From assembly GCA_937863415.1 (NCBI GenBank), contig CALMFC010000005.1:248001-312000 (forward strand): 64,000 nt of DNA. Reading direction: 5' to 3'. The notes below the pieces were generated by a model. It was not told the DNA's origin. It saw nothing but the letters and a program-made list of their open reading frames with translations, and did not search any database. Both the position numbers and the translations under genes were made by a program. Below, piece after piece: positions 1 through 64,000 of this stretch (its first letter is position 1; every line of letters begins with the position of its first letter). This DNA is from an uncultured bacterium (GTDB lineage Bacteria > Patescibacteriota > Saccharimonadia > Saccharimonadales > Saccharimonadaceae).

Positions 1-520
1 CATCCGCCAAAATTATCGACGGGTCATTAACTAGTGCGCGGGCAATTGCGACGCGCTGAGTTTGGCCACCTGACAGTTGGTAGGGTTTATAGTATTCGCG
101 TTCGTTGAGGTGAAAATTGGCTAGGGCAGCACTAGCCATTTTGAGTCGCTTAGTTTTTGTAACGCCCTTATAAGTTAACGGCAAAGCAACATTTTCGATA
201 ACGTTTAGGCGCGGTATTAGGTTAAAACTTTGGAATACAAACCCAATTTGGCGGCTTCTGATACGGGCTTGTTTGCGTTTTGAGATTGATTTGACGGATT
301 GCCCGTCTAGTTTGTAGTCGCCTTCGGTCGAGTGGTCAAGCAGCCCGAGAATATTAAGTAGTGTAGTCTTACCGCAACCACTCGGACCCATAATTGCGAT
401 GAATTCGCCGCGCTTTACAGTCAGATCAATACCATCAATAGCGTAATTTTCGGCGTCACCAATTCCGTACCTTTTTTTGAGGCCTCGCAGTCTAATAACT
501 GGTGGAGTATTATTAGCCAT
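1..520 (-). CDS. ABC transporter ATP-binding protein, LolD/MacB type (truncated by window edge)
   Basis: ATP-binding subunit of an ABC exporter; the LolD/MacB/FtsE-like subgroup normally pairs with a FtsX/MacB-type permease and powers export or cell-envelope work. About 173 residues are visible. Walker A GPSGCGKTT is at residues 45-53, a Q-loop follows (FQSFNL), the signature LSGGQ is near residue 150, and the Walker B stretch ends in ILAD at the window edge. The ATG at 518-520 has a GGAGAA ribosome site about 12 nt upstream. The C-terminal part (H-loop) and any permease gene lie outside the window, so substrate cannot be inferred. Confidence 0.9.
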   Translation of the reverse strand, partial: MANNTPPVIRLRGLKKRYGIGDAENYAIDGIDLTVKRGEFIAIMGPSGCGKTTLLNILGLLDHSTEGDYKLDGQSVKSISKRKQARIRSRQIGFVFQSFNLIPRLNVIENVALPLTYKGVTKTKRLKMASAALANFHLNEREYYKPYQLSGGQTQRVAIARALVNDPSIILAD

Positions 521-689
521 TATCTTTATTATGGTTCTCCAAGAGATAAATCGCAACTAGAATGCGACGTGGAAATCACAACTAGGATGGGGGTTGGGGA
601 TTTGGAAATGGGAAATGGGTAGGTGGTAGGTGGCATAAAAATATAGTAGGCTATATAAAGTGCTATGCAAATTCGCTAATAGCCAATCG

Positions 690-779
690 GGAGAGGTCGC
701 ATAGTGGTCGAGTGCGCTACCTTGGAAAGGTAGTATATCTTCACGGGTATCGAGGGTTCGAATCCCTCTCTCTCCGCCA
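690..779 (+). tRNA. tRNA-Ser (GGA)
   Basis: Complete cloverleaf with encoded CCA. Acceptor GGAGAGG pairs with TCTCTCC (one G-T). The anticodon stem CTACC/GGTAG holds loop TTGGAAA, giving anticodon GGA. The long variable arm is the class II hallmark of tRNA-Ser. The T arm contains GGTTCGAATCC. The antisense strand yields a well-known spurious ORF here, which is not a gene. Confidence 0.97.
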
Positions 780-794
780 TTTGAAATTATCGAC

Positions 795-841
795 ACGCTA
801 TATATAGCGTTGTAAATAACAAACACTACGCTATAAGGTGT
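795..841. promoter_or_regulatory. Palindromic operator boxes upstream of nrdA (NrdR-box-like)
   Basis: Positions 795-810 hold a perfect 16-bp palindrome, ACGCTATATATAGCGT. Positions 823-841 hold a weaker dyad with ACAC/GTGT ends. A related sequence, ACGCTACATATGTAGT, lies at 927-942 just after the predicted nrdA transcription start. NrdR boxes known from other bacteria follow roughly ACACTATATATAGTGT and often occur in pairs, so this is a plausible NrdR-type control region. The spacing between the two upstream dyads (about 29.5 bp centre to centre) is slightly short of three turns. No nrdR gene is in the window. Confidence 0.55.
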
Positions 842-888
842 TAATTCATTGTATTTATGCTTGTGGTGAAAAATACACGTAAAAAGAC

Positions 889-917
889 TTGAAAACCATA
901 TATATAGGGTCTATAGT
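889..917 (+). promoter_or_regulatory. Predicted sigma-70 promoter of the nrd operon
   Basis: TTGAAA at 889-894 and TATAGT at 912-917 are separated by exactly 17 bp, the optimal sigma-70 spacing. Transcription would start near 924, giving a leader of about 158 nt before nrdA, in contrast to the many leaderless genes around it. Confidence 0.6.
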
Positions 918-967
918 CCTATGCAGACGCTACATATGTAGTAGTTCAATAAAAATACAAACACGCA

Positions 968-1040
968 TGCAAGAAAAGATTGCACCGCCGGCAAAGGGTT
1001 AACCCGGTGGTTTTCTTGCACCCATTTTGAGAGATGGTGC
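968..1040 (+). promoter_or_regulatory. Structured 5' leader of nrdA
   Basis: A perfect 10-bp stem (968-977 with 1011-1020) encloses an inner CACCG/CGGTG hairpin. A second hairpin (GCACC...GGTGC, about 1018-1040) shares the bases GCA with the 3' arm of the first, so the two could exclude one another. The rest of the 780-1080 gap holds the operator boxes and promoter. I do not recognise a known riboswitch class; it could be an attenuator or simply a stable leader. Confidence 0.4.
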
Positions 1041-1081
1041 GTGAGAGGTAGAAAAAACTAAAAACAGAATAGGTAGGGGAC

Positions 1082-3493
1082 ATGAACGGAATCCATGTAG
1101 TAAAAAGAGACGGAACACGTGAGCCATTTGACGCAAACAAGATCAACTTGGCGCTCGTGAAAGCGACCGAAGGTTTACCAGATCAAATTAGTAAAGTCGT
1201 ACAGGTAGCAACAGAGTTGCAACTGACATTATTCGATGGCATTACGTCTGAACAATTAGACGAAGCTGTCATTCACACTGCGCTTCAAAACGTCAAAGAC
1301 GACCCTGATTTTGATACTATTGCCGCCAGATTGCTACTCAAGAATATTTACAAAAATATCTTGGGTGATTATTCATCAGAAGCTGAACTGAAAAAACTAC
1401 ATGAACAATTTTTCCCTAAATTTTTGGCGAAAGGTATTGCCGACGGGTTACTTGATAAGCGGATGAATGACAAGGTTTTTGATATCAAGCGTATTGCGAA
1501 AGCGCTCGATCCATCGCGCGATAATTTATCCAAGTACCTAGGTGTAATAACCAACAAAAACCGTTATGCCCTGCGTGATTCTTCGGGAAAACCAATCGAA
1601 GTTCCGCAGTTTACGCATATGCGTATCGCTATGGGCCTTAGCTTTAAAGAAAAAGATCCAACCGCAGCCGCAATTGATTTTTACAAACACATGAGTGCAC
1701 TTCATTATGTACCTGGTGGCTCGACAAGGGTTAATGCTGGCGGTTCGTTCCCCCAGCTATCTAACTGTTTCTTGATCGAAGTTCAAGATGACATGGAATC
1801 AATCGCCAAAAGCATTCGTGACGTGATGTGGATAGCCAAAGGTACTGGCGGGATTGGAATTAGCATGAACAAACTCCGCGCTGCTGGTTCACCAGTTAAA
1901 ACCACTAATACTGAATCGACTGGCCCAATACCGTTTATGAAGATGATTGATACAGCGCTGTTTGCTGTTAGCCGCAAAGGCAAGAAAGCTGGTGCCGCTG
2001 CACTATACATGGAAAACTGGCACATGAATTTCCCGCAGTTTTTGGATTTACGCCAGAACTCGGGTGACCCATATTATCGTACGCGTTTTGCTAACACGGC
2101 AGCTTTCATTAGCGATGAATTTATGAAACGAGTTCAGGCAGATGACGATTGGTATCTGTTTGATCCAGCCGAAGTCGAAGATTTGCCAGAATTATACGGC
2201 ACCGAATTTTCTAAACGCTACAAAGAGTACATCAAAATGGCCGAAGCGGGTAAGATGCGTGATTTTGTCAAAATGCCAGCTCGTCAACAGTTCAAAGACA
2301 TCCTGGTTCAACTTCAGGCCTCGGCCCATCCTTGGATTACATGGAAAGATACAATTAATGTCCGGGCGCTAAATAACAACACGTCGACCATACATTTATC
2401 TAACCTTTGCACCGAGATTACTTTGCCACAGGATAAAGATAACACAGCGGTATGTAACCTAGTAAGTATAAATTTGTCAGCCTTTTTGAACCCTGATAAG
2501 ACTTGGGACTGGGACCGTTTGGCCGCCGCCACTCGTTCGGCCGTTCGCCAACTTGATAATCTGTGCGACATTACCGAAACTCCCGTGCCAGAAGCTATGC
2601 ACTCTAATTTGCAAAACCGCGCACTCGGCCTGGGGCTAATGGGCTTTACAGATATTGTTGAGAAACTAGGCTTTAGCTATGAATCCGAAGAATCATACGA
2701 CACGATGGATCAACTAGCTGAGTTTATAAGTTATCATGCAATCGATGAATCGGCTGATTTAGCGCAAAAACTTGGTAGTTACCCGACATTCAAGGGCAGC
2801 GGTTGGAGTAAGGGAATCTTGCCAATCGATACGCTTGATTTGTTAGCGACTGATCGCAAGGTAAAAGTTGAAGTTAACCGCAAGACGCGACTAGACTGGG
2901 ACAAGTTACGAATCAAGGTCAAAAAAGGTATGCGTAACGCGACACTAATGGCAATTGCACCAACTGCAAACATTGCTCATATTGCCGGCACAACACCTGG
3001 CGTTGATCCACAATTTGCTCAGATTTTTAGTCGATCGACCTTAAACGGCAAGTTTTTGGAAGTAAACACCAACATGGTCAAGGACCTAAAAGAGCTTGGT
3101 ATTTGGGATGACGTAAAAAGTGATGTGCTGAGGTATCAAGGTGACCTTACAAACATTGAAGCTATTCCGCAATCAATCAAAGACGTATATAAAACTAGCT
3201 TCCAACTAAGTCCAACGGCCTTTATCGAAGTTGCTGCAAGGGCTCAAAAATGGGTAGACCAGGCGATTTCACGCAACATGTATCTAGAGACTCGTGACAT
3301 TGACGAAATGGTAGATATATATAGCACCGCCTGGAAACGAGGCCTTAAGACCACCTATTACCTACACGTTAAACCACGTCATCAAGCTGAACAAAGCACG
3401 ATTAAAGTCAACAAAGCCGAAGATTCAAAAGTTGGTGATGGGCCGCGCAAGACCGGATTTGGATTTGCTAAAAAGCAAGGAGTGGGCGTATGA
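1082..3493 (+). CDS. nrdA: Class I ribonucleoside-diphosphate reductase, large (alpha) subunit
   Basis: Reduces ribonucleoside diphosphates to deoxy forms with the radical supplied by NrdB. The 803-residue protein has an N-terminal ATP-cone (about 1-95), then the ten-stranded barrel. Catalytic residues are visible: C229 (SNCF), N441-C443-E445 (SNLCTE), C458 (AVCNL) and the radical-transfer tyrosines Y759-Y760 (TTYYLH). The protein ends at GFAKKQGVGV without the usual C-terminal cysteine pair that re-reduces the active site; that pair is found in the small downstream ORF at 3558. The start follows AGGTAGGGG. First gene of nrdA - tail ORF - nrdB. Confidence 0.96.
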   Translation: MNGIHVVKRDGTREPFDANKINLALVKATEGLPDQISKVVQVATELQLTLFDGITSEQLDEAVIHTALQNVKDDPDFDTIAARLLLKNIYKNILGDYSSEAELKKLHEQFFPKFLAKGIADGLLDKRMNDKVFDIKRIAKALDPSRDNLSKYLGVITNKNRYALRDSSGKPIEVPQFTHMRIAMGLSFKEKDPTAAAIDFYKHMSALHYVPGGSTRVNAGGSFPQLSNCFLIEVQDDMESIAKSIRDVMWIAKGTGGIGISMNKLRAAGSPVKTTNTESTGPIPFMKMIDTALFAVSRKGKKAGAAALYMENWHMNFPQFLDLRQNSGDPYYRTRFANTAAFISDEFMKRVQADDDWYLFDPAEVEDLPELYGTEFSKRYKEYIKMAEAGKMRDFVKMPARQQFKDILVQLQASAHPWITWKDTINVRALNNNTSTIHLSNLCTEITLPQDKDNTAVCNLVSINLSAFLNPDKTWDWDRLAAATRSAVRQLDNLCDITETPVPEAMHSNLQNRALGLGLMGFTDIVEKLGFSYESEESYDTMDQLAEFISYHAIDESADLAQKLGSYPTFKGSGWSKGILPIDTLDLLATDRKVKVEVNRKTRLDWDKLRIKVKKGMRNATLMAIAPTANIAHIAGTTPGVDPQFAQIFSRSTLNGKFLEVNTNMVKDLKELGIWDDVKSDVLRYQGDLTNIEAIPQSIKDVYKTSFQLSPTAFIEVAARAQKWVDQAISRNMYLETRDIDEMVDIYSTAWKRGLKTTYYLHVKPRHQAEQSTIKVNKAEDSKVGDGPRKTGFGFAKKQGVGV

Positions 3494-3557
3494 GCGACGG
3501 AATAGATAATTAACCAGACACCAACCAAAATAAAAGTTAGTAAATAGGGGACAAGAA

Positions 3558-3731
3558 ATGAACGCAACAACAATCATAAACGACGATATGACACTAGAAG
3601 AGAAATTAGCTGCAATTGACGCAGCCATGGCTAATGCGCAGGCTCAGGCAGACGAAGATGCGGCGGCCAGTGGCGGATTCGCTGCACCACTTGATCCAGC
3701 CGATTTAACAATGTGTGAAGGTTGCCAGTAG
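3558..3731 (+). CDS. Detached C-terminal redox tail of ribonucleotide reductase (57 aa)
   Basis: A 57-residue acidic, Ala-rich peptide ending in LTMCEGCQ. A C-terminal CxxC of this kind is what NrdA/NrdJ proteins use as the swinging arm that passes reducing equivalents from thioredoxin to the active-site cysteines, and NrdA here lacks it. The ORF sits 64 nt after nrdA in another frame, has its own GGGG ribosome site (AGGGGACAAGAA before ATG), and its TAG overlaps the AGGAGG of nrdB, so translation is probably coupled. Stops in the gap make a simple sequencing frameshift unlikely. A split tail has precedent in Pseudomonas NrdJa/NrdJb. The function is inferred from the motif and position only. 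Confidence 0.75.
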   Translation: MNATTIINDDMTLEEKLAAIDAAMANAQAQADEDAAASGGFAAPLDPADLTMCEGCQ

Positions 3732-3739
3732 GAGGAATT

Positions 3740-4738
3740 ATGTCAGGAATTTTAGGAACCGGCATCCAGGACGGATTGCTTTTAAAACCAGTCAAATATC
3801 AATGGGCGATGGATTTATACGACCAAGCTGTTGCTAATACTTGGTTTCCAAACGAGATTCAGTTAGGTCAAGACTTGGCCGACTGGAAGAAAATGACCGA
3901 TGAAGAGCGTCATGCGATTACGTTCCTAATGAGTTATTTCAACCCTAATGAGCTACTTGTCAACAAGGCACTAGCATTCGGTGTTTATCCGTATGTTAAC
4001 GCAGCCGAGTGTCACTTGTACCTAGCAAAACAAATGTGGGAAGAAGCAAATCACTGTATGTCGTTCGAATACGTGCTAGAGACTTTTCCGATTGATCGAA
4101 AACAGGCCTATGCGGCACACGTCGACACCCCATCGATGTCACGCAAAGAAGATTTCGAGACCAAATATATCAAGCGCATGACCGAAGAAACGCTAGACAT
4201 AACGACAACCGAAGGCAAAAAAGATTTTATTCGCAATTTAATTGCTTATAACATTATCCTTGAGGGCATATGGTTCTATAGCGGATTTATGGTGGCCTTG
4301 TCGTTTAGGCAACGTAACTTGCTACGTAATTTTGGCAGTTTAATCGATTGGATTGTACGCGACGAGTCGTTGCACCTAAAGTTCGGTATAAATTTGATTT
4401 TGACGGTCCTAGAAGAGAACGAAGATTTACAGACAGATGAATTTGCAGCTGAGATTAAGCAAATGATTCTTGATGGTGTCGAGATGGAAGAAGCATATAA
4501 CAAAGACCTACTTCCGAACGGAATTTTGGGATTAAATGCAGATTACATTAATCAATACGTCGAGTACCTAGCTGACAGGCGACTTGAAGAGCTTGGCTTT
4601 GACGCGCATTACAAAACTCAGAATCCAGCCAAATGGATGGCGACCGCCAACGACACGCTAGAACTAGTTAATTTTTTCGAAAGCACCAACACCAGTTACG
4701 AAGTAAACGCTGGGCCTAGTAAAAAGTCCGACTCATAA
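3740..4738 (+). CDS. nrdB: Ribonucleotide reductase small (beta) subunit, subclass Ic-like (Mn/Fe)
   Basis: Generates the oxidant for NrdA at a dimetal site. Ligands read as E71, E102, H105, E175, E209 and H212 (motifs FNPNELL, EEANH, ILEGIW, RDESLH). The residue normally carrying the tyrosyl radical, four after the first His, is F109. Glu in place of Asp as first ligand plus Phe in place of Tyr, with all spacings equal to those of Chlamydia trachomatis R2 (E89, E120, H123, F127, E193, E227, H230), points to the Mn(IV)/Fe(III) subclass Ic. Start chosen at ATG 3740, 9 nt after AGGAGG; the TTG at 3722 in the same frame lies upstream of this site. Length 332 aa is normal. Confidence 0.93.
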   Translation: MSGILGTGIQDGLLLKPVKYQWAMDLYDQAVANTWFPNEIQLGQDLADWKKMTDEERHAITFLMSYFNPNELLVNKALAFGVYPYVNAAECHLYLAKQMWEEANHCMSFEYVLETFPIDRKQAYAAHVDTPSMSRKEDFETKYIKRMTEETLDITTTEGKKDFIRNLIAYNIILEGIWFYSGFMVALSFRQRNLLRNFGSLIDWIVRDESLHLKFGINLILTVLEENEDLQTDEFAAEIKQMILDGVEMEEAYNKDLLPNGILGLNADYINQYVEYLADRRLEELGFDAHYKTQNPAKWMATANDTLELVNFFESTNTSYEVNAGPSKKSDS

Positions 4739-4773
4739 ACAGCTGGTTTCTCAAACTAGCTCAGGCAGGAGTG

Positions 4774-4779
4774 TATAAT
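4774..4779 (+). promoter_or_regulatory. -10 box of zwf
   Basis: A perfect TATAAT ends 8 nt before the zwf ATG (4788), so transcription should begin at or within a base or two of the start codon. No Shine-Dalgarno sequence is present. Confidence 0.6.
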
Positions 4780-4787
4780 AGCAGTAG

Positions 4788-6065
4788 ATGAAGACTAAAC
4801 TTGTTATTTTTGGCGTGACTGGAGATCTTAGTACGCGCAAGCTCCTTCCGGCCCTTGAACAAATCTTTTCTACGGGTGATTTTGATGACGTATCAGTTAT
4901 TGGTGTGTCTCGCCATAAAATAAGTGTCAAAAAGATTCTACGATCATCGTTACATAGTACCAAGCTGGCTAAACGGATGTCTGGCTTTTCGATGAACGTA
5001 TCTGAACCCAAAGAATATCTTCGCCTCAAAGAGTTTATCGACTTAAAAAGCAAAGAACAGCTACTAATCTATCTGTCGGTTCCTCCGATGGCAGCAGCGC
5101 AAATAGTAGAGTTTTTGGGTGATTCGGGTATCAATTCGCCCAACGTAAAATTATTGTTCGAAAAACCGTTCGGAGTGGATTTGCACTCGGCCAAAGACGT
5201 TATTAAACGGACCGCTGAACACTTTAGTGAAGATCAGCTATATCGAATCGACCATTATCTGGCCAAAGAAATGGCACAAAATATTGTTGCGTTCCGTGGA
5301 CGCAATGCACTATTTAGTAATATTTGGAACAATAATTTTATTGAATCTATCGAGATTATTGCGGCTGAGAAAATCGGTATCGAAGGCCGTGCGCAGTTTT
5401 ACGAGCAGACCGGCGCACTTCGTGACGTTGTTCAGGGTCATTTAATGCAATTACTGGCTCTTACGTTAATGGACATACCAACGGATTTTGACTGGAACCG
5501 ATTGCCTGAACTACGACAGCGCGCTTTGGACCAGGTTCGTCTAGCAGATCCGCTGCTTGCAAAACGCGCACAGTACGAGGGCTATCAAAAGGAAGTAGCT
5601 AACCCAGGTAGTTTGACCGAAACATTTGTAAAACTTGAGTTAGCGTCCGATCAACCCAGGTGGTTGGATGTTCCAATTACTTTGCTTGCCGGTAAGTCAT
5701 TACATAAGAAAACAACCGAAATTAGGATTCATCTCAAGAAATTATCTGAGGCTCAAAGTAACTGTGTAATTTTTCGAATTCAACCAGATGAGGGTATAGA
5801 TATCGAGCTATTTACACGTAAACCAGGTTATCAGCGAGAGTTCGAAACTCAACACCTAGAGCTTAAATATTCTAAGGGTGTAAAAATTCCAGACGCCTAT
5901 GAACAGGTGCTAGTCGATGCGATATTTAGTAGAAAAAGTTTATTCACCTGCAGTGGCGAAGTGCTACGTTCGTGGGAAATATTGCAGCCTATTCTAGACT
6001 CTTGGAGTATGGACAAGGCTGAGCTAACGACATATAAACGCGGCACCGATTTTAGCGTTATTTAG
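4788..6065 (+). CDS. zwf: Glucose-6-phosphate 1-dehydrogenase
   Basis: Oxidises glucose-6-phosphate to 6-phosphogluconolactone with NADP, the entry to the oxidative pentose phosphate pathway and a source of NADPH. The N-terminal Rossmann motif GVTGDLS is at residues 9-15 and the substrate-binding signature RIDHYLAKE at 153-161; FRGRNALFSNIWN follows as in the family. At 425 residues it is shorter than the usual 480-510, mostly toward the C-terminus. It follows nrdB by 49 nt but has its own leaderless -10 box, so it need not be co-transcribed. No other pathway gene is adjacent. Confidence 0.93.
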   Translation: MKTKLVIFGVTGDLSTRKLLPALEQIFSTGDFDDVSVIGVSRHKISVKKILRSSLHSTKLAKRMSGFSMNVSEPKEYLRLKEFIDLKSKEQLLIYLSVPPMAAAQIVEFLGDSGINSPNVKLLFEKPFGVDLHSAKDVIKRTAEHFSEDQLYRIDHYLAKEMAQNIVAFRGRNALFSNIWNNNFIESIEIIAAEKIGIEGRAQFYEQTGALRDVVQGHLMQLLALTLMDIPTDFDWNRLPELRQRALDQVRLADPLLAKRAQYEGYQKEVANPGSLTETFVKLELASDQPRWLDVPITLLAGKSLHKKTTEIRIHLKKLSEAQSNCVIFRIQPDEGIDIELFTRKPGYQREFETQHLELKYSKGVKIPDAYEQVLVDAIFSRKSLFTCSGEVLRSWEILQPILDSWSMDKAELTTYKRGTDFSVI

Positions 6066-6083
6066 CGTAGAATATACAACATA

Positions 6084-6125
6084 ACACGCTACATATAGTG
6101 TTTTATGCTCTCCACATGCTACAAT
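6084..6125 (+). promoter_or_regulatory. pyrG promoter with nrd-like palindromic operator
   Basis: The imperfect dyad ACACGCTACATATAGTGTT (6084-6102) closely matches the nrd palindrome with its flanks (793-812). Its 3' half covers the expected -35 position of the -10 box TACAAT (6120-6125). TACAAT ends 8 nt before the pyrG ATG. A repressor bound here would block RNA polymerase. Confidence 0.55.
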
Positions 6126-6133
6126 GAAGTCCC

Positions 6134-7729
6134 ATGGAGGCAAAAAGCAACGTGGCGAAAAAACAAAAATATATATTTGTAACTGGGGGTGTACTCTCGG
6201 GGGTAGGAAAGGGCATTACAGCAGCCAGCATCGGTGCCGTTTTGCAGGCTCGCGGCATTGCCGTTTCGGTACAAAAATGTGACCCGTATCTTAACGTAGA
6301 TGCGGGTTTACTTAATCCTGCAGAACACGGAGAATGTTTCGTAACAAAGGATGGGGCGGAAACTGACTTAGACCTAGGCCATTACGAACGATTTTTAGAT
6401 ATTGAACTAACTCAAAAAAACGCGACACTATCGGGTCGGTTATTAATGCAATTAATCGCCGATGAGCGGGCAGGCAAGTTTGGTGGAAAAACCGTTCAAT
6501 TAGTGCCACATCTGACTAGGTCTATCCAAGATTCTATTGAAGAAGCAAGTGTCGGGTCAGATGTTCATATTGTTGAAATTGGCGGAACAGTTGGAGATTA
6601 TGAGGGTTTAAGTTTCGTCGAGGCGATTCGCGAGTTCGCTAGTCGTGTTGGGCGCGAGAATTGTTTATATGTTCATGTCGTCTATGTTCCCTTTATTGGC
6701 ACAAGCAAAGAGTTTAAAACCAAACCCGCCCAAAACGCGTTAAATGACCTGCGTGGTTTTGGAATTGTACCTGACGCTGTAGTGGTTCGAACCGATGATC
6801 CAGCTCCGGTTAGTGTAGCTCGTAAAATTGCGCTATTTGGTGGGGTGCACGAAGACGCGGTCCTTCTGATGCCGAATGCCTGCACTGTTTATCAGGTGCC
6901 ATTAACTATTGCTAGTAGTAAGTTGAGCGGCTTATTAGTGAAATTTACAGGTAATAATCGCGAAGCTGATATGTCTAGTTGGCACAAGATTGTTAAAAAA
7001 CAGATTTCAAAACCAGCCAAAAAAGTCAGCATCGGTATGGTTGCCAAGTATATGGATAACGAGGACACCTACATTTCGGTTCTAGAAGCGCTTAAAAGTG
7101 CGGCTTGGGCAGAAAACGTCGATTTAAATATTGGCTGGATTGACGCAACTACAGCGAAAAACAGTGATTTTAAAAAATACGATGGTTTGATTGTACCGGG
7201 TGGTTTTGGAGCTAGGGGTATAGAAGGTAAGGTGGCAGCTGCCAAATACGCACTTGAAAATGACGTTCCGTATTTGGGACTATGTCTAGGTTTACAGGTT
7301 GCAGTGATTGCCGCGGCCAGAAAAGCGGGACTAAGAAACGCAAACAGTAGTGAGTTTGACTCTGCTACTGACGAAAATGTTGTTTACATTATGAATGGCC
7401 AAGAAGGCAAGGAGTCGACTGGTGGGACGCTTCGTTTGGGCGATTACGAAGCCGTGTTAACCAAGGGTTCAAAAGTCGCCAAACAATACGGCAGCACCAA
7501 AACGACCGAGCGCCATCGCCACAGGTACGAGGTTAATCAAAAGTTTTTGCCTGAAATTAATGCGGGTGGCTTGACGGTTAGTGGATTGTCGCCTGATGGC
7601 AAGTTAGTCGAGTATATAGAAGCTCCAAATCATCAGTATTTTGTTGCTACCCAAGCTCACCCAGAGTTTAAAAGCCGGCCAAATCGTCCACACCCACTGT
7701 TTTTGGGACTCATAAAAGCGGCGAAATAG
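6134..7729 (+). CDS. pyrG: CTP synthase
   Basis: Makes CTP from UTP, ATP and glutamine, the last step of pyrimidine nucleotide synthesis. The N-terminal synthetase domain starts KYIFVTGGVLSGVGKGI; the glutaminase domain (about 290-531) has nucleophile C384 (GLCLGLQ) and H509/E511 (AHPEF). The length of 531 is standard. The ATG at 6134 is 8 nt after TACAAT, the same geometry as neighbouring leaderless genes, which supports it over downstream starts. The upstream operator resembles that of nrdA, suggesting joint control of nucleotide supply. Confidence 0.97.
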   Translation: MEAKSNVAKKQKYIFVTGGVLSGVGKGITAASIGAVLQARGIAVSVQKCDPYLNVDAGLLNPAEHGECFVTKDGAETDLDLGHYERFLDIELTQKNATLSGRLLMQLIADERAGKFGGKTVQLVPHLTRSIQDSIEEASVGSDVHIVEIGGTVGDYEGLSFVEAIREFASRVGRENCLYVHVVYVPFIGTSKEFKTKPAQNALNDLRGFGIVPDAVVVRTDDPAPVSVARKIALFGGVHEDAVLLMPNACTVYQVPLTIASSKLSGLLVKFTGNNREADMSSWHKIVKKQISKPAKKVSIGMVAKYMDNEDTYISVLEALKSAAWAENVDLNIGWIDATTAKNSDFKKYDGLIVPGGFGARGIEGKVAAAKYALENDVPYLGLCLGLQVAVIAAARKAGLRNANSSEFDSATDENVVYIMNGQEGKESTGGTLRLGDYEAVLTKGSKVAKQYGSTKTTERHRHRYEVNQKFLPEINAGGLTVSGLSPDGKLVEYIEAPNHQYFVATQAHPEFKSRPNRPHPLFLGLIKAAK

Positions 7730-7745
7730 TTTAACGCGTAACTGT

Positions 7746-7751
7746 TATAAT
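7746..7751 (+). promoter_or_regulatory. -10 box of argS
   Basis: A perfect TATAAT ends 8 nt before the argS ATG at 7760, with no ribosome binding site between them. This is another leaderless arrangement. Confidence 0.6.
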
Positions 7752-7759
7752 AGGACTAA

Positions 7760-9439
7760 ATGAAAGACAAGATTAATTCACTTGTGTCAGAGTTGTTCGG
7801 AGTTGATGTCGATGCTGTATTGACCCGACCCGACCCTAAATTTGGCGACTATTCGACAAATGTTGCTATGCAATTAGCTAAACCTTTGGGTCAATCTCCG
7901 CGCAATATTGCGGATAAATTGGCAGACAAACTGCGTACTGACGGTGGTTTTAATGAGGTTGTTGTGGCTGGTCCTGGTTTTATAAACTTTCGAGTTAGTG
8001 CACGGAGCCTAGCGGATAGTCTGGCTAGTAATTGGACAGATAATTACGGCGAGAACAACGACGGCGCAGGCAAGACAGTCGTAGTTGAATACCCAAGTCC
8101 TAATATGGCTAAACCCTATAGTGTTGGACACTTACGACCCGGTAATCAGGGTTGGGCAGCTAAACGCCTGATGGAGGCAACCGGTTGGAAAGTTATTACC
8201 GATAATCACCTGGGTGATTACGGCGCACCGTTTGGAATTTGGGTTGTTGGGTTTTTGAAGTTTAGTAGCGAAGATGCTTTGGACCAAGACGGCGTATATG
8301 AATTGGGTCGAGTTTATATCGAAACTAAAAAGGCCCTATCGGACGAAAAAGAGCGTGGAGAGTCGGAACTAGCAGACCAAGTTCAAGAGTGGTTAATTAA
8401 ATTAGAAAACGGCGACCAGGAGGCTGTTAAATATAGCCAGAAATTCAATCAGATTTCGCTTGAACATATTCATAAAGTTATGGAGCGACTCAAAATTTCA
8501 ACTGAATATGAGCTAGGCGAGGCGTTTTTTGCGCCACTTGGTAAACAAGCCATCGAGAAACTACTTGAGACCGGCGTAGCTGTGAAAAACCCAGATAATT
8601 CAGTCATTGTACCGCTCGATGAATTTGGGATTGATGTACCACTGCTGGTCCAAAAAAGTAATGGGGCAGCGCTCTATGCCACTAGTGACCTAGCGACGAT
8701 TTTGTATCGTGAGGAAAATTGGCATCCAGATCGTGTGATTTATGCAGTCGGTAGCGAACAACAATTTTATTTTACTCAGTTATTTGCGATGGCGAAGAAA
8801 CTGGGTATTACAACAGAACTGATTCATTTGTGGTTCGGGTTTATTGATCAGTTGAACGATGATGGGACTCGTGAAAAGATGAGTAGCCGTAAAGGCGTGG
8901 TGTTGATGGAAGAATTACTAGATAAGGCTGAGGCTAAAGCCCGCGAGGTTGTAGCGGGTCGCGACATATCTGGTGATGACATCAAAAAGATTGCGCTTGG
9001 AGCGGTAAAATTCAGCGACTTTACAGCCGACAGACGGACTAATATTTTATTCGATTGGGACAGTATTTTTGCACTTAGTGGATTTAGCGGTCCGTATGTT
9101 CAATATGCTGCAGTTCGCGTCAATAAAATTATTCGTGATGGCGGGGAAGTAACAAAAGATTTTGGTGAATATGATTTTGAATCAGAGAAATCATTAATTG
9201 TTAAACTGCTTGATTACCCTGACGTAGTACGCTTGTCAGCTCGAGATCTTGAGCCACACAAAATCGCTAACTTTCTATACGAGTTATCGCGTGAGCTCAA
9301 TCGGTTTTACGAAAACACACGCGTACTTGATGCAGGGCAATCCGAAAAATCGGCTCGAATCGATATTTTAGATAAAGTAAGTTTCGTATTTAACCACGGT
9401 CTAAGTCTACTGGGTATCGAAGTGCCATCAGAGATGTAG
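7760..9439 (+). CDS. argS: Arginyl-tRNA synthetase
   Basis: Class I synthetase charging tRNA-Arg. The 559-residue protein shows an N-terminal Arg-tRNA-synthetase domain, the catalytic SPNMAKP block, a HIGH-like motif SVGH at 121-124 and a KMSKS-like motif KMSSR at 373-377, then a DALR-type anticodon-binding C-terminus (SGPYVQYAAVR and helices after it). The first His of the HIGH motif is Ser here, and the usual DWG-QFG block reads DYGAPFG, so the catalytic core is divergent. A tRNA-Arg (CCT) lies at 57864 in the same window. Confidence 0.93.
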   Translation: MKDKINSLVSELFGVDVDAVLTRPDPKFGDYSTNVAMQLAKPLGQSPRNIADKLADKLRTDGGFNEVVVAGPGFINFRVSARSLADSLASNWTDNYGENNDGAGKTVVVEYPSPNMAKPYSVGHLRPGNQGWAAKRLMEATGWKVITDNHLGDYGAPFGIWVVGFLKFSSEDALDQDGVYELGRVYIETKKALSDEKERGESELADQVQEWLIKLENGDQEAVKYSQKFNQISLEHIHKVMERLKISTEYELGEAFFAPLGKQAIEKLLETGVAVKNPDNSVIVPLDEFGIDVPLLVQKSNGAALYATSDLATILYREENWHPDRVIYAVGSEQQFYFTQLFAMAKKLGITTELIHLWFGFIDQLNDDGTREKMSSRKGVVLMEELLDKAEAKAREVVAGRDISGDDIKKIALGAVKFSDFTADRRTNILFDWDSIFALSGFSGPYVQYAAVRVNKIIRDGGEVTKDFGEYDFESEKSLIVKLLDYPDVVRLSARDLEPHKIANFLYELSRELNRFYENTRVLDAGQSEKSARIDILDKVSFVFNHGLSLLGIEVPSEM

Positions 9440-9441
9440 AG

Positions 9442-9447
9442 TATAAT
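9442..9447 (+). promoter_or_regulatory. -10 box of mscL
   Basis: TATAAT just after the argS stop; here a Shine-Dalgarno AAGGAG lies between it and the ATG at 9471, so mscL has a short leader. Confidence 0.5.
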
Positions 9448-9470
9448 ACTTGGTATCAAAGGAGAGAATT

Positions 9471-9884
9471 ATGACTAAACTAGCAAAAATTAAATCAAAA
9501 AAAGCATCAGATTTAACGAAGTCTGAAGTTGCAAAACTAGCCAGTGCTGGTAAAACTCAGGCAGCCGGATTTATTGATTTTATTAGAACTCAAGGAATCG
9601 TTGGCCTAGCTGTAGGTCTAGCTATTGGTACCGCTGCAGGTGCAACGGTTAAAAAAATCGTTGATGGTTTTATTAATCCAATCGTTGGGTTTTTGATTGG
9701 TGGAGTTGATCTGAGCGAAATGACTTGGGTTGTCGTAAAAGCGAATTCACATGGTAAGGGCGGACTAGAGTTTAGTTGGGGTGCGATTTTGTCGTCAATT
9801 ATAACCTTGCTGGCGACTGCCTTTGTTATCTATTGGTTGGTTCATATTGCCAAACTCGATCGACTTGATAAGAAGAAAGACTAA
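9471..9884 (+). CDS. mscL: Large-conductance mechanosensitive channel MscL
   Basis: Pressure-release channel opening under membrane tension during hypo-osmotic shock. After a charged N-terminal extension of about 30 residues the first transmembrane helix GIVGLAVGLAIGTAAG follows, then the gate region VKKIVDGFINPIVGFLIGG, a short loop, and the second helix (about 105-128). The C-terminal cytoplasmic bundle is nearly absent. The start at ATG 9471 follows AAGGAGAGAATT; an in-frame TTG at 9450 would lie upstream of the ribosome site. Total 137 aa, close to the family length but redistributed toward the N-terminus. Confidence 0.9.
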   Translation: MTKLAKIKSKKASDLTKSEVAKLASAGKTQAAGFIDFIRTQGIVGLAVGLAIGTAAGATVKKIVDGFINPIVGFLIGGVDLSEMTWVVVKANSHGKGGLEFSWGAILSSIITLLATAFVIYWLVHIAKLDRLDKKKD

Positions 9885-9895
9885 TTGGTAGGTGG

Positions 9896-9938
9896 TTCGC
9901 CGTACGGCTAGTGGGGATTAGGTTCGCCGTACGGCGAA
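9896..9938. repeat. Two GC-rich palindromic units between mscL and msrB
   Basis: TTCGCCGTACGGCTA (9896-9910) is followed by a perfect 16-bp palindrome TTCGCCGTACGGCGAA (9923-9938). They are embedded in GGTAGGTGGT and GGAAATGGGAAATG strings that also occur at 604-627. They may act as a transcription stop between the two genes, or be a small mobile palindrome. Confidence 0.5.
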
Positions 9939-9951
9939 TGGGAAATGGGAA

Positions 9952-10338
9952 ATGAAAAAAATTGAGGCGAATAAAAATTTAACGCCTGAGCAGTACGATG
10001 TGCTGTTTAATAAAGCGACCGAGGCGCCATTTAGCGGTGAGTACGACGTACTTTTTAAGCCAGGGACTTACGCCTGCGCCAATTGCGGAACAAAATTGTT
10101 TGCGAGCGCCACAAAATTTGATGCACATTGTGGCTGGCCTAGCTTTTACGATGCATTGCCAGGTACCGTTACATTCATCGAAGACAATAGTATGGGCGTG
10201 AAGCGCACCGAAGTTACCTGCTCCAAATGCGGTGGACACCTAGGCCATGTCTTTGAGGGTGAAGGCTTCAACACGCCGACTGATCAACGGTATTGTGTTA
10301 ATTCTTTGAGCCTAAAATTTATTCCCACCAAGTCTTAA
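9952..10338 (+). CDS. msrB: Peptide-methionine (R)-S-oxide reductase
   Basis: Repairs oxidised methionine (R-sulfoxide) in proteins using thioredoxin. The 128-residue MsrB fold shows two zinc CxxC motifs (CANCG and CSKCGGH), the HCGWPSF substrate block and the catalytic Cys in RYCVNS near the C-terminus. The zinc motifs are intact, unlike in some other proteins of this window. The start sits directly after the GGGAAATGGGAA repeat string, which may serve as a weak ribosome site. With sodA at 59543 it forms part of the oxidative-stress defence. Confidence 0.95.
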   Translation: MKKIEANKNLTPEQYDVLFNKATEAPFSGEYDVLFKPGTYACANCGTKLFASATKFDAHCGWPSFYDALPGTVTFIEDNSMGVKRTEVTCSKCGGHLGHVFEGEGFNTPTDQRYCVNSLSLKFIPTKS

Positions 10339-10373
10339 TCGGATGGTTCGCACCCATTGTATCGAATATCTTG

Positions 10374-10379
10374 TATAAT
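10374..10379 (+). promoter_or_regulatory. -10 box of orn
   Basis: TATAAT ends 8 nt before the orn ATG (10388); no Shine-Dalgarno sequence fits in between. Confidence 0.6.
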
Positions 10380-10387
10380 ACCTACAT

Positions 10388-10954
10388 ATGGATAAGAAGT
10401 TGGTGAATGCCAAGATGAAGCGGGTGTTGTGGGTGGATTTAGAGATGACGGGCCTTGATCCTAACCTAGACCGTATATTAGAAGTGGCTGCGATTGTGAC
10501 TGATTGGGACTTTAAAGAGATCGCCACCTACGAAGGTGTGGTAAAAGTTGGTCCAAGTTTAGTTGAAAAACGCATGAAATCGGGTCCATCGGCTGCATTT
10601 TGGGAGACTATCCCATCAACACGCGATGCGTTGATTGAACAAAATATGAAGGACGGTAAATCAGGGCGAACTATTGAAAACGAATTGCTTAAATTTGTAT
10701 CAAAACATTTTGATGCGGGCGTCCCAGTGCTGCTGGCTGGCAATTCAATTCATATGGATCGTCAGTTTATTGCTAATCAGTGGCCTAGGTTGAACGCACT
10801 GCTGCACTACCGAATGCTTGATGTTAGCGCTTGGAAAGTAGTTTTCGAGGGTAGATTTAACAAGAAGTTTTCAAAACCCGAAGATCACCGGGCGCTCGGT
10901 GATATCCGTGGCAGTATCGAAGAGCTGAAATATTACCTAAAAAGAATTAAATAG
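10388..10954 (+). CDS. orn: Oligoribonuclease
   Basis: 3'-5' exoribonuclease that finishes RNA decay by degrading 2-5 nt fragments. DEDDh signatures are visible: Exo I WVDLEMTGLD at the N-terminus, Exo II around GNSIHMDRQF, and Exo III HRALGDIRGSIEEL with the His and Asp. At 188 residues it has the family length. It is followed 9 nt later by the CapA-like gene, so the two are probably co-transcribed. Together with pnp and rnj in the same window it gives the cell a full RNA turnover set. Confidence 0.95.
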   Translation: MDKKLVNAKMKRVLWVDLEMTGLDPNLDRILEVAAIVTDWDFKEIATYEGVVKVGPSLVEKRMKSGPSAAFWETIPSTRDALIEQNMKDGKSGRTIENELLKFVSKHFDAGVPVLLAGNSIHMDRQFIANQWPRLNALLHYRMLDVSAWKVVFEGRFNKKFSKPEDHRALGDIRGSIEELKYYLKRIK

Positions 10955-10963
10955 GTAGTTGGA

Positions 10964-12187
10964 ATGAAAATACGTAAAGAGCATCGCATCGCTAAACGAA
11001 TTTTTATTACCGCGATTATCATCGTAGCAATCAGTGTTCTTAGTATCGTGGCCTGGTATATTTACCATCAGTTTAATACTGAAAACACTGCCAAAGCTCC
11101 AGCCGCAGTCGAAAAGGTCATTCCACACCCAGTCAGCCTGAAATCTGACGTAATGACAACCGGCAATATATTTTGGGGTCGTTATATGAACGACTGGGCG
11201 ATGGCTAGCCCTTTGAAATACGAATATCCTTTTTCGCGTTTGAATGAATTCGGTCGTGATAAATATGACGCGTGGATTGCGGGGCTAGAGTGTCCGACAA
11301 AATCAGGTGTTCATATGACATCAGCCGAAATGGAGGTGGCGCTGCAGTTTAATTGTTCACCAGAGTATCTACCGGAAGCAGCTAAATGGTTCAATATCGT
11401 CAGTCTAGCTAATAACCACACTGACAATCAGGGTGTTGACGGTTTTGCCGAAACTCAGGAAGCCTTGGACAAAAACGGTATTCAATATTTTGGACATTAC
11501 GACCCGAGAGCATTAAATGATATTTGCGAAGTGATTAGTCTACCGGTAACCGTCACTAGTAGCGACGATAGTATAACAAAAGGGAATCTGCCCGTCGCGC
11601 TATGTGGTTATCACGGAGTGTTCCGTATTCCGCCGACGGAATCGCTAGAGTTGATGGAAAAATACAGCAAGATTATGCCAGTAATTGCCTTTCCGCACAT
11701 GGGGGTTGAATATCAACCAGCTCCAGATGAACTTAAAACTAGCGTTTATCGATCAATGATTGACCACGGGGCTGATATGGTGATTGGCGATCATCCACAC
11801 TGGATTCAAACGACTGAAAGCTATAAGGGTCACTTGATTGTATATTCGATGGGGAACTTTATGTTTGATCAGCAGGATACGCCAGAAGTAGTACGGTCTG
11901 CGGCAATTCATATTTTGATACAAACAGATAAGGCCGACAAAACACAACTGTCTAAGTGGCTGTCGCTCGGTGATAAATGCAAGTCATACCATGATACCTG
12001 TTTAGAGCAGGCGGAATCCGAGGGTCTTACGAAACTACCGCTTACGTATAAATTTGGCGTAGTTGGTAGTAACGATGCGAATAAAATCACTAAACCCGCT
12101 ACTGCAGCCGAACTATCATCAATACTTCAGCGAATGAATTGGCAATCGACTATGAATCAGTTGCAACCACCGTACAGTAGCCTGTAG
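10964..12187 (+). CDS. Membrane-anchored CapA/PgsA-family metallophosphatase-like protein
   Basis: CapA proteins have a calcineurin-like fold and are linked to poly-gamma-glutamate or capsule assembly at the cell surface. A single N-terminal membrane segment (about 15-37) would anchor the domain outside. Family motifs are present: SLANNHTDNQG with FAETQEALDKNGI, then IGDHPHWIQ and YSMGNFMFDQ near the C-terminal third. No capB or capC homologue is adjacent, so polyglutamate synthesis cannot be claimed. It follows orn with an AGGTAGTTGGA ribosome site. Confidence 0.85.
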   Translation: MKIRKEHRIAKRIFITAIIIVAISVLSIVAWYIYHQFNTENTAKAPAAVEKVIPHPVSLKSDVMTTGNIFWGRYMNDWAMASPLKYEYPFSRLNEFGRDKYDAWIAGLECPTKSGVHMTSAEMEVALQFNCSPEYLPEAAKWFNIVSLANNHTDNQGVDGFAETQEALDKNGIQYFGHYDPRALNDICEVISLPVTVTSSDDSITKGNLPVALCGYHGVFRIPPTESLELMEKYSKIMPVIAFPHMGVEYQPAPDELKTSVYRSMIDHGADMVIGDHPHWIQTTESYKGHLIVYSMGNFMFDQQDTPEVVRSAAIHILIQTDKADKTQLSKWLSLGDKCKSYHDTCLEQAESEGLTKLPLTYKFGVVGSNDANKITKPATAAELSSILQRMNWQSTMNQLQPPYSSL

Positions 12188-12196
12188 ACTAATATC

Positions 12197-12535
12197 ATGA
12201 ATCGATTAGAAATAGAAAAATATATTCTTGATATGCCAGATACGTGGCTGGACTTTCCATTTGGTGAGACTACGTCAGTTTATAAGGTCGGCAAAGATAG
12301 TGACGGCCAGGGCAAGATGTTTGCATTGATTGACGACAACAGTAAACCTCTGCGTATTAGCTTGAAATGTGACCCGGCATTATCCGAGACGCTGCGCGAG
12401 ACTTACGAAACGGTTTTACCGGGGTATCACCTGAATAAAAAGCACTGGAACACGATTATTTGTACCGGTCAGGTCCCGGACGACGAGCTGCGCAGCCTGA
12501 TTCATATTAGTTATAATTTAGTTGCTGGCAAATAA
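12197..12535 (+). CDS. MmcQ/YjbR family protein (DUF419)
   Basis: Small 112-residue protein with the CyaY-like fold of the MmcQ/YjbR family, recognised by DTWLDFPFGE near the N-terminus, KMFALI in the middle and HLNKKHWNTI at the end. Proposed roles in the family include DNA binding, but the biochemical function is not settled. It lies 9 nt after the CapA-like gene and ends before the large inverted-repeat element at 12549. Confidence 0.85.
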   Translation: MNRLEIEKYILDMPDTWLDFPFGETTSVYKVGKDSDGQGKMFALIDDNSKPLRISLKCDPALSETLRETYETVLPGYHLNKKHWNTIICTGQVPDDELRSLIHISYNLVAGK

Positions 12536-12548
12536 TTACGATTGTTCT

Positions 12549-12663
12549 AGCAACAGGCTAAACTACATTTTCATATCGGCTGCGCGCCGGGTCCCCTAAG
12601 GGCCCCGGCGCCTTATTGAACTCGGGCTGTAGATGACATGAAAATGTAGTTTAGCCTGTTGCT
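12549..12663. repeat. Long inverted repeat enclosing a GC-rich hairpin
   Basis: Arms 12549-12574 and 12638-12663 are perfect 26-bp inverted copies. The 63-bp interior holds a GC-rich hairpin (GCGCCGGGTCCC with GGGCCCCGGCGC, one mismatch). It separates two convergent genes, so it may act as a two-way terminator, be a structured RNA, or be a small inverted-repeat element. No open reading frame is inside. Confidence 0.75.
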
Positions 12664-12698
12664 GTACTTTCTAGATAAATAAACGGTATTTTGTAGGG

Positions 12699-13316
12699 CT
12701 AATAATTAGTTTCGTCAAAGTTGGCGAACTGCTTTTGAGTCGGTTCGAGGTTGTTATAGGCGCTATCGAGGAATGTTTTTAAGGCTTGGTTGTTGGTGTT
12801 TTTATAAATCTGTTGCATCAAGGTCACGATTGTATCTAACCGATAAGCCATTTCAACTGCATAAATCCTATCATACCTAGCATTTAGGCGTGCATCTTCG
12901 AGTGTTGCCAGCATTTTATCACTTGATTCTTTTTTGACGACATCTTTGTCTAGTTTATTAATGTCCACACCGTCTTTTTGGAGTGGCGTTTTGATATCTC
13001 GGATAGTGTTTGTCAGAAATATTTTAAGGTTACTGTTTAAAGCCCGAAGTGATGAGCTTTTAATTTTGCCTGCTGCATCGTCAACAACCGTAGCGGTACT
13101 TTTAAGCCGAGCGGCTAATGTTTCGGTTGGCTTTGTGCTGCTGGACATACTGCTGACTATGATTACCATAATCAAAACAACTACTACCGCAGCGATACCA
13201 CCCAATATAATCCGTTGTTTCTTATCAAGATTGAATCTTCGCTTGGGCTGAGGCGCTATCTGATCAAGATAGTCGGTCGATAGCGGTGGGATTTGGGGTG
13301 GTTGATCTAGATTCAT
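12699..13316 (-). CDS. Hypothetical single-pass membrane protein
   Basis: Unrecognised protein of about 205 residues. The N-terminal 40 residues are Pro-rich and basic, a strong membrane helix follows (IILGGIAAVVVVLIMVIIV), and the remainder is a helical, mostly polar domain without cysteines, likely outside the membrane. Start chosen at ATG 13316 (MNLDQPP); a longer reading frame to 13349 has no support. It is convergent with the MmcQ-like gene and divergent from dnaG, with the structured element at 13365-13501 in between. Confidence 0.75.
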   Translation of the reverse strand: MNLDQPPQIPPLSTDYLDQIAPQPKRRFNLDKKQRIILGGIAAVVVVLIMVIIVSSMSSSTKPTETLAARLKSTATVVDDAAGKIKSSSLRALNSNLKIFLTNTIRDIKTPLQKDGVDINKLDKDVVKKESSDKMLATLEDARLNARYDRIYAVEMAYRLDTIVTLMQQIYKNTNNQALKTFLDSAYNNLEPTQKQFANFDETNY

Positions 13317-13364
13317 ATTACTATTAGTTAACCATAATCGACATAACACCTCAATAGACGGCTA

Positions 13365-13501
13365 GTTTATGCTCCCTCACTGCGGGTGGTGTTCGGTGGG
13401 GCAACGCCCGCTTTTGATAATTCCAAAGGAATTTCAAAAGAAGGGGTGAACCGGACGACAGGACCCGAAGGAGGGGGTTGGTGGATAGTGTCAGCATAAG
13501 C
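13365..13501. ncRNA. Candidate structured RNA upstream of dnaG
   Basis: A compact multi-helix fold can be drawn by eye. A closing 9-bp stem pairs 13365-13373 with 13493-13501. Inside it CCTC/GAGG and CGGGT/ACCCG form a second helix, and 13391-13397 pairs with 13450-13456. Two terminal hairpins follow: GGGC-AAC-GCCC (13399-13409) and a long A/T-rich hairpin at 13411-13440. It does not match tmRNA, RNase P RNA, SRP RNA, T-box or a riboswitch that I can recall. The strand cannot be fixed, since the fold works on both. Confidence 0.5.
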
Positions 13502-13535
13502 ACCTTACAGGGGTAAAGAGTGCTATACTATATTT

Positions 13536-15287
13536 ATGCAAGATGCCAAAGAAGAGGTGCGCTCACGCTTAAACATCGAAGATGTGATTGGCGAATATGT
13601 CCAGTTAAAGAGAGCTGGCCGTAATTTTAAGGGGCTCAGTCCATTTACGGCTGAAAAAACAGCTAGTTTTTACGTCAGCCCAGAAAAGCATATTTGGCAT
13701 GATTTTTCATCCAATAAAGGTGGCGATATTTTTACATTCATCATGGAAGTCGAAGGTATGGACTTTCGTGAAAGTCTGGAGCATTTGGCGCGTAAAGCTG
13801 GTGTTGACATGTCGATGTATGACACGAAGGGTAGTCAAGAAATCGCCAAACGCAAAAAGCGACTACTGCAGGCTCACGACCTAGCGGCTAAATATTACCA
13901 GCAAAGTTTGATTCATAATAAACACGCTGTCGAGTACGTTTTTAAACTTAGGGGACTGAGCAAAGATATTGTCCAAACATTTCGCATTGGTTACGCGCCG
14001 TCTAGTGGTGATGCGCTAGTGAAATTTTTGACTAAAAAAGGCTTTACGGCCAAGGAATTATCTCAAGCAGGCCTAGTTAACCGTTTTGGCGGTGATTTAT
14101 TCCGCGGTCGAATGATGGTGCCGCTGATGGATGGAACTGGGCAGGTGATTGGCTTTACGGCACGTATTATTGATGATGAGCCGAACGCGCCCAAATATTT
14201 AAATACACCGCAAACTCTGCTTTATGATAAGGGCCGTCATGTGTTCGGACTTTCTCAGGCTAAAGAGGCAATTCGTAACAATGACTATGCAGTAATTGTA
14301 GAAGGTAACCTGGACGTTGTAAGTAGTCACCAGGCAGGTTTTACTCAGGTTGTAGCGACAGCCGGTACGGCCATGACCGAGCATCACCTGCGGGCCTTGG
14401 TGCGTCTTAGCGGACATGCCAGACTAGCGTTTGACGGCGATAAAGCTGGCCTGGCTGCGACCGAGAGGGCGGTTCCGATTGCACAAGGTGTTGGTATTGA
14501 GCTTGGTATTGTGTCGATGCCAGATGGCGCCAAAGATCCTGACGAACTAATTAAACAAGATCCAAAGTTATGGCAAAAAGCAATTGACCATCCTAAGCCC
14601 GCAGTCGATTGGGTGATTGAACAATATTCTTTGCGTGAAGATTTAAAAACCGCGGCCGGAAAACGCAAATTTACCACCGCTGCACTTGATATGATTCGCG
14701 CTTTATCCGATTCAGTTGAACAAGAGCATTATTTGGCGCAGGTGGCTGAATATAGCGATTCATCGATAGATGCGCTTAAGTCTAAACTTGCCTCAGGTGG
14801 CGACAACAAGGACGAAAAAAGCTTTAAAAAGATTGTTCAGCCGACAGAAGTTGCTCAGGACCCAGCACTTTATCAAGATAATTTGTTGGCGGTGGCCTTA
14901 ATAGACAGCGCTACACATGATTTATTTAGCCAAATCGACATTACTATGTTTTCGGGCGAGGAACGTCAAGCGGTGGCAAAATATGTCAAAACTCTCGGCG
15001 CCAAAACCATCAAAGATACCCCCAAAGACTTGCAAAATTATGACACCTATGTGAAAATACTACTATTAAAGGCCGACGCTCGTTATGCCGACTGGAACGA
15101 CCATGATCGTTACTTCGAAACGGCTCGATTGCTCCGCCTAATTACAACTGAACACAAGAAGAAACAAAAAGACCTATTAATTGAAGAGTTACGAGATGCG
15201 GAAACTTTGGGCGACGACACCAAAGCGGCTCAAATTCGTACAGCTTTAAACAATCTTATAAAGGAGATTCAAAGTGGTAAGAGCTAA
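13536..15287 (+). CDS. dnaG: DNA primase DnaG, zinc-ligand-less
   Basis: Makes RNA primers for replication. The order is an N-terminal CHC2-like domain (1-100), the TOPRIM catalytic core ([15 protein letters not shown]) and a helicase-binding C-terminus. The four zinc ligands of the CHC2 domain are replaced: positions equivalent to E. coli C40, H43, C61 and C64 read S35, T38, D56 and S59 (SPFT and HDFSSN), although the rest of the domain aligns well. The start is 6 nt after TATACT (13524-13529, extended TGC), hence leaderless. It overlaps rpoD by 14 nt, as part of a dnaG-rpoD macromolecular-synthesis operon. Confidence 0.95.
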
Positions 15288-16281
15288 AAAGAAAGATGAC
15301 GAAGAAATTATTGTTGACCCTAGTGTAATTGCTGGGACATCCGGATCACTAAATGATATTCCTGAACCTGCCGCCGACGAATTAGAGGATGAGGAAGAAG
15401 AGGATGATGAGGACGTTCTAAATCAAGGACAGTATTTTGATGATGCTAGCGACGACAGTGTTCGACTTTATTTACGCGAAATTGGCAAAATACCACTACT
15501 GAATGCCGAGGAAGAACTAGCCTTGGCTCAACGAGTTGTTGCCGGTGAGAAAAAAGCCAAAGATAAAATGGCCGAAGCTAATATGCGTTTAGTTGTTTCG
15601 ATCGCTAAACGATATAGCGGGCGCGGATTAGACTTTTTGGACTTAATTCAAGAGGGCAACACGGGGTTACTGCGGGCTGTTGAAAAGTTTGACCCTGATA
15701 AAGGATTTAAATTTAGCACATACGCTACTTGGTGGATTCGTCAGGCAATCACACGCGCCATTGCTGATCAGGCCCGTACTATTCGTATTCCTGTCCACAT
15801 GGTTGAAACGATCAATAAACTACTTCGAACTCAGCGCCGCATGACGCAAGAGCTAAACCGCGAACCTACCATTGAAGAGTTGGGTAAAGAGCTTGAAATG
15901 GAACCCGATAAGGTTGAGTATGTAATCAAAATCAAACAAGACATTACATCACTTGACGCTGGTGTTGGTCGCGACGGTGACGACGAAGATTCAATTTTAC
16001 TTGATTTCATCGAGGACGAAGACAGTACAACTCCAGAAGAATCAGCCGCCTCACAACTCTTGAAGGAGCAGGTTCAATCAGTACTTTCGAGCCTATCTGA
16101 CCGCGAACAAAAGATTGTCAAAATGCGTTTTGGCCTAGAAAACGGTAAATCGCACACGCTCGAAGAAGTCGGTCAAGAGTTTGCCGTAACCCGTGAACGT
16201 ATTCGCCAGATCGAAGCCAAAGCACTAGCTAAACTTCGTAAACACAAAGACGCCAAGAAACTTCACGAATACTTGAACTAA
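15274..16281 (+). CDS. rpoD: Primary RNA polymerase sigma factor (sigma-70)
   Basis: Directs RNA polymerase to TATAAT/TTGACA promoters like those seen all over this window. The 335-residue protein has a short acidic N-terminus ([13 protein letters not shown]) instead of a full region 1.1, region 1.2 ([10 protein letters not shown]), region 2 ([15 protein letters not shown] through [13 protein letters not shown]), region 3 (MVETINKL onward) and region 4 ending in [18 protein letters not shown]. The start is GTG at 15274, preceded by AAGGAG inside dnaG; the overlap suggests translational coupling. Confidence 0.96.
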
Positions 16282-16856
16282 GATTTATTAAATCCAGTTT
16301 CTTCCAAAACCGCATCAATTTGTGCGTGTAAATTGTCTAAATCACTGTCATTGATGACGTAATAATCAGCAATTGCGATTGGACCACCCTTTTGGATATC
16401 TTCGATTTCTGACCAGTCGCGCTCATTTGCCTCGGTGTTAGTGAGTGGTCGCTCTGGCCTGGTAGTCAGGCGGTTATGGCGTTGACGTTTGGGAGATACA
16501 ACTGCCACAATAGTTAGCTCACCTGGGAATTCTCGTTTCATAATTTTGTATTCATCCCAAGAATAAAGCCCGTCAGCAACGATGCGTTTTTGACCTGCAC
16601 CGACTAAACCATGAATCTGTTTGACTATTTCTTTGGCAGCAAAGTCAGCGCCAATTTCTTTCCTTATTTCTACTCGGAATTTTCTCTCATTTTCTTCGCC
16701 TTGTTCAATCCCAGTCTGCTTCATTAATTCATACATAACTCCGCCAAAATACACTTTCGGATAGTCTTTACTTGCCAGATATTCAGCCGCTGCACTCTTG
16801 CCGCTTCCAGCCAGGCCAACAAAAGCTATAATTTTTACGTTTCGATCTAGTGTCAT
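16278..16856 (-). CDS. P-loop nucleoside/dephospho-CoA kinase-like protein
   Basis: A 192-residue P-loop kinase with Walker [15 protein letters not shown] near the N-terminus and a lid-like [15 protein letters not shown] stretch. It resembles dephospho-CoA/nucleotide kinase-like ATPases, but the substrate cannot be fixed by eye. The start at ATG 16856 lies 6 nt after a TATAAT on the minus strand (16863-16868), so it is leaderless; an upstream extension to 16994 would read across that promoter. It is convergent with rpoD, overlapping by 4 nt, and divergent from whiB. Confidence 0.78.
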
Positions 16857-16940
16857 TACTTTATTATAACAGTTGTAACGCTTGTGCTTGATTTTGACAC
16901 CTAACTTATCTATTATTGGTTTAACTATAAAGGGGTTTTT

Positions 16941-17312
16941 ATGATAAAAGATAGTGAGGGACGGTGGTTTAATGGTCCAAATGATTATAGACAAAGTCTA
17001 GATGTTGGCATAATGGACCCAACTAAACTTGGGGCATTAGGAAGTGAACCCGAAGAAGAACTGAAATGGCAGAAAGACGCTTTATGTGCGCAGACGGATC
17101 CTGAGACATTTTTCCCAGAAAAAGGTGGGTCAACCAGGGATGCCAAAAAGATTTGTGCTAGTTGTGAGGTTCGCGTTCAGTGTCTGGAGTATGCACTCGC
17201 AAACGACGAAAGGTTTGGCATATGGGGTGGCTTGAGCGAGCGAGAGCGACGAGACTTTAGGGCTAGAATCGGAGCCATAGCTAGTGGCAACCGAATTTCA
17301 CCTGAGCGATAA
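16941..17312 (+). CDS. whiB: WhiB-family iron-sulfur transcriptional regulator
   Basis: WhiB proteins bind a 4Fe-4S cluster, sense redox signals or NO, and typically contact sigma region 4. The cysteine pattern is canonical: C49, C72, C75 and C81 (C-x22-C-x2-C-x5-C), followed by the GIWGG turn at 93-97 and a basic SERERRDFRARIG tail for DNA contact. The 123-aa length is typical. The family is otherwise characteristic of Actinobacteria and their phages, the usual hosts of Saccharibacteria. ATG 16941 has AAAGGGG in front. It lies two genes from rpoD. Confidence 0.92.
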   Translation: MIKDSEGRWFNGPNDYRQSLDVGIMDPTKLGALGSEPEEELKWQKDALCAQTDPETFFPEKGGSTRDAKKICASCEVRVQCLEYALANDERFGIWGGLSERERRDFRARIGAIASGNRISPER

Positions 17313-17365
17313 ATGATCAGATAAAATAAAGCTATCGTCAAAGTAAACCAAACCCCTATCTGATG

Positions 17366-17371
17366 TATACT
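17366..17371 (+). promoter_or_regulatory. -10 box of polA
   Basis: TATACT ends 6 nt before the polA ATG (17378); no ribosome binding site lies in between. Confidence 0.5.
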
Positions 17372-17377
17372 TAGTAC

Positions 17378-19915
17378 ATGAAGAGTTTAGCGATTATCGA
17401 TGGAAAGTCTGTGTTTTATCGCGGGTATTACGCTATGCCGAATCTTTCGCTGCCTGACGGTACTCCAACTGGTGGTGTTTTTGGGTTTGCAAGTCTAGCG
17501 ATTGAGCTTATCAAAAAACTCGAACCTGATTATGTGGCCGTCGCATGGGACAAAAAGGGTACCAATATTCGCAAACGCCGTGAAATATACCCCGAATACA
17601 AAGCCGGTCGCAAAAAGGCACCAGATGACTTTTACGCTCAAATACCGATTCTATACGAATTACTAGACGCATTCGGTTGGCCACTGTACGAGTTAGATGA
17701 TTATGAAGCCGATGATATCATGGGCGCATTTGCCGACGAGGCAACCAAAAAAGGAATCGAAACCTATTTGCTAACTAGTGATTTGGATGCTTTGCAATTA
17801 GTCGGTCCGCTGACGAAAGTTTACGCACTCAAAAACGGACTTTCAAACCTAGAAGAATTTGACGTTGGTTATTTTGAGGATAAATACGGCATCAAAGTCG
17901 AGCAATTTTTGGATCTAAAGTCACTTAAAGGCGATTCATCCGATAATCTACCAGGTGTGCCTGGTATCGGTGAAAAAACCGCTACGCAGTTACTGCAAGA
18001 CTTTGGAACTCTAGATGGTATTTACGATAATATCGACTCTATTAAGCCAACGGTTGCTAAAAAGTTAATTGCTGGCAAAGACAAGGCATATATGAGCAAA
18101 GAAGTTGGTCGAATCTGGATTGACGCACCAGTTAAGCTAGATTGGGATGTAGCCGATGTTAATGATACCAATTTAGCCAAAGTGGCCGAGATATTAAAAA
18201 AGTTAGAATTTAACTCGCTTATTAAGCGTCTACCAAAGCACATGCAAACCGTCGATACTTCAGGCGAGTTCGAGCAGCCGGGTCAAACAGCTCTGCCTGT
18301 TATCAAGAAAGCGAAGTGGCCAGAAGTAGTTTCGATTGATGGACCGGTCGTAGTCCACGTAGAGGACGACGAAATTTGGTTGTCAGTAGATAGAAAGACT
18401 GCCTGTAGTGCGAAAATAGCCGACCTAGATCGCAGTGTTTGGCGAGTTTTTGAAATGGCGACGGTGATTAGCTATGATAGTAAAATTTTATATCATCAGC
18501 TAGCCAGCCACGGTGTTTTTGTGAAGTTTGACGGGGTTTATGACGTTCATCAGGCCGCTTTTTTGATAAATCCATTACAGCGTGATCGGTCGTTAAGTGC
18601 ACTTGCTGGCGCAGCTTTAGGTGATGACCCGCTAACTTTAATCGGCGCTATTTGGCATATCTACGATGAACAACTAGAGAGTTTTAAAGCCGAGCCAAAA
18701 ATTGAACATATTGCCAAAGCTTTTGATTTTCCGCTGACGTATATCCTTTTCATGATGGAGCATCGGGGCATCAAGATTGATAGTGCCATACTAAAGAAAA
18801 TGAGCCAAGAACTTGGCGATGAACATGCAAAACTGGAAAAAGAGATGTTTGACCTAGTTGGCTACGAATTCAATATCGCTAGTCCGTCGCAGTTATCAGA
18901 AGTTCTTTTTACAAAGTTGCAGCTATCAACCACCAATATAAAAAAAGGCAAAACTGGCTACAGTACTGGTCAAAAGGAGCTTGATAAGTTGCGGGGCCAA
19001 CATCCAATAATTGAATTGATTGAGCAAACTCGTGAACTAGCCAAATTAAAGAATACTTACGTCGATACTTTACCAGAGATGGTTGACGAAAACGGACGAC
19101 TCCACACAACCTTTAATCAGGATGTAGCTAGCACTGGACGGCTTAGTAGTACTAATCCGAATCTGCAGAACATTCCTGTTAGAACAGAGCTGGGTCGCAA
19201 GATTCGTGAAGCATTTATTCCGGATGGCGACAATGTGTTTGTGAGCGCTGATTATTCGCAGTTTGAGCTACGTTTAGTGGCGGTTCTAGCTGGTGATAAG
19301 AAAATGATAAACGATTTTAACGGTGATGTTGATATTCACATCAAGACAGCTAGTGATGTGTACGGCATACCGATGGACGATGTTACCAAGGCTCAGCGTC
19401 GCGCAGCCAAAGTAATTAATTTCGGAGTGTTATACGGCATGAGTCCACATGGGCTGAGTGCCGCTACTGGAATGACATTTGCTGAGTCCAAGAAATTCAT
19501 TGATCATTATTTTGAACTACGTGCTCCAGTACGGGCATACATCAATAAAACAATTGAGGATGCCAAGAACAAGGGTTATGTTGAGACATATTTTGGTCGA
19601 CGACGCCCAACACCAGATGTGCTTAGCAGTAATTTTATGGTTAGGTCTGGAGCTGAACGGGCTGCTGCCAATATGCCAATTCAGGGAACAGAAGCAGACT
19701 TAATGAAACTAGCTATGATTGAAGTTGCCAAGAAAATTGAAGGTTTAGGTGAGCAAATATTACAAATTCATGACAGCATCTTGGTTGAGTGTCCAGTCGA
19801 AAATTCTGACAAAATAAGTGAGATTCTAAAGACAACTATGGAGAACATCGCGCCACAGCTGGGTATCAAGTTAAAGGTTGATGTTAGCGTCGGTAAAAAT
19901 TGGGGGGAATTGTAA
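17378..19915 (+). CDS. polA: DNA polymerase I
   Basis: Repair and lagging-strand processing polymerase. The N-terminal 5'-3' exonuclease (1-290) shows DGKSVFYRGYYA, DYEADDIMGAFA and GDSSDNLPGVPGIGEKTA. The middle 3'-5' exonuclease-like domain (about 300-460) lacks the first DxE motif (VHVEDDEIWLSV in its place), so proofreading is probably lost. The C-terminal polymerase domain has SADYSQFELR, the O-helix RRAAKVINFGVLYGMS and QIHDSILVEC. The length of 845 is typical. Leaderless start 6 nt after TATACT. Confidence 0.96.
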   Translation: MKSLAIIDGKSVFYRGYYAMPNLSLPDGTPTGGVFGFASLAIELIKKLEPDYVAVAWDKKGTNIRKRREIYPEYKAGRKKAPDDFYAQIPILYELLDAFGWPLYELDDYEADDIMGAFADEATKKGIETYLLTSDLDALQLVGPLTKVYALKNGLSNLEEFDVGYFEDKYGIKVEQFLDLKSLKGDSSDNLPGVPGIGEKTATQLLQDFGTLDGIYDNIDSIKPTVAKKLIAGKDKAYMSKEVGRIWIDAPVKLDWDVADVNDTNLAKVAEILKKLEFNSLIKRLPKHMQTVDTSGEFEQPGQTALPVIKKAKWPEVVSIDGPVVVHVEDDEIWLSVDRKTACSAKIADLDRSVWRVFEMATVISYDSKILYHQLASHGVFVKFDGVYDVHQAAFLINPLQRDRSLSALAGAALGDDPLTLIGAIWHIYDEQLESFKAEPKIEHIAKAFDFPLTYILFMMEHRGIKIDSAILKKMSQELGDEHAKLEKEMFDLVGYEFNIASPSQLSEVLFTKLQLSTTNIKKGKTGYSTGQKELDKLRGQHPIIELIEQTRELAKLKNTYVDTLPEMVDENGRLHTTFNQDVASTGRLSSTNPNLQNIPVRTELGRKIREAFIPDGDNVFVSADYSQFELRLVAVLAGDKKMINDFNGDVDIHIKTASDVYGIPMDDVTKAQRRAAKVINFGVLYGMSPHGLSAATGMTFAESKKFIDHYFELRAPVRAYINKTIEDAKNKGYVETYFGRRRPTPDVLSSNFMVRSGAERAAANMPIQGTEADLMKLAMIEVAKKIEGLGEQILQIHDSILVECPVENSDKISEILKTTMENIAPQLGIKLKVDVSVGKNWGEL

Positions 19916-19936
19916 CTTAATCGAAGTGTCGCTAGA

Positions 19937-20074
19937 CTAAATTGGTCCTATTCCTAAGCCAGAGACTGTGGAATCCGAGGCGTACCCGAGGATTTCAGCC
20001 GAACGCTTTAATATAAGCTCCACTAGAGCTTATATTAAAAAAGAGTGCTCTGGTGTGGAATGGGACCAATTTAG
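19937..20074. ncRNA. Cruciform/structured intergenic element after polA
   Basis: An outer 18-bp stem (19937-19954 with 20057-20074, one mismatch) encloses an inner CCAGAG/CTCTGG helix (19959-19964 with 20048-20053). Inside are two arms: a small one with AATCC/GGATT ends and a perfect 14-bp hairpin (20007-20020 with 20026-20039, loop CACTA). The three-way-junction shape suggests a structured RNA or a cruciform DNA site. There is no ORF inside and the orientation is unknown. Confidence 0.5.
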
Positions 20075-20128
20075 ATCCTGTTACATACCTTAATTGACAC
20101 AAGTCACTAAAGATACTAAGGTTAATGC

Positions 20129-20734
20129 ATGGCTAGTTACAAATCTTCACGAATAATTCCAATTGCATTGATATTAATTATTACGGCGATTGCCATTGCG
20201 GCATTAGTGTCACTTGCAAGGGTAATTTTCTTTTCTGAAGGCACAAGCAGCGGTCCAACGAACGTAGACATTAGTCGTGAGGCACTACTTGATACCTCTG
20301 CCGATAGGTCGGTGCGAATGATAGTTAGAGGCTCAATTGTCGCTGATGAGTCGTTTCGTTCATATCAGATTACCGTTTCACCTAGTACACGTAATCTAAC
20401 GACCTATACCGGATACCTTGATAACCAAATCGATTCAATTAATCTTGGTAATAATATTCCAGCATACGAACAGTTTGTTTACGCACTAGATAAAGCAGAC
20501 TTGTCGAAGGGAACAGAACTATCTGGTAGCCAAAATGACCTTCGTGGTGTTTGTGCGACAGGTAAAGTGTATGAGTTTCAAATTCTAAAGGCAGATAAAT
20601 CAATTAAAAGCTTGTGGACTTCAACATGCAAAGGCTCTCGTGGCTCACTGGACGCTAGCGTCAGTCAGCTAACTGATTTATTCACGTCGCAGATCCCGAA
20701 CGCCAAAGCTACGATTAACAAAATTAAGCTGTAG
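20129..20734 (+). CDS. Hypothetical membrane-anchored extracytoplasmic protein
   Basis: Unrecognised 201-residue protein. An N-terminal hydrophobic segment (about 9-36) is followed by a polar domain with two cysteines (GVCATG and STCKGS) that could form a disulfide outside the membrane. It has a pilin-like size but no prepilin cleavage motif. It lies 12 nt before mutM and may share its transcript; nothing in the context explains a role. Confidence 0.75.
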   Translation: MASYKSSRIIPIALILIITAIAIAALVSLARVIFFSEGTSSGPTNVDISREALLDTSADRSVRMIVRGSIVADESFRSYQITVSPSTRNLTTYTGYLDNQIDSINLGNNIPAYEQFVYALDKADLSKGTELSGSQNDLRGVCATGKVYEFQILKADKSIKSLWTSTCKGSRGSLDASVSQLTDLFTSQIPNAKATINKIKL

Positions 20735-20746
20735 GTCGGTTAGCAT

Positions 20747-21694
20747 ATGCCAGAATTACCAGAAGTAGAGACGGTTAAGCGTGGCTTACTAAAGTTAATA
20801 ATTGGTCGGCAGGTTAAATCTGTATCGACCGATAACTCAAAAAGTTTTCCTAATGCGCCAGCCGACGTTAACATTTTTCTGAAATCAGCGAGGGTAACGA
20901 ACGTTAGGCGAAGGGCAAAGGTTTTACTAATTGATCTGACGACTGACTACAGTCTCATGATTCACCTTAAAATGACCGGTCAACTTGTTTTTATAGATAA
21001 GAATGTAGCGAGTGGAAGTTGGAATATGGAAAATGGCGAGTTACCAATTGCTAGTAGCCAAATTTCAATAGCTGCGAACGAAGTTCGCTTTGGGGCTGGG
21101 CATCCTAATGACAGCCTGGTCACTGATTTGCCAGACAAATCAACCCGAGTAACGATTGAATTTACAGATGAATCTAACCTGTATTTTAATGACCAGCGTA
21201 AGTTTGGCTGGATGAAACTTTTGCCGACAGCTGAGGTTCCTAATGTAGACTTTATGAAAAAGGCTGGTCCCGAACCACTCGAATTAGACTTCAGCGCAAA
21301 ACAATTTGCCGAACGATTTAAAAGACGTGCTAAAACTAGCATAAAAGCGGCTTTGCTAGATCAATCGGTCATTGCTGGTGTTGGTAATATTTATGCCGAT
21401 GAGTCACTTTGGGGGGCCAAGATACATCCTCTTAGATTGGTTGGGAGCTTGACGTCATCTGAATTTGATAAATTGTACAAAGAGGTAAGAGAAGTAATGA
21501 ATCTAGCGATCGAAAAGGGTGGAAGTACCAACCGAAATTACGTTAACGCCGAAGGCAAGAAGGGGAGTTATATGGATTTTGCTCGTGTGTTTAGGCGTGA
21601 AGGCCTAGAGTGTCCGCGATGTGGAGCAGAAATCATAAAGTTTAAAGCAGCAGGTAGGGGCACCCATATTTGTCCGCACTGTCAGGTTCTTTAG
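20747..21694 (+). CDS. mutM: Formamidopyrimidine-DNA glycosylase
   Basis: Removes 8-oxoguanine and FaPy lesions. The catalytic N-terminus is MPELPEVETV (Pro after Met as nucleophile, then Glu); the helix-two-turn-helix reads AGVGNIYADESLWGAKIHP; the zinc finger at the C-terminus is intact (CPRCG and CPHCQ). At 315 aa it is about 40 longer than usual; part of the excess is an insertion around residues 89-105 whose DNA matches an intergenic repeat family of this genome (see findings). It is followed after 16 nt by holA. Confidence 0.95.
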   Translation: MPELPEVETVKRGLLKLIIGRQVKSVSTDNSKSFPNAPADVNIFLKSARVTNVRRRAKVLLIDLTTDYSLMIHLKMTGQLVFIDKNVASGSWNMENGELPIASSQISIAANEVRFGAGHPNDSLVTDLPDKSTRVTIEFTDESNLYFNDQRKFGWMKLLPTAEVPNVDFMKKAGPEPLELDFSAKQFAERFKRRAKTSIKAALLDQSVIAGVGNIYADESLWGAKIHPLRLVGSLTSSEFDKLYKEVREVMNLAIEKGGSTNRNYVNAEGKKGSYMDFARVFRREGLECPRCGAEIIKFKAAGRGTHICPHCQVL

Positions 21695-21710
21695 TTTATA
21701 CTAGTAATAT

Positions 21711-22616
21711 ATGATTCAGTTTATAGTTGGGGATAATTCATTTGAAGTAGAGCGAATGGTCAAGTCGATTATTGACCAGTCTAGCGTTGTTGCAGAAATT
21801 ATCGACGGGGAAGAACTAACACTAGCTGGTTTGCCTGATTTATTAATGGGTAGTAGCTTGTTCTCTGACTCGAGGTTGGTGATTATCAAAAATCTATCAG
21901 ACAACAAATCACTTTGGGCGGAGTTTGGAGGATGGGTAGATCGCATATCAGATGATATCGAACTTGTAATAGTTGAACCAAATCCCGATAAACGAACAGC
22001 TACTTTCAAAGCTCTAAAGTCATCATCAAAATACACTGAACTGCCTATGTGGACTGAGCGCGACAGGATAAAAGCACAGAATTGGTTACTGAACGAGGCT
22101 AAATTATCAGGGGTAGAATTGAACAAAAAAAGTGTTCAACGACTTATCGACAGAGTTGGAGTTAATCAATGGAATTTATTTCACGCACTCGAAAAATTGT
22201 CACTAATTGGCGCGGTTACTGATGAGGTTATCGATGAAGTTGTCGATTTAAATCCGAGCGAAAGCGTTTTTAATTTGTTTGATACGGCAATGCGTGGCGA
22301 CGTGAATAAGTTGTCAAAGTTGTTATCGATTTTAAAGAAAACCGAAGACCCGTTTAGACTGTTTGCATTACTGACTTCTCAGGCGTTCCAAGTAGCAGTG
22401 GCATTCTCGTCAGATAGTGATGATACGCCAACTAAGGATTTTGTAATACACCCATATGTTTATTCCAAACTCAGTTCGGTCGCAAAGCGACTGGGTAAAA
22501 GTGGTGTTACTAAAGTTATCAATATTTTCGCAGAAGCTGATGATGACATGAAAGTATCCCGCGGTGAACCGTGGGAACTAATAGAACGCGCCCTCATTAA
22601 AGTCGCCAATATCTAA
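21711..22616 (+). CDS. holA: DNA polymerase III delta subunit
   Basis: Clamp-loader subunit that opens the sliding clamp. The 301-residue protein begins MIQFIVGDNSFEVERMV, followed by SSLFSDSRLVIIKNLSD (typical of HolA region 1), and DRVGVNQWNLFHALEKLSLI; a C-terminal collar of helices completes it. It has its own leaderless -10 box: TATACT at 21697-21702, 8 nt before ATG. It is convergent with rpsT. Confidence 0.9.
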   Translation: MIQFIVGDNSFEVERMVKSIIDQSSVVAEIIDGEELTLAGLPDLLMGSSLFSDSRLVIIKNLSDNKSLWAEFGGWVDRISDDIELVIVEPNPDKRTATFKALKSSSKYTELPMWTERDRIKAQNWLLNEAKLSGVELNKKSVQRLIDRVGVNQWNLFHALEKLSLIGAVTDEVIDEVVDLNPSESVFNLFDTAMRGDVNKLSKLLSILKKTEDPFRLFALLTSQAFQVAVAFSSDSDDTPTKDFVIHPYVYSKLSSVAKRLGKSGVTKVINIFAEADDDMKVSRGEPWELIERALIKVANI

Positions 22617-22621
22617 TGTAA

Positions 22622-23047
22622 CTATTTTTTAGCCGCAGGTTTTTTGACGGCTGGTTTTTTAGCCGCAGGCTTTTTAGCAGGTGATTTTTTAGGGCTGGCA
22701 GTAGTCTTTTTTGCAGCTGCGGCTTTTGCTGGTGCTTTGGCAGCAGGTTTGGTAGCTGTTTTTGGAGTAGCTTTTGCAGTTACTTTTTTGGCAGAACCGA
22801 GTTTTACGCCAGCGGCTTTAGCGATTTTAGATAAATTAGCTTTACGTCGAGCTGCAGTGTTCTTTTTGATCAAGTTTTTCTTGACTGCAGTGTCGATTTC
22901 GCTTTGTGCAGCACTAAGGTTAGCGGCGCTTGGCTTTTCCATAAATGCTTTAACAGCATCTTTGATATCTCGTTTAATTCCAACGTTTCGGTCACGTCGT
23001 TTGATAGTTTGTTTAGCGCGTTTAACGGCTGATTTGATGATTGGCAT
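22622..23047 (-). CDS. rpsT: 30S ribosomal protein S20 with long Lys/Ala/Pro tail
   Basis: Binds 16S rRNA early in 30S assembly. The first 85 residues are an ordinary S20 (MPIIKSAVKRAKQ, RRDRNVGIKRDIKDAVKAF, KKNLIKKNTAARRKANLSKIA). A roughly 55-residue tail of KPAAKK/KKPAVKK-type repeats follows, resembling the tail of histone H1-like proteins; the total is 141 aa against about 87 normally. The start follows AAAGGAAAA and a full promoter at 23094-23122. It is convergent with holA. Confidence 0.93.
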   Translation of the reverse strand: MPIIKSAVKRAKQTIKRRDRNVGIKRDIKDAVKAFMEKPSAANLSAAQSEIDTAVKKNLIKKNTAARRKANLSKIAKAAGVKLGSAKKVTAKATPKTATKPAAKAPAKAAAAKKTTASPKKSPAKKPAAKKPAVKKPAAKK

Positions 23048-23093
23048 TAATTTTCCTTTATTCGTTAAAATTTATAGATACAATCAAGGCGTG

Positions 23094-23122
23094 ATTATAG
23101 GGTAAAGTGCGTCTCTTGTAAA
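23094..23122 (-). promoter_or_regulatory. Predicted promoter of rpsT
   Basis: On the minus strand TTTACA and TATAAT are separated by exactly 17 bp. The leader to the rpsT ATG is about 40 nt and contains a ribosome site. A small GAGCC/GGCTC hairpin (23127-23145) lies just upstream of the promoter. Confidence 0.6.
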
Positions 23123-23183
23123 GAGGGAGCCTGTGTCTGAGGCTCAAATTTTGTAATTGTAAACTAATTCGTATACCCGCTTA

Positions 23184-23213
23184 TTGACTGATTGAAGACA
23201 CTTATGGTATAGT
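23184..23213 (+). promoter_or_regulatory. Predicted promoter of the DHH-like gene
   Basis: TTGACT (23184-23189) and TATAGT (23208-23213) with an 18-bp spacer. The ATG at 23258 lies about 38 nt beyond the expected start, without a clear ribosome site. Confidence 0.5.
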
Positions 23214-23257
23214 GGCACCAAATCTAGACAAAACAAAAACTAGGACAAACACCACAA

Positions 23258-24961
23258 ATGGAAGACCCAAAAACACAGCAACAAATCGTTGACAAGATAA
23301 AATCTTCGACTAATATTTTGGTTACTGTTAGTCGCGATCCATCGGTGGATGAATTGTCGGCTGCCTTGGGCTTAACCGCGCTTCTAGACAAGCTCGATAA
23401 ACACGCTACAGCGATATTTAGTGGTGCGATTCCACCTGCAATTACATTTTTGGACCCGGAAAAGACTTTTGAGAATACTGCTGACAGTTTAAGGGATTTT
23501 ATTATTGCCCTTAACAAAGAAAAAGCCGATCATTTGCGCTACAAGGTTGAAGGTGATGTCGTCAAGATTTTTATTACACCTTATCGCACGACCATTACCA
23601 GTGACGATTTAGAATTTAGCCAAGGTGACTATAACGTTGAGTTGGTGTTAGCGCTTGGTGTTGAGAACCAGGCTAATTTGGACGCTGCCCTAGAGGCTCA
23701 TGGAAGAATACTACATGACGCAACCGTTGCGACACTGAGTGCTGGCACTCAGGCAAGTAGTTTAGGAAGTATAGATTGGCGCGATGCTACCGCTAGTAGC
23801 CTGAGCGAGATGATTATGAGTATTGGTGATCAACTTAAGACCGACAAGCCACTAATTGACGACCAGATTGCGACCGCACTTCTGACAGGTATTGTGGCTT
23901 CGACCGATAGGTTTAGTAATCCCAGGACAACATCAAAGGTTATGACGATGGCTGCTCAATTGATGGCAGCTGGTGCTGATCAGCAATTAATTGCGGCTAA
24001 GTTGCAAGAATCTCATGAAATTGCCTCTCCGGCCGCTGTTAATAATAGCGGTGAGACGGTGATAAGTGAAGACGCAACTGTGAAATTAGGATCAGAATCA
24101 ACCCTACCTACGAATGACAATCTATCAATTGACCACTCCAGCGCTTCGAAACCTGGCGAGGTTACAATTCAGCCACCGGCAGAGTCAACCTTACCTCCAG
24201 AGTCGCCCGAGTCGACATTGCCACCAGAAACACCACCCGTGGTGCCTGTAACGCCGGATGCGGTCGCACCGACACCAGATCTAGCGCCAACTTCGACACT
24301 TGCACCGACAAGTACAGTGGTTGAGTCGCCACAAGCACCTAGTCCAAGTATTGAACCGTCGCTAGGTGGTACGTTAAACGCAACGTCTGAACAAGCTGCC
24401 GAAGATGCAAAGAATGCAATGCTAGATGACCAAAACAAGACTATCTTGACGCACTCATATTTGGATCCAAATACTGCCAGTACGTCACCTATTAACGGGG
24501 CTTCTCAATCGGTGGACGAGGAAAAGCCAGTAGATATTTTTGCAAAACCAGTTAATGCAATTGAACCTCAACAATCAAGTGAAGGGGGCTCTACTTTACC
24601 TCCAGCTTCGGAAAGCGCACGCGATCATGATGATGCGAGGGCTGCGGTTGATGCAGCACTAGGTGGTGCCGCGCAGAGTCCAGCTACTGCTGAGATGCCA
24701 TTTAATTTACCACCACCACCGCCACTACCAGACTTTTCGACTTTACCACCACCTCTTCCTGACTTTAGTGCGCCGGCTTCTAATCCGACTACTCAACCAG
24801 AGAAGCTTGGTGATATTTTTGCTCCGCAACCAACTCCTCAGCCAACAACCCCACCGCAACCAGCGTTTAGTCCACCGGTTCCAACCCCACCTAGTTTACC
24901 GCCGCAACCAGTCGGTAATGTAGCAAGTGATCCAAGTCAATTCCACATACCTGGACAATAA
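23258..24961 (+). CDS. DHH-like phosphoesterase-fold protein with long Pro-rich tail
   Basis: The first 260 residues resemble DHH/DHHA1 phosphoesterases (such as nanoRNase/RecJ-like): a helix-rich domain with SRDPSVDELSAALGL where active enzymes have HxxPDxDAxGS, and TGIVASTDRFSNPRTT near the end. The DHH metal-binding residues are largely absent, so catalytic activity is doubtful. The second half (about 270-567) is a low-complexity Pro/Ser/Thr/Ala tail with repeated STLPPE and LPPPPPLPDF units. There is no signal peptide, so the tail is probably cytoplasmic; it may be a binding scaffold. Confidence 0.7.
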   Translation: MEDPKTQQQIVDKIKSSTNILVTVSRDPSVDELSAALGLTALLDKLDKHATAIFSGAIPPAITFLDPEKTFENTADSLRDFIIALNKEKADHLRYKVEGDVVKIFITPYRTTITSDDLEFSQGDYNVELVLALGVENQANLDAALEAHGRILHDATVATLSAGTQASSLGSIDWRDATASSLSEMIMSIGDQLKTDKPLIDDQIATALLTGIVASTDRFSNPRTTSKVMTMAAQLMAAGADQQLIAAKLQESHEIASPAAVNNSGETVISEDATVKLGSESTLPTNDNLSIDHSSASKPGEVTIQPPAESTLPPESPESTLPPETPPVVPVTPDAVAPTPDLAPTSTLAPTSTVVESPQAPSPSIEPSLGGTLNATSEQAAEDAKNAMLDDQNKTILTHSYLDPNTASTSPINGASQSVDEEKPVDIFAKPVNAIEPQQSSEGGSTLPPASESARDHDDARAAVDAALGGAAQSPATAEMPFNLPPPPPLPDFSTLPPPLPDFSAPASNPTTQPEKLGDIFAPQPTPQPTTPPQPAFSPPVPTPPSLPPQPVGNVASDPSQFHIPGQ

Positions 24962-25010
24962 ATTAGATTATAAAATTTTAGAGGATGGCTACTAGAATTA
25001 GTCTGCGAGC

Positions 25011-25694
25011 TTACTCCATAATCATAAAATAATTCATGCCCAAATCTTTACCGTGTCTAGCAATGTGACCCTCGCCGTCACTACGCTGCGAGTGGTGGGC
25101 GCGCATGATTTGTATAATCTCGTTTTGGTACTTTCTGGCGTCAATTATTTCCCCAATCTCATCTGGTTTACGTCCCGGTTCCATAAATAGCCAGTTCGTG
25201 TTTTGGACTGGGATATGTTCAATTGGTACGCATGACAAGCGAATGCGCTTGAAGCGCTTGTCTGATTCTTTGAGTTTATAAAAAACGAAACAAGCGGTAC
25301 GTGCGGCAACGATATGGTCAATATGACCCGAAATGCCATTTAGGTCACTCGTCATAAATTCAACTTCCAGATTTTGGTCGCTGTCGATAGTTTTACTAAT
25401 GATGTCGATAATCTTTTCGCTAGCTTCTATCATAGCTAGGTTGTTTAGTTGACCGTCTTTGTAGCCCAAGAAGTGGGTGCTAGCGGCGCCGATTAATTTG
25501 GCAGCCTGCTTCCATTCTGCTAGCCGTACTTTACCTAAATTTGGTTGGTTATCTGGATTAGTCCCAGCGTCACCAGCCGTCAGTGTAATTAAGTGTAGCT
25601 CGGTGCCACTGCGTGTTTCCATAATCAGAGTACCACTGGGGCCAAACGCTTCGTCATCTGGGTGAGCGAAAATTCCAAAAATAATCTTTTTCAT
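25011..25694 (-). CDS. PIG-L/LmbE family N-acetylglucosaminyl deacetylase-like protein
   Basis: Zinc-dependent deacetylase family acting on N-acetylglucosamine-containing small molecules or lipids. The metal-binding motif AHPDDEAFGPSGTL sits at the N-terminus and a second His-containing segment GISGHIDHIVAART near residue 120. The 227-aa length is typical. Members include MshB and LmbE, but the substrate here is unknown. ATG 25694 is 6 nt after a TATACT box that is shared, as a palindrome, with truB on the other strand. Confidence 0.88.
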   Translation of the reverse strand: MKKIIFGIFAHPDDEAFGPSGTLIMETRSGTELHLITLTAGDAGTNPDNQPNLGKVRLAEWKQAAKLIGAASTHFLGYKDGQLNNLAMIEASEKIIDIISKTIDSDQNLEVEFMTSDLNGISGHIDHIVAARTACFVFYKLKESDKRFKRIRLSCVPIEHIPVQNTNWLFMEPGRKPDEIGEIIDARKYQNEIIQIMRAHHSQRSDGEGHIARHGKDLGMNYFMIME

Positions 25695-25699
25695 GTCTT

Positions 25700-25709
25700 T
25701 AGTATACTA
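25700..25709. promoter_or_regulatory. Palindromic shared -10 element for truB and the PIG-L gene
   Basis: The 10-bp palindrome TAGTATACTA reads TATACT on both strands (25703-25708 plus; 25701-25706 minus). It lies 7 nt before the truB ATG and 6 nt before the PIG-L ATG, so one sequence appears to start two divergent leaderless genes only 21 bp apart. Confidence 0.6.
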
Positions 25710-25715
25710 GGTCAC

Positions 25716-26405
25716 ATGAGCGACAGCGTAATACTAATTGATAAACCGGCTGGAATGAGTAGTTTTGGTGTTGTAGCGCGTATAAAACGTGTATTGTCCG
25801 AACAAGAAGCAGGAAAACCGTCGGTCGTCCTTAATAAGCGTAGGCGTGTCAAAGTTGGGCATACTGGGACGCTTGACCCGTTTGCGACTGGGTTAATGAT
25901 TATAGTTACGGGCAAAGAGTGTAAAAATGCTGGAAATTACAGCAAGCTAGACAAAGTTTATGAGGCGACAATTAGGCTAGGGCAAACAAGTAAGACCGGA
26001 GATCCGGAGGGTGAACTGACAGACGTATCAAAAAATATACCTAGTGATGACGACATAGAAAAGGCTTTAACTAAATTTGTTGGTGAAGTTACGCAGGTTC
26101 CACCAATTTATAGCGCTATCAAAATTGATGGACAGCGGGCATATAAATTGGCTCGTGAGGGTAAGGAGTTTGAGGTCCCAGCTAGAAAAGTCACAATATT
26201 TAGCCTGGATTTAGTAGATTACACTTATCCAACTCTTAAAATACGCACTCATGTCTCGAGCGGAACATATATTCGAACTTTAGCAGCTGATATCGGAGAA
26301 ACTTTAGGTGTCGGTGCGTATTGTATTGAACTTCGTCGCACGAGGATTGCAAAATGGGACGTGGCTGACGCCAAAAAACTGTCAGATTTCGGGATTGATT
26401 CATAA
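25716..26405 (+). CDS. truB: tRNA pseudouridine(55) synthase
   Basis: Converts U55 of tRNAs to pseudouridine. The N-terminus is MSDSVILIDKPAGMSSFGVV, the catalytic Asp lies in GHTGTLDPFATGLM, and the substrate block VPPIYSAIKIDGQRAYKLAREG and the SGTYIRTLAADIG stretch are all present. The protein is about 229 aa and lacks a large C-terminal PUA domain. Start chosen at ATG 25716, 7 nt after TATACT; the in-frame extension to 25662 would cross the divergent promoter and the coding start of the PIG-L gene. Confidence 0.94.
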   Translation: MSDSVILIDKPAGMSSFGVVARIKRVLSEQEAGKPSVVLNKRRRVKVGHTGTLDPFATGLMIIVTGKECKNAGNYSKLDKVYEATIRLGQTSKTGDPEGELTDVSKNIPSDDDIEKALTKFVGEVTQVPPIYSAIKIDGQRAYKLAREGKEFEVPARKVTIFSLDLVDYTYPTLKIRTHVSSGTYIRTLAADIGETLGVGAYCIELRRTRIAKWDVADAKKLSDFGIDS

Positions 26406-26431
26406 AAAGCCTTTGTACCGTCGTTTAGGTG

Positions 26432-26460
26432 TTGAAACCTGTGCAAAACTTTGCTACAAT
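26432..26460 (+). promoter_or_regulatory. Promoter of rpsO
   Basis: TTGAAA (26432-26437) and TACAAT (26455-26460, extended TGC) are spaced by 17 bp. The rpsO ATG begins 9 nt after the -10, consistent with a leaderless mRNA. Confidence 0.65.
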
Positions 26461-26469
26461 GCATACCTG

Positions 26470-26736
26470 ATGATTACACCAGACAACAAAGCCAAAGCTT
26501 TCGCTTTGACACAAACACACAAGACCGACGTCGGTAGCCCACAGGCTCAAGCGTCAGTTCTAACGACTCGTATCAAAGAGATTACTGAACACCTAAAGGA
26601 AAACAAGCACGACAATATGGCTCGTCGCGGACTTATCCAGATGGTGGGTAGGCGTAAAAGACTACTTAAATACCTAGAGCGCAAAGATTTTGACGCCTAC
26701 AAGGCAACAGTAGCAGCACTCGGACTCCGCAAATAG
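26470..26736 (+). CDS. rpsO: 30S ribosomal protein S15
   Basis: Binds the 16S rRNA central domain. The 88-residue S15 shows MITPDNKAKAF, HKTDVGSPQAQASVLTTRI, the LKENKHDNMARRGLIQMVGRRKRLLKYL block and a terminal LGLRK. An upstream reading frame to 26308 would read through the promoter and is not used. A small intrinsic terminator overlaps the stop codon. The rpsO, Nudix, pnp neighbourhood keeps the common rpsO-pnp proximity. Confidence 0.96.
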   Translation: MITPDNKAKAFALTQTHKTDVGSPQAQASVLTTRIKEITEHLKENKHDNMARRGLIQMVGRRKRLLKYLERKDFDAYKATVAALGLRK

Positions 26737-26748
26737 CGGGGTTCTTTT
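26725..26748 (+). terminator. Intrinsic terminator of rpsO
   Basis: Stem CTCCGC/GCGGGG (26725-26730 with 26736-26741) with loop AAATA, followed by TTCTTTT. The stop codon of rpsO lies in the hairpin. The stem is only 6 bp and contains one T-G pair. Confidence 0.55.
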
Positions 26749-27205
26749 AATTTAATTCGTTATCGATTAACACGGGTAGGTTCGAATTTATGTATGCTGC
26801 TATATCAATCTTTGTTAAAAAGCTTGGCAGGACGTTATGATTTTTTGGATCGATAAATTCAACATCTTGAATTTCGGCCATACCGTGGGTAGTGGACGAG
26901 AGGTCTATATCGTGGTAATCACTAGCATTTTCAATATGAAAAAAGAACTCAAGTTGCTCTTGGTTTCGAGAACCTCCTTCGAACTGTTGAATGAAAAGTA
27001 GTTTTCCAATTTTTGGAGAAATGCCGATTTCTTCAACTATTTCACGAGTTAATCCCTGGTGAAGTGATTCTCCTGCATCTAGCCCTCCGCCTGGAGTGCA
27101 CCAATAATCACGCACTTTCCCGTCGGCACCGGGTGTTAACTGTTGGCATAACATCTTTCCGTCTTTATAGATAATTCCACGTACGTTGATTCGTCTTGCT
27201 GTCAT
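26747..27205 (-). CDS. Nudix hydrolase
   Basis: Hydrolyses a nucleoside diphosphate linked to another moiety; the exact substrate is unknown. The Nudix box is clear: GGGLDAGESLHQGLTREIVEEIGI (GX5EX7REUXEEXGU) at roughly residues 44-67. The start at ATG 27205 (MTARRINVRG) is 7 nt after a minus-strand TATACT (27213-27218); an extension to 27292 would cross both divergent promoters. The 152-aa length is typical. It is divergent from pnp. Confidence 0.9.
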   Translation of the reverse strand: MTARRINVRGIIYKDGKMLCQQLTPGADGKVRDYWCTPGGGLDAGESLHQGLTREIVEEIGISPKIGKLLFIQQFEGGSRNQEQLEFFFHIENASDYHDIDLSSTTHGMAEIQDVEFIDPKNHNVLPSFLTKIDIAAYINSNLPVLIDNELN

Positions 27206-27229
27206 GTTACTAAGTATACACTTTGGTGG

Positions 27230-27359
27230 TATAATTATAGATACACACGCTAGGCGGACTAAGTGGTGGATAGAGCAATTTGCGATATGCAAGTTCCTGT
27301 ACCCGTTACTTACTCGCTAAAAAAGAAGAGGCGAGTGCATAAAAGAAGGAGGACATATA
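27230..27359 (+). promoter_or_regulatory. pnp promoter and structured leader
   Basis: TATAAT at 27230-27235 lies 11 bp from the divergent Nudix -10. A leader of about 118 nt follows with an ACTCGC/GCGAGT hairpin (27312-27317 with 27331-27336), then AAGGAGG before ATG. In E. coli a leader hairpin upstream of pnp is the target of autoregulation; a similar role here is only a guess. Confidence 0.5.
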
Positions 27360-29471
27360 ATGTCTACTATTAACCCGAGTGGTAAAGAAATTATTTCTGT
27401 TACTACTGATTTTTGCGGGCGCCCATTGACGCTCGAAGTTAACCGCGTCGGTTTTCGAACCACCGCCAGTGTGCTTGTTACTTACGGCGACACTGTTGTA
27501 CTCGGCACAGCTATGGTCGGATCGCGTCCAGTTATAATGGATTATTTTCCGCTTAGTATTGACTACGAAGAAAAATTTTACGCAGCTGGCAAGATTAGTG
27601 GCAGCCGTTTTATTAAACGTGAAGGTCGCCCAAGCGACGAGGCAATTCTTATTGGTCGATTAATCGATCGTCCAATTCGACCGCTATTTCCAAAAGGTTA
27701 TCGCCAAGAAGTCCAAGTTGTATCAAGCGTTTTGTCGTATGACCCAAATTTCCGCCCGGATTCAATTGCGATGATTGCGGCCAGTGCGGCCTTGATGCTC
27801 AGCGGTACGCCATTTGACGGTCCAGTATCTGGGCTTCGAGTCGGTCAAGTTGACGGTAAATTCAAGGCATTTTTGACACCAGAAGAGCGTGACGAAAGTG
27901 ATTTTGATCTAGTTGTCGCTGGTATTGAAAGTGGTATTACCATGGTAGAAGCTGGTGCTAATGAAGTTAGTGAAGAGACAATCGCTGATGCGCTTGCCTG
28001 GGCCTTCGAGGCTTACCAGCCTGCAATTGCTCTTCAAAAAGAATTGGCAAAAAAAGTTGCGCCAGTCGCCCTAGATTACGAACTAATCCTACCTGATGAG
28101 ACGATTCAAGATAAAGTCGATCAGTTAATTGCCGATAAACTAGGTAATGCACTTCGCAAACCATATCCAGAACGTAACGAACTAGTATCCACCCTTCGCT
28201 GGAGCTTTCATGATCAAATGCGCACAGAAATCGGCGAAGACGAATACAAAGAACTTTATGACGAATACGACGAAGCCTTTACAATGGCACTACACAAAGA
28301 TGTTCGCAAAGGTATCGTTGAGGATCAGCTGCGTCCAGACGGTCGTAAACTAGACGAAATTCGACCATTATCATCAGAAGTGGGAGTGTTACCTCGGACT
28401 CATGGTTCGTCAATCTTTACTCGTGGCGTAACTCAGGGTATGAATATCGTAACTTTGGCACCACTGAGTTACGCACAGATAGTTGACACCATGGAAGTTT
28501 CTGACGGTGAGCGTCGTTATATGCACCACTACAACGCTCCAGGCTATACAGTTGGCGAAGTCCGACGCCTTGGTTCGCCTGGACGACGTGAAATTGGTCA
28601 TGGGTACTTAGCAGAACGTGCGATTATTCCAGTTCTGCCTGACGTCGAAGATTTCCCATACGCTATCCGTAGTGTAACTGAAATTATGAGCCAAAATGGT
28701 TCAACTTCGATGGCTGCGACCTGTAGTTCGGTGCTTGCTTTGATGGATGCTGGTGTGCCACTTAAGGCGCCAGTGTCGGGTATTGCCATGGGTCTAATGA
28801 TGGATGACGGCAAGCCGTATGTCCTAAGCGATATTGCTGATGCCGAGGATTTCGCTGGTGACATGGACTTCAAGGTGACTGGTACCGAAAAAGGTATTAC
28901 GGCTATTCAAATGGATATGAAAGTTCATGGACTACCTGTCGAAATTCTAAAAGAAGCGTTGGTTGCATCTAAACCCGGTCGTGCATTTATTCTTAAGCAC
29001 ATGCTTGAGACTATTGCCGAGCCACGTGCAAAACTCAGTAAATATGCGCCAAGGATTGAGAAAATCAAGATTAACCCTGACAAAATCGGTGCGATTATTG
29101 GTAAGGGTGGAGAAGTAATAAATAAGATTACTGCCGAAACCGGTGCGATGATCGATATCAAAGACGACGGTTTGATTACTGTTGCCGCCGTTGATACGGC
29201 CGCAATCGAACGCGCCCTAGATTGGATAAAGGGCTTAACTGAAGAGCCAGAAGTCGGAACTGTTTACGAGGGTAAAGTTGTTAGTATTAAGGATTTCGGA
29301 GCTTTCGTTAATATATTACCTGGCATTGACGGTATGGTTCACATTAGCGAATTATCAAACGAGCGAGTCGAAAAGGTAACTGATGTCTTAACCGAAGGTC
29401 AAATTATAAAAGTCAAATTGATTGGCATTGATGACCGCGGCCGCCTAAGCTTATCTGTCAAAGACGCTTAG
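27360..29471 (+). CDS. pnp: Polyribonucleotide nucleotidyltransferase (PNPase)
   Basis: Phosphorolytic 3'-5' exoribonuclease of RNA decay. The 703-residue protein has two RNase PH domains (first with DYFPLSIDYEEKFYAAGKI and GRLIDRPIRPLFPKG; second with LPRTHGSSIFTRG and the active-site region NGSTSMAATCSS), a KH domain (IGAIIGKGGEVINKI, about 575-590) and a C-terminal S1 domain (GKVVSIKDFGAFVNILPGIDGMVHISEL). Start with a strong AAGGAGG site. Confidence 0.97.
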   Translation: MSTINPSGKEIISVTTDFCGRPLTLEVNRVGFRTTASVLVTYGDTVVLGTAMVGSRPVIMDYFPLSIDYEEKFYAAGKISGSRFIKREGRPSDEAILIGRLIDRPIRPLFPKGYRQEVQVVSSVLSYDPNFRPDSIAMIAASAALMLSGTPFDGPVSGLRVGQVDGKFKAFLTPEERDESDFDLVVAGIESGITMVEAGANEVSEETIADALAWAFEAYQPAIALQKELAKKVAPVALDYELILPDETIQDKVDQLIADKLGNALRKPYPERNELVSTLRWSFHDQMRTEIGEDEYKELYDEYDEAFTMALHKDVRKGIVEDQLRPDGRKLDEIRPLSSEVGVLPRTHGSSIFTRGVTQGMNIVTLAPLSYAQIVDTMEVSDGERRYMHHYNAPGYTVGEVRRLGSPGRREIGHGYLAERAIIPVLPDVEDFPYAIRSVTEIMSQNGSTSMAATCSSVLALMDAGVPLKAPVSGIAMGLMMDDGKPYVLSDIADAEDFAGDMDFKVTGTEKGITAIQMDMKVHGLPVEILKEALVASKPGRAFILKHMLETIAEPRAKLSKYAPRIEKIKINPDKIGAIIGKGGEVINKITAETGAMIDIKDDGLITVAAVDTAAIERALDWIKGLTEEPEVGTVYEGKVVSIKDFGAFVNILPGIDGMVHISELSNERVEKVTDVLTEGQIIKVKLIGIDDRGRLSLSVKDA

Positions 29472-29641
29472 TTTATTGAACAAAATACCCTATTATCTAC
29501 CCAGACACTTGAATAACTGGTTGTTTTATGCTAAGCTAAAAGCACTAAACACTGTCTTGTAATAGGGAAAACGTCATCAATAAGCAATCGATTCTTGAGC
29601 AAATTAGGGCGGATATAATATTTAATAATATCTGCCCAGAT

Positions 29642-30169
29642 TTGGCCAAGACAGCCAAGAACCTTGTTATGGGTGACGGTAATACAGATGCTGATATTGT
29701 TATCATCGGTGAAGCACCTGGTAAAAAAGAGGACGAACAAGGGTTGCCGTTCATAGGTGCAGCTGGCAAGTTCTTGAACGAAATGCTTGCTAGCGTCAAC
29801 ATGAACAGGAGCGATGTTTATATAACTAATATAGTTAAATATCGTCCACCCGATAACCGAGACCCTTTGCCGGCAGAGAAAAGTGCCTTTTGGCCTTACC
29901 TGGTACGTCAACTGGATGTCATTCGACCACACATTGTCGTGACATTAGGTAGGCATAGCATGGAATATTTTTTGCCTGGAACAAAGATTTCTGAGGTTCA
30001 TGGACAGCCACAAAGCGTTACCATAGGTGACAGTGAATTGGTCGTCGTGCCACTATATCATCCAGCGGCAGCCTTATATAACGGCAGTCTGAGGCAGACA
30101 TTAAAGGATGATTTTATGAAGTTACCAAAAATAATAAAAGTTCTACAAAATGAAAAGGAGAACAAATAA
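29642..30169 (+). CDS. Family 4-type uracil-DNA glycosylase, cluster-ligand-poor
   Basis: Excises uracil from DNA. Motifs GEAPGKKEDEQGLPFIGAAG and YHPAAAL are those of the Fe-S UDG family (UdgA). Compared with the Thermotoga enzyme, three of the four cluster cysteines are replaced: the first is Asn, KCRPP reads KYRPP, and the fourth is Phe (EKSAFW). The coordinates use the first TTG, but homology extends upstream without a stop to about 29576 (SILEQIRAD...NICPDLAK), where only ATC, ATT or CTG codons are in frame; AATAGGG before ATC 29576 could be its ribosome site. The gene ends 2 nt before rnj. Confidence 0.85.
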   Translation: MAKTAKNLVMGDGNTDADIVIIGEAPGKKEDEQGLPFIGAAGKFLNEMLASVNMNRSDVYITNIVKYRPPDNRDPLPAEKSAFWPYLVRQLDVIRPHIVVTLGRHSMEYFLPGTKISEVHGQPQSVTIGDSELVVVPLYHPAAALYNGSLRQTLKDDFMKLPKIIKVLQNEKENK

Positions 30170-30171
30170 TA

Positions 30172-32292
30172 ATGGGTTCACAAAGAATCAAGTCACCGCA
30201 GAGTGACGAACCAAACAAACGACCGCAAACACAGCGGCCAAAATCAAATAATACAGTGCTAGCTAACACTCAAACCCGCAAGGGTGAAGTGTTCCGCGCG
30301 CAACGTCGTACAAGCGAAAGTGTGAATTTACAAGCAAGCCAGCACATGATTAACGTGCCAGTTAATAAATCTGTTTTTAACGGATATGGCGGACGACAAT
30401 TTAGCCTTGCTGATCATAAAAAGCAGCCTCGGACCAGCGGTCCTAAACTGCGCATCATGCCTATTGGAGGTCTTGGTGAAATGGGAATTGGCAAAAACAT
30501 GATGGCAATTGAATATGAAAATGACATAATTGTGATCGATTGTGGGTTTTTGTTCCCGGGTAGTGATTACCCTGGTATTAATTACATTATCCCAGACATA
30601 ACTTACCTAGAAGCCAATAAACATAAAATTCGAGGTATAGCCTTTACTCATGGACACCTTGATCATATTGGTGCTTTTAGGCATATTGCAGAAAAGATTC
30701 CTGCACCAGTTTACGCTAGTAAGTTTACAGTCGGTATGTTGCAACGAACCATGGAAGAATCAAGTAGTGGTTACGAACCTGAATATACCGTGCTTGATCC
30801 TGAAGCGCACGAACGAGTCCAACTCGGGGATAGCTTTAGTATCGAACTAGTGCGCGTTAATCACTCGATTCCAGACTCTACTGCGGTTGTAATTCGCACA
30901 CCTCTTGGGGTTTTGATTGATACGGGCGACTGGCGCTTCGAAGACGAGCCGGTTGATGGTAAAAAGTTTGATCTTGAACGCTTAACCGAAATTGCCACCA
31001 AAGAAGGAATTTTGATGTTAATGAATGAGTCTACTAACTGTGAGTCAGAAGGTACGCATACTCATGGTGAGTTTGATATTCAACGATCGATGGGTCAGGT
31101 GATGGATAAATATCCTAATAATCGCCTAATTCTTAGCTGTTTTAGTAGCCAGATTCACCGTATGCAAATTATTTTGGATGAAGCTAAAAAGCATGACCGT
31201 AAAGTTGCGTTTGCTGGATACAGCATGATTCAAAACGTTGAAGTAGCCCTACGCGCAGGTGCCATCAAGGTACCCAAAGATGTAGTTGTCAAAATGGAGG
31301 ATATAATTAAGTTACCTGACGGTAAAGTTACAATTGTTTGTACTGGATCCCAGGGAGAATTTAACGCAGTCTTAAATCGTATGGCGTCTGGTTCGCATAA
31401 ATATATCAAAATCAAGAATTCTGATGTGATTGTATTTAGCTCTAACCCAATTCCTGGAAATGAAAAATACGTTACTAGGACTGTCGATGGTTTGATGCGT
31501 GAAGGTAGTGCTGTAATTCAAAACGACAAGACACACCTGACCGGGGTTGGTCCATTGCACCTTTCAGGACATGGCTATTACGAAGATCACGTTAAATTAA
31601 TCAATGCATTAAATCCAAAATACTACATGCCAATTCATGGCGAGTTTCATATGTTGGTTCATAACGCCGAGTTAGCTGAAAAAGAAGCTGGCATCAAACG
31701 AGATAATATCTTTGTTTGCGATAGCGGTGATGTAGTAGAGATTACAACAGAAGGTGCACGTAAAGCTGGTCGAATTCCAGTTGGCGGTATTATGTACGAC
31801 GACAGCGGAACGATTGTTTCAGAGGTAGTCCTAAAAGATCGTATTCACATGGCTACCGAAGGTATGTTTGTAGTTGTACTAACTGTTCAACGTGGTAGTG
31901 GCAGGTTAATGACAAGCCCTGATATTATCAGTCGCGGGTTTATTTATCTACGCGATAGCGAGGAGTTGATGGGTAGTATTCGGCAATATCTAAAGCAAAA
32001 GGTTGCTCGGTCATTTGCCGGAAAACGCGTAGACCTAGATGTAATCAAAAAGGAATTAAAGGACGAGATTACTCATATTCTTTATGACCAAACCAGGCGA
32101 ACGCCAATTGTGATTCCTGTTATTAATGAAGTCGGCGGAAGTGGTGGTGGTCAACCACAATATCAACCACACTCTAAATCTGAGCCACGTGAACATTTTG
32201 TGCGGCCAGTCGCCAAGACGTTTCCACCCCGACAGGTACCTGACACCGAAGCTATAGTGCCTCGTGTCAAAACTGACAATCGCGGCTACTAA
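30172..32292 (+). CDS. rnj: Ribonuclease J
   Basis: Metallo-beta-lactamase/beta-CASP nuclease of mRNA decay and 5' processing. A basic, Gln-rich N-terminal extension (about 95 residues) precedes the MBL domain: FTHGHLDHIGAF carries the HxHxDH metal motif and LIDTGDWRFEDEP follows. The beta-CASP part has SCFSSQIHRMQ, and GHGYYEDHVKLINALNPKYYMPIHGEFHML matches RNase J. The C-terminus ends in a low-complexity tail. AAGGAG precedes the ATG, inside the UDG end, so the two genes form an operon. Confidence 0.95.
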   Translation: MGSQRIKSPQSDEPNKRPQTQRPKSNNTVLANTQTRKGEVFRAQRRTSESVNLQASQHMINVPVNKSVFNGYGGRQFSLADHKKQPRTSGPKLRIMPIGGLGEMGIGKNMMAIEYENDIIVIDCGFLFPGSDYPGINYIIPDITYLEANKHKIRGIAFTHGHLDHIGAFRHIAEKIPAPVYASKFTVGMLQRTMEESSSGYEPEYTVLDPEAHERVQLGDSFSIELVRVNHSIPDSTAVVIRTPLGVLIDTGDWRFEDEPVDGKKFDLERLTEIATKEGILMLMNESTNCESEGTHTHGEFDIQRSMGQVMDKYPNNRLILSCFSSQIHRMQIILDEAKKHDRKVAFAGYSMIQNVEVALRAGAIKVPKDVVVKMEDIIKLPDGKVTIVCTGSQGEFNAVLNRMASGSHKYIKIKNSDVIVFSSNPIPGNEKYVTRTVDGLMREGSAVIQNDKTHLTGVGPLHLSGHGYYEDHVKLINALNPKYYMPIHGEFHMLVHNAELAEKEAGIKRDNIFVCDSGDVVEITTEGARKAGRIPVGGIMYDDSGTIVSEVVLKDRIHMATEGMFVVVLTVQRGSGRLMTSPDIISRGFIYLRDSEELMGSIRQYLKQKVARSFAGKRVDLDVIKKELKDEITHILYDQTRRTPIVIPVINEVGGSGGGQPQYQPHSKSEPREHFVRPVAKTFPPRQVPDTEAIVPRVKTDNRGY

Positions 32293-32358
32293 TACAATAT
32301 ACTCAAAGATATAAACTAAAAATTTTGGCAAACATAATTTTTTGATACAATTGAGGTT

Positions 32359-33951
32359 ATGTTAAGACGTCAAAAAGGTTTCACGATCGTCGAACTGTTG
32401 ATTGTCATTGTTATAATTGGAATTTTGGCGGCAATTACCGTAGTTAGCTATACAGGCATTGCTCGTCAAGCGTCAGATTCTATTGTAAAAAGTGACGCCA
32501 GTAATCTGGCTAGCTCGCTAGGTCTATATGCGGCTACGCATACTGACCAGTATGTTAGTTGGTTTTCAGGCGACGCTATTCCAGCAGGCGCAAATTTTAA
32601 AGTTAGTGCTGACAACTATGCAGACATTACGACTTCATCTAATTTACAAAAATACTGTATCCGTGTATTTAATACAAAATCATCGTATACATCAGCAGAA
32701 ACTGCCTACACTGCCGAACAGCCAGCAGGTGCTTGTTCGGAACTTGATGCATCGGATGCAGCAGTTGCCGTTACAGCTCCGCAGAGTGGATGGCTGGCGT
32801 TGGGGGATCATTGCGGTATACGTTATGACGGCAAGGGATATTGTTGGGGAGATAACTACTATGGTTGGCTAGGAAATGGAAATAATAATAATTCCGCAAC
32901 TACTACCGCTGTATATATGTCAGGTGCCCTAGCGGGCAAAACATTGAAAAGTATATCTGGATCCTGCGCAATAGCGTCAGACAACAACGCATATTGCTGG
33001 GGGTATAATCGTGAAGGTAATCTTGGTATTGGTACTAGTGGGAGTGGTACTGATTCTAATGTCCCCGTTGCAGTTTCAACAGCTGGTGTATTGGCTGGCA
33101 AAACTATTAAGAAAATATCTAGTAGCGGATCGTCAACTTGCGTCATAGCATCTGACGATAATGCATACTGTTGGGGTTATAATTTGTCAGGTAAACTAGG
33201 AGATGGAACAATGACTAATTCTGCGTATCCCATTGCTGTTGATACATCCGGTGCTCTTGCTGGCAAAACAATTAAGGATATTTCGGTGGGTGCTTATCAA
33301 ACTTGTGTAATTGCTTCGGACGACAACGCTTATTGTTGGGGGGACGATAACTATGGAACTCTTGGTCAAAACGGCACAAACTTTTCATCTGTTCCAGTGG
33401 CAGTAAATAGGTCTGGTGCACTTGCAGGCAAGACAATTAAAAATATTATAGTTAATGGACTCAGGACTGCTTGTGTAATTGCTTCGGACAATAACGTATA
33501 TTGCTGGGGCCTTAATTCTTATGGAGCGGTTGGCGACGGTACAAATACAACACGGCGTGTTCCTGCACAGGTTATTAATACAGGTGTTCTTGCAGGTAAA
33601 ACTGTTAAACATATTGCCGGAGCATCTTCTGGTGCTGTTTGCGCAATTGCATCCGATAACAAAGCCTACTGTTGGGGTAATAATAATATGGGTGGACTAG
33701 GCAACGGGACGGCAGGCGGTAGTTCAAATGTTCCTGTTTCGGTGCAGATGTCAGGAATGATAGGGAACAGAAATCTCAAGGCGTTAAGTGGTGGTGCATC
33801 TGCTGTTTGTGCTATAGCCACAGACAACACCGGTTATTGTTGGGGCTCTATGGGGGGCTATAGGGGTGCATTCGGCGATAATAGTATGTATGGGGATGAT
33901 GGCCACGGTAATTATCACGCGAACGTTCCTGTTCTTGTGCCACAACCATAA
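32359..33951 (+). CDS. Prepilin fused to a seven-repeat RCC1 propeller
   Basis: The N-terminus is a classical type IV prepilin: RRQKG followed by FTIVELLIVIVIIGILAAI, then about 130 residues of pilin-like domain. From about residue 140 to the end come seven repeats of some 50 residues, each carrying an LAGKTIK-like strand and a C(V/A)IASDxNAYCWG core, the signature of RCC1-type beta-propellers; two cysteines recur in every blade and could bridge. The protein would be displayed on a pilus as a seven-bladed head, probably an adhesin. TACAAT ends 7 nt before ATG (leaderless). It is set apart from the main pilus cluster by about 10 kb. Confidence 0.88.
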   Translation: MLRRQKGFTIVELLIVIVIIGILAAITVVSYTGIARQASDSIVKSDASNLASSLGLYAATHTDQYVSWFSGDAIPAGANFKVSADNYADITTSSNLQKYCIRVFNTKSSYTSAETAYTAEQPAGACSELDASDAAVAVTAPQSGWLALGDHCGIRYDGKGYCWGDNYYGWLGNGNNNNSATTTAVYMSGALAGKTLKSISGSCAIASDNNAYCWGYNREGNLGIGTSGSGTDSNVPVAVSTAGVLAGKTIKKISSSGSSTCVIASDDNAYCWGYNLSGKLGDGTMTNSAYPIAVDTSGALAGKTIKDISVGAYQTCVIASDDNAYCWGDDNYGTLGQNGTNFSSVPVAVNRSGALAGKTIKNIIVNGLRTACVIASDNNVYCWGLNSYGAVGDGTNTTRRVPAQVINTGVLAGKTVKHIAGASSGAVCAIASDNKAYCWGNNNMGGLGNGTAGGSSNVPVSVQMSGMIGNRNLKALSGGASAVCAIATDNTGYCWGSMGGYRGAFGDNSMYGDDGHGNYHANVPVLVPQP

Positions 33952-33979
33952 CCCTATTGCAAAATGTGGTAATTTTTGC

Positions 33980-34109
33980 TATAATGCAAGTATTCGAGCG
34001 AATAGTCAAGCTTGCTTGTGCTATGCCGAGAATGCGCAGCATTATATCTTTTAAAGATATAATGAGCGGACATATTAGGGTACTAATTAATATAAAAACT
34101 CTCTATAAT
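33980..34109 (+). promoter_or_regulatory. Two predicted -10 boxes upstream of ftsK
   Basis: TGCTATAAT at 33977-33985 and TATAAT at 34104-34109, 11 nt before the ftsK ATG. Between them lie a GCAAG/CTTGC hairpin and an A/T-rich palindrome (34041-34063). Confidence 0.45.
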
Positions 34110-34120
34110 AGATAACAGTT

Positions 34121-36382
34121 ATGGCAAAAAAGAAAAAATCCACGCGCAAGAAATCGACTCGCAAATCAGTCAAATCTACAAAAGCGCCCGAACACAGCTT
34201 GCCCGAGGGATTTTGGTCCCAAGTTGGAGCGGTCTTCCTAATAGCAATTTCGATTCTATTCGTTATTGCTTGGTTTAACGCCGGTGGGCCGGTTCTTGAA
34301 TGGTTGCACGACGCAACACTAAATACAGTTGGCTATGCGATGTACGTTCTACCTGTATTATTTGTATATGTAGCAGTCGAGATTTTTCGAGCCGAAGATA
34401 ATCGTCTGCCGTTTGTTATGAAACTAGCGACTATTTCGGCTATTTTGTGGTTCGCGGCACTTTTTGGACTACTTAAGGACGAAGCTGGTAAGGGAACGGG
34501 CGGATATATTGGCGACGTCATCAACAGTGGTGTGTTGTCACTAGTGAACGCCAGTATCGCTGCATTCATCTATATATTGTTAATTGCTATAACGCTGTTA
34601 TTCATTCTTAGAGTTTCGCCGTTTACGGTTATTAAAAAAATTTGGGAAGTTAGCCGTCGAGACGCGCGTGAGCAAGAGGCCAACGTCAAAGTTATGCGTA
34701 ATGCCGCTGCAGTTGATGGGTCTAAGGTTTCGATTGCCGATTTCAAACTAAACGCTGGTGTGCCAACACTTGATGCCGAAGCTAGCAAAAAATCTGCTAA
34801 ACTATCGTCATTTAAAAGTAGCGTGCCTCAGGACAAAGCCGCCGAGGAAAAGGCAGCTCTGGTTACCGTTAGTGATCCAAATTGGGAATCACCAAGCCTA
34901 GATTTACTCGAAAAGAAACAATCGCCAGCAGATGCTGGTGATGTCCAACAGAACGCTCAGATCATCAAAGATACCCTGAGTGAGTTTAATATTGATGTTG
35001 ATATGGAGGGCGCTAACATTGGGCCAAAAGTTACCCAATATACCCTGCGACCACCAAGTGGCGTTAAATTAACGCGTATTACAGCACTTGAAACCAACAT
35101 CGCACTTAATCTAGCAGCTCAGAGTTTGCGTATTGAAGCGCCTATTCCTGGCCAAAAAGCCGTTGGTATCGAGGTTCCTAACCGCAAGGCTGCTGATGTT
35201 CGTTTGCACGCAATAATGACCAGCAGGCAGTGGCAAGCTAGCCACGAACCTTTGTCATTTGCAATCGGTAAAGATATTTCGGGTGAAGCCGTCATTGGTG
35301 AATTAAACCGTATGCCACACTTGCTAATCGCTGGTCAGACAGGTTCGGGTAAGTCGGTAATGATTAACACATTACTAACGAGCTTGCTGTATCATAATAG
35401 CCCGAGTGAAATGAAGTTGATTTTGGTTGATCCAAAACAGGTTGAGATGGCCCCATACCAAGACATCCCACACCTACTGACACCTGTAATTACTGAACCA
35501 GATAAAACCATTAGCGCACTTAAATGGGCAGTGAACGAGATGCAACGACGCTATACTTTGATGGCTGAACACCGCGTCAAAGACATTAAATCATACAACC
35601 AAAAAATTCAATCTAGCAGCAAGAAGATTACAGTTGCTGATGAAGATGGTATTCCGCAAGCTCACGAAGATGGCGCGATGCCATACATAGTGATTGTTAT
35701 CGACGAGTTAGCCGATTTGATGATGGTGGCAGCCCGCGATGTCGAGGCGTTGATTGTGCGTCTAGCTCAAAAGGCTCGTGCTGTTGGTATTCACTTGGTA
35801 CTAGCGACTCAGCGTCCATCGGTCAACGTTATTACAGGTCTGATCAAGGCCAACATTTCGGCGCGTATCGCCTTTACGGTAGCTTCACAAATCGACAGTC
35901 GAACAATTTTGGACGCAGCTGGTGCCGAGAAGTTGCTTGGCCAAGGTGATATGTTGCTCAAGACTGCTGATATGAGTAAGCCAAAGCGTATTCAGGGTGC
36001 GTGGGTAACGGACGAAGAGGTCCAAAAGATTACGGCGCATCTGCACATGCAATCACCTCCACAATATAACGATGAAGTTGTTAGCCAGCCAGTTCAACTG
36101 AATGGAAAGGGCGGAGTTGTGATGGACTTCGACACCGATAACGATGACGATATGTACAAAGACGCTGTACGCGTCGTAGTCGACAGCGGCAAAGCTAGCG
36201 CTAGTTTGTTGCAACGACGCCTACGCGTAGGCTACGCCCGCGCTGCACGCTTGATCGAGAACATGGAAGACCAAGGCATCATCGGCCCAGCCGACGGCGC
36301 CCGCCCTCGTGAAGTCCTGATATCCAGCGCCGACGAAGCCTTCGGCATCGGCATGCCCGCTGACGAAGAAGACGAGATTTAA
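34121..36382 (+). CDS. ftsK: DNA translocase FtsK/SpoIIIE
   Basis: Septum-located motor that pumps chromosome ends into daughter cells and activates Xer recombination. A basic start (KKKKSTRKKSTRK) precedes four predicted membrane helices (about 28-170), a short linker, the alpha-beta motor domain with Walker A GQTGSGKSVM near residue 409 and Walker B VIVIDELADL, and a gamma winged-helix end (SASLLQRRLRVGYARAARLIENMEDQGIIGPADG). The 753 aa correspond to a compact SpoIIIE-type protein. A Xer recombinase is at 56065. Confidence 0.96.
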   Translation: MAKKKKSTRKKSTRKSVKSTKAPEHSLPEGFWSQVGAVFLIAISILFVIAWFNAGGPVLEWLHDATLNTVGYAMYVLPVLFVYVAVEIFRAEDNRLPFVMKLATISAILWFAALFGLLKDEAGKGTGGYIGDVINSGVLSLVNASIAAFIYILLIAITLLFILRVSPFTVIKKIWEVSRRDAREQEANVKVMRNAAAVDGSKVSIADFKLNAGVPTLDAEASKKSAKLSSFKSSVPQDKAAEEKAALVTVSDPNWESPSLDLLEKKQSPADAGDVQQNAQIIKDTLSEFNIDVDMEGANIGPKVTQYTLRPPSGVKLTRITALETNIALNLAAQSLRIEAPIPGQKAVGIEVPNRKAADVRLHAIMTSRQWQASHEPLSFAIGKDISGEAVIGELNRMPHLLIAGQTGSGKSVMINTLLTSLLYHNSPSEMKLILVDPKQVEMAPYQDIPHLLTPVITEPDKTISALKWAVNEMQRRYTLMAEHRVKDIKSYNQKIQSSSKKITVADEDGIPQAHEDGAMPYIVIVIDELADLMMVAARDVEALIVRLAQKARAVGIHLVLATQRPSVNVITGLIKANISARIAFTVASQIDSRTILDAAGAEKLLGQGDMLLKTADMSKPKRIQGAWVTDEEVQKITAHLHMQSPPQYNDEVVSQPVQLNGKGGVVMDFDTDNDDDMYKDAVRVVVDSGKASASLLQRRLRVGYARAARLIENMEDQGIIGPADGARPREVLISSADEAFGIGMPADEEDEI

Positions 36383-36427
36383 ACTTCAGAGCCATTAATT
36401 TTACTGGACTTATCCACATAAAATTGC

Positions 36428-36502
36428 TATAATCAAAGTGTTATCAACTCGGCTTGCGCTAGACGTAAGCATCCATAATGGATTCCAGAGGAGGAAATCT
36501 AA
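36428..36502 (+). promoter_or_regulatory. rpsF promoter and short leader
   Basis: TGC-TATAAT (36425-36433) is an extended -10. The leader contains GCTTG..GTAAGC and ATCCAT-A-ATGGAT hairpins before GAGGAGG. Ribosomal S6 operons are often autoregulated through leader RNA, but no known S6:S18 motif is evident to me. Confidence 0.45.
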
Positions 36503-36871
36503 ATGAAAGAATATGAACTAACTGTTCTAATTCACCCTGATCTAGAAGTAGATCTAGAAACGCCACTAACTAAGGTCCGTGAAATTATCACGAGTGCTGG
36601 TGGCTCAATCACCACCGAGGACAACTGGGGCAAGAAAAAACTTACCTACAAAATCAATCGAGAAGATTTTGCAGTTTATGTGTATTTTGAACTGTCGCTA
36701 CCATCCGACGCACCACTTAAAATTAGTAGTACACTAAATATTACCGAAGAAGTTCTTCGATACCTGTTAGTTACTGTTGACCACAAAGGCCGCAAGGCAC
36801 TAGAAGAGGCAAAGGCAAAAGCTAAAACTTCATCAGAATCAGAATCTGATGATAACAAAGACGAGGAGTAG
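36503..36871 (+). CDS. rpsF: 30S ribosomal protein S6
   Basis: Binds S18 on the 30S platform. The 122-residue protein begins MKEYELTVLIHPDL and has the WGKKKLTYKINREDFAVYVYFEL core; it ends in an acidic tail (SESESDDNKDEE) as in many S6 proteins. Strong GAGGAGG site. It leads rpsF-ssb-rpsR, the widely conserved order. Confidence 0.96.
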   Translation: MKEYELTVLIHPDLEVDLETPLTKVREIITSAGGSITTEDNWGKKKLTYKINREDFAVYVYFELSLPSDAPLKISSTLNITEEVLRYLLVTVDHKGRKALEEAKAKAKTSSESESDDNKDEE

Positions 36872-36874
36872 GCT

Positions 36875-37318
36875 ATGGCAAAAAGCATTAATCAAGTTAT
36901 CCTAATGGGTCGTTTAACACGTGATCCAGAACAGCGAACCACATCAACTGGCAAGACAATCGCAAGCTTTAGCTTGGCAGTTGACAGGGGTGGAGATAGC
37001 GATACCGCAGACTTTTTTGAAATTACCGCTTGGGAAAAGCTAGGCGAATTAGTTATTCAATATCTAGGAAAAGGCCGCCGAGTTTTGGTCCAGGGACGAT
37101 TGCGCCAGGACAGCTGGGACGACAAAGAAACCGGTAAAAAGCGTTCACGTGTTGAAGTGACAGCAACTGACGTCACATTCCTTGATGGACCTAGTGACAG
37201 CGCCGGCCCATCTGACCGTGCATCTAGTGCCCCAAAAAGCGCTAGCAAAAAATCAGACGATGTAGTGATCGAAGACATCGACGACAAACCAATTGATTTA
37301 AGCGAGATTCCATTTTAA
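36875..37318 (+). CDS. ssb: Single-stranded DNA-binding protein
   Basis: Coats ssDNA in replication and repair. The OB fold starts INQVILMGRLTRDPEQRTTSTGKTIASFSLAV and includes FFEITAWEKLGELVIQYLGKGRRVLVQGRL; the C-terminal disordered linker ends in the acidic hook DKPIDLSEIPF, matching the protein-recruiting tip DDxIPF. Length 147. Only 3 nt separate it from rpsF. Confidence 0.96.
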   Translation: MAKSINQVILMGRLTRDPEQRTTSTGKTIASFSLAVDRGGDSDTADFFEITAWEKLGELVIQYLGKGRRVLVQGRLRQDSWDDKETGKKRSRVEVTATDVTFLDGPSDSAGPSDRASSAPKSASKKSDDVVIEDIDDKPIDLSEIPF

Positions 37319-37430
37319 CTAGAATATAGAATTTAGCTATTAGTAATATAGCTTGAATAAATAATTAATAATTAGAGAGCAGAGAGTAGTTAGCCATTTT
37401 CCAATAGCCAACTTCCACCTTCTACTCCTG
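37317..37430. repeat. Dispersed repeat units between ssb and rpsR
   Basis: AACTAGAATATAG begins at the ssb stop codon and continues as a unit also found in reverse orientation at 57701-57734 and 57826-57859. The minus strand of 37385-37425 carries GTGGAAGTTGG and GGAAAATGGC, both repeated inside mutM. There is no reading frame; the remainder is A/T-rich spacer before rpsR. Confidence 0.6.
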
Positions 37431-37442
37431 AAAGGAGCCGTC

Positions 37443-37646
37443 ATGGCTATTAAAAGATTTAAAAAAGACACCCCAGCATTTTTTGACTACAAAGATGTCA
37501 AAACTTTGCAACGATTCATTAACATTTACGGTCAGATCGAGCCAATCGGCAAGACTGGCCTGAGTGCTAAACAGCAACGACAACTAGCGACTGCTATCAA
37601 ACGCGCTCGACACTTGGCGCTACTGCCTTTCGTCGCACAAGGCTAA
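37443..37646 (+). CDS. rpsR: 30S ribosomal protein S18
   Basis: Partner of S6. The 67-residue S18 contains [49 protein letters not shown], the full family core, with a short basic N-terminus. GAAAGGAG precedes the ATG. It is separated from ssb by about 124 nt of repeat-containing spacer rather than being tightly packed as usual. Confidence 0.96.
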
Positions 37647-37647
37647 G

Positions 37648-37735
37648 TTAGAATATAGAATATGGCTATTGGAATATAGCTAGTAGTTTTTGGCTTACAG
37701 GCCAATTGCCACCTTCCAAATTCCAATAGCTATAA
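37648..37735. repeat. Dispersed repeat units between rpsR and efp
   Basis: TTAGAATATAGAATATGGC starts 2 nt after the rpsR stop. GCTATTGGAAT and its inverse ATTCCAATAGC form the ends of a long stem over the spacer. The interior minus strand has GGAATTTGGAAGGTGG, like the units at 37385 and in mutM. Confidence 0.6.
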
Positions 37736-37750
37736 AATCGGAGATTTTAT
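37732..37750 (+). promoter_or_regulatory. Hairpin enclosing the efp ribosome binding site
   Basis: ATAAAATC-GGA-GATTTTAT forms an 8-bp A/T-rich hairpin whose loop and first base carry the GGAG Shine-Dalgarno, immediately before ATG 37751. Such a weak stem could open with temperature or ribosome approach. Confidence 0.5.
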
Positions 37751-38314
37751 ATGTATCAACCAACAGATTTAAAAAAAGGTGTTGTCGTTCAGATTGACGG
37801 CAAGCCGTTTAAAGTAATCGACTACAACCAAAAAGTCATGGGACGTGGTGGCAGTATTGTTAACGTCAAGTTAAAAAACTTGATTGACGGTAGTGTTATT
37901 CCCAAGACTTTTAAGGGCCAGGAAAAAATCGAACCAGCTGAAGTTACTAACCGCACGGTGCAATATCTGTATTCGGACGGAACTGACTTTCACTTTATGG
38001 ACCCACAGTCATTCGAACAATTTCATTTACCTGCAGGTACTATCGAAGAATCAGCTGGCTACCTAAAAGAGGGCGAAGAATTGGGCCTGCAGTCATTTGA
38101 AGGCACGATTATCAACGTTGAACTACCTAAAAATGTTTATCTAACGGTTACATATGCTGAAAATGTCACGAAAGGTGATACGTCCAGTAGTGTGCTAAAA
38201 GACGCTACTCTCGAAACAGGGCTAATTGTTAAAGTCCCAGCGTTTATAAAGAACGGTGACGTTATTTCTGTCGATACGGCAACAGGTGAGTACCGCGAAC
38301 GAAAAAAGGATTAG
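37751..38314 (+). CDS. efp: Elongation factor P
   Basis: Relieves ribosome stalling at polyproline, useful here because the window encodes Pro-rich proteins such as the one at 23258. The three-domain 187-residue EF-P shows the KOW-like start (DLKKGVVVQIDGKPFKVIDYNQKVMGRGGSIVNVKLKNL), the middle OB fold and the C-terminal GEYRER. The tip loop around residues 31-35 reads GRGG, without an obvious Lys at the usual modified position. Upstream spacer carries repeats. Confidence 0.95.
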   Translation: MYQPTDLKKGVVVQIDGKPFKVIDYNQKVMGRGGSIVNVKLKNLIDGSVIPKTFKGQEKIEPAEVTNRTVQYLYSDGTDFHFMDPQSFEQFHLPAGTIEESAGYLKEGEELGLQSFEGTIINVELPKNVYLTVTYAENVTKGDTSSSVLKDATLETGLIVKVPAFIKNGDVISVDTATGEYRERKKD

Positions 38315-38317
38315 AAA

Positions 38318-38815
38318 ATGTCAGAATCTCGCGAAAAAAGTTTCCTAGTCGTGGCTACCCCGGATCCAATTGAGCTTGGGCAAGAATTTCGTAAGATTCC
38401 GTTTCATATGACAGTTATAGGCTGGTTCTCTTTTCCAGACCATAGGCGCACTTTTCTTGATCATGCAATGTCAAATATCTTCCACGACCCAACGTTGTTC
38501 GAACGGGCAAAGGGTGGTAAGAAGGTCATGTTTGGCCCCGAAAATGACATTCCAGCTCGTAAAATATTGAATATTGATGATGCGCCGTGGATTGCACTTC
38601 ATGCCTTGATTAAAACTATGGGCAAGTTTCCACCAGAGGATAAATTTAGTGATGTCTTCTCGCCACACATTACAGACACCGACAATCGTAAAGTTGGCTG
38701 GCACGAGAAGGTCGCATTTTCTTCTGTGGCATTATTTGCTAAAACGGCAGTTGACCCCATCAAATATGTTGAAGACGCGTATCAACTTAAACCAAAAGGC
38801 AAGTTAAGTGATTAA
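38318..38815 (+). CDS. 2H phosphoesterase-like protein
   Basis: A 165-residue protein with two H-x-T-like motifs, FHMTVIGWF near residue 30 and SPHITDTD near residue 120, the arrangement of 2H phosphoesterases (2'-5' RNA ligase/cyclic phosphodiesterase superfamily). The likely reaction is on a cyclic or 2'-5' phosphodiester, but the substrate is unknown. It is 3 nt after efp and overlaps tlyA by 8 nt, so the three genes are one transcript. Confidence 0.65.
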   Translation: MSESREKSFLVVATPDPIELGQEFRKIPFHMTVIGWFSFPDHRRTFLDHAMSNIFHDPTLFERAKGGKKVMFGPENDIPARKILNIDDAPWIALHALIKTMGKFPPEDKFSDVFSPHITDTDNRKVGWHEKVAFSSVALFAKTAVDPIKYVEDAYQLKPKGKLSD

Positions 38816-39533
38816 AACTCGACTGGATCAGGCTCTTGTATCACTTCGATTAACCTCAAGTCGTTCGCAAGCAGAAAGTTACATTAAACTCGGTAAAGTT
38901 ACGGTTGATGGACAGGTAATCAACAAACCTGGCTATTTCGTCCGGTCTGATTCAAGGATTCTATTAAATGCAGACGAACAGTACGTCAGTCGGGCAGGAT
39001 TAAAACTCGCCTCTGTCGCTGATGTTTTCGGGCTTAAGTTTAAAGATAAAATCGTACTAGATGTTGGTAGCAGCACTGGTGGTTTTACGGATTACGCATT
39101 GCGCCATGGGGCCAAAAAAGTTTATGCAGTTGATGTCGGGACTGATCAACTTCATCCGAGTCTGCGACGCGATAAACGCATAGAACTTCATGAAAAGACT
39201 GATATCAGGGACTATTATATGAAAATTACGCCTGATATTATCGTAATTGATGTTTCATTTATCAGCCTTCGTGAAATTCTGCCACATCTAGTCAATCATT
39301 TATCTGACACTTCGACTCAGGTCGTTGCGATGGTTAAACCGCAGTTTGAAGCCGGCAAAGACCAAACGAACAAAGGAGTTATCAAAAATGATTCGGTCCG
39401 CCGCCAAATACTACGCGATTTCGAAGATTGGTCACGCCAATATTTCGTAATTGTAGACAAACGTGACAGCGACGTTGCTGGTGCCAAAGGCAATCAAGAA
39501 CGGTTTTATTTACTGAAACCACTTGATCGTTAG
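38808..39533 (+). CDS. tlyA: TlyA-family rRNA (cytidine-2'-O)-methyltransferase
   Basis: TlyA methylates ribosomal RNA; the family is also annotated hemolysin A. The N-terminal S4 RNA-binding domain (RLDQALVSLRLTSSRSQAESYIKLGKVTVDGQ) precedes an FtsJ-type methyltransferase with the SAM motif LDVGSSTGGFTDYAL near residue 85, VDVGTDQLHPSLR, and VIDVSFISLREILP. 241 aa. Starts at GTG 38808 within the previous gene. Confidence 0.92.
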   Translation: MIKTRLDQALVSLRLTSSRSQAESYIKLGKVTVDGQVINKPGYFVRSDSRILLNADEQYVSRAGLKLASVADVFGLKFKDKIVLDVGSSTGGFTDYALRHGAKKVYAVDVGTDQLHPSLRRDKRIELHEKTDIRDYYMKITPDIIVIDVSFISLREILPHLVNHLSDTSTQVVAMVKPQFEAGKDQTNKGVIKNDSVRRQILRDFEDWSRQYFVIVDKRDSDVAGAKGNQERFYLLKPLDR

Positions 39534-39609
39534 TGCCATAAATACTCATGCTTGCATCTGGGGTGACGGTTGTTATAGTTAATATAACTTTGTAAACACG
39601 GGAGAAGTT

Positions 39610-40590
39610 ATGGCAAAAACTAAGAAATTTGAAACCGCAAGCTCATATACGTTACTGGACCCAAAAGTCCAGGAGGAGGCGACTCTACTAAATCAGGCAT
39701 ATGACCTAAGGGTGGGCGCTGATAAAAAAGAGAAAGATGCCGAGCAATTAAGGGGTGACCGATATCAAGAGTTTAATGATGAAGTTGTGGCTTTGATGGT
39801 CGAACAAGATATAATTGATAGTGACGAATTATTACGAAGATATTATTCTAGTATTTTAAAGTTGGACCAGTCTTCGCTTGAGACTGAACTTTTTAATAAA
39901 ATGATGGATGTTCGAGCTAGGCTTAAGCCTGGTGTTTATGTAATGGACGCAAAGGATAGTGTTTGGAAAATTACTAAGAATAACGATAGTGGCGATGCAG
40001 ACGTTAGGCCTATTCTGGGCTTTATCGAAACAGACAAGGCTCTTAATACCAGGACTGTAAGTCTACATTGGAGTGCTGTAGTTACAGAGAAAGATGAACG
40101 TGTCGATATTTTTGACAATACAATCGTAGGGAGAGAGGCGATTCTAAAAGAGTTTAATTTTCATATCGATTTGGTGAAAAATTATCCAGAAGCAATGTCT
40201 AGATACATAAGGGCGTACGAAAAACTTGGCGAATTAGATAAAGCTCAACGGTTTAAAGACATGGCTGTCGAATATTCAAAACAATCTCTGGAAGGTGCTG
40301 TTTTTGGGCATGGCATGTCTAATCCTGCGAGTGATATACCCTTACATCTAACAATACTTTCTGAGTTTGAAGAGCCAAAGTTCAATCAATTTCTCGATAG
40401 AATTAAAAAAGATGCAGCTCGAAACCTACACAGAAACCTTGTAGAAGAAGTTATCAAGTATGTTGTCAAGACTAAAAAAGAGTCCAAAGGAGATATGTCA
40501 CATCCGACAGCACTTGAAGTTGCGCAGGCTAGGGTGGGCTTTATCGAAGAAGGTGAATTACTATTGGCCGCCGAAGAACCGAATAGTTAG
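39610..40590 (+). CDS. Hypothetical protein, charged and mostly helical
   Basis: Not recognised. 326 residues without signal peptide or membrane segment; rich in Lys/Glu/Asp, with heptad-like helical stretches near residues 40-100 and a TPR-like region around 185-225 (YPEAMSRYIRAYEKLGELDKAQRFKDMAVEY). It has its own GGGAGAAG ribosome site and lies between tlyA and the convergent ychF. Probably a cytoplasmic protein; no function is suggested. Confidence 0.7.
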   Translation: MAKTKKFETASSYTLLDPKVQEEATLLNQAYDLRVGADKKEKDAEQLRGDRYQEFNDEVVALMVEQDIIDSDELLRRYYSSILKLDQSSLETELFNKMMDVRARLKPGVYVMDAKDSVWKITKNNDSGDADVRPILGFIETDKALNTRTVSLHWSAVVTEKDERVDIFDNTIVGREAILKEFNFHIDLVKNYPEAMSRYIRAYEKLGELDKAQRFKDMAVEYSKQSLEGAVFGHGMSNPASDIPLHLTILSEFEEPKFNQFLDRIKKDAARNLHRNLVEEVIKYVVKTKKESKGDMSHPTALEVAQARVGFIEEGELLLAAEEPNS

Positions 40591-40601
40591 TTCAGGCTCG
40601 T

Positions 40602-41678
40602 TCAAACGTTAAATCTAAATTCAACTACGTCACCTGGTTGCATAATATATTCTTTGCCTTCGGTACGCATTTTGCCGAGTTTTTTGGCATTTGTTTCTGA
40701 GCCTGCGTCAATCAAATCATCATAGTCGACAACTTGGGCGGCAATGAAACCACGCTCGAAATCGGTGTGTATTACGCCGGCTGCTTGTGGGGCAGTCGAA
40801 CCTTTTTTGATTGTCCAGGCTCGGACTTCTTTGGGCCCAGCTGTTAGGTAACTTTGTAATCCTAGTATGTCATAAGCTGCGTGGATCATTTGGCTTAAAC
40901 CAGTCTCCTTAACGCCATAACTTTCCAGTAGTTCCTGGGCATCCGCCTCTGACAATTCTTTTATTTCGTCCTCTAATTGAGCGCATACAAAAATTGTTCG
41001 GGCGGGACTAACAAGCTGTGTTAGTTCAGTTTGTTTTGCCTTGTCATTTATCTTATTTTCGTCGACGTTAAAGGCATAAATTACTGGTTTTGCGGTCAGT
41101 AAATGCAAATCATAAATGTACTCTTCGTTAATGGACGGCAAGGCAGAAAGTGGTGTTCCACCATTTAGATGTCGCAGCAGATTTTCTAGATATTCAGCCA
41201 CTAATTTTTGTTTTGGAAATGCTTTTGATTCTTTAATGACTTTTGGTAAACGCGATTCGATAGTTTGGATATCTGCGAGTATTAATTCAGTATTTATAAT
41301 TTCAATATCAGCCTTTGGATCTATGCGGTCTGATACGTGCACGATGTCGTCGTTTTCAAATGCTCTGACAATATGAACAATCGCATCGCACTGTCGAATA
41401 TTGGCGAGGAACTTGTTGCCCAGACCCTCACCCTTACTAGCACCGGCTACAAGTCCAGCGATATCTACGAAAGTAACTGTCGCAGGTAAGAGTTTTTCTG
41501 ATCCATAAAGCTTGGCAAGCTCGGCCAGTCGATTATCAGGCACCGCAACAATACCAGTATTAGGCTCGATAGTAGCGAAAGGGTAATTAGCCGCCAAAAT
41601 ATTATTATTGGTCAGCGCATTAAAAAGCGTCGACTTCCCGACGTTAGGCAGCCCTACAATACCAATTGCTAAACTCAT
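40602..41678 (-). CDS. ychF: Redox-regulated ATPase YchF (Obg family)
   Basis: Universal P-loop GTPase-fold ATPase linked to the ribosome and stress. G1 [14 protein letters not shown] is at residues 8-21, G2/G3 [14 protein letters not shown] and [29 protein letters not shown], then a helical insertion and the C-terminal TGS domain ([32 protein letters not shown]). Length 358 is standard. Its ATG is 6 nt after a minus-strand TATAAT (41685-41690), so it is leaderless. Confidence 0.97.
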
Positions 41679-41822
41679 AACCTTATTATAACAGATAGAA
41701 TAGTATAAATTTATCTACATCGATGCACATAATCTGACTATGGCATGATGATGAGTCCATAAACGATTAATTGCCCTATATTGTTAATGGTAATTAAGGC
41801 TTAATTTGGTTATAATTTTGAT

Positions 41823-42341
41823 ATGGCCTTTTTCTTGCGCAAAAAAACAATTATAAGAATTAGTATACTGGTGGGCATATTGGTACTAGGTGCCGCTGCG
41901 TTTGTGACGTATAAGCTGGTTGATTTAAACAATAACTCAAAGGTACAGCCTGTTGATAAAAAGCCAGTCGCTTCGTTAACCGATGCGAAACTAATCAAAG
42001 AGAAGCAAGTCAAGGTAGATAATTTGATTGCCACTGGTGATGAGAAGTCTATCAAACAGGCGGAAGTAATTGTAAAAGATGATGTCGCCACGGCCAAGGC
42101 GAGCGGCAGTCAGACGGCTGTAGCTAGGACGAGTGTTGATTGGGCTAACGTCTTGATTCAGACGGGCAGAGCACAAGAGGCGCTTGACACAATACTTTTG
42201 CCACTGAATAAAGAGTACACAACGGTAGATGATTACAAGTACAGTATTTATGGCTCAATAAGTTGGGCATATAGAATGCTTGGTGATTCTGCTAAGTCCT
42301 ATGAATACCTTGATAGGATACCTTCGAAGGGCTGGGATTAA
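41823..42341 (+). CDS. Hypothetical membrane-anchored protein with TPR-like end
   Basis: 172 residues: short basic start, one membrane helix (about 11-33, IIRISILVGILVLGAAAFVTYKL), then an outside helical domain with TPR-like spacing (GRAQEALDTILLPLNKEYT, GDSAKSYEYLDRI). Leaderless: TATAAT at 41811-41816, 6 nt before ATG. It is 15 nt from the next gene, encoding a large secreted protein, and the two stand at the front of the pilus cluster. Confidence 0.75.
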   Translation: MAFFLRKKTIIRISILVGILVLGAAAFVTYKLVDLNNNSKVQPVDKKPVASLTDAKLIKEKQVKVDNLIATGDEKSIKQAEVIVKDDVATAKASGSQTAVARTSVDWANVLIQTGRAQEALDTILLPLNKEYTTVDDYKYSIYGSISWAYRMLGDSAKSYEYLDRIPSKGWD

Positions 42342-42356
42342 CGGGGTGGTTAGTAT

Positions 42357-44243
42357 ATGTCAGGGATATTAAAAAGATATTTTTTGAGTCTGACGTTTGC
42401 GATACTAGTAGGCGCAGTTTTTGCTGCTATAGGAACGCAACATGTATCAGCAGAGGCTGGGCCCGGTGGTGGTGGTGGTAGCACTGGCTGTTCGTCATTT
42501 AATCACAGTACTTGCTATGGTGCTATTTGGCGATATTACAAAACTACCAGCAATAGCTATCCAATCAAGAATGTTGGCTCGGGTTATACATACGCAACTG
42601 GCTGTAGCGCAAGTGGCGGGTTTTTTGCATACGTCCTGCCACACAAAAGGATGCCCCACAATCCTGCCGGAGACATGTCCTGGCGTATTGGATCGGCATC
42701 AGGTAATTTGACCGACACAAGTATTTATTTTGGTGGTTATACCAACTACAGAATTTATAGTAAAAGTACAGATCCGATAGTTACCAACCCTGTTGGTGGT
42801 GCTGAATATAGCTGGTATTCTGTTAAGAAAGCGTTTCAAGAGGCTGTTAACCGTGGTCAGGGCAATGGCTATCGGTGGGATCGGTATAGCCAGCTTGGTT
42901 GGTTTTGTTATAGTGGCGTAGATTATGATTTGACTCCTACAATTACCGGAACGCCAAAATCAACATTCGGTGCTGATACGGCTACTTTGTCACCGACAGT
43001 CAACAATACAAAAACTTCGACTAGCTCGAATGTAAACTGGCAGGTGGTTAAGTTTGTTGTACAGCCTGGAGTGGCAGTTAAATCAGGGGGTGATTCATCA
43101 TCCGCACCCGAACAATATTTTCCGAATGCTAATATTATCAAAAGTGGATCACAAGCATTTCCAAAAAGTATTACAAATCTAGAAAACATTAATCAAGATA
43201 TTGATGATTATGCCGTTGGTACGCACATTTGCTTTGCATTGTCACTTCGACCATATAGTCAGAGCAATAATAATTGGCGCCATAGTAATCCTTTTTGTAT
43301 TATTGTTGGGGTCAAACCAAAGGTACAAGTTTGGGGCGGTGACTTGGTAGTTGGCACTAACTTTATTAATCAAACACCATCTGGCACTTCCTCAGATGTG
43401 ATAACTGGCATATCTACGAAAGTTGTTGGTGGTGAACGGCGTGCGTTTGGTAGCTGGATAGAGTATGGCATATTTAGCACAGGTGCAATTAGAGGAGCAG
43501 GCTCTGAGTCTGCATTTAATGGCCCAACTGGACTGTCGTTTAGTAATCCGAATGACGCTTGCAGTTACAGTAGCCTGTCTTTTACTAATGTCGACACAGG
43601 TTCTGCGCTGTGTATCAATATTGGGAATTATTCTGCGGCACAATCTATCCCAGACGTTAGTAGTAGTTTTCCGATTAGTTCATCAACACCTAGACTCAAT
43701 ACAGCCCCCGTAGTTAACGACATAACTGGCGGTGCTGGGTTAAATGGTACCTACACTGCAGACGGTGATGTAATTATTTCATCGAGTAGTAATGTCGCCA
43801 AAGGGCGTACTGTTGTAATAAATGCTCCAGGTAGAACTGTTACAATTGCAGGAAATATTACATACACGCCCGAGACACTTAATAATATTGGCGATATCCC
43901 ACAGGTACTTATCATCGCCAAAGACATCTTGATTGCCGGCAACGTTACTCGAGTAGATGCATGGCTGGTGGCGAGTGGCAAAATAAATACTTGTTCTGAC
44001 GTCGATGAAAGCGCAAGTCTTTCGGTTGACCTGTGCCATAATCCACTTACAGTAAATGGTCCAGTTATGGCAGATAAATTGTTTTTACGGCGAACAGCTG
44101 GTTCTGGCACTGGTGCATCTAGTGGTGACCCAGCAGAGATATTTAACTTGAGAGCCGATGCCTATTTATGGTCGGTTAACAGGTCGCTAAATCTTGGTCG
44201 GGCCCAAACAGTCTTTAACACCGAGTTGCCACCTAGGTTCTAA
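42357..44243 (+). CDS. Large secreted or surface protein at the head of the pilus cluster
   Basis: A 628-residue extracytoplasmic protein. A signal-like N-terminus (SLTFAILVGAVFAAIGTQHVSA) is followed by a Gly-rich stretch, then a long region rich in Ser, Thr, Gly, Asn and aromatic residues. The final 130 residues contain DVIISSSSNVAKGRTVVINAPG-like strands (VTIAGNITYTP, ILIAGNVTRVDAWLVASG) suggesting a beta-solenoid. Several Cys could form disulfides. It is not a known family to me. Its position suggests a pilus-linked adhesin or envelope protein. Confidence 0.75.
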   Translation: MSGILKRYFLSLTFAILVGAVFAAIGTQHVSAEAGPGGGGGSTGCSSFNHSTCYGAIWRYYKTTSNSYPIKNVGSGYTYATGCSASGGFFAYVLPHKRMPHNPAGDMSWRIGSASGNLTDTSIYFGGYTNYRIYSKSTDPIVTNPVGGAEYSWYSVKKAFQEAVNRGQGNGYRWDRYSQLGWFCYSGVDYDLTPTITGTPKSTFGADTATLSPTVNNTKTSTSSNVNWQVVKFVVQPGVAVKSGGDSSSAPEQYFPNANIIKSGSQAFPKSITNLENINQDIDDYAVGTHICFALSLRPYSQSNNNWRHSNPFCIIVGVKPKVQVWGGDLVVGTNFINQTPSGTSSDVITGISTKVVGGERRAFGSWIEYGIFSTGAIRGAGSESAFNGPTGLSFSNPNDACSYSSLSFTNVDTGSALCINIGNYSAAQSIPDVSSSFPISSSTPRLNTAPVVNDITGGAGLNGTYTADGDVIISSSSNVAKGRTVVINAPGRTVTIAGNITYTPETLNNIGDIPQVLIIAKDILIAGNVTRVDAWLVASGKINTCSDVDESASLSVDLCHNPLTVNGPVMADKLFLRRTAGSGTGASSGDPAEIFNLRADAYLWSVNRSLNLGRAQTVFNTELPPRF

Positions 44244-44297
44244 TATTGAATTTTACCTTGCTTTTACGCTTGTGCTTTGAGTATAATGAAAGGTAAT

Positions 44298-45344
44298 ATG
44301 GCATTACTTAAAGGCGTGGGCGACTTTTTTGCACTAGATATCGGCACCAACGCGGTGCGTGTTGTTCAACTCGCCTCGGCTGGAGCTGACAAATGGAGCC
44401 TTCAACACTACGGTTATGCACCCGTCGACGAAAAGGTAACTAGTAGTGGTTCTGCTGAGGGCCAGAGGCGTCTTGGTGAAGTAATTATGACCGCAGTTGG
44501 TCAGAGTGGCATCAAGGAAAAGAATGTTGTGATTGGCTTGCCGTCTAATAAGACTTTTACTACTGTTATTGAGATACCATCTATGGGCGAGGTTGAGCTA
44601 CGCAATACAATTAAGTATCAGATCGACCAATACATTCCCATGGCGATTGATGAGACTAAGGTTGATTGGGCATTGCTTGGACAGTCTTTGCATGATCCAA
44701 AGCAGCAAGAAGTGTTGCTGGCTAGTACGGCTAATTCATATGCCGAAGAACGGCTAGAGTTTATTGAGAGCTTGGGATTTAACGTTATCGCTGCCGAACC
44801 AGATCCACTGGCTATGATTCGGTCACTTCTGCCAAGTGGCGTTAGTGATGCTAGGTTGATTATTGACGTGGGCGAACAATCAACTGATCTTGCAATTACA
44901 TATGGTGACACCCCTAGGTTGGTTCGTACAATCCCGACCGGTCTGCAATCTCTAATTAAAGCAGCAGTACAGAATTTGAACGTTCAAGAAGACCAGGCGC
45001 GTCAGTTTATTTTAAAATTTGGGTTAGCGCCAGACAGGCTAGAGGGTCAGGTTTATCGTGCAATTGAGGCGACGCTGGATAACTTTGCGACTGAACTAGT
45101 AAAATCGATTAAATTTTTCCAGACTCGTTACCCCAACACGCCAGTTGGCGGTATTTTACTTTCGGGATTTTCGGCAGTTGTTCCGCAGTTTGGCGAATAT
45201 GTTACCGCTAAAACCGCTATTCCGTCGGCCGTTGCTAATCCATGGCAAAAAGTTCGTGTTGCTCAATCTGATCAGCAACAACTGGGTGGCATTGCGTCTG
45301 AGTTCGCAACTGTCATTGGCTTGGCTCAGAGGAGTAATGGATAA
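44298..45344 (+). CDS. pilM: Type IV pilus assembly protein PilM
   Basis: Actin-like inner-membrane-associated protein that binds PilN. FFALDIGTNAVRVVQL forms the first phosphate-binding motif, IIDVGEQSTDLAITY the second, and GGILLSGFSA the third; KYQIDQYIPM is typical of PilM. Start chosen at ATG 44298 (MALLKGVGDF): the earlier ATG at 44286-44288 overlaps the -10 box TATAAT (44282-44287). Total 348 aa. Opens pilM-pilN-pilO. Confidence 0.93.
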   Translation: MALLKGVGDFFALDIGTNAVRVVQLASAGADKWSLQHYGYAPVDEKVTSSGSAEGQRRLGEVIMTAVGQSGIKEKNVVIGLPSNKTFTTVIEIPSMGEVELRNTIKYQIDQYIPMAIDETKVDWALLGQSLHDPKQQEVLLASTANSYAEERLEFIESLGFNVIAAEPDPLAMIRSLLPSGVSDARLIIDVGEQSTDLAITYGDTPRLVRTIPTGLQSLIKAAVQNLNVQEDQARQFILKFGLAPDRLEGQVYRAIEATLDNFATELVKSIKFFQTRYPNTPVGGILLSGFSAVVPQFGEYVTAKTAIPSAVANPWQKVRVAQSDQQQLGGIASEFATVIGLAQRSNG

Positions 45345-46075
45345 TGATTGAAATTAATCTAGTACCTGATGTCAAACAAGAACTCATCAAGGCACAAAGA
45401 GTTCGATCAACTGTTATCACAGCTTCGATTTTGATTGCGATTGCGTCGGCTGCCATTGTAACGCTACTTGCTGTTTATGTCTTTGCAGTCCAAGCAGTTA
45501 GGAGTAGTATCGATGATTCGACAATCAAATCTGAAACTGCAAAGTTGACCAACGTTGAGGACCTATCCAAGACTTTAACTATTCAAAATCAGTTGACAAA
45601 GATCTCGACATTAAATAGCAACAAAAAGATTGATTCACGTATTTTCGACGTTCTTGGCGCAGTTATTCCGCCAGCACCAAATAACATTCAGGTTTCTAAT
45701 TTAACTCTAGATTCGGACGCAGGTACTATTGTGATTGAAGGACAGGCACCATCAGGCAGTTATGACACAGTCGAAACTTTCAAAAAGACCGTCGAAGGAG
45801 CAAAAGTAGAGTTCACAGATGCCGATAGCAAGAAACAACAGGTGGATATGGCGTCCAATATCAGCATCACGAATACGAGTCTAGGTGAGGATTCGTCTGG
45901 AGCAAAGGTACTAAGATTTACGATGACGTTTGAGTATGCACCAGAATTATTTTCACCTGCATCCAAGAACGTTAAAGTTGTTATTACAACTGATGGTAAC
46001 GTAACCGATTCATACCTGGGTGTTCCAAAGAGCATTTTTGCCGATAGGGCTACGGACGTAAAGGGGGGTAATTAA
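45344..46075 (+). CDS. pilN: Type IV pilus assembly protein PilN
   Basis: Bitopic assembly protein: short cytoplasmic start MIEINLVPDVKQE (the PilM-binding INLLP-like motif), one membrane helix (about 24-48), and an extracytoplasmic ferredoxin-like domain. 243 aa. The start codon overlaps the pilM stop (TAATG). Cysteine-free. Confidence 0.9.
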   Translation: MIEINLVPDVKQELIKAQRVRSTVITASILIAIASAAIVTLLAVYVFAVQAVRSSIDDSTIKSETAKLTNVEDLSKTLTIQNQLTKISTLNSNKKIDSRIFDVLGAVIPPAPNNIQVSNLTLDSDAGTIVIEGQAPSGSYDTVETFKKTVEGAKVEFTDADSKKQQVDMASNISITNTSLGEDSSGAKVLRFTMTFEYAPELFSPASKNVKVVITTDGNVTDSYLGVPKSIFADRATDVKGGN

Positions 46076-46076
46076 T

Positions 46077-46751
46077 ATGCAACCCAAAGATACAGCCATG
46101 CGCAAAAGAACACAGATACTAAAAGCCAATCGGGTTATGTTTGCATGGGTAGCAATTGTTTCAGTAATCTTGGGATTTACGATTGTCGCTACGATATTCA
46201 TGGTTCAAATGCTAATGTTTAACGAACGCGTTCTTCATGAAAAAGAAAAGACAATAACCATTCTTAAAACGAACAACGGTAATATTGATGAACTTGAGGC
46301 TCAGGTACGGGTACTTGATACTAATCAGGCCTTATCGACAGTCAAAGCTAATCCAAATGACCAAGCAGTTCAGGTGATTTTGGATGCCTTGCCATCGGAT
46401 AAAAATGAACTTGCTCTGGGTGCATCACTTCAAAAGAAGCTGCTTGCTGGTATACCAGGTTTGACTGTGAATACTGTTCAATTTGACCAATCTACCCAAA
46501 ATTCAAATGTTCAAAATGCGGCAGGTAATACTGAATCTGGACCATTTGCTATTCCGTTTAGACTATCAGTTAGTGGTGACGAAAACGCCCTTAAGCAGGC
46601 GCTGAGTAATCTCGAACGATCGATACGTACAATAGACATTACTTCGATTCAGATTGAGAGTCAGGGTGCTTCTAGGACTTTGACAATCCAGGCGAATGCG
46701 TTTTATGAGCCGGCAGTTGTTGTAGCGTTAAAGGATAAGGTAATCAAATAA
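46077..46751 (+). CDS. pilO: PilO-like pilus assembly protein
   Basis: 224-residue bitopic protein: basic cytoplasmic start, one membrane helix (about 18-42), a coiled-coil stretch (NERVLHEKEKTITILKTNNGNIDELEAQV split over residues 43-72) and a C-terminal domain with ferredoxin-like strands. Sequence similarity to PilO is low by eye; the assignment rests on order, size and topology. The stop overlaps the next ATG. Confidence 0.75.
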   Translation: MQPKDTAMRKRTQILKANRVMFAWVAIVSVILGFTIVATIFMVQMLMFNERVLHEKEKTITILKTNNGNIDELEAQVRVLDTNQALSTVKANPNDQAVQVILDALPSDKNELALGASLQKKLLAGIPGLTVNTVQFDQSTQNSNVQNAAGNTESGPFAIPFRLSVSGDENALKQALSNLERSIRTIDITSIQIESQGASRTLTIQANAFYEPAVVVALKDKVIK

Positions 46752-47011
46752 TGAAAAAAACTGATGTAGCAATGATTGTTTTTATAGCCTCTATTAGTAT
46801 ATTGATCGCTTATTTTGTGGGCAAAGCTCTGTTTGGTGATGTTTATGACGGTAGCACCAAGGTTAAAACTATCGACAAAATCGATTCGTCTATTGTTGAA
46901 CCAGACCCGGCGATATTTAACACCAATGCAATAAACCCAGCTGTCCAAGTGCAGGTGACTGGGACTGATAGTGGTGGAACTGGAGCGGCTGATGTTAAAA
47001 AAGACCAATAA
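46751..47011 (+). CDS. Small membrane protein in the pilus operon
   Basis: 86 residues: MKKTDVAMI, one membrane helix (about 7-29), then a polar Gly/Thr/Asp-rich tail outside. The place after PilO is where PilP sits in two-membrane bacteria, but neither a lipobox nor a PilP domain is visible, and no secretin (PilQ) follows. The start overlaps the previous stop (TAATG), indicating coupled translation. Confidence 0.7.
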   Translation: MKKTDVAMIVFIASISILIAYFVGKALFGDVYDGSTKVKTIDKIDSSIVEPDPAIFNTNAINPAVQVQVTGTDSGGTGAADVKKDQ

Positions 47012-47036
47012 TTTTATTTATAGTAGGTAGATTGTC

Positions 47037-48800
47037 ATGGCACTCTTAACAGATGACATGCAAGGCAAACTCGTAAATCTGCTGGTAAGCGAGGGTTTAG
47101 TAACGGAGTCAATCTTAAAAGAGGCTCAATCTGAAGCTGCGACGGCTAACAAACCACTTCTTGGACTGTTGACTGAGAAGAATATTGTCGATGATGAGCT
47201 GTTGACACACGCAATTGCGCAGGTTTCGGGCGTTCCTTATGTTGATTTAACCAAAAGTATAATTGATCAGAGTATTTTAGGCTTGCTGCCCGAGGATATT
47301 GCAGAACGATTTATGGCAGTTCCGTTAGCGGAAGTTCAGAACCGCTTGGCTGTAGCAATGATCGACGCCAATAACGTTCAGGCGGTGGATTATTTAGCCA
47401 GTCGTATTGAAAGGCCATTAAAAGTATTTATGGCGTCTGAAGCAGGTGTTCGCCATGTGCTCGATCAGTACAAAACTGACTTATCGAGTGTTGATGAAGC
47501 CGCCGAAGCCAGCCAGGCTGAAGCCAGCCAGGATTCTGACAGCGATGTTAAGACTATTGTTCAAGATTCACCAATCAGCAAGGCACTTAGTACGATTTTG
47601 GAGTATGCGGTTAAATCTAGAGCAAGTGATGTTCATGTTGAACCGCTTGAGGGATCACTTAAAATTCGATGTCGTGTTGATGGAGTGCTTCGCGAGATTA
47701 TGCAACTTCCAAAGAGTATTGAACCTGCCCTTGTTAGTCGAATAAAAATTTTATCCAATTTAAAAATTGATGAACACCGCGTACCTCAAGATGGTCAGTT
47801 TACTGTTAAAGTTGCCAACAAAGAAGTTGACCTTCGTATTGCAATTAGTCCTGTAGTTTGGGGTGAACAGGTAGTTATTCGTTTGCTCGATAAGTCTGGT
47901 AATACTTTTGATATCGAAGAAATGGGCTATGCTGGTCGGGCGCTGAGGGCGATCAGGAAAGGTATTAGGCGCCCGAATGGAATGGTTCTAACGTCAGGTC
48001 CAACCGGTAGCGGTAAGACAACTAGTTTGTATGCATTAATCAAAGAAATTAAAGACGATACAGTGAATATCGTAACCTTAGAGGATCCGGTTGAGTACAA
48101 GATGAATGGAGTTAACCAGATTCAGGTTAATGCTGATGTCGGACTAACATTTGCCAGTGGCCTACGTTCAATCCTGCGCCAAGACCCTGACGTTGTTATG
48201 GTTGGTGAAATTAGGGATAGTGAAACAGCCAACCTGGCTGTGCAGGCAGCTTTAACAGGACACTTGGTGTTTAGTACGCTACATACCAATAGTGCTGCTG
48301 GCGTGCTACCTAGGCTCCTTGATATGGATATAGAGCCATTTTTGATAGCCAGTACGGTCAATACGATAATCGGGCAGCGCTTGGTCAGGCGAGTATCCGA
48401 AAAGCGCGACGCCTATCAATCTAATCCAATCGAAACTCAAAATATTCTAACAACAGTCGGACACTTGTTGCCCAAGACTGCTGCCGACGTAGCCCGAATT
48501 TCAGAAGATTTAGGTTATAAAGACTTGCCACTAGCGGGTCAAACCGCTTATACTTTAGTTAAGGGTCAGGATACTCCGCAGTCGCCACATGGTTACAGTG
48601 GACGGGCCGGACTTTATGAGGTGATGGATGTGAATGAAAATATCCAAAATCTAATAGTCGCCAGAGCAACGAGTGCTGAAATTCAGCGAAAAGCTCAAGA
48701 ACAAGGTATGGTTACGATGCGACAAGACGGTTATCTAAAGGCATTACAGGGTATTACGACACTAGAAGAAGTTAACCGTGTGACAGCAGATACAGCATAA
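47037..48800 (+). CDS. pilB: Type IV pilus extension ATPase PilB
   Basis: Motor for pilus polymerisation. An N-terminal MshEN/GSPII_E domain (1-150), then a RecA-like core: DVHVEPLEGSLKIRCRVDG, Walker A GPTGSGKTTSLYAL near residue 321, DPVEYKMNGVNQIQVN, RQDPDVVMVGEIRD, and the LVFSTLHTN His box. The C-terminal tetracysteine zinc module of GspE/PilB is missing: there are no cysteines between RLVRRVSEKR and GYSGRAGLYEV. 587 aa. Confidence 0.95.
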   Translation: MALLTDDMQGKLVNLLVSEGLVTESILKEAQSEAATANKPLLGLLTEKNIVDDELLTHAIAQVSGVPYVDLTKSIIDQSILGLLPEDIAERFMAVPLAEVQNRLAVAMIDANNVQAVDYLASRIERPLKVFMASEAGVRHVLDQYKTDLSSVDEAAEASQAEASQDSDSDVKTIVQDSPISKALSTILEYAVKSRASDVHVEPLEGSLKIRCRVDGVLREIMQLPKSIEPALVSRIKILSNLKIDEHRVPQDGQFTVKVANKEVDLRIAISPVVWGEQVVIRLLDKSGNTFDIEEMGYAGRALRAIRKGIRRPNGMVLTSGPTGSGKTTSLYALIKEIKDDTVNIVTLEDPVEYKMNGVNQIQVNADVGLTFASGLRSILRQDPDVVMVGEIRDSETANLAVQAALTGHLVFSTLHTNSAAGVLPRLLDMDIEPFLIASTVNTIIGQRLVRRVSEKRDAYQSNPIETQNILTTVGHLLPKTAADVARISEDLGYKDLPLAGQTAYTLVKGQDTPQSPHGYSGRAGLYEVMDVNENIQNLIVARATSAEIQRKAQEQGMVTMRQDGYLKALQGITTLEEVNRVTADTA

Positions 48801-48814
48801 GAAGGGTGGAAAGT

Positions 48815-49885
48815 GTGAATAATCAAGAATTAAGAATCGAAGTCCTGCTAGAAGAAGTTGTGCGTAAGCGTGCATCCGACCTTCATATTCAGGTGGGGTT
48901 GCCTCCAATGCTACGTATTGATGGCTCTTTGACTCCGGTGATGGGATATAATCCACTTGATGAACAGGCTGTCGAGACATTAATTTTTGCAATTTTAGAC
49001 CAAGACCAGCGTCAAATATTACTAAAAGATAAGGAATTTGATTTTAGTTTTGCGTTCGGTACTTTGGGACGATTCCGGGTAAATGCTTATCACGAACGTG
49101 GTAATCTGGCGGCTGCACTTCGTTTGATTCCAAATGAAATTAAATCTGTTACAGAGCTCGGCATGCCAAATGTCGTTATGAACTTTACTGAATACCCACG
49201 TGGCTTAGTACTGGTAACCGGTCCAACTGGTAGCGGTAAATCCACAACACTAGCTGCGCTAGTCGACAAGATTAACACCGAACGATCGCAACATATTATC
49301 ACGGTGGAAGACCCAATTGAATTTACGCATAAGTCCAAAAAATCGGTTATTGTTCAGCGTGAAGTTCACTATGACACCTATAGCTTTAGTGCGGCACTAA
49401 GGTCTGCTCTACGCCAAGACCCTGACGTTGTGTTGATTGGTGAGATGCGTGATCTTGAAACTATCAGCGCTGCCATTACTATTGCCGAGACTGGTCATCT
49501 AGTTTTTGCAACACTTCACACTAACAGCTCGGCACAGTCGATTGATCGTATGATTGATGTATTTCCGCCACATCAGCAACCTCAAATTAGAGCACAGCTG
49601 TCTAATATTTTGATGGCAATCGTTTCACAGCGTCTAGTGCCAGCGATTGGTGGTGGTCGTGTCGTTGCAGCAGAGGTTTTGGTTGCAAACCCAGCCGTTC
49701 GTAATATTATTCGAGAAGGCAAAGCTCATCAGCTTGATGCGGTAATTCAGACCGGTGCAGATCAAGGTATGCAGACAATGGACAGAACCCTAGTGAGTTT
49801 AGTTCAGAGTGGAACTGTTACTTATGACAACGCAAGGGAATTCGCAGTCGACCTAGCTGAATTTGAAAGATTAATGAGAGGCTAA
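48815..49885 (+). CDS. pilT: Type IV pilus retraction ATPase PilT
   Basis: Depolymerises pili and drives twitching. Walker A GPTGSGKSTTLAALVDKI near residue 128, Walker B RQDPDVVLIGEMRDLETI, HLVFATLHTNSSAQSIDRMIDVFP, and the PilT-specific AVRNIIREGKAHQL near the end. Start chosen at GTG 48815 (MNNQELRIEV) with GAAGGG in front; a GTG three codons earlier would lie inside the ribosome site. 356 aa. Confidence 0.95.
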   Translation: MNNQELRIEVLLEEVVRKRASDLHIQVGLPPMLRIDGSLTPVMGYNPLDEQAVETLIFAILDQDQRQILLKDKEFDFSFAFGTLGRFRVNAYHERGNLAAALRLIPNEIKSVTELGMPNVVMNFTEYPRGLVLVTGPTGSGKSTTLAALVDKINTERSQHIITVEDPIEFTHKSKKSVIVQREVHYDTYSFSAALRSALRQDPDVVLIGEMRDLETISAAITIAETGHLVFATLHTNSSAQSIDRMIDVFPPHQQPQIRAQLSNILMAIVSQRLVPAIGGGRVVAAEVLVANPAVRNIIREGKAHQLDAVIQTGADQGMQTMDRTLVSLVQSGTVTYDNAREFAVDLAEFERLMRG

Positions 49886-49888
49886 TCG

Positions 49889-51100
49889 ATGAAGAAGTTC
49901 GCATATGAAGCGCGTGATCAGGCTTCGGGCAAGATTACCAAAGCTACTGTGCAGGCTGACTCTGAGAGTGCTGCTGCTAAGTTACTAATAGATCAAGGTT
50001 TTACACCACTGAACATCAAAGAGCAGTCCGAAGATAGTAATATCATTGCTCGTTTGTCGGGTCGTATTACTACCAAAGATAAAATCGTCTTTACTCGCCA
50101 GCTAGCTACGCTAATTGGTGCTGGTTTGCCCCTAACTCAAAGTTTGCATACAGTTTTAGAACAAACCGAGAATAAGAAACTACAATCTATCATCCAAGAT
50201 ATTACAGCATCGGTTGAAGGTGGTAAGAGCTTGTCTGATTCATTCGGTAAACACCCGGAAGTTTTTGACCCGGTTTTTTTGGCACTTGTTTCAGCTGGCG
50301 AGGTGTCGGGAACATTAGATGAATCATTGCAACGCGTAGCAAATCAACAGGAAAAAGACGCCGCCACCATGAGCAAAATCAAAGGCGCATTAACGTATCC
50401 TATTATTGTACTTTTTGTGATTTTTGGTGTTATGGCTTTTATGCTTTTTACAGTTGTACCTCAGGTAGAGAAGCTATACCATGATTTAAAGCGTGATTTA
50501 CCAGTTCTGACTAAAATAATGGTAGATGTGGCTAGTTTCCTGACACATTTTTGGTGGATCGCTATTTTGGTAATTGGGGTTGCTGTTTATTTCATAATTC
50601 AATATTTAAAAACCGACGCTGGTATCAAGATGAGCGATACATTAAAGTTAAATTTCCCGATTTTTGGTAAATTGTTTCAAAAACTTTACATGGCGCGCTT
50701 TGCCAGGACTGGCCAGACCCTACTTAGTACCGGTGTTAGTATGCTTGATATGTTAAAGATTACATCCAAGGCGGTTAACAATACGATTATCGAAAAAAGT
50801 ATCGTCCGAGCAATCGAAAAAGTGAAAGGTGGAAAGGCCTTGTCGGCATCAATTCAACCAGAACAATATATACTGTCGCTAGTACCGCAGATGATTAAAA
50901 TTGGCGAACAATCTGGGCGTATTGATGAGATGATGGGAAAGACCGCTCAAGTGTATGAGGATGAGTTGGATGAGACCATCAAGACTATATCGACATCTAT
51001 CGAGCCAATCTTAATGGTTATTCTAGCAATTGTAGCTGGTGGTATGGTCGGAGCGATTTTGTTACCAATTTACAGCCTAGTTAACGGCGTAAATGTCTAG
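49889..51100 (+). CDS. pilC: Type IV pilus inner-membrane platform protein PilC
   Basis: Platform on which PilB and PilT act. The 403-residue protein has two repeated GspF domains: first FTRQLATLIGAGLPLTQSLHTVLEQT (about 68-190), second FARTGQTLLSTGVSMLDMLKI, each followed by membrane helices; final hydrophobic segment ILMVILAIVAGGMVGAILLPIY. It begins 3 nt after pilT. Confidence 0.95.
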   Translation: MKKFAYEARDQASGKITKATVQADSESAAAKLLIDQGFTPLNIKEQSEDSNIIARLSGRITTKDKIVFTRQLATLIGAGLPLTQSLHTVLEQTENKKLQSIIQDITASVEGGKSLSDSFGKHPEVFDPVFLALVSAGEVSGTLDESLQRVANQQEKDAATMSKIKGALTYPIIVLFVIFGVMAFMLFTVVPQVEKLYHDLKRDLPVLTKIMVDVASFLTHFWWIAILVIGVAVYFIIQYLKTDAGIKMSDTLKLNFPIFGKLFQKLYMARFARTGQTLLSTGVSMLDMLKITSKAVNNTIIEKSIVRAIEKVKGGKALSASIQPEQYILSLVPQMIKIGEQSGRIDEMMGKTAQVYEDELDETIKTISTSIEPILMVILAIVAGGMVGAILLPIYSLVNGVNV

Positions 51101-51186
51101 ACAGGACGAGTGCCTTAGAGTACTATAAACATAAGCGTTAAATTACGCATTAATATTTGTTCATACGAAAGGTGGAAATAATTCTT

Positions 51187-51669
51187 ATGAACGTTCAACA
51201 AAAAGAAAAAGGTTTCACAATTATCGAAGTAGTCTTGGTTTTGGCCATCGCTGGTTTGATTTTCTTGATGGTTTTCATAGCATTACCGGCACTCCAGAGG
51301 TCGCAGCGTGATTCGCAGCGTAAAAACGATCTAAGTCGTGCTCAGACAGCGCTAACTAATTACTCATCGGTCAATAGGGGGACTGTTCCGAAGGCGACCG
51401 TGTCTGACTTAAATAATTTCACAACTAGTTTCCTTAAGTCTGAAGGTGATAGTTTTGCCGATCCTTCTGGAAGCGATTACATATGGGATGTATCAAAAAG
51501 CCCTAAAGATACGATTGATGCTTCATTTTCGAATGATAGTCCAAAGATCTACTACATACTAGGCGCAAAATGTGGGTCAGACGGTGCTCAGACAGAGAGT
51601 GCTGGTTCAAGAATTGCATCAATGCAAATGGTACTTGAAGGTGGTGGTGTAGCCTGTGTTAATAATTAG
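51187..51669 (+). CDS. pilA: Major pilin-like type IV prepilin
   Basis: MNVQQKEKG is cut before FTIIEVVLVLAIAGLIFLMVF (prepilin motif with Glu5), followed by a polar domain with two Cys (AKCGSD and VACVNN) that probably form the D-region disulfide. 160 aa. Start chosen at ATG 51187 with AAAGGTGG upstream rather than 10 codons earlier. The strong terminator right after it and its place after pilC suggest a highly transcribed major pilin. Confidence 0.88.
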   Translation: MNVQQKEKGFTIIEVVLVLAIAGLIFLMVFIALPALQRSQRDSQRKNDLSRAQTALTNYSSVNRGTVPKATVSDLNNFTTSFLKSEGDSFADPSGSDYIWDVSKSPKDTIDASFSNDSPKIYYILGAKCGSDGAQTESAGSRIASMQMVLEGGGVACVNN

Positions 51670-51682
51670 AAATTGATTATTG

Positions 51683-51717
51683 AAAATCCCTGGCATATTT
51701 AACACCAGGGATTTTTT
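51683..51717 (+). terminator. Intrinsic terminator after the major pilin
   Basis: Stem AAAATCCCTGG/CCAGGGATTTT (51683-51693 with 51705-51715), loop of 11 nt, with a T6 run. A textbook rho-independent terminator closing the pilM-pilA transcript. Confidence 0.85.
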
Positions 51718-51749
51718 ATTTGTACTTAATACCTGCTATCATAGTGCTT

Positions 51750-52628
51750 ATGGAACAAACAATTATATATGTTACGTTGGTATTATCGGGGCTCATTTTG
51801 GGTAGTTTTGCAGGCGCGACGGTGTGGCGTCTTAGGGCTAGGCAACTACGAGATGACAAACATCATGGCGAGCTTGTCGACACATCAGAATATAAGCAAC
51901 TAGAGAAATTGACCAAATCATCAATCGCGGACGATAGATCACAGTGCCTTCATTGCGACTATAAACTTAAATGGTATGACATGATACCTGTTCTGAGCTG
52001 GGTGTTTCTGGGTGGTAAGTGTAGGAATTGTCGAAAATCTATTGGGCTCATGGAGCCATTATTAGAATTAGGTATTATGACATTCTTTGTATTGTCGTAT
52101 GCGTTTTGGCCGTACACAATGACAAGTGGCATTGAAGTTACGATGTTTATTATATGGCTAGTTGCTGGTGTTGGTCTGGCTATTTTGTTTGCATACGATA
52201 GCAAGTGGTTTATTTTGTCTGATAAAGTCAATTTTATTGTAATTGGTCTTGGTATTTTGTATTCCATCTTGGTCGTCGTGATTGCGTCCGATAAACTATC
52301 GGCTATTTTGAGTATTGTAGGTTCGGCTTTGATACTTAGCGGGTTGTATTTAGTCTTGTACTTCATTTCGCGCGGTAAGTGGGTGGGGTTTGGTGACATT
52401 AAACTAGGGCTTGGGTTAGCTTTACTGTTGGCGGACTGGAGGCTGGCGTTTATAGCACTTTTCGCAGCTAATTTGGTAGGCACCATAGCTGTTCTACCTG
52501 GCATAATAACAGGCAAACTAAAACGCAACACACACGTTCCGTTTGGTCCGTTACTTATTATCGGTCTAGTAATCGCACAACTGAGCGGTGGGTACATCGT
52601 AAGTATGTATTTTTCAAGTCTGCTATAG
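51750..52628 (+). CDS. pilD: Prepilin peptidase / N-methyltransferase
   Basis: Cleaves and N-methylates prepilins. Two CxxC pairs (CLHC and CRNC) in the N-terminal cytoplasmic domain, then about six to seven membrane helices with the aspartyl residues in AYDSKWFILSDKVN and the GxGD-like GFGDIKLGLGLAL. Start chosen at ATG 51750, 7 nt after TATCAT (extended TGC); the longer frame to 51720 reads through the promoter. 292 aa. It has a separate promoter after the terminator. Confidence 0.94.
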   Translation: MEQTIIYVTLVLSGLILGSFAGATVWRLRARQLRDDKHHGELVDTSEYKQLEKLTKSSIADDRSQCLHCDYKLKWYDMIPVLSWVFLGGKCRNCRKSIGLMEPLLELGIMTFFVLSYAFWPYTMTSGIEVTMFIIWLVAGVGLAILFAYDSKWFILSDKVNFIVIGLGILYSILVVVIASDKLSAILSIVGSALILSGLYLVLYFISRGKWVGFGDIKLGLGLALLLADWRLAFIALFAANLVGTIAVLPGIITGKLKRNTHVPFGPLLIIGLVIAQLSGGYIVSMYFSSLL

Positions 52629-52676
52629 GACTTAACAGGTTATTTGGTTAATGTGCTTATGCTATAATTATGGCAA

Positions 52677-53492
52677 ATGAGCATATCACGCAACGCTGGG
52701 TTTACCATTATTGAAACGATGCTTTTCTTGGGTATTTCAGGGCTACTTGTGGTTGCATTGCTGGTGGGGACTGGTGCGTCAATTAATACCCAGCGCTATA
52801 GAGATAGTGTCAGCACTTTTATGGCATTTCTCCAGCAACAATATTCGGACGTTAATAATGTCAGCAACGATCGAAGTGGTGATTGGTCTTGTGGTAGTGA
52901 TGGAGCGCAGACAAAACAGGGTGGTAGTTCAGTGGTACCAAGAGGGCAAAGTGATTGCTTTATCGCCGGACGATTTATAATGGTTGATAAGGATGGTGGT
53001 ATTACTACTTTACCAGTTACCGGTCTTCAGACTGGTACAGCCGAAGGTAGCGACGTTTCGATGTTGACAGATAATTACGCATTTGATTTATCAACGGTTG
53101 GTGAAGAAAAGTCTAGTTTGGAGTGGGGGGCTAAACTTTCATGGCCAGTTGCTGATGCTGGGCCAAGTACTAAGCCTGCTGGAACACCTAGGGCAATTTG
53201 GATATTAATTATTCGCTCACCTGATAGTGGTTCGGTTTATACTTTTACATATGATCCTAGCACTGATACTGACACGCCAATCGAGAATATAACTTCAGAT
53301 TTTATTAAAAACCAGATAATGAAGCCGTCTGGCAGCCAGTCTAGACGTACTATATGTATTGACTCAGCTTCGGGCGTTGCGCCAGGCAGCAAGCTTGCGG
53401 TTTTCATAAGCGACAATGCATCAAACGCTAGTGCTATCGAAACCAGGTCTTATCAAACAATTCTTTCGATGGGTGGTGGTCCAAAATGTTAA
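52677..53492 (+). CDS. Type IV pseudopilin 1
   Basis: Starts SRNAG then FTIIETMLFLGISGLLVVALLVG, a prepilin peptidase motif with Glu5, and a long polar domain (271 aa in all) with Cys residues. Leaderless: TATAAT 52663-52668 ends 8 nt before ATG 52677. It heads the second pilus transcript with three more pseudopilin-like genes. Confidence 0.82.
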   Translation: MSISRNAGFTIIETMLFLGISGLLVVALLVGTGASINTQRYRDSVSTFMAFLQQQYSDVNNVSNDRSGDWSCGSDGAQTKQGGSSVVPRGQSDCFIAGRFIMVDKDGGITTLPVTGLQTGTAEGSDVSMLTDNYAFDLSTVGEEKSSLEWGAKLSWPVADAGPSTKPAGTPRAIWILIIRSPDSGSVYTFTYDPSTDTDTPIENITSDFIKNQIMKPSGSQSRRTICIDSASGVAPGSKLAVFISDNASNASAIETRSYQTILSMGGGPKC

Positions 53493-54133
53493 AAACCAAG
53501 AAATTTGAACGGGGCGATACACTAATCGAAGTGCTTTTCGCTGTTACTGTATTTAGCTTAGTTGCAATTGGTGCAATATCGATTATGAATCAAGGCACAG
53601 CTGCAGCACAGCGCTCGCTCGAAATAACTTTGGTTAGACAACAAATAGACGCTCAAGCAGAGACGTTAAGATTTTTGAATGCTTCATACGTTTCGGCTTA
53701 TTCTAACGGAGTAACTTTCGCGGCTGACACTCCAGCAGGACAGTGGCAACAAATTCGAAATTATATTTTGTCTCGTGGCAATAGTGATGTTTCGGCCTTT
53801 GGAACAGATGGAGGCGTTTGTAAATCCACACCACCTGAAGGCAGTTTTATTATGAATACGAGTGGTGCAAAACTTGAAAAACTAGACGGCGATAAATATA
53901 AGCCAGCTGTCACCTACTCACAGGTTAGATATGTAGATACGGGATCGACAAAGTCTTTGGCTGATGCAGAAGGAATTTGGATTGAAGGGGTTGTGTCAAA
54001 GACTTTTGCGGGCGATAACCAGGGTAATGCTGGGTATGTAGATTTTCATATTCGAGCCTGTTGGGACAGCCCCGGATTAGCTGTGCCTATGACTATTGGT
54101 ACGATTGTGAGGTTATATGAACCACGTGGTTAA
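53486..54133 (+). CDS. Type IV pseudopilin 2
   Basis: KTKKFERGD then TLIEVLFAVTVFSLVAIGAISI: prepilin-type motif with Glu and a hydrophobic helix, followed by a polar domain of about 185 residues with Cys at VCKST and RACWD. 215 aa. Overlaps the previous gene by 7 nt, so translation is coupled. Probably a minor pilin that primes assembly. Confidence 0.82.
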   Translation: MLKTKKFERGDTLIEVLFAVTVFSLVAIGAISIMNQGTAAAQRSLEITLVRQQIDAQAETLRFLNASYVSAYSNGVTFAADTPAGQWQQIRNYILSRGNSDVSAFGTDGGVCKSTPPEGSFIMNTSGAKLEKLDGDKYKPAVTYSQVRYVDTGSTKSLADAEGIWIEGVVSKTFAGDNQGNAGYVDFHIRACWDSPGLAVPMTIGTIVRLYEPRG

Positions 54134-54836
54134 TAAAAAACACGGATTTACATTGATTGAGCTGTTACTTGCTATGAGTTTTATTTCAGTGTTATTGATT
54201 GCTATCGCTATGACAGTGATTCAAATTAGCAATGTTTATAATCGCGGTATAACGCTCAAGGATGTGAATCAGGCGGGACGGTCAATTTCGGCCGAAATTA
54301 CCCGTAGTGTTGGTGAGAATCCAGCTTTTAGTATAGACCCTGGCCCGGGCGACCATTTTATTAAACAGGATTGGGGTGGACGATTGTGTGTTGGGCAGTA
54401 TAGTTATATTTGGAATTTTGGCTCAGCACTTAACAAGAATGTGGGGACTGAGCTAAATATCTATGATCCCAATATACCGACCACTAAAACTGTGCCGCGA
54501 TTCGTGAAAGTGCTTGATCCTCGCTCTTCGTATTGTCAAACGCCTAGCAAGGACATCAATCCTAATGATGCGGTTGAACTATTAAATGTTGGTGAGCATA
54601 ATTTAGCGATGCATAACTTTACGATAAGCACAGAACCAACTGCAGTTGATCCCAAAACAGGACAACGGTTATATTTAATTGATTTTACGCTAGGAACAAA
54701 TGATCAAGAAGCTTTGTCCTTTGACTCTGGTCTTGATACTTCTTGTAAACCTCCTGGCGAGTCAGGTTCCGATTTGAATTATTGTGCTGTGAATAACTTT
54801 GCGTTAACAGTAAGAGCGGGCAATTCAATTAAATGA
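54117..54836 (+). CDS. Type IV pseudopilin 3
   Basis: NKKHG then FTLIELLLAMSFISVLLIAIAM: prepilin motif with Glu5 and the membrane helix; the rest is a 200-residue polar domain with paired Cys (LCVGQ, SYCQT, TSCKP, NYCAV). 239 aa. Overlaps the upstream gene by 17 nt. Confidence 0.82.
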   Translation: MNHVVNKKHGFTLIELLLAMSFISVLLIAIAMTVIQISNVYNRGITLKDVNQAGRSISAEITRSVGENPAFSIDPGPGDHFIKQDWGGRLCVGQYSYIWNFGSALNKNVGTELNIYDPNIPTTKTVPRFVKVLDPRSSYCQTPSKDINPNDAVELLNVGEHNLAMHNFTISTEPTAVDPKTGQRLYLIDFTLGTNDQEALSFDSGLDTSCKPPGESGSDLNYCAVNNFALTVRAGNSIK

Positions 54837-56056
54837 TAGAATTAAGTTGTATGAATAAGAATAAACAATATGGGGCGGTGTCGCTGTTTGTGGTAGTGTT
54901 TGCTGCACTTTTAATTACAGTTGTAACCGTAAGTTTTGTACGTATTATGCTCCAGGATCAAAGACAGGCGTCGTCAACCGATTTATCCCAGAGTGCTTAT
55001 GATTCTGCCCAGGCCGGGGTCGAAGACGCTAAACGTGCTTTGGTTAGGTACCAGTCTATATGTGCTGGTTCAGATGCTAGTGCATGTGCTGACGCAAAGG
55101 CTAAACTAGACTCGAGTACTTGCAACGAAGCCGTAAACGGGCTAAAGGATGTGGACATCAACGACGGAGAAGTGAAGGTCCAAGAGGGAAGTGCCAATAA
55201 ACTAAATCAGGCGTATACCTGCGTTAAAATTATCTTGGATACTGTTGATTACTTGGGAGCACTGGCTGTTGATGGCTCCAAGCTTATCCCTCTTGAATCC
55301 GGACCGGACAATTCGTTTAACACCATAAAAATTGAATGGTTTAGCAAGAACAATTTACCTGACAGTGCTTCAGATGACGTAGTTTTGCAGCCAACTTCTA
55401 GTCAGTTACCATTACTTCCTCAAAGCGGAACTGGCGCTTGGCAACAAAAAACTCCGTCTATTATGCGTGCTCAACTAGTGCAGATTGGTTCAAACGGATT
55501 TAGTTTAGGCGATTTTGATAGTGTGGTGGATCCTAGCGGTCAAAGTAATGCGAATACATTGTTTCTATACCCTGTAGGTATTACAGGCCAACCTCCAAGT
55601 TTTAGCTCTGACCTATCATTTAGTAATGATACGCGCAGGAATTCAACTACTAGACCACGAGTGTTGTTGCCGGTTCAGTGTTCGGGAACACTAGCTGACG
55701 GTGGCTATGCATGTTCAGTAACTATAAAGTTACCAGACCCAGTAGGCGGCGGAAAGCGTACTGCATTCTTGAGGTTAAGTTCGCTATACAACAAGGCAAA
55801 CTACAGAGTAACTATGTTTAATATCGATTCGGCAAATGGTGTTGATGATTCAATTAACTTTAATGCCGTTCAACCTGAAATCGATTCAACCGGTCGGGCC
55901 AACGATTTGTTCAGACGAGTTAAGGTGCGAGTCGAGCTATCAGACGTCAACTTCCCTTATCCTGATGGCGCCATAGACATATCAGGAAACTTCTGCAAAG
56001 ATTTCATGGTAACCGATGACGTCGCAGATTACGACCCTGGTACTTGCAAGCCGTAG
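54833..56056 (+). CDS. PilX-like pilus-associated protein
   Basis: A 407-residue protein with an N-terminal membrane helix (GAVSLFVVVFAALLITVVTVSF) and a following helix with repeated Ala/Glu (SAQAGVEDAKRAL), the arrangement of PilX/GspK-type minor pilin subunits; then a large Ser/Asp-rich extracellular domain with several Cys. A start at 54851 (MNKNKQYGA) is also possible; the upstream ATG overlaps the previous stop. Last gene of the pilus set. Confidence 0.78.
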   Translation: MIELSCMNKNKQYGAVSLFVVVFAALLITVVTVSFVRIMLQDQRQASSTDLSQSAYDSAQAGVEDAKRALVRYQSICAGSDASACADAKAKLDSSTCNEAVNGLKDVDINDGEVKVQEGSANKLNQAYTCVKIILDTVDYLGALAVDGSKLIPLESGPDNSFNTIKIEWFSKNNLPDSASDDVVLQPTSSQLPLLPQSGTGAWQQKTPSIMRAQLVQIGSNGFSLGDFDSVVDPSGQSNANTLFLYPVGITGQPPSFSSDLSFSNDTRRNSTTRPRVLLPVQCSGTLADGGYACSVTIKLPDPVGGGKRTAFLRLSSLYNKANYRVTMFNIDSANGVDDSINFNAVQPEIDSTGRANDLFRRVKVRVELSDVNFPYPDGAIDISGNFCKDFMVTDDVADYDPGTCKP

Positions 56057-56064
56057 ATACCGCT

Positions 56065-56988
56065 CTAACTGCTTTTTTTGGTGTCGCTATGAAACTGTTC
56101 GTGCACCTCACGTAAACGCTCATCTGTTACGTGAGTATATATTTGGGTAGTACTGATGTTGCTGTGTCCTAGCATAACCTGAACACTTCGTAGATCAGCA
56201 CCGTTAATTAGTAGGTCTGTCGCGAAGCTGTGTCGCATTGTGTGTGGACTTACGTGCTTGGTTATACCAGCCAGCTTCGCGTACTTACCGATAATACGTT
56301 CAATACTACGCGGGGTTAGTCGCCTAAAATCTCCACTTGTCGAGGCGACGCTGTTACGGCTATAGCTTATAAACAGCGGGACTAGATTGTCGTTTCGTGC
56401 ATCTAAATAATTATTAACTCGATCTGCAGCTGTTTGGCTAATAAAAACAGGTCTGTCTTTTTGGCCCTTACCTCTGACCATAAATTCTCTGCGTTTTGTG
56501 TTAATGTGATCTCGGTTCAAATTTACTAGTTCAGATACACGCAGTCCACTGGAAAAAAGTAGTTCAATAATTGCCCTGTCGCGCATACCAGACTCGGTTG
56601 TGATGTCGATTTGCTCGAGCAGGCGCTCTACTTCATCAAAATGTAAAAATGTAACTTGTTTACGTGATGTTTTGGGCAATTCGATTTTTTCAGGAGTTAA
56701 GCTGGGTATATCGCGTTTCGATAGGTAGCGCAGAAAACCTCGAAGAGCGATAAGGTGGTAACTTTGCGTTAATGTAGATAATTCGTCATCGTTGTTGTTT
56801 TTGTAACGGTTCAACCATAGTCTATATTTGCGCACTAGCTCTGATGTTATTTTGTCAACAGTAATATCACCACTAAATTCTACGAATCGCTCTAGGTATT
56901 GAGCGTAATTTTCGGCAGTACGTGCAGCACGTCCACCCTCAACCTCTAGGTGTTCGACATAATCTAGTAATAATTCAGACATGTACAT
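56065..56988 (-). CDS. xerC: Tyrosine recombinase XerC/XerD type
   Basis: Resolves chromosome dimers at dif with FtsK (34121). The N-terminal SAM-like core-binding domain (1-105) precedes the catalytic domain with R150 (GLRVSEL), K174 (RGKGQK), H249-R252 (HTMRHSF), H275 (LGHSN) and nucleophile Y284 (TQIYTHV). 307 aa. Minus-strand TATGCT lies 6 nt before ATG 56988, so leaderless. With only one such gene in view, a single-recombinase system is possible. No att-like sites flank it, so it does not look like an integrase. Confidence 0.9.
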   Translation of the reverse strand: MYMSELLLDYVEHLEVEGGRAARTAENYAQYLERFVEFSGDITVDKITSELVRKYRLWLNRYKNNNDDELSTLTQSYHLIALRGFLRYLSKRDIPSLTPEKIELPKTSRKQVTFLHFDEVERLLEQIDITTESGMRDRAIIELLFSSGLRVSELVNLNRDHINTKRREFMVRGKGQKDRPVFISQTAADRVNNYLDARNDNLVPLFISYSRNSVASTSGDFRRLTPRSIERIIGKYAKLAGITKHVSPHTMRHSFATDLLINGADLRSVQVMLGHSNISTTQIYTHVTDERLREVHEQFHSDTKKSS

Positions 56989-57144
56989 ACTAATAGCATA
57001 GCTTAAAACGCGCGTAGATTGTACTATAACCTAATAAATAATTAACAGAGAATAGTTTTGGATGTTATTACTTCGCCGTAACGGTTATTGTCGTGGTTTT
57101 AGTCATGTTGTTTGGTACAATGTAGGTATAAACTAAGGAGAAAC

Positions 57145-57651
57145 ATGACAACAATAGTTCAAAAGACACTTGTAATATTTAAGCCTGATGCTGTACAACG
57201 CGGAATTGTTGGTGAAATTCTAACTCGATTTGAACGAGTTGGACTTAAAATAGTAGGCACCAAGATGATTTTTCCTACCAGAGAACAATATTATAAACAC
57301 TACGAAGAAATTGGCAAGATGGTGTCAAGACGTGGAGAGCACGCTTTTGGTGTAACACTTGATTTTATGACGCAGGGGCCAGTTATAGCGATGGTATTTG
57401 AGGGTGTCGAGGCCGTTGCATTAGTCCGCAAGTTAGTCGGTCCAACCGAACCAAAAGCAGCCGAAATGGGCACGATACGTGGTGACTTTTCGCATATGAG
57501 TTTTGGTTATGCAGACGTAGAGGATAAAGGTATTCCTAACCTCATCCATGCCTCAGGAGATCCAGAAGAAGCCGAAAAAGAAATCGATCATTGGTTTGCA
57601 GACTCTGAGCTTTATGAGTATCAAGCCCTACACGAAAAATTCACTCGTTAA
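57145..57651 (+). CDS. ndk: Nucleoside diphosphate kinase
   Basis: Balances NTP and dNTP pools. KTLVIFKPDAVQRGIVGEI at the start, GPTEPKAAEMGTIRGDFS in the middle, and the catalytic His in NLIHASGDPEEAEKEIDHWF. 168 aa, about 28 longer than the classical form: a loop after EEIGKMVSRRGEHAFG is extended and the C-terminus is longer. The ATG at 57145 follows AAGGAG; an earlier frame to 57112 is not supported. Confidence 0.94.
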   Translation: MTTIVQKTLVIFKPDAVQRGIVGEILTRFERVGLKIVGTKMIFPTREQYYKHYEEIGKMVSRRGEHAFGVTLDFMTQGPVIAMVFEGVEAVALVRKLVGPTEPKAAEMGTIRGDFSHMSFGYADVEDKGIPNLIHASGDPEEAEKEIDHWFADSELYEYQALHEKFTR

Positions 57652-57881
57652 TAAACAGTTGGTAAACTCTATCCTGTTCACACTTATGACAACATGTCCG
57701 CTATCTTCTAGTAGCCAAATACTATATTCTAGTTATATAACTCGGTAGCTCAATTGCCTGAGCGAAGCGATAAGATTAAATAATCAGTAGACTCTATCCA
57801 ATTATCTATTACGTCAACAAGCTTGCTATCTTCTAGTAGCTAAATGCTATATTCTAGTTATATGCCTCGGTAGCTCAATTG
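57649..57881. repeat. Partial tandem duplication of the tRNA-Arg promoter and 5' part
   Basis: Two copies about 125 bp apart: 57649-57756 and 57774-57881. Both carry the A/T-rich repeat, the CTATATTCTAGTTATAT promoter-like stretch and CTCGGTAGCTCAATTG, the first nucleotides of the tRNA-Arg at 57864. The left copy stops at 57756 (tRNA part 57741-57756) and then differs, so it is a truncated tRNA remnant. Confidence 0.7.
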
Positions 57882-57940
57882 GATAGAGTAGATCCGTCCT
57901 AAGGATAAGGTTGCAGGTTCGAGTCCTGCCCGGGGTACCA
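57864..57940 (+). tRNA. tRNA-Arg (CCT)
   Basis: Acceptor GCCTCGG pairs with CCGGGGT (with G-T wobbles), the T arm is GCAGG-TTCGAGT-CCTGC, and the anticodon loop is GTCCTAA with anticodon CCT; CCA is encoded. The anticodon stem has one G-A mismatch at its outer end. Expected to read AGG. It sits 20 nt before a protein gene with its own -10. Confidence 0.9.
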
Positions 57941-57959
57941 AAACTGTTATAATAAAACT

Positions 57960-58496
57960 ATGGTTAAAAAGAACGATAAACAGCCGGAACTTGACTTCGA
58001 CGGACAGCGTGAGGGTGAAGAATTGTTGTTCGTGTTTCGACGTCATATTTTGGCGATGCGAAAAGGGTTTTATTCGCTTTTGATTCCACTTGTAATTACT
58101 GCTTTGCCTGTATTAATTTGGCAACATAACATAACTCTATACTGGCTGCCGCTAGCTGGTTTTGCGATCGGACTTTTGCTGTTTTTCTATCATTTTATAC
58201 TGTGGTATTTTACGATTTATATTGTGACCAATCAACGACTAAGGCAGGTTACACAAAGAGGGCTATTCGGTAAGGATGTTATCGAACTTCGGCTGTCCAA
58301 GATTCAAAACATAAGCTATAATGTACCAGGGTTTACGGGTGAAGTTTTTAAGTTCGGAACCATAGTTATCCAGACATTTGTTGGTGATTTGGTGATTCAC
58401 AAAGTTGAACATCCCGACAAGATATATAACCAGTTGCAGAATGTAGTAAACAATATCGCTGAAGCCGAAGGAGAGCATGAAGAAGTTATTGCATAA
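57960..58496 (+). CDS. bPH2 (DUF304-like) domain membrane protein
   Basis: 178 residues with two membrane helices (about 38-58 and 64-88) followed by a PH-like domain beginning YIVTNQRLRQVTQRGLFGKDVIELRLSKIQNISY, the typical bPH2 layout. Such proteins are membrane associated, with roles unclear. Leaderless: TATAAT at 57948-57953, 6 nt before ATG 57960. Overlaps the following gene by 20 nt. Confidence 0.85.
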   Translation: MVKKNDKQPELDFDGQREGEELLFVFRRHILAMRKGFYSLLIPLVITALPVLIWQHNITLYWLPLAGFAIGLLLFFYHFILWYFTIYIVTNQRLRQVTQRGLFGKDVIELRLSKIQNISYNVPGFTGEVFKFGTIVIQTFVGDLVIHKVEHPDKIYNQLQNVVNNIAEAEGEHEEVIA

Positions 58497-59538
58497 ATTA
58501 AAGCCTCGTAGAGACAGCACCTCGTCATCATCGCGTATTACGAATGATACGGTTGCCGAACATCGTGAGCGTATTTTAGCGGGTGGTCGTAAGTTTAAAT
58601 ATCCTATACAGTATGCACGTCACAGGCTAGTGTTTAATGCGATTTTGATTAGCGTGGTGGCGCTTATCATAGTTGTTCTAATTGGTTGGTGGCAACTATA
58701 TCCTGCACAAAATACCAGCGAATTTATGTACCGCGTCACCAAGGTTATTCCAGTTCCAGTTGCTTCTGTTGATGGCCAACCGGTTCTTTATAGCGACTAT
58801 TTAATGAAATATCGTAGTTCGATTTATTATTTAGAGCAGAAAGAACAGGTAAGCCTAAAAACCGAAGATGGTAAAAGACGCGTTGAATACACTAAACAGC
58901 AAGCAATGCAGGATTCAATTGCTGATGCCTATGCTATGAAGCTTGCTAATCAAATGGGGCTATCGGTAAGCGATGTTGAATTAGAGGCTTTCTTAAAGTC
59001 ACAGCGTCAGTCTAGTGATGGTGAAATATCTGAACAGACATATGATTCGGTAATTGCCGATTATTACAACTGGAGTCCAAGTGAATATCGCCATGCAACC
59101 AAGAATAAATTATTGCGCCAAAAGGTAACCTATGCAATCGATAAAGATGCAAAATCGCTGTCCGACCAGGTTGCTGCAATTTTACAAAAGACTCCTACAA
59201 CTAACCTAAAAGATTTAACTACACAACTAGCAGGTAGTAGCCATAAAGCCATATATGGCGCACCGGGCTGGGTGTTAAAGACTAATCAGGACGGTGGTTT
59301 GTCTACTGCAGCCGCTAAGTTAAAGAAAGGTGAAGTCTCGACCGTAGTTAAGTCTATATCTGGTGATGGGTATTATTTCGTGAGATTAATTGACGTCAAT
59401 CAGACTCAGGTTAGCTATGAATACATCGAAATTCCACTAACAACTTTTGACACTCAGTTAAAGAAAATTATCGATAGCAATAAGGTCCAAGAATACATCG
59501 ATATTCCAAAATCGGCAACAACTAAACAGAAGGGTTAA
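58477..59538 (+). CDS. Membrane-anchored peptidyl-prolyl isomerase / foldase-like protein
   Basis: A 353-residue protein with a basic cytoplasmic start, one membrane helix (about 49-71), a SurA/PrsA-like helical N-domain (VASVDGQPVLYSDYLMKYRSS, then RLxKLANQMGLSVSDVELEAF-like), and a parvulin-type domain (GAPGWVLKTNQDGGLSTAAAKLKKGEVSTVVKSISGDGYYFVRLID). In a one-membrane cell it would assist folding of exported proteins such as pilins. The ATG lies 20 nt inside the previous gene. Confidence 0.83.
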   Translation: MKKLLHKLKPRRDSTSSSSRITNDTVAEHRERILAGGRKFKYPIQYARHRLVFNAILISVVALIIVVLIGWWQLYPAQNTSEFMYRVTKVIPVPVASVDGQPVLYSDYLMKYRSSIYYLEQKEQVSLKTEDGKRRVEYTKQQAMQDSIADAYAMKLANQMGLSVSDVELEAFLKSQRQSSDGEISEQTYDSVIADYYNWSPSEYRHATKNKLLRQKVTYAIDKDAKSLSDQVAAILQKTPTTNLKDLTTQLAGSSHKAIYGAPGWVLKTNQDGGLSTAAAKLKKGEVSTVVKSISGDGYYFVRLIDVNQTQVSYEYIEIPLTTFDTQLKKIIDSNKVQEYIDIPKSATTKQKG

Positions 59539-59542
59539 ATAA

Positions 59543-60148
59543 ATGTACAAATTACCAGACCTAGGCTATGACTACGCAGCACTTGGCGAGTACATAAGTC
59601 GCGACATAATGATGTTGCATCATGACAAGCATCATCAGGGTTACGTTGATAAGTTTAACGCTGCCCTGGATCAAGCACCAGAACTAAAAGAAAGGTCGCT
59701 TGATGACTTGCTGACTGGTATTAATGAATTACCCGAATCAGTCCGTACAGCTATCCGAAATAATGGCGGCGGTCATTATAACCATTCGCTATTCTGGCAG
59801 TGGATGTCACCTGATGGAGGAGGTGAGCCAACTGGTGAGTTAGCGGAGGCAATTAATGCTAGATACGGCAGCTTTCAGTCTTTTGTTGATGAATATACAA
59901 CAAAATCTCTTGCTGTATTTGGTAGCGGATGGTCGTGGTTACAACCGGATATGGAGATTGTCATAACGCCACTACAAAATACTCCGATCATGGACGGACA
60001 AGCAGCTCCAATTTTAGGACTAGATGTCTGGGAGCATGCTTATTACCTAGACTATAAGAATAAACGAGACGATTATGTCAAAGCTTGGTGGAACGTAGTG
60101 AATTGGGACTTTGTTGCCGAGCGATACAGATCATCGGTCAATAATTAA
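59543..60148 (+). CDS. sodA: Superoxide dismutase (Mn/Fe type)
   Basis: Converts superoxide to H2O2 and O2. Ligands H26 (LHHDKHH), H81 (HYNHSLFW), D161 and H165 (LDVWEHAYY). The outer-sphere Gln lies in the C-terminal domain at Q145, favouring manganese, though cambialistic enzymes cannot be excluded. 201 aa. It is 4 nt after the foldase gene. Confidence 0.95.
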   Translation: MYKLPDLGYDYAALGEYISRDIMMLHHDKHHQGYVDKFNAALDQAPELKERSLDDLLTGINELPESVRTAIRNNGGGHYNHSLFWQWMSPDGGGEPTGELAEAINARYGSFQSFVDEYTTKSLAVFGSGWSWLQPDMEIVITPLQNTPIMDGQAAPILGLDVWEHAYYLDYKNKRDDYVKAWWNVVNWDFVAERYRSSVNN

Positions 60149-60320
60149 TATTAATATATAAAAAGTATGGATTTCGACCGGATTATCGCTCGTCGCTTGC
60201 AAGCGACGAGCTCTTCCGCTTGCTTATTGTCTCAAAAGCGAGCTTTCAGACAATTTCACTGCGCTACAAGACCCGGCGCCCTTTGGGCTAGCCAGTTAGA
60301 ATCCGCGTCTGGCCTCTATC
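60149..60320. other. Non-coding spacer after sodA with a long palindrome
   Basis: A perfect 22-bp palindrome centred on TTGCAA lies at 60189-60210. The rest has no convincing ORF; GC-rich pieces (CCCGGCGCC, 60273-60281) resemble those in the 12549 element. No promoter was recognised. Confidence 0.4.
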
Positions 60321-60356
60321 AAGTAAAAACGCTATCAGATGATAGCGTTTTTACTT
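60321..60356. terminator. Perfect two-way terminator hairpin
   Basis: A 16-bp perfect stem (60321-60336 with 60341-60356), loop AGAT, with A/T-rich flanks on both strands (AAAAACGC and GCGTTTTT). It ends the sodA transcript on one strand and tRNA-Asp on the other; its last base is the tRNA 3' end. Confidence 0.85.
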
Positions 60357-60431
60357 GGCGGGCTCGACCGGATTTGAACCGGCGATCTCCTCCGTGACAG
60401 GGAGGCGTGATAACCCCTTCACTACGAGCCC
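60356..60431 (-). tRNA. tRNA-Asp (GTC)
   Basis: On the minus strand: acceptor GGGCTCG/CGAGCCC, anticodon stem CCTCC/GGAGG with loop CTGTCAC (anticodon GTC), T arm with GGTTCAAATCC, discriminator G, encoded CCA. The ORF-like reading on the plus strand is a tRNA antisense artefact. Confidence 0.96.
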
Positions 60432-60518
60432 GTATGATAGGTTTAACTTTGGTATGATACCAGTTTTGACGTTTGGTTGCAACAGGGGAGCGACGTTTGT
60501 TTTAAGGCTCTAGAGTGC

Positions 60519-60524
60519 TATAAT
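60519..60524 (+). promoter_or_regulatory. -10 box of tRNA-Thr
   Basis: TATAAT with an upstream TGC (extended -10), 22 nt before the tRNA-Thr 5' end. Confidence 0.55.
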
Positions 60525-60546
60525 AACACTTGATCTACTCCAGCTT

Positions 60547-60622
60547 GCCGCTGTAGCTCAGTTGGTAGAGCGGCGCTTTCGTAAAGCGTAGGTCTCCGGT
60601 TCAACCCCGGACAGCGGCTCCA
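60547..60622 (+). tRNA. tRNA-Thr (CGT)
   Basis: Acceptor GCCGCTG/CAGCGGC, anticodon stem GCGCT/AGCGT with loop TTCGTAA, anticodon CGT; T arm CCGG-TTCAACC-CCGG; encoded CCA. Ends 11 nt before the ATG of the next gene. Confidence 0.97.
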
Positions 60623-60633
60623 CTTAATTAGAT

Positions 60634-61011
60634 ATGAAATCAACTATTATTGAATCACTTAAACAGCTAGTAGCCGACAGATATCTTGTCGTACTTCTTT
60701 CATTTTTGGTATTATTGGCAATCGGTTTCTTGATTTATATTGGGATATCGGTACGCCCAAGTGAACTACAGACAGTCACACACTACTCCGCTTTTGGCGT
60801 TAGGCACCTATACACCAGTCAATGGTTTTATTTATATGTATTTGGTTTATTTGGGCTAGTTGTAGCCGCCGCCCATACTGTTCTTTCGATTAAAATATTA
60901 ATAGTAAAAGGCAGGTCTTTGGCTATTATGCTGGCGTGGCTGGGAGTTGGCATACTGGTGCTAGGCTGGATTACGGCTTACATGGTTATAAATGTCAGAA
61001 TGATGCTTTAG
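60634..61011 (+). CDS. Hypothetical membrane protein with three helices
   Basis: 125 residues. Membrane helices at about 19-39, 67-88 and 97-122. No family was recognised. It starts 11 nt after the mature 3' end of tRNA-Thr, with no promoter of its own in the gap, so it is probably expressed from the tRNA promoter and released by tRNA 3' processing. Next gene 4 nt downstream is a glycosyltransferase. Confidence 0.75.
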   Translation: MKSTIIESLKQLVADRYLVVLLSFLVLLAIGFLIYIGISVRPSELQTVTHYSAFGVRHLYTSQWFYLYVFGLFGLVVAAAHTVLSIKILIVKGRSLAIMLAWLGVGILVLGWITAYMVINVRMML

Positions 61012-61015
61012 GTCT

Positions 61016-62692
61016 ATGATTGATTTAGAGATACCACTTGGCAAACGGACACTAAAATACAGGTTATTTGAGATGCTGCCAGCGACTCTTAGCTATGGGG
61101 CGCTTATTTTATTGATTGTTTTGTCAATTATTAGTCCAATTCTAGCTGCAATTTATGTCATGTTAGTAATAATAACCCTAGTAGTCAAGGCAGTTGGCAT
61201 AGCTATACACACCATTGGTGGTCGTAGTCGTCTTGATAAAGCTCAAAAAGTTAACTGGAGCGAGCGCTTAGCTGACCTAGAAAATCCAGACAAGTCGTAT
61301 GAAGATCTAAAATCAACCAAATCGAAAGCTTTTGGTGCGTTGCTTCATGTCGATAACCTACGCCTGATAACGGCTGATCCTGAACTCTTTCCTAAACCGT
61401 CTGCGCTATATAATGCCGTAATCATTGCTACCTATAACGAAGATTACGCTGTATTGGCGCCCACAATTCAATCAGTAATTGATACGTCTTATGATAATAA
61501 AAAAATTATATTAACTATTGCTTATGAACAAAGGGGTGGAGAGGCCATAAAGCAGACGGTAAATGAGCTAAAAAAAGAGTTCGGTAAACACTTTTTGGCT
61601 TTTCATTTAGTAGAACATCCTAGTGATTTACCGGGTGAGGTTATAGGTAAGGGGGGTAACATTACCCATGCTGGACGATTTTTGAAGCAGTGGCTGATTG
61701 ATCAAAAAATTGATAGCAAAAATGTTATCGTAACGACACTAGATAGCGACAACAGGCCGCATAAAACCTATTTTGATTATGTAACTTATGAATACATCGT
61801 AAACGAAGACCGTAAACACCTGTCGTATCAGCCTGTGTCGCTGTTTATGAATAATATTTGGGATGTTCCAGCGCCGATGCGCGTCATAGCCACTGGTAAT
61901 TCGTTTTGGAATATCATCAGCTCTATGCGACCGCATACTTTGCGCAATTTTGCATCTCACTCACAACCAATGGATGCACTAGAAGAAATGGATTTTTGGA
62001 GTACTCGCACTATAGTTGAGGACGGGCATCAGTATTGGCGCAGCTATTTCTATTTTGGGGGTAATTATTCAGTTTTACCGATATATGTTCCGATTTATCA
62101 AGATGCAGTGCTGTCTAATACTTACGGCAAGACACTAAAGGCGCAGTTTGTTCAGCTAAGACGATGGGCTTATGGCGCTTCAGACGTTCCGTACGTTGCA
62201 ACGAGGATCTTTACGCATAAGCGTAACGTTCCGCTTTACGGGGGCATTGCGCGCTTTGTAAGGCTGCTAGATGGGCATGTAACGCTAGCTAGTGTGTCTT
62301 TGCTTGTTGCTTTTGGTGGTTGGGTGCCGCTTTGGATTAATAGTGATGCTGCACGTAGTATTCCGGCTCACCAATTACCAGATGTAGTTAGCGTGATTCA
62401 GCAAATCGCCATGATAGGTTTATTTATAACAGTATTTTTATCGTTCAAAATGCTACCACCTAGACCAGAGCGCTACAAGAGGCGACGCAATGTATTGATG
62501 CTAGCTCAGTGGGTGTTGATGCCCCTTACGGCCATAATCTATAGTGCAATTTCAGCGCTTTATTCTCAAGGGAGGCTTTTTACGGGGCGATACCTTGATA
62601 AGTTTGACGTAACCGACAAAGCGACTCATGATTCAGCCTTGGTTGCGCGTAAGCAGTCACGAAAGCAAAAGAAATCAAAACAGACTGATTAA
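61016..62692 (+). CDS. Processive family 2 glycosyltransferase (membrane)
   Basis: 558 residues. Two N-terminal membrane helices, then a GT-A domain with AVIIATYNED near residue 135, the DxD motif LDSDNRPH near residue 241, and the processive-transferase motif QLRRW at 380-384; three or so membrane helices close the protein. Cellulose/hyaluronan/poly-GlcNAc synthases share this plan; the sugar is unknown. A basic tail follows. The preceding small membrane protein may be its partner. Confidence 0.87.
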   Translation: MIDLEIPLGKRTLKYRLFEMLPATLSYGALILLIVLSIISPILAAIYVMLVIITLVVKAVGIAIHTIGGRSRLDKAQKVNWSERLADLENPDKSYEDLKSTKSKAFGALLHVDNLRLITADPELFPKPSALYNAVIIATYNEDYAVLAPTIQSVIDTSYDNKKIILTIAYEQRGGEAIKQTVNELKKEFGKHFLAFHLVEHPSDLPGEVIGKGGNITHAGRFLKQWLIDQKIDSKNVIVTTLDSDNRPHKTYFDYVTYEYIVNEDRKHLSYQPVSLFMNNIWDVPAPMRVIATGNSFWNIISSMRPHTLRNFASHSQPMDALEEMDFWSTRTIVEDGHQYWRSYFYFGGNYSVLPIYVPIYQDAVLSNTYGKTLKAQFVQLRRWAYGASDVPYVATRIFTHKRNVPLYGGIARFVRLLDGHVTLASVSLLVAFGGWVPLWINSDAARSIPAHQLPDVVSVIQQIAMIGLFITVFLSFKMLPPRPERYKRRRNVLMLAQWVLMPLTAIIYSAISALYSQGRLFTGRYLDKFDVTDKATHDSALVARKQSRKQKKSKQTD

Positions 62693-62707
62693 AGGGACTT
62701 AGGAACC

Positions 62708-62738
62708 ATTAATACCCCGCAAAATGCGGGGTATTAAT
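62708..62738. terminator. Hairpin after the glycosyltransferase gene
   Basis: Perfect 13-bp stem ATTAATACCCCGC/GCGGGGTATTAAT with loop AAAAT. The GC-rich core is ideal for termination, but a U-run after it is weak on either strand, so it could be partly a transcript-end stabiliser. Confidence 0.65.
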
Positions 62739-62755
62739 GTAATCGAATCTAAGTG

Positions 62756-62890
62756 TTATCTAAATGTTCTGATGCGAACATCACGCTTAACTTGCTGCAA
62801 AGTCTTATCGTACTCAAACCCAAGCGTAAAACGATCAAGTTGAGATGTAGTGCTAGTGTCGATGGTTTGAATCTGTTGTTTCTGAGCCAT
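62756..62890 (-). CDS. Hypothetical small protein (44 aa)
   Basis: ATG at 62890 and TAA at 62756-62758 on the minus strand. The peptide starts MAQKQQIQTIDTSTTSQLDRF and ends RDVRIRTFR; polar, without Cys or membrane helix. A TAATAT lies 6 nt upstream of ATG, the geometry of leaderless genes here. The region 62693-63086 is otherwise empty apart from hairpins. It could be chance; no homology known. Confidence 0.4.
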   Translation of the reverse strand: MAQKQQIQTIDTSTTSQLDRFTLGFEYDKTLQQVKRDVRIRTFR

Positions 62891-63025
62891 GTATTGATAT
62901 TAGCATAATCGGCATGAATTGTCAATAGAACACACTATCACTCAATATTACATCCATGATATATGACGACTAACACGTAGCGTAAATTGCTAGTGGAAAA
63001 CTGCACATATCAGTGGGTAAACGAA

Positions 63026-63047
63026 AATCACCCCCGTAGGAGTGATT
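63026..63047 (-). terminator. Terminator of tRNA-Val
   Basis: On the minus strand a hairpin with AATCAC/GTGATT ends is followed by TTTTCGTTT, just downstream of the tRNA-Val 3' end (63087). Confidence 0.6.
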
Positions 63048-63086
63048 GTCTTCTGTATTTAAGTAGTTATATTACATTTGCTAACT

Positions 63087-63163
63087 TGGTGGGTCCTAGA
63101 GGATTCGAACCTCTCACCTCCACAACGTCAATGTGGCGCTCTAGCCAAATGAGCTAAGGACCC
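63087..63163 (-). tRNA. tRNA-Val (GAC)
   Basis: Minus strand: acceptor GGGTCCT/AGGACCC, anticodon stem CCACA/TGTGG with loop TTGACGT (anticodon GAC), T arm with GGTTCGAATCC, encoded CCA. Confidence 0.96.
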
Positions 63164-63225
63164 GTACCTGGTGTAGTTTATCAGAAACGGGGGTGATGGG
63201 CAATATTCGTGATAAAATAGCTGAT

Positions 63226-64000
63226 ATGGATGAACAAACACTACATGCAATGCGTCATAGCTTGGCGCACATAACCGCAGCCGCGGTTCAAAAATTGTGG
63301 CCTGATGCCAAATTTGGGGTTGGACCAGTGGTAGAAAATGGCTTTTACTACGATATTGACCTAGGAGAACTAAAAATCTCGGAAGCTCAGTTCGGTAAAA
63401 TCGAAAAAGAGATGCGTCGAATCATTGGTGCATCTCAGGATTTTGAAAAATTCAGCATGCCAATTGACCAAGCAATCGATTGGGCGCGCCAAAACAACCA
63501 ACCATATAAAGAAGAACTACTAAACGATCTGAAAAGATCTGGCACGACTGTAGCAAAGGACCTAGATGCAGCCGAACTGGGCACAATTACAGATTCAGAA
63601 GCGGCAGTTGATGAGGTGACCTTTTATAAGAACGGTGATTTTGTTGATTTGTGTCGTGGTCCGCACGTTACTAACACTAAGGACGTTGGAGTGTTTAAGT
63701 TATTACGGGTTGCTGGTGCATATTGGCGTGGTAATGAGAAAAACGCCCAAATGCAGAGGTTATATGGTGTAGCGTTTGCTACCCAGCAAGAATTAGATGA
63801 CTACCTCGAAATGCTAGAGCAGGCTAAACTGCGCGACCATCGTAAATTAGGTAAAGAACTGGATCTATATACAGTCTCGAACTTAGTTGGTGGTGGGTTG
63901 CCACTATTTACCCCAAGAGGAACGGTTTTGCGTGATGTTATGGCTAATTACTCTAATCAATTGCGGCAGAATTTCGGTTTTGAAAAAGTTTGGACACCAC
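63226..64000 (+). CDS. thrS: Threonyl-tRNA synthetase, TGS-less (truncated by window edge)
   Basis: Charges tRNA-Thr. Visible are the editing domain (H11/H15 in RHSLAH, C143 and H147 in DLCRGPH) and the start of the class II catalytic domain (LGKELDLYTVSNLVGGGLPLFTPRG). The N-terminal TGS domain of about 60 residues found in most ThrRS is missing: ATG 63226 starts just before the editing domain, 7 nt after TAAAAT (63213-63218), and tRNA-Val precedes. Editing residues are intact. Continues past the window end. Confidence 0.94.
   Translation, partial: MDEQTLHAMRHSLAHITAAAVQKLWPDAKFGVGPVVENGFYYDIDLGELKISEAQFGKIEKEMRRIIGASQDFEKFSMPIDQAIDWARQNNQPYKEELLNDLKRSGTTVAKDLDAAELGTITDSEAAVDEVTFYKNGDFVDLCRGPHVTNTKDVGVFKLLRVAGAYWRGNEKNAQMQRLYGVAFATQQELDDYLEMLEQAKLRDHRKLGKELDLYTVSNLVGGGLPLFTPRGTVLRDVMANYSNQLRQNFGFEKVWTP

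Follow-up and report, generated by a model that had tools for sequence, protein, structure and literature searches.

A putative free-standing redox tail of class I ribonucleotide reductase, encoded apart from nrdA in bacteria and phages

A 57-residue peptide encoded between nrdA and nrdB in a genome of the Saccharimonadia class (847 kb, 99.99% complete) is very likely, judging from its sequence and relatives, the C-terminal redox arm of a class I ribonucleotide reductase, detached from NrdA, encoded by its own gene and acting in trans. The arm of the reductase is usually thought to need tethering. A natural free arm opens the long-standing question of the tail's route to the active site to direct test, since an isolated peptide can be supplied, withheld, labelled or exchanged. 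More broadly, a detached and diffusible arm is probably a recurrent feature of class I reductases, having arisen by at least three fissions, and one exploited by phages: hundreds of contigs carry a gene of 20 to 60 aa for the arm only, which would be a minimal metabolic gene taking over or boosting the host enzyme. Such arm-only genes would rank among the smallest known phage metabolic genes. In the literature that we searched, which was mostly open-access, we found no description of a free class I arm, although an earlier one is possible.

The tail gene and its neighbours

We analysed a 64-kb stretch of DNA, here called the window, in which nrdA, the 57-aa open reading frame (ORF) and nrdB follow one another. 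The features are as follows.

1082 to 3493, + strand: nrdA, class I ribonucleotide reductase large subunit, 803 aa (PF03477, PF00317, PF02867, NF005101)
3546 to 3551, + strand: Shine-Dalgarno sequence of the tail gene, AGGGGA, 6 nt before the ATG (from the sequence)
3558 to 3731, + strand: putative free-standing redox tail gene, 57 aa, MNATTIINDDMTLEEKLAAIDAAMANAQAQADEDAAASGGFAAPLDPADLTMCEGCQ (conserved in close relatives having this NrdA; under purifying selection)
3585 to 3629, + strand: DMTLEEKLAAIDAAM, predicted start of a helix (alignment, AlphaFold2 helix over the homologous region at pLDDT ~75, phage copies)
3690 to 3728, + strand: LDPADLTMCEGCQ, C-terminal end of the tail, with the dithiol pair C53 (3714-3716) and C56 (3723-3725)
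3730 to 3735, + strand: Shine-Dalgarno sequence of nrdB, AGGAGG, overlapping the tail stop codon TAG (3729-3731)
3740 to 4738, + strand: nrdB, radical-generating subunit, 332 aa (PF00268)

The ATP-cone, all-alpha and barrel domains of the window NrdA are all complete by Pfam match. Its full complement of cysteines is C229, C443 (in NLCTE), C458 and C495, and we take the first three to be the active-site set, equivalent to C225, C439 and C462 of E. coli NrdA. There is no cysteine in the last 308 residues, and the chain ends in ..RKTGFGFAKKQGVGV without a cysteine pair. Residue list and domain matches therefore agree with the original prediction that NrdA keeps its active-site residues but lacks the C-terminal pair. 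Also borne out were the coordinates of a short ORF ending in CxxC between the two subunit genes, its own ribosome site AGGGGA, and the overlap of its stop codon with the nrdB Shine-Dalgarno sequence.

The 57-aa tail is the single ORF in the window with an ending of the form DPx(1-6)CxxCx(0-2)stop, and in shuffled phage sequence (8.3 Mb) a stricter motif, ending in CxxC[QE], never arises. Searches of the peptide against Pfam, NCBIfam and PHROGs returned no curated family, only weak PHROG matches that fell mainly on the helix part, and a tail profile gave only chance matches to solved structures, mostly coiled-coil.

NrdB carries Phe at the usual position of the tyrosyl radical (EEANHCMSF, by residue inspection), its first ligand region contains Glu (NPNELL), and the solved structures nearest to it by sequence are 1syy, the best match, and 4d8f. 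Together these three features make a Chlamydia-like, class Ic metal cofactor likely.

Conservation, distribution and relocation

The tail is conserved as a protein and is under strong purifying selection. In close relatives the ORF has 70-91% identity, is accompanied by GGGG sites resembling its Shine-Dalgarno sequence, and, against the window sequence, has changed mostly at synonymous positions (pN 0.07-0.27 against pS 0.41-0.78), with dN/dS of ~0.03-0.15 for most relatives with measurable dS. Across an alignment of 15 divergent tails, D46, P47, C53 and C56 are invariant.

The original prediction had proposed searching Saccharibacteria genomes for such ORFs; when this was done, each complete NrdA of this type proved to be accompanied by a conserved short ORF ending in CxxC(Q/E). 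We surveyed 393 genomes of the Saccharimonadia class, counting NrdA of the ~800-residue type. Of these, 79 have NrdA and 79 have the tail: both are present in 78, NrdA alone in one, the tail alone in one and neither in 313. The two unpaired cases (G390, G384) sit at contig ends. The tail is lost together with NrdA; those genomes without this NrdA that were checked have a distant, longer reductase of ~790-980 aa, which is probably a class II NrdJ from its length and weak similarity.

The two genes also move apart. In 21 genomes the tail does not directly follow nrdA; nrdB, and sometimes one more gene, comes first, and the tail is found 1.1-2.7 kb downstream. Where a tail lies behind nrdB, is unlinked, or is found in phages without NrdA, the arm is encoded in trans. 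The NrdA of the same genome lacks a tail of its own, with the exception of G067, which has a fused tail and an unlinked free one. Additional copies occur as well: one genome (G330) has a further tail elsewhere, and another (G014) has a second copy directly behind groEL (L166:1440-1683), a gene also found near the tail on phage contig L177.

Comparison with the C-termini of fused NrdAs, a further check that had been proposed, revealed the same end motif, a LDPADLTMCEGCQ-type sequence being how fused NrdAs also terminate. Among fused NrdAs of the phylum, the closest (53-58% identity) have the ..HMKPRHTAEQST..VNK..GF.. end of the split NrdA, then a linker and then CPIDPQERLxCDSCQ. The DP..CxxC(Q/E) end, common to the free tail and the fused relatives (L199-L203, L286), indicates homology. 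Ordinary class I NrdA, as in E. coli, Patescibacteria G627 and G737 and Leekyejoonella, has the same barrel, but there the disordered tail is covalently attached; the fused tails of G627, G737 and Leekyejoonella have the DPxxxLxCxxCQ end in common with the free one.

The split extends beyond Saccharibacteria. Among the named genomes scanned, it occurs in ~30 Microbacteriaceae/Micrococcales, including Leifsonia, Clavibacter, Salinibacterium, Glaciihabitans, Cryobacterium, Humibacter and Microcella, and in Dictyobacter and another Ktedonobacteria genome, while Leekyejoonella antrihumi has its tail fused to NrdA. Most Microbacteriaceae tails are 21-40 aa long, and they often start on the nrdA stop codon. 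In G537 the tail lies behind nrdB, and its four closest relatives are fused. In f35 genomes the tail, of 32-37 aa, is unlinked to nrdA and stands beside unrelated genes. A tree of 121 NrdAs, built by a quick method, shows the fissions of G537, of the f35 genomes and of the large split clade as separate events, the nearest relatives of the first two having fused tails. The f35 tails read ..DWDKPMxCPIDPKELAECEACQ (L155-L164) and often lie near a gene for a 230-aa protein (..EEITQGLELMSRYPKKVTFFGSARF..).

Being very short, most of these genes have escaped annotation. Consequently, reductases of cultured Microbacteriaceae expressed without the tail should look inactive with physiological reductants.

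Proposed mechanism and alternatives

In the mechanism that we propose, each turnover would leave a disulfide between the NrdA active-site cysteines C229 and C458. The free peptide would dock on NrdA so that its MCEGCQ dithiol enters the active site, take over the disulfide and then leave or swing out, and the oxidised peptide would be re-reduced by a glutaredoxin-like protein. No PF00085 thioredoxin was detected in the window genome at E<=0.001 and two glutaredoxin-family proteins are present, which makes the latter the likely reductants.

AlphaFold2 was run on the NrdA and tail of G087 as one in-frame chain, with the stop read as Q. In the model the body is good (pTM 0.79), the junction and linker are disordered, a helix spans tail residues 13-37 (pLDDT ~75), and the tail end is again disordered, the last residues of the homologous tail falling below pLDDT 50. 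The tail combines the near-C-terminal CxxC (in the MCEGCQ end) and the disorder (pLDDT <50 in the homologous tail) expected of a class I redox tail. The Microbacteriaceae tails, at only 21-40 aa, lack the helix, suggesting that a docking helix is dispensable in some lineages and that activity probably resides in the final ~15 residues.

Precedents exist for a divided reductase. In P. aeruginosa NrdJab, described in 2015 as a unique split reductase in a free-living organism, a separate subunit performs thiol-disulfide exchange and both subunits are essential in vivo (PMC4520616); split class II reductases have also been described elsewhere (PMC9669993). The parallel with Pseudomonas drawn in the original prediction holds in that a catalytic subunit without C-terminal cysteines is served by a cysteine donor on a separate polypeptide (PMC4520616). 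It fails in that NrdJb is a larger domain and not a bare arm, whereas the separate class I part has 21-76 aa; moreover, NrdJa/NrdJb is a B12-dependent class II enzyme, unlike the ATP-cone class I NrdA with adjacent nrdB in the window. In Aeromonas phage Aeh1, NrdA is likewise divided between polypeptides, NrdA-a and NrdA-b, and phage reductase genes can be split or interrupted by introns or inteins (PMC3653736). There, however, it is the catalytic chain that is divided and the phage carries the reductase genes; here the arm alone is separate, and most phages have only the arm.

We considered whether programmed frameshifting or readthrough of the stop codon might nonetheless yield a single chain of NrdA and tail in the cell, as many Microbacteriaceae tail starts overlap the nrdA stop and the frame is open upstream in some. 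In the window, however, the tail ORF is read in frame +1 with respect to nrdA and several stop codons lie between the two, so that a simple frameshift cannot join them, and between species the relative frame is 0, +1 or +2, several having no overlap. Tails behind nrdB, as in the 21 genomes, cannot be products of frameshifting or readthrough, and for relocated copies generally this explanation is refuted by where they lie: beyond nrdB, at an unlinked site, or on a phage that has no nrdA; overall we regard it as very improbable. Still harder to credit is that nrdA broke recently and left the ORF behind as a remnant without function. Nothing beyond its small size speaks for this, and strong purifying selection together with conservation across families, classes and phyla refutes it. 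A somewhat better, though still improbable, alternative is that the peptide regulates or inhibits the reductase by Sml1-like docking, or acts as a thiol decoy, with another reductant recharging NrdA. Separate expression would suit a regulator, as might the location of some phage copies near lysis genes; against this, NrdA has no other cysteine pair through which to be recharged, peptide and fused tails have the same DP..CxxCQ end, the tail cysteines do not vary, and tail and NrdA disappear together.

Tail genes on phages and plasmids

The tail gene is also carried by mobile elements. Scanning IMG/VR with the Saccharibacteria tail identified 16 contigs with a free-standing tail of ~50-75 aa, and searching these contigs whole revealed neither a large nor a small reductase subunit. 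The DMTLEEKLAAIDAAM segment is common to the tails on Saccharibacteria-type contigs, whose neighbours include portal, terminase, primase and endolysin genes. One contig (L191) has a 30-aa tail of the f35 type. Another bears two adjacent tails, one Saccharibacteria-like and one Microbacteriaceae-like (L180:6001-6308). The bacterial hosts of Saccharibacteria are Actinobacteria.

With the Microbacteriaceae tail as query, 328 viral contigs matched. Among the best 80 of these 328, most tails are ORFs of 20-30 aa (length by nearest start), and 79 have no nearby NrdA. The exception, L365, has NrdA within 3 kb; NrdB is that close in one contig, L379. Whole-record searches of Microbacteriaceae-type contigs found NrdA in one of 50. 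As contigs may be fragments, absence of NrdA from most of them is weaker evidence than its absence from four complete tail-carrying phage genomes, including CN1A, CMP1 and phiPsal1. In L365 (3001-6070) the tail directly precedes NrdA, and ~0.9 kb interrupts the coding region of this NrdA; the open frame is 1136 aa, and the interruption is likely an intein.

The Microbacteriaceae query was also run against 50,697 named phage records. At E<=10 its only matches were in two Clavibacter phages, CN1A and CMP1, and in phiPsal1 of Pontimonas (L285, L293, L294), with complete, unannotated tail ORFs of 22-30 aa; the host genera of all three have split NrdA. A similar 26-aa ORF occurs in Pan2, a phage recorded as infecting Pseudanabaena. 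As a control, an E. coli-type tail query matched annotated NrdA genes in nearly all phages among the matches listed. The Patescibacteria fused tail matched no named phage, and no close NrdA relatives were found in viral contigs.

Most likely, phages and a plasmid of split-enzyme hosts carry the arm alone to supply extra arm and so raise dNTP output. Phage nrdH, glutaredoxin and thioredoxin genes likewise feed electrons to the reductase, but they encode folded redoxins that act upstream of the tail, whereas the present gene is the tail itself. The neighbourhood of some copies is not obviously that of a dNTP booster: the CMP1 and phiPsal1 tails lie near lysis genes, and some phage copies adjoin holin or endolysin genes and not replication genes. 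This location would suit an anti-host role, in which the phage copy competes with the host tail and locks or unbalances the enzyme. Phage tails, however, keep both cysteines and leave the host motif almost unchanged, so that we consider such a competitor unlikely and favour the booster.

All 19 plasmid matches to the tail are from Microbacteriaceae, plasmids of Clavibacter among them. On a Leifsonia plasmid, a 33-aa free tail lies near conjugation genes (L380:3971-4072) and is annotated, misleadingly, as ribonucleotide-diphosphate reductase subunit beta.
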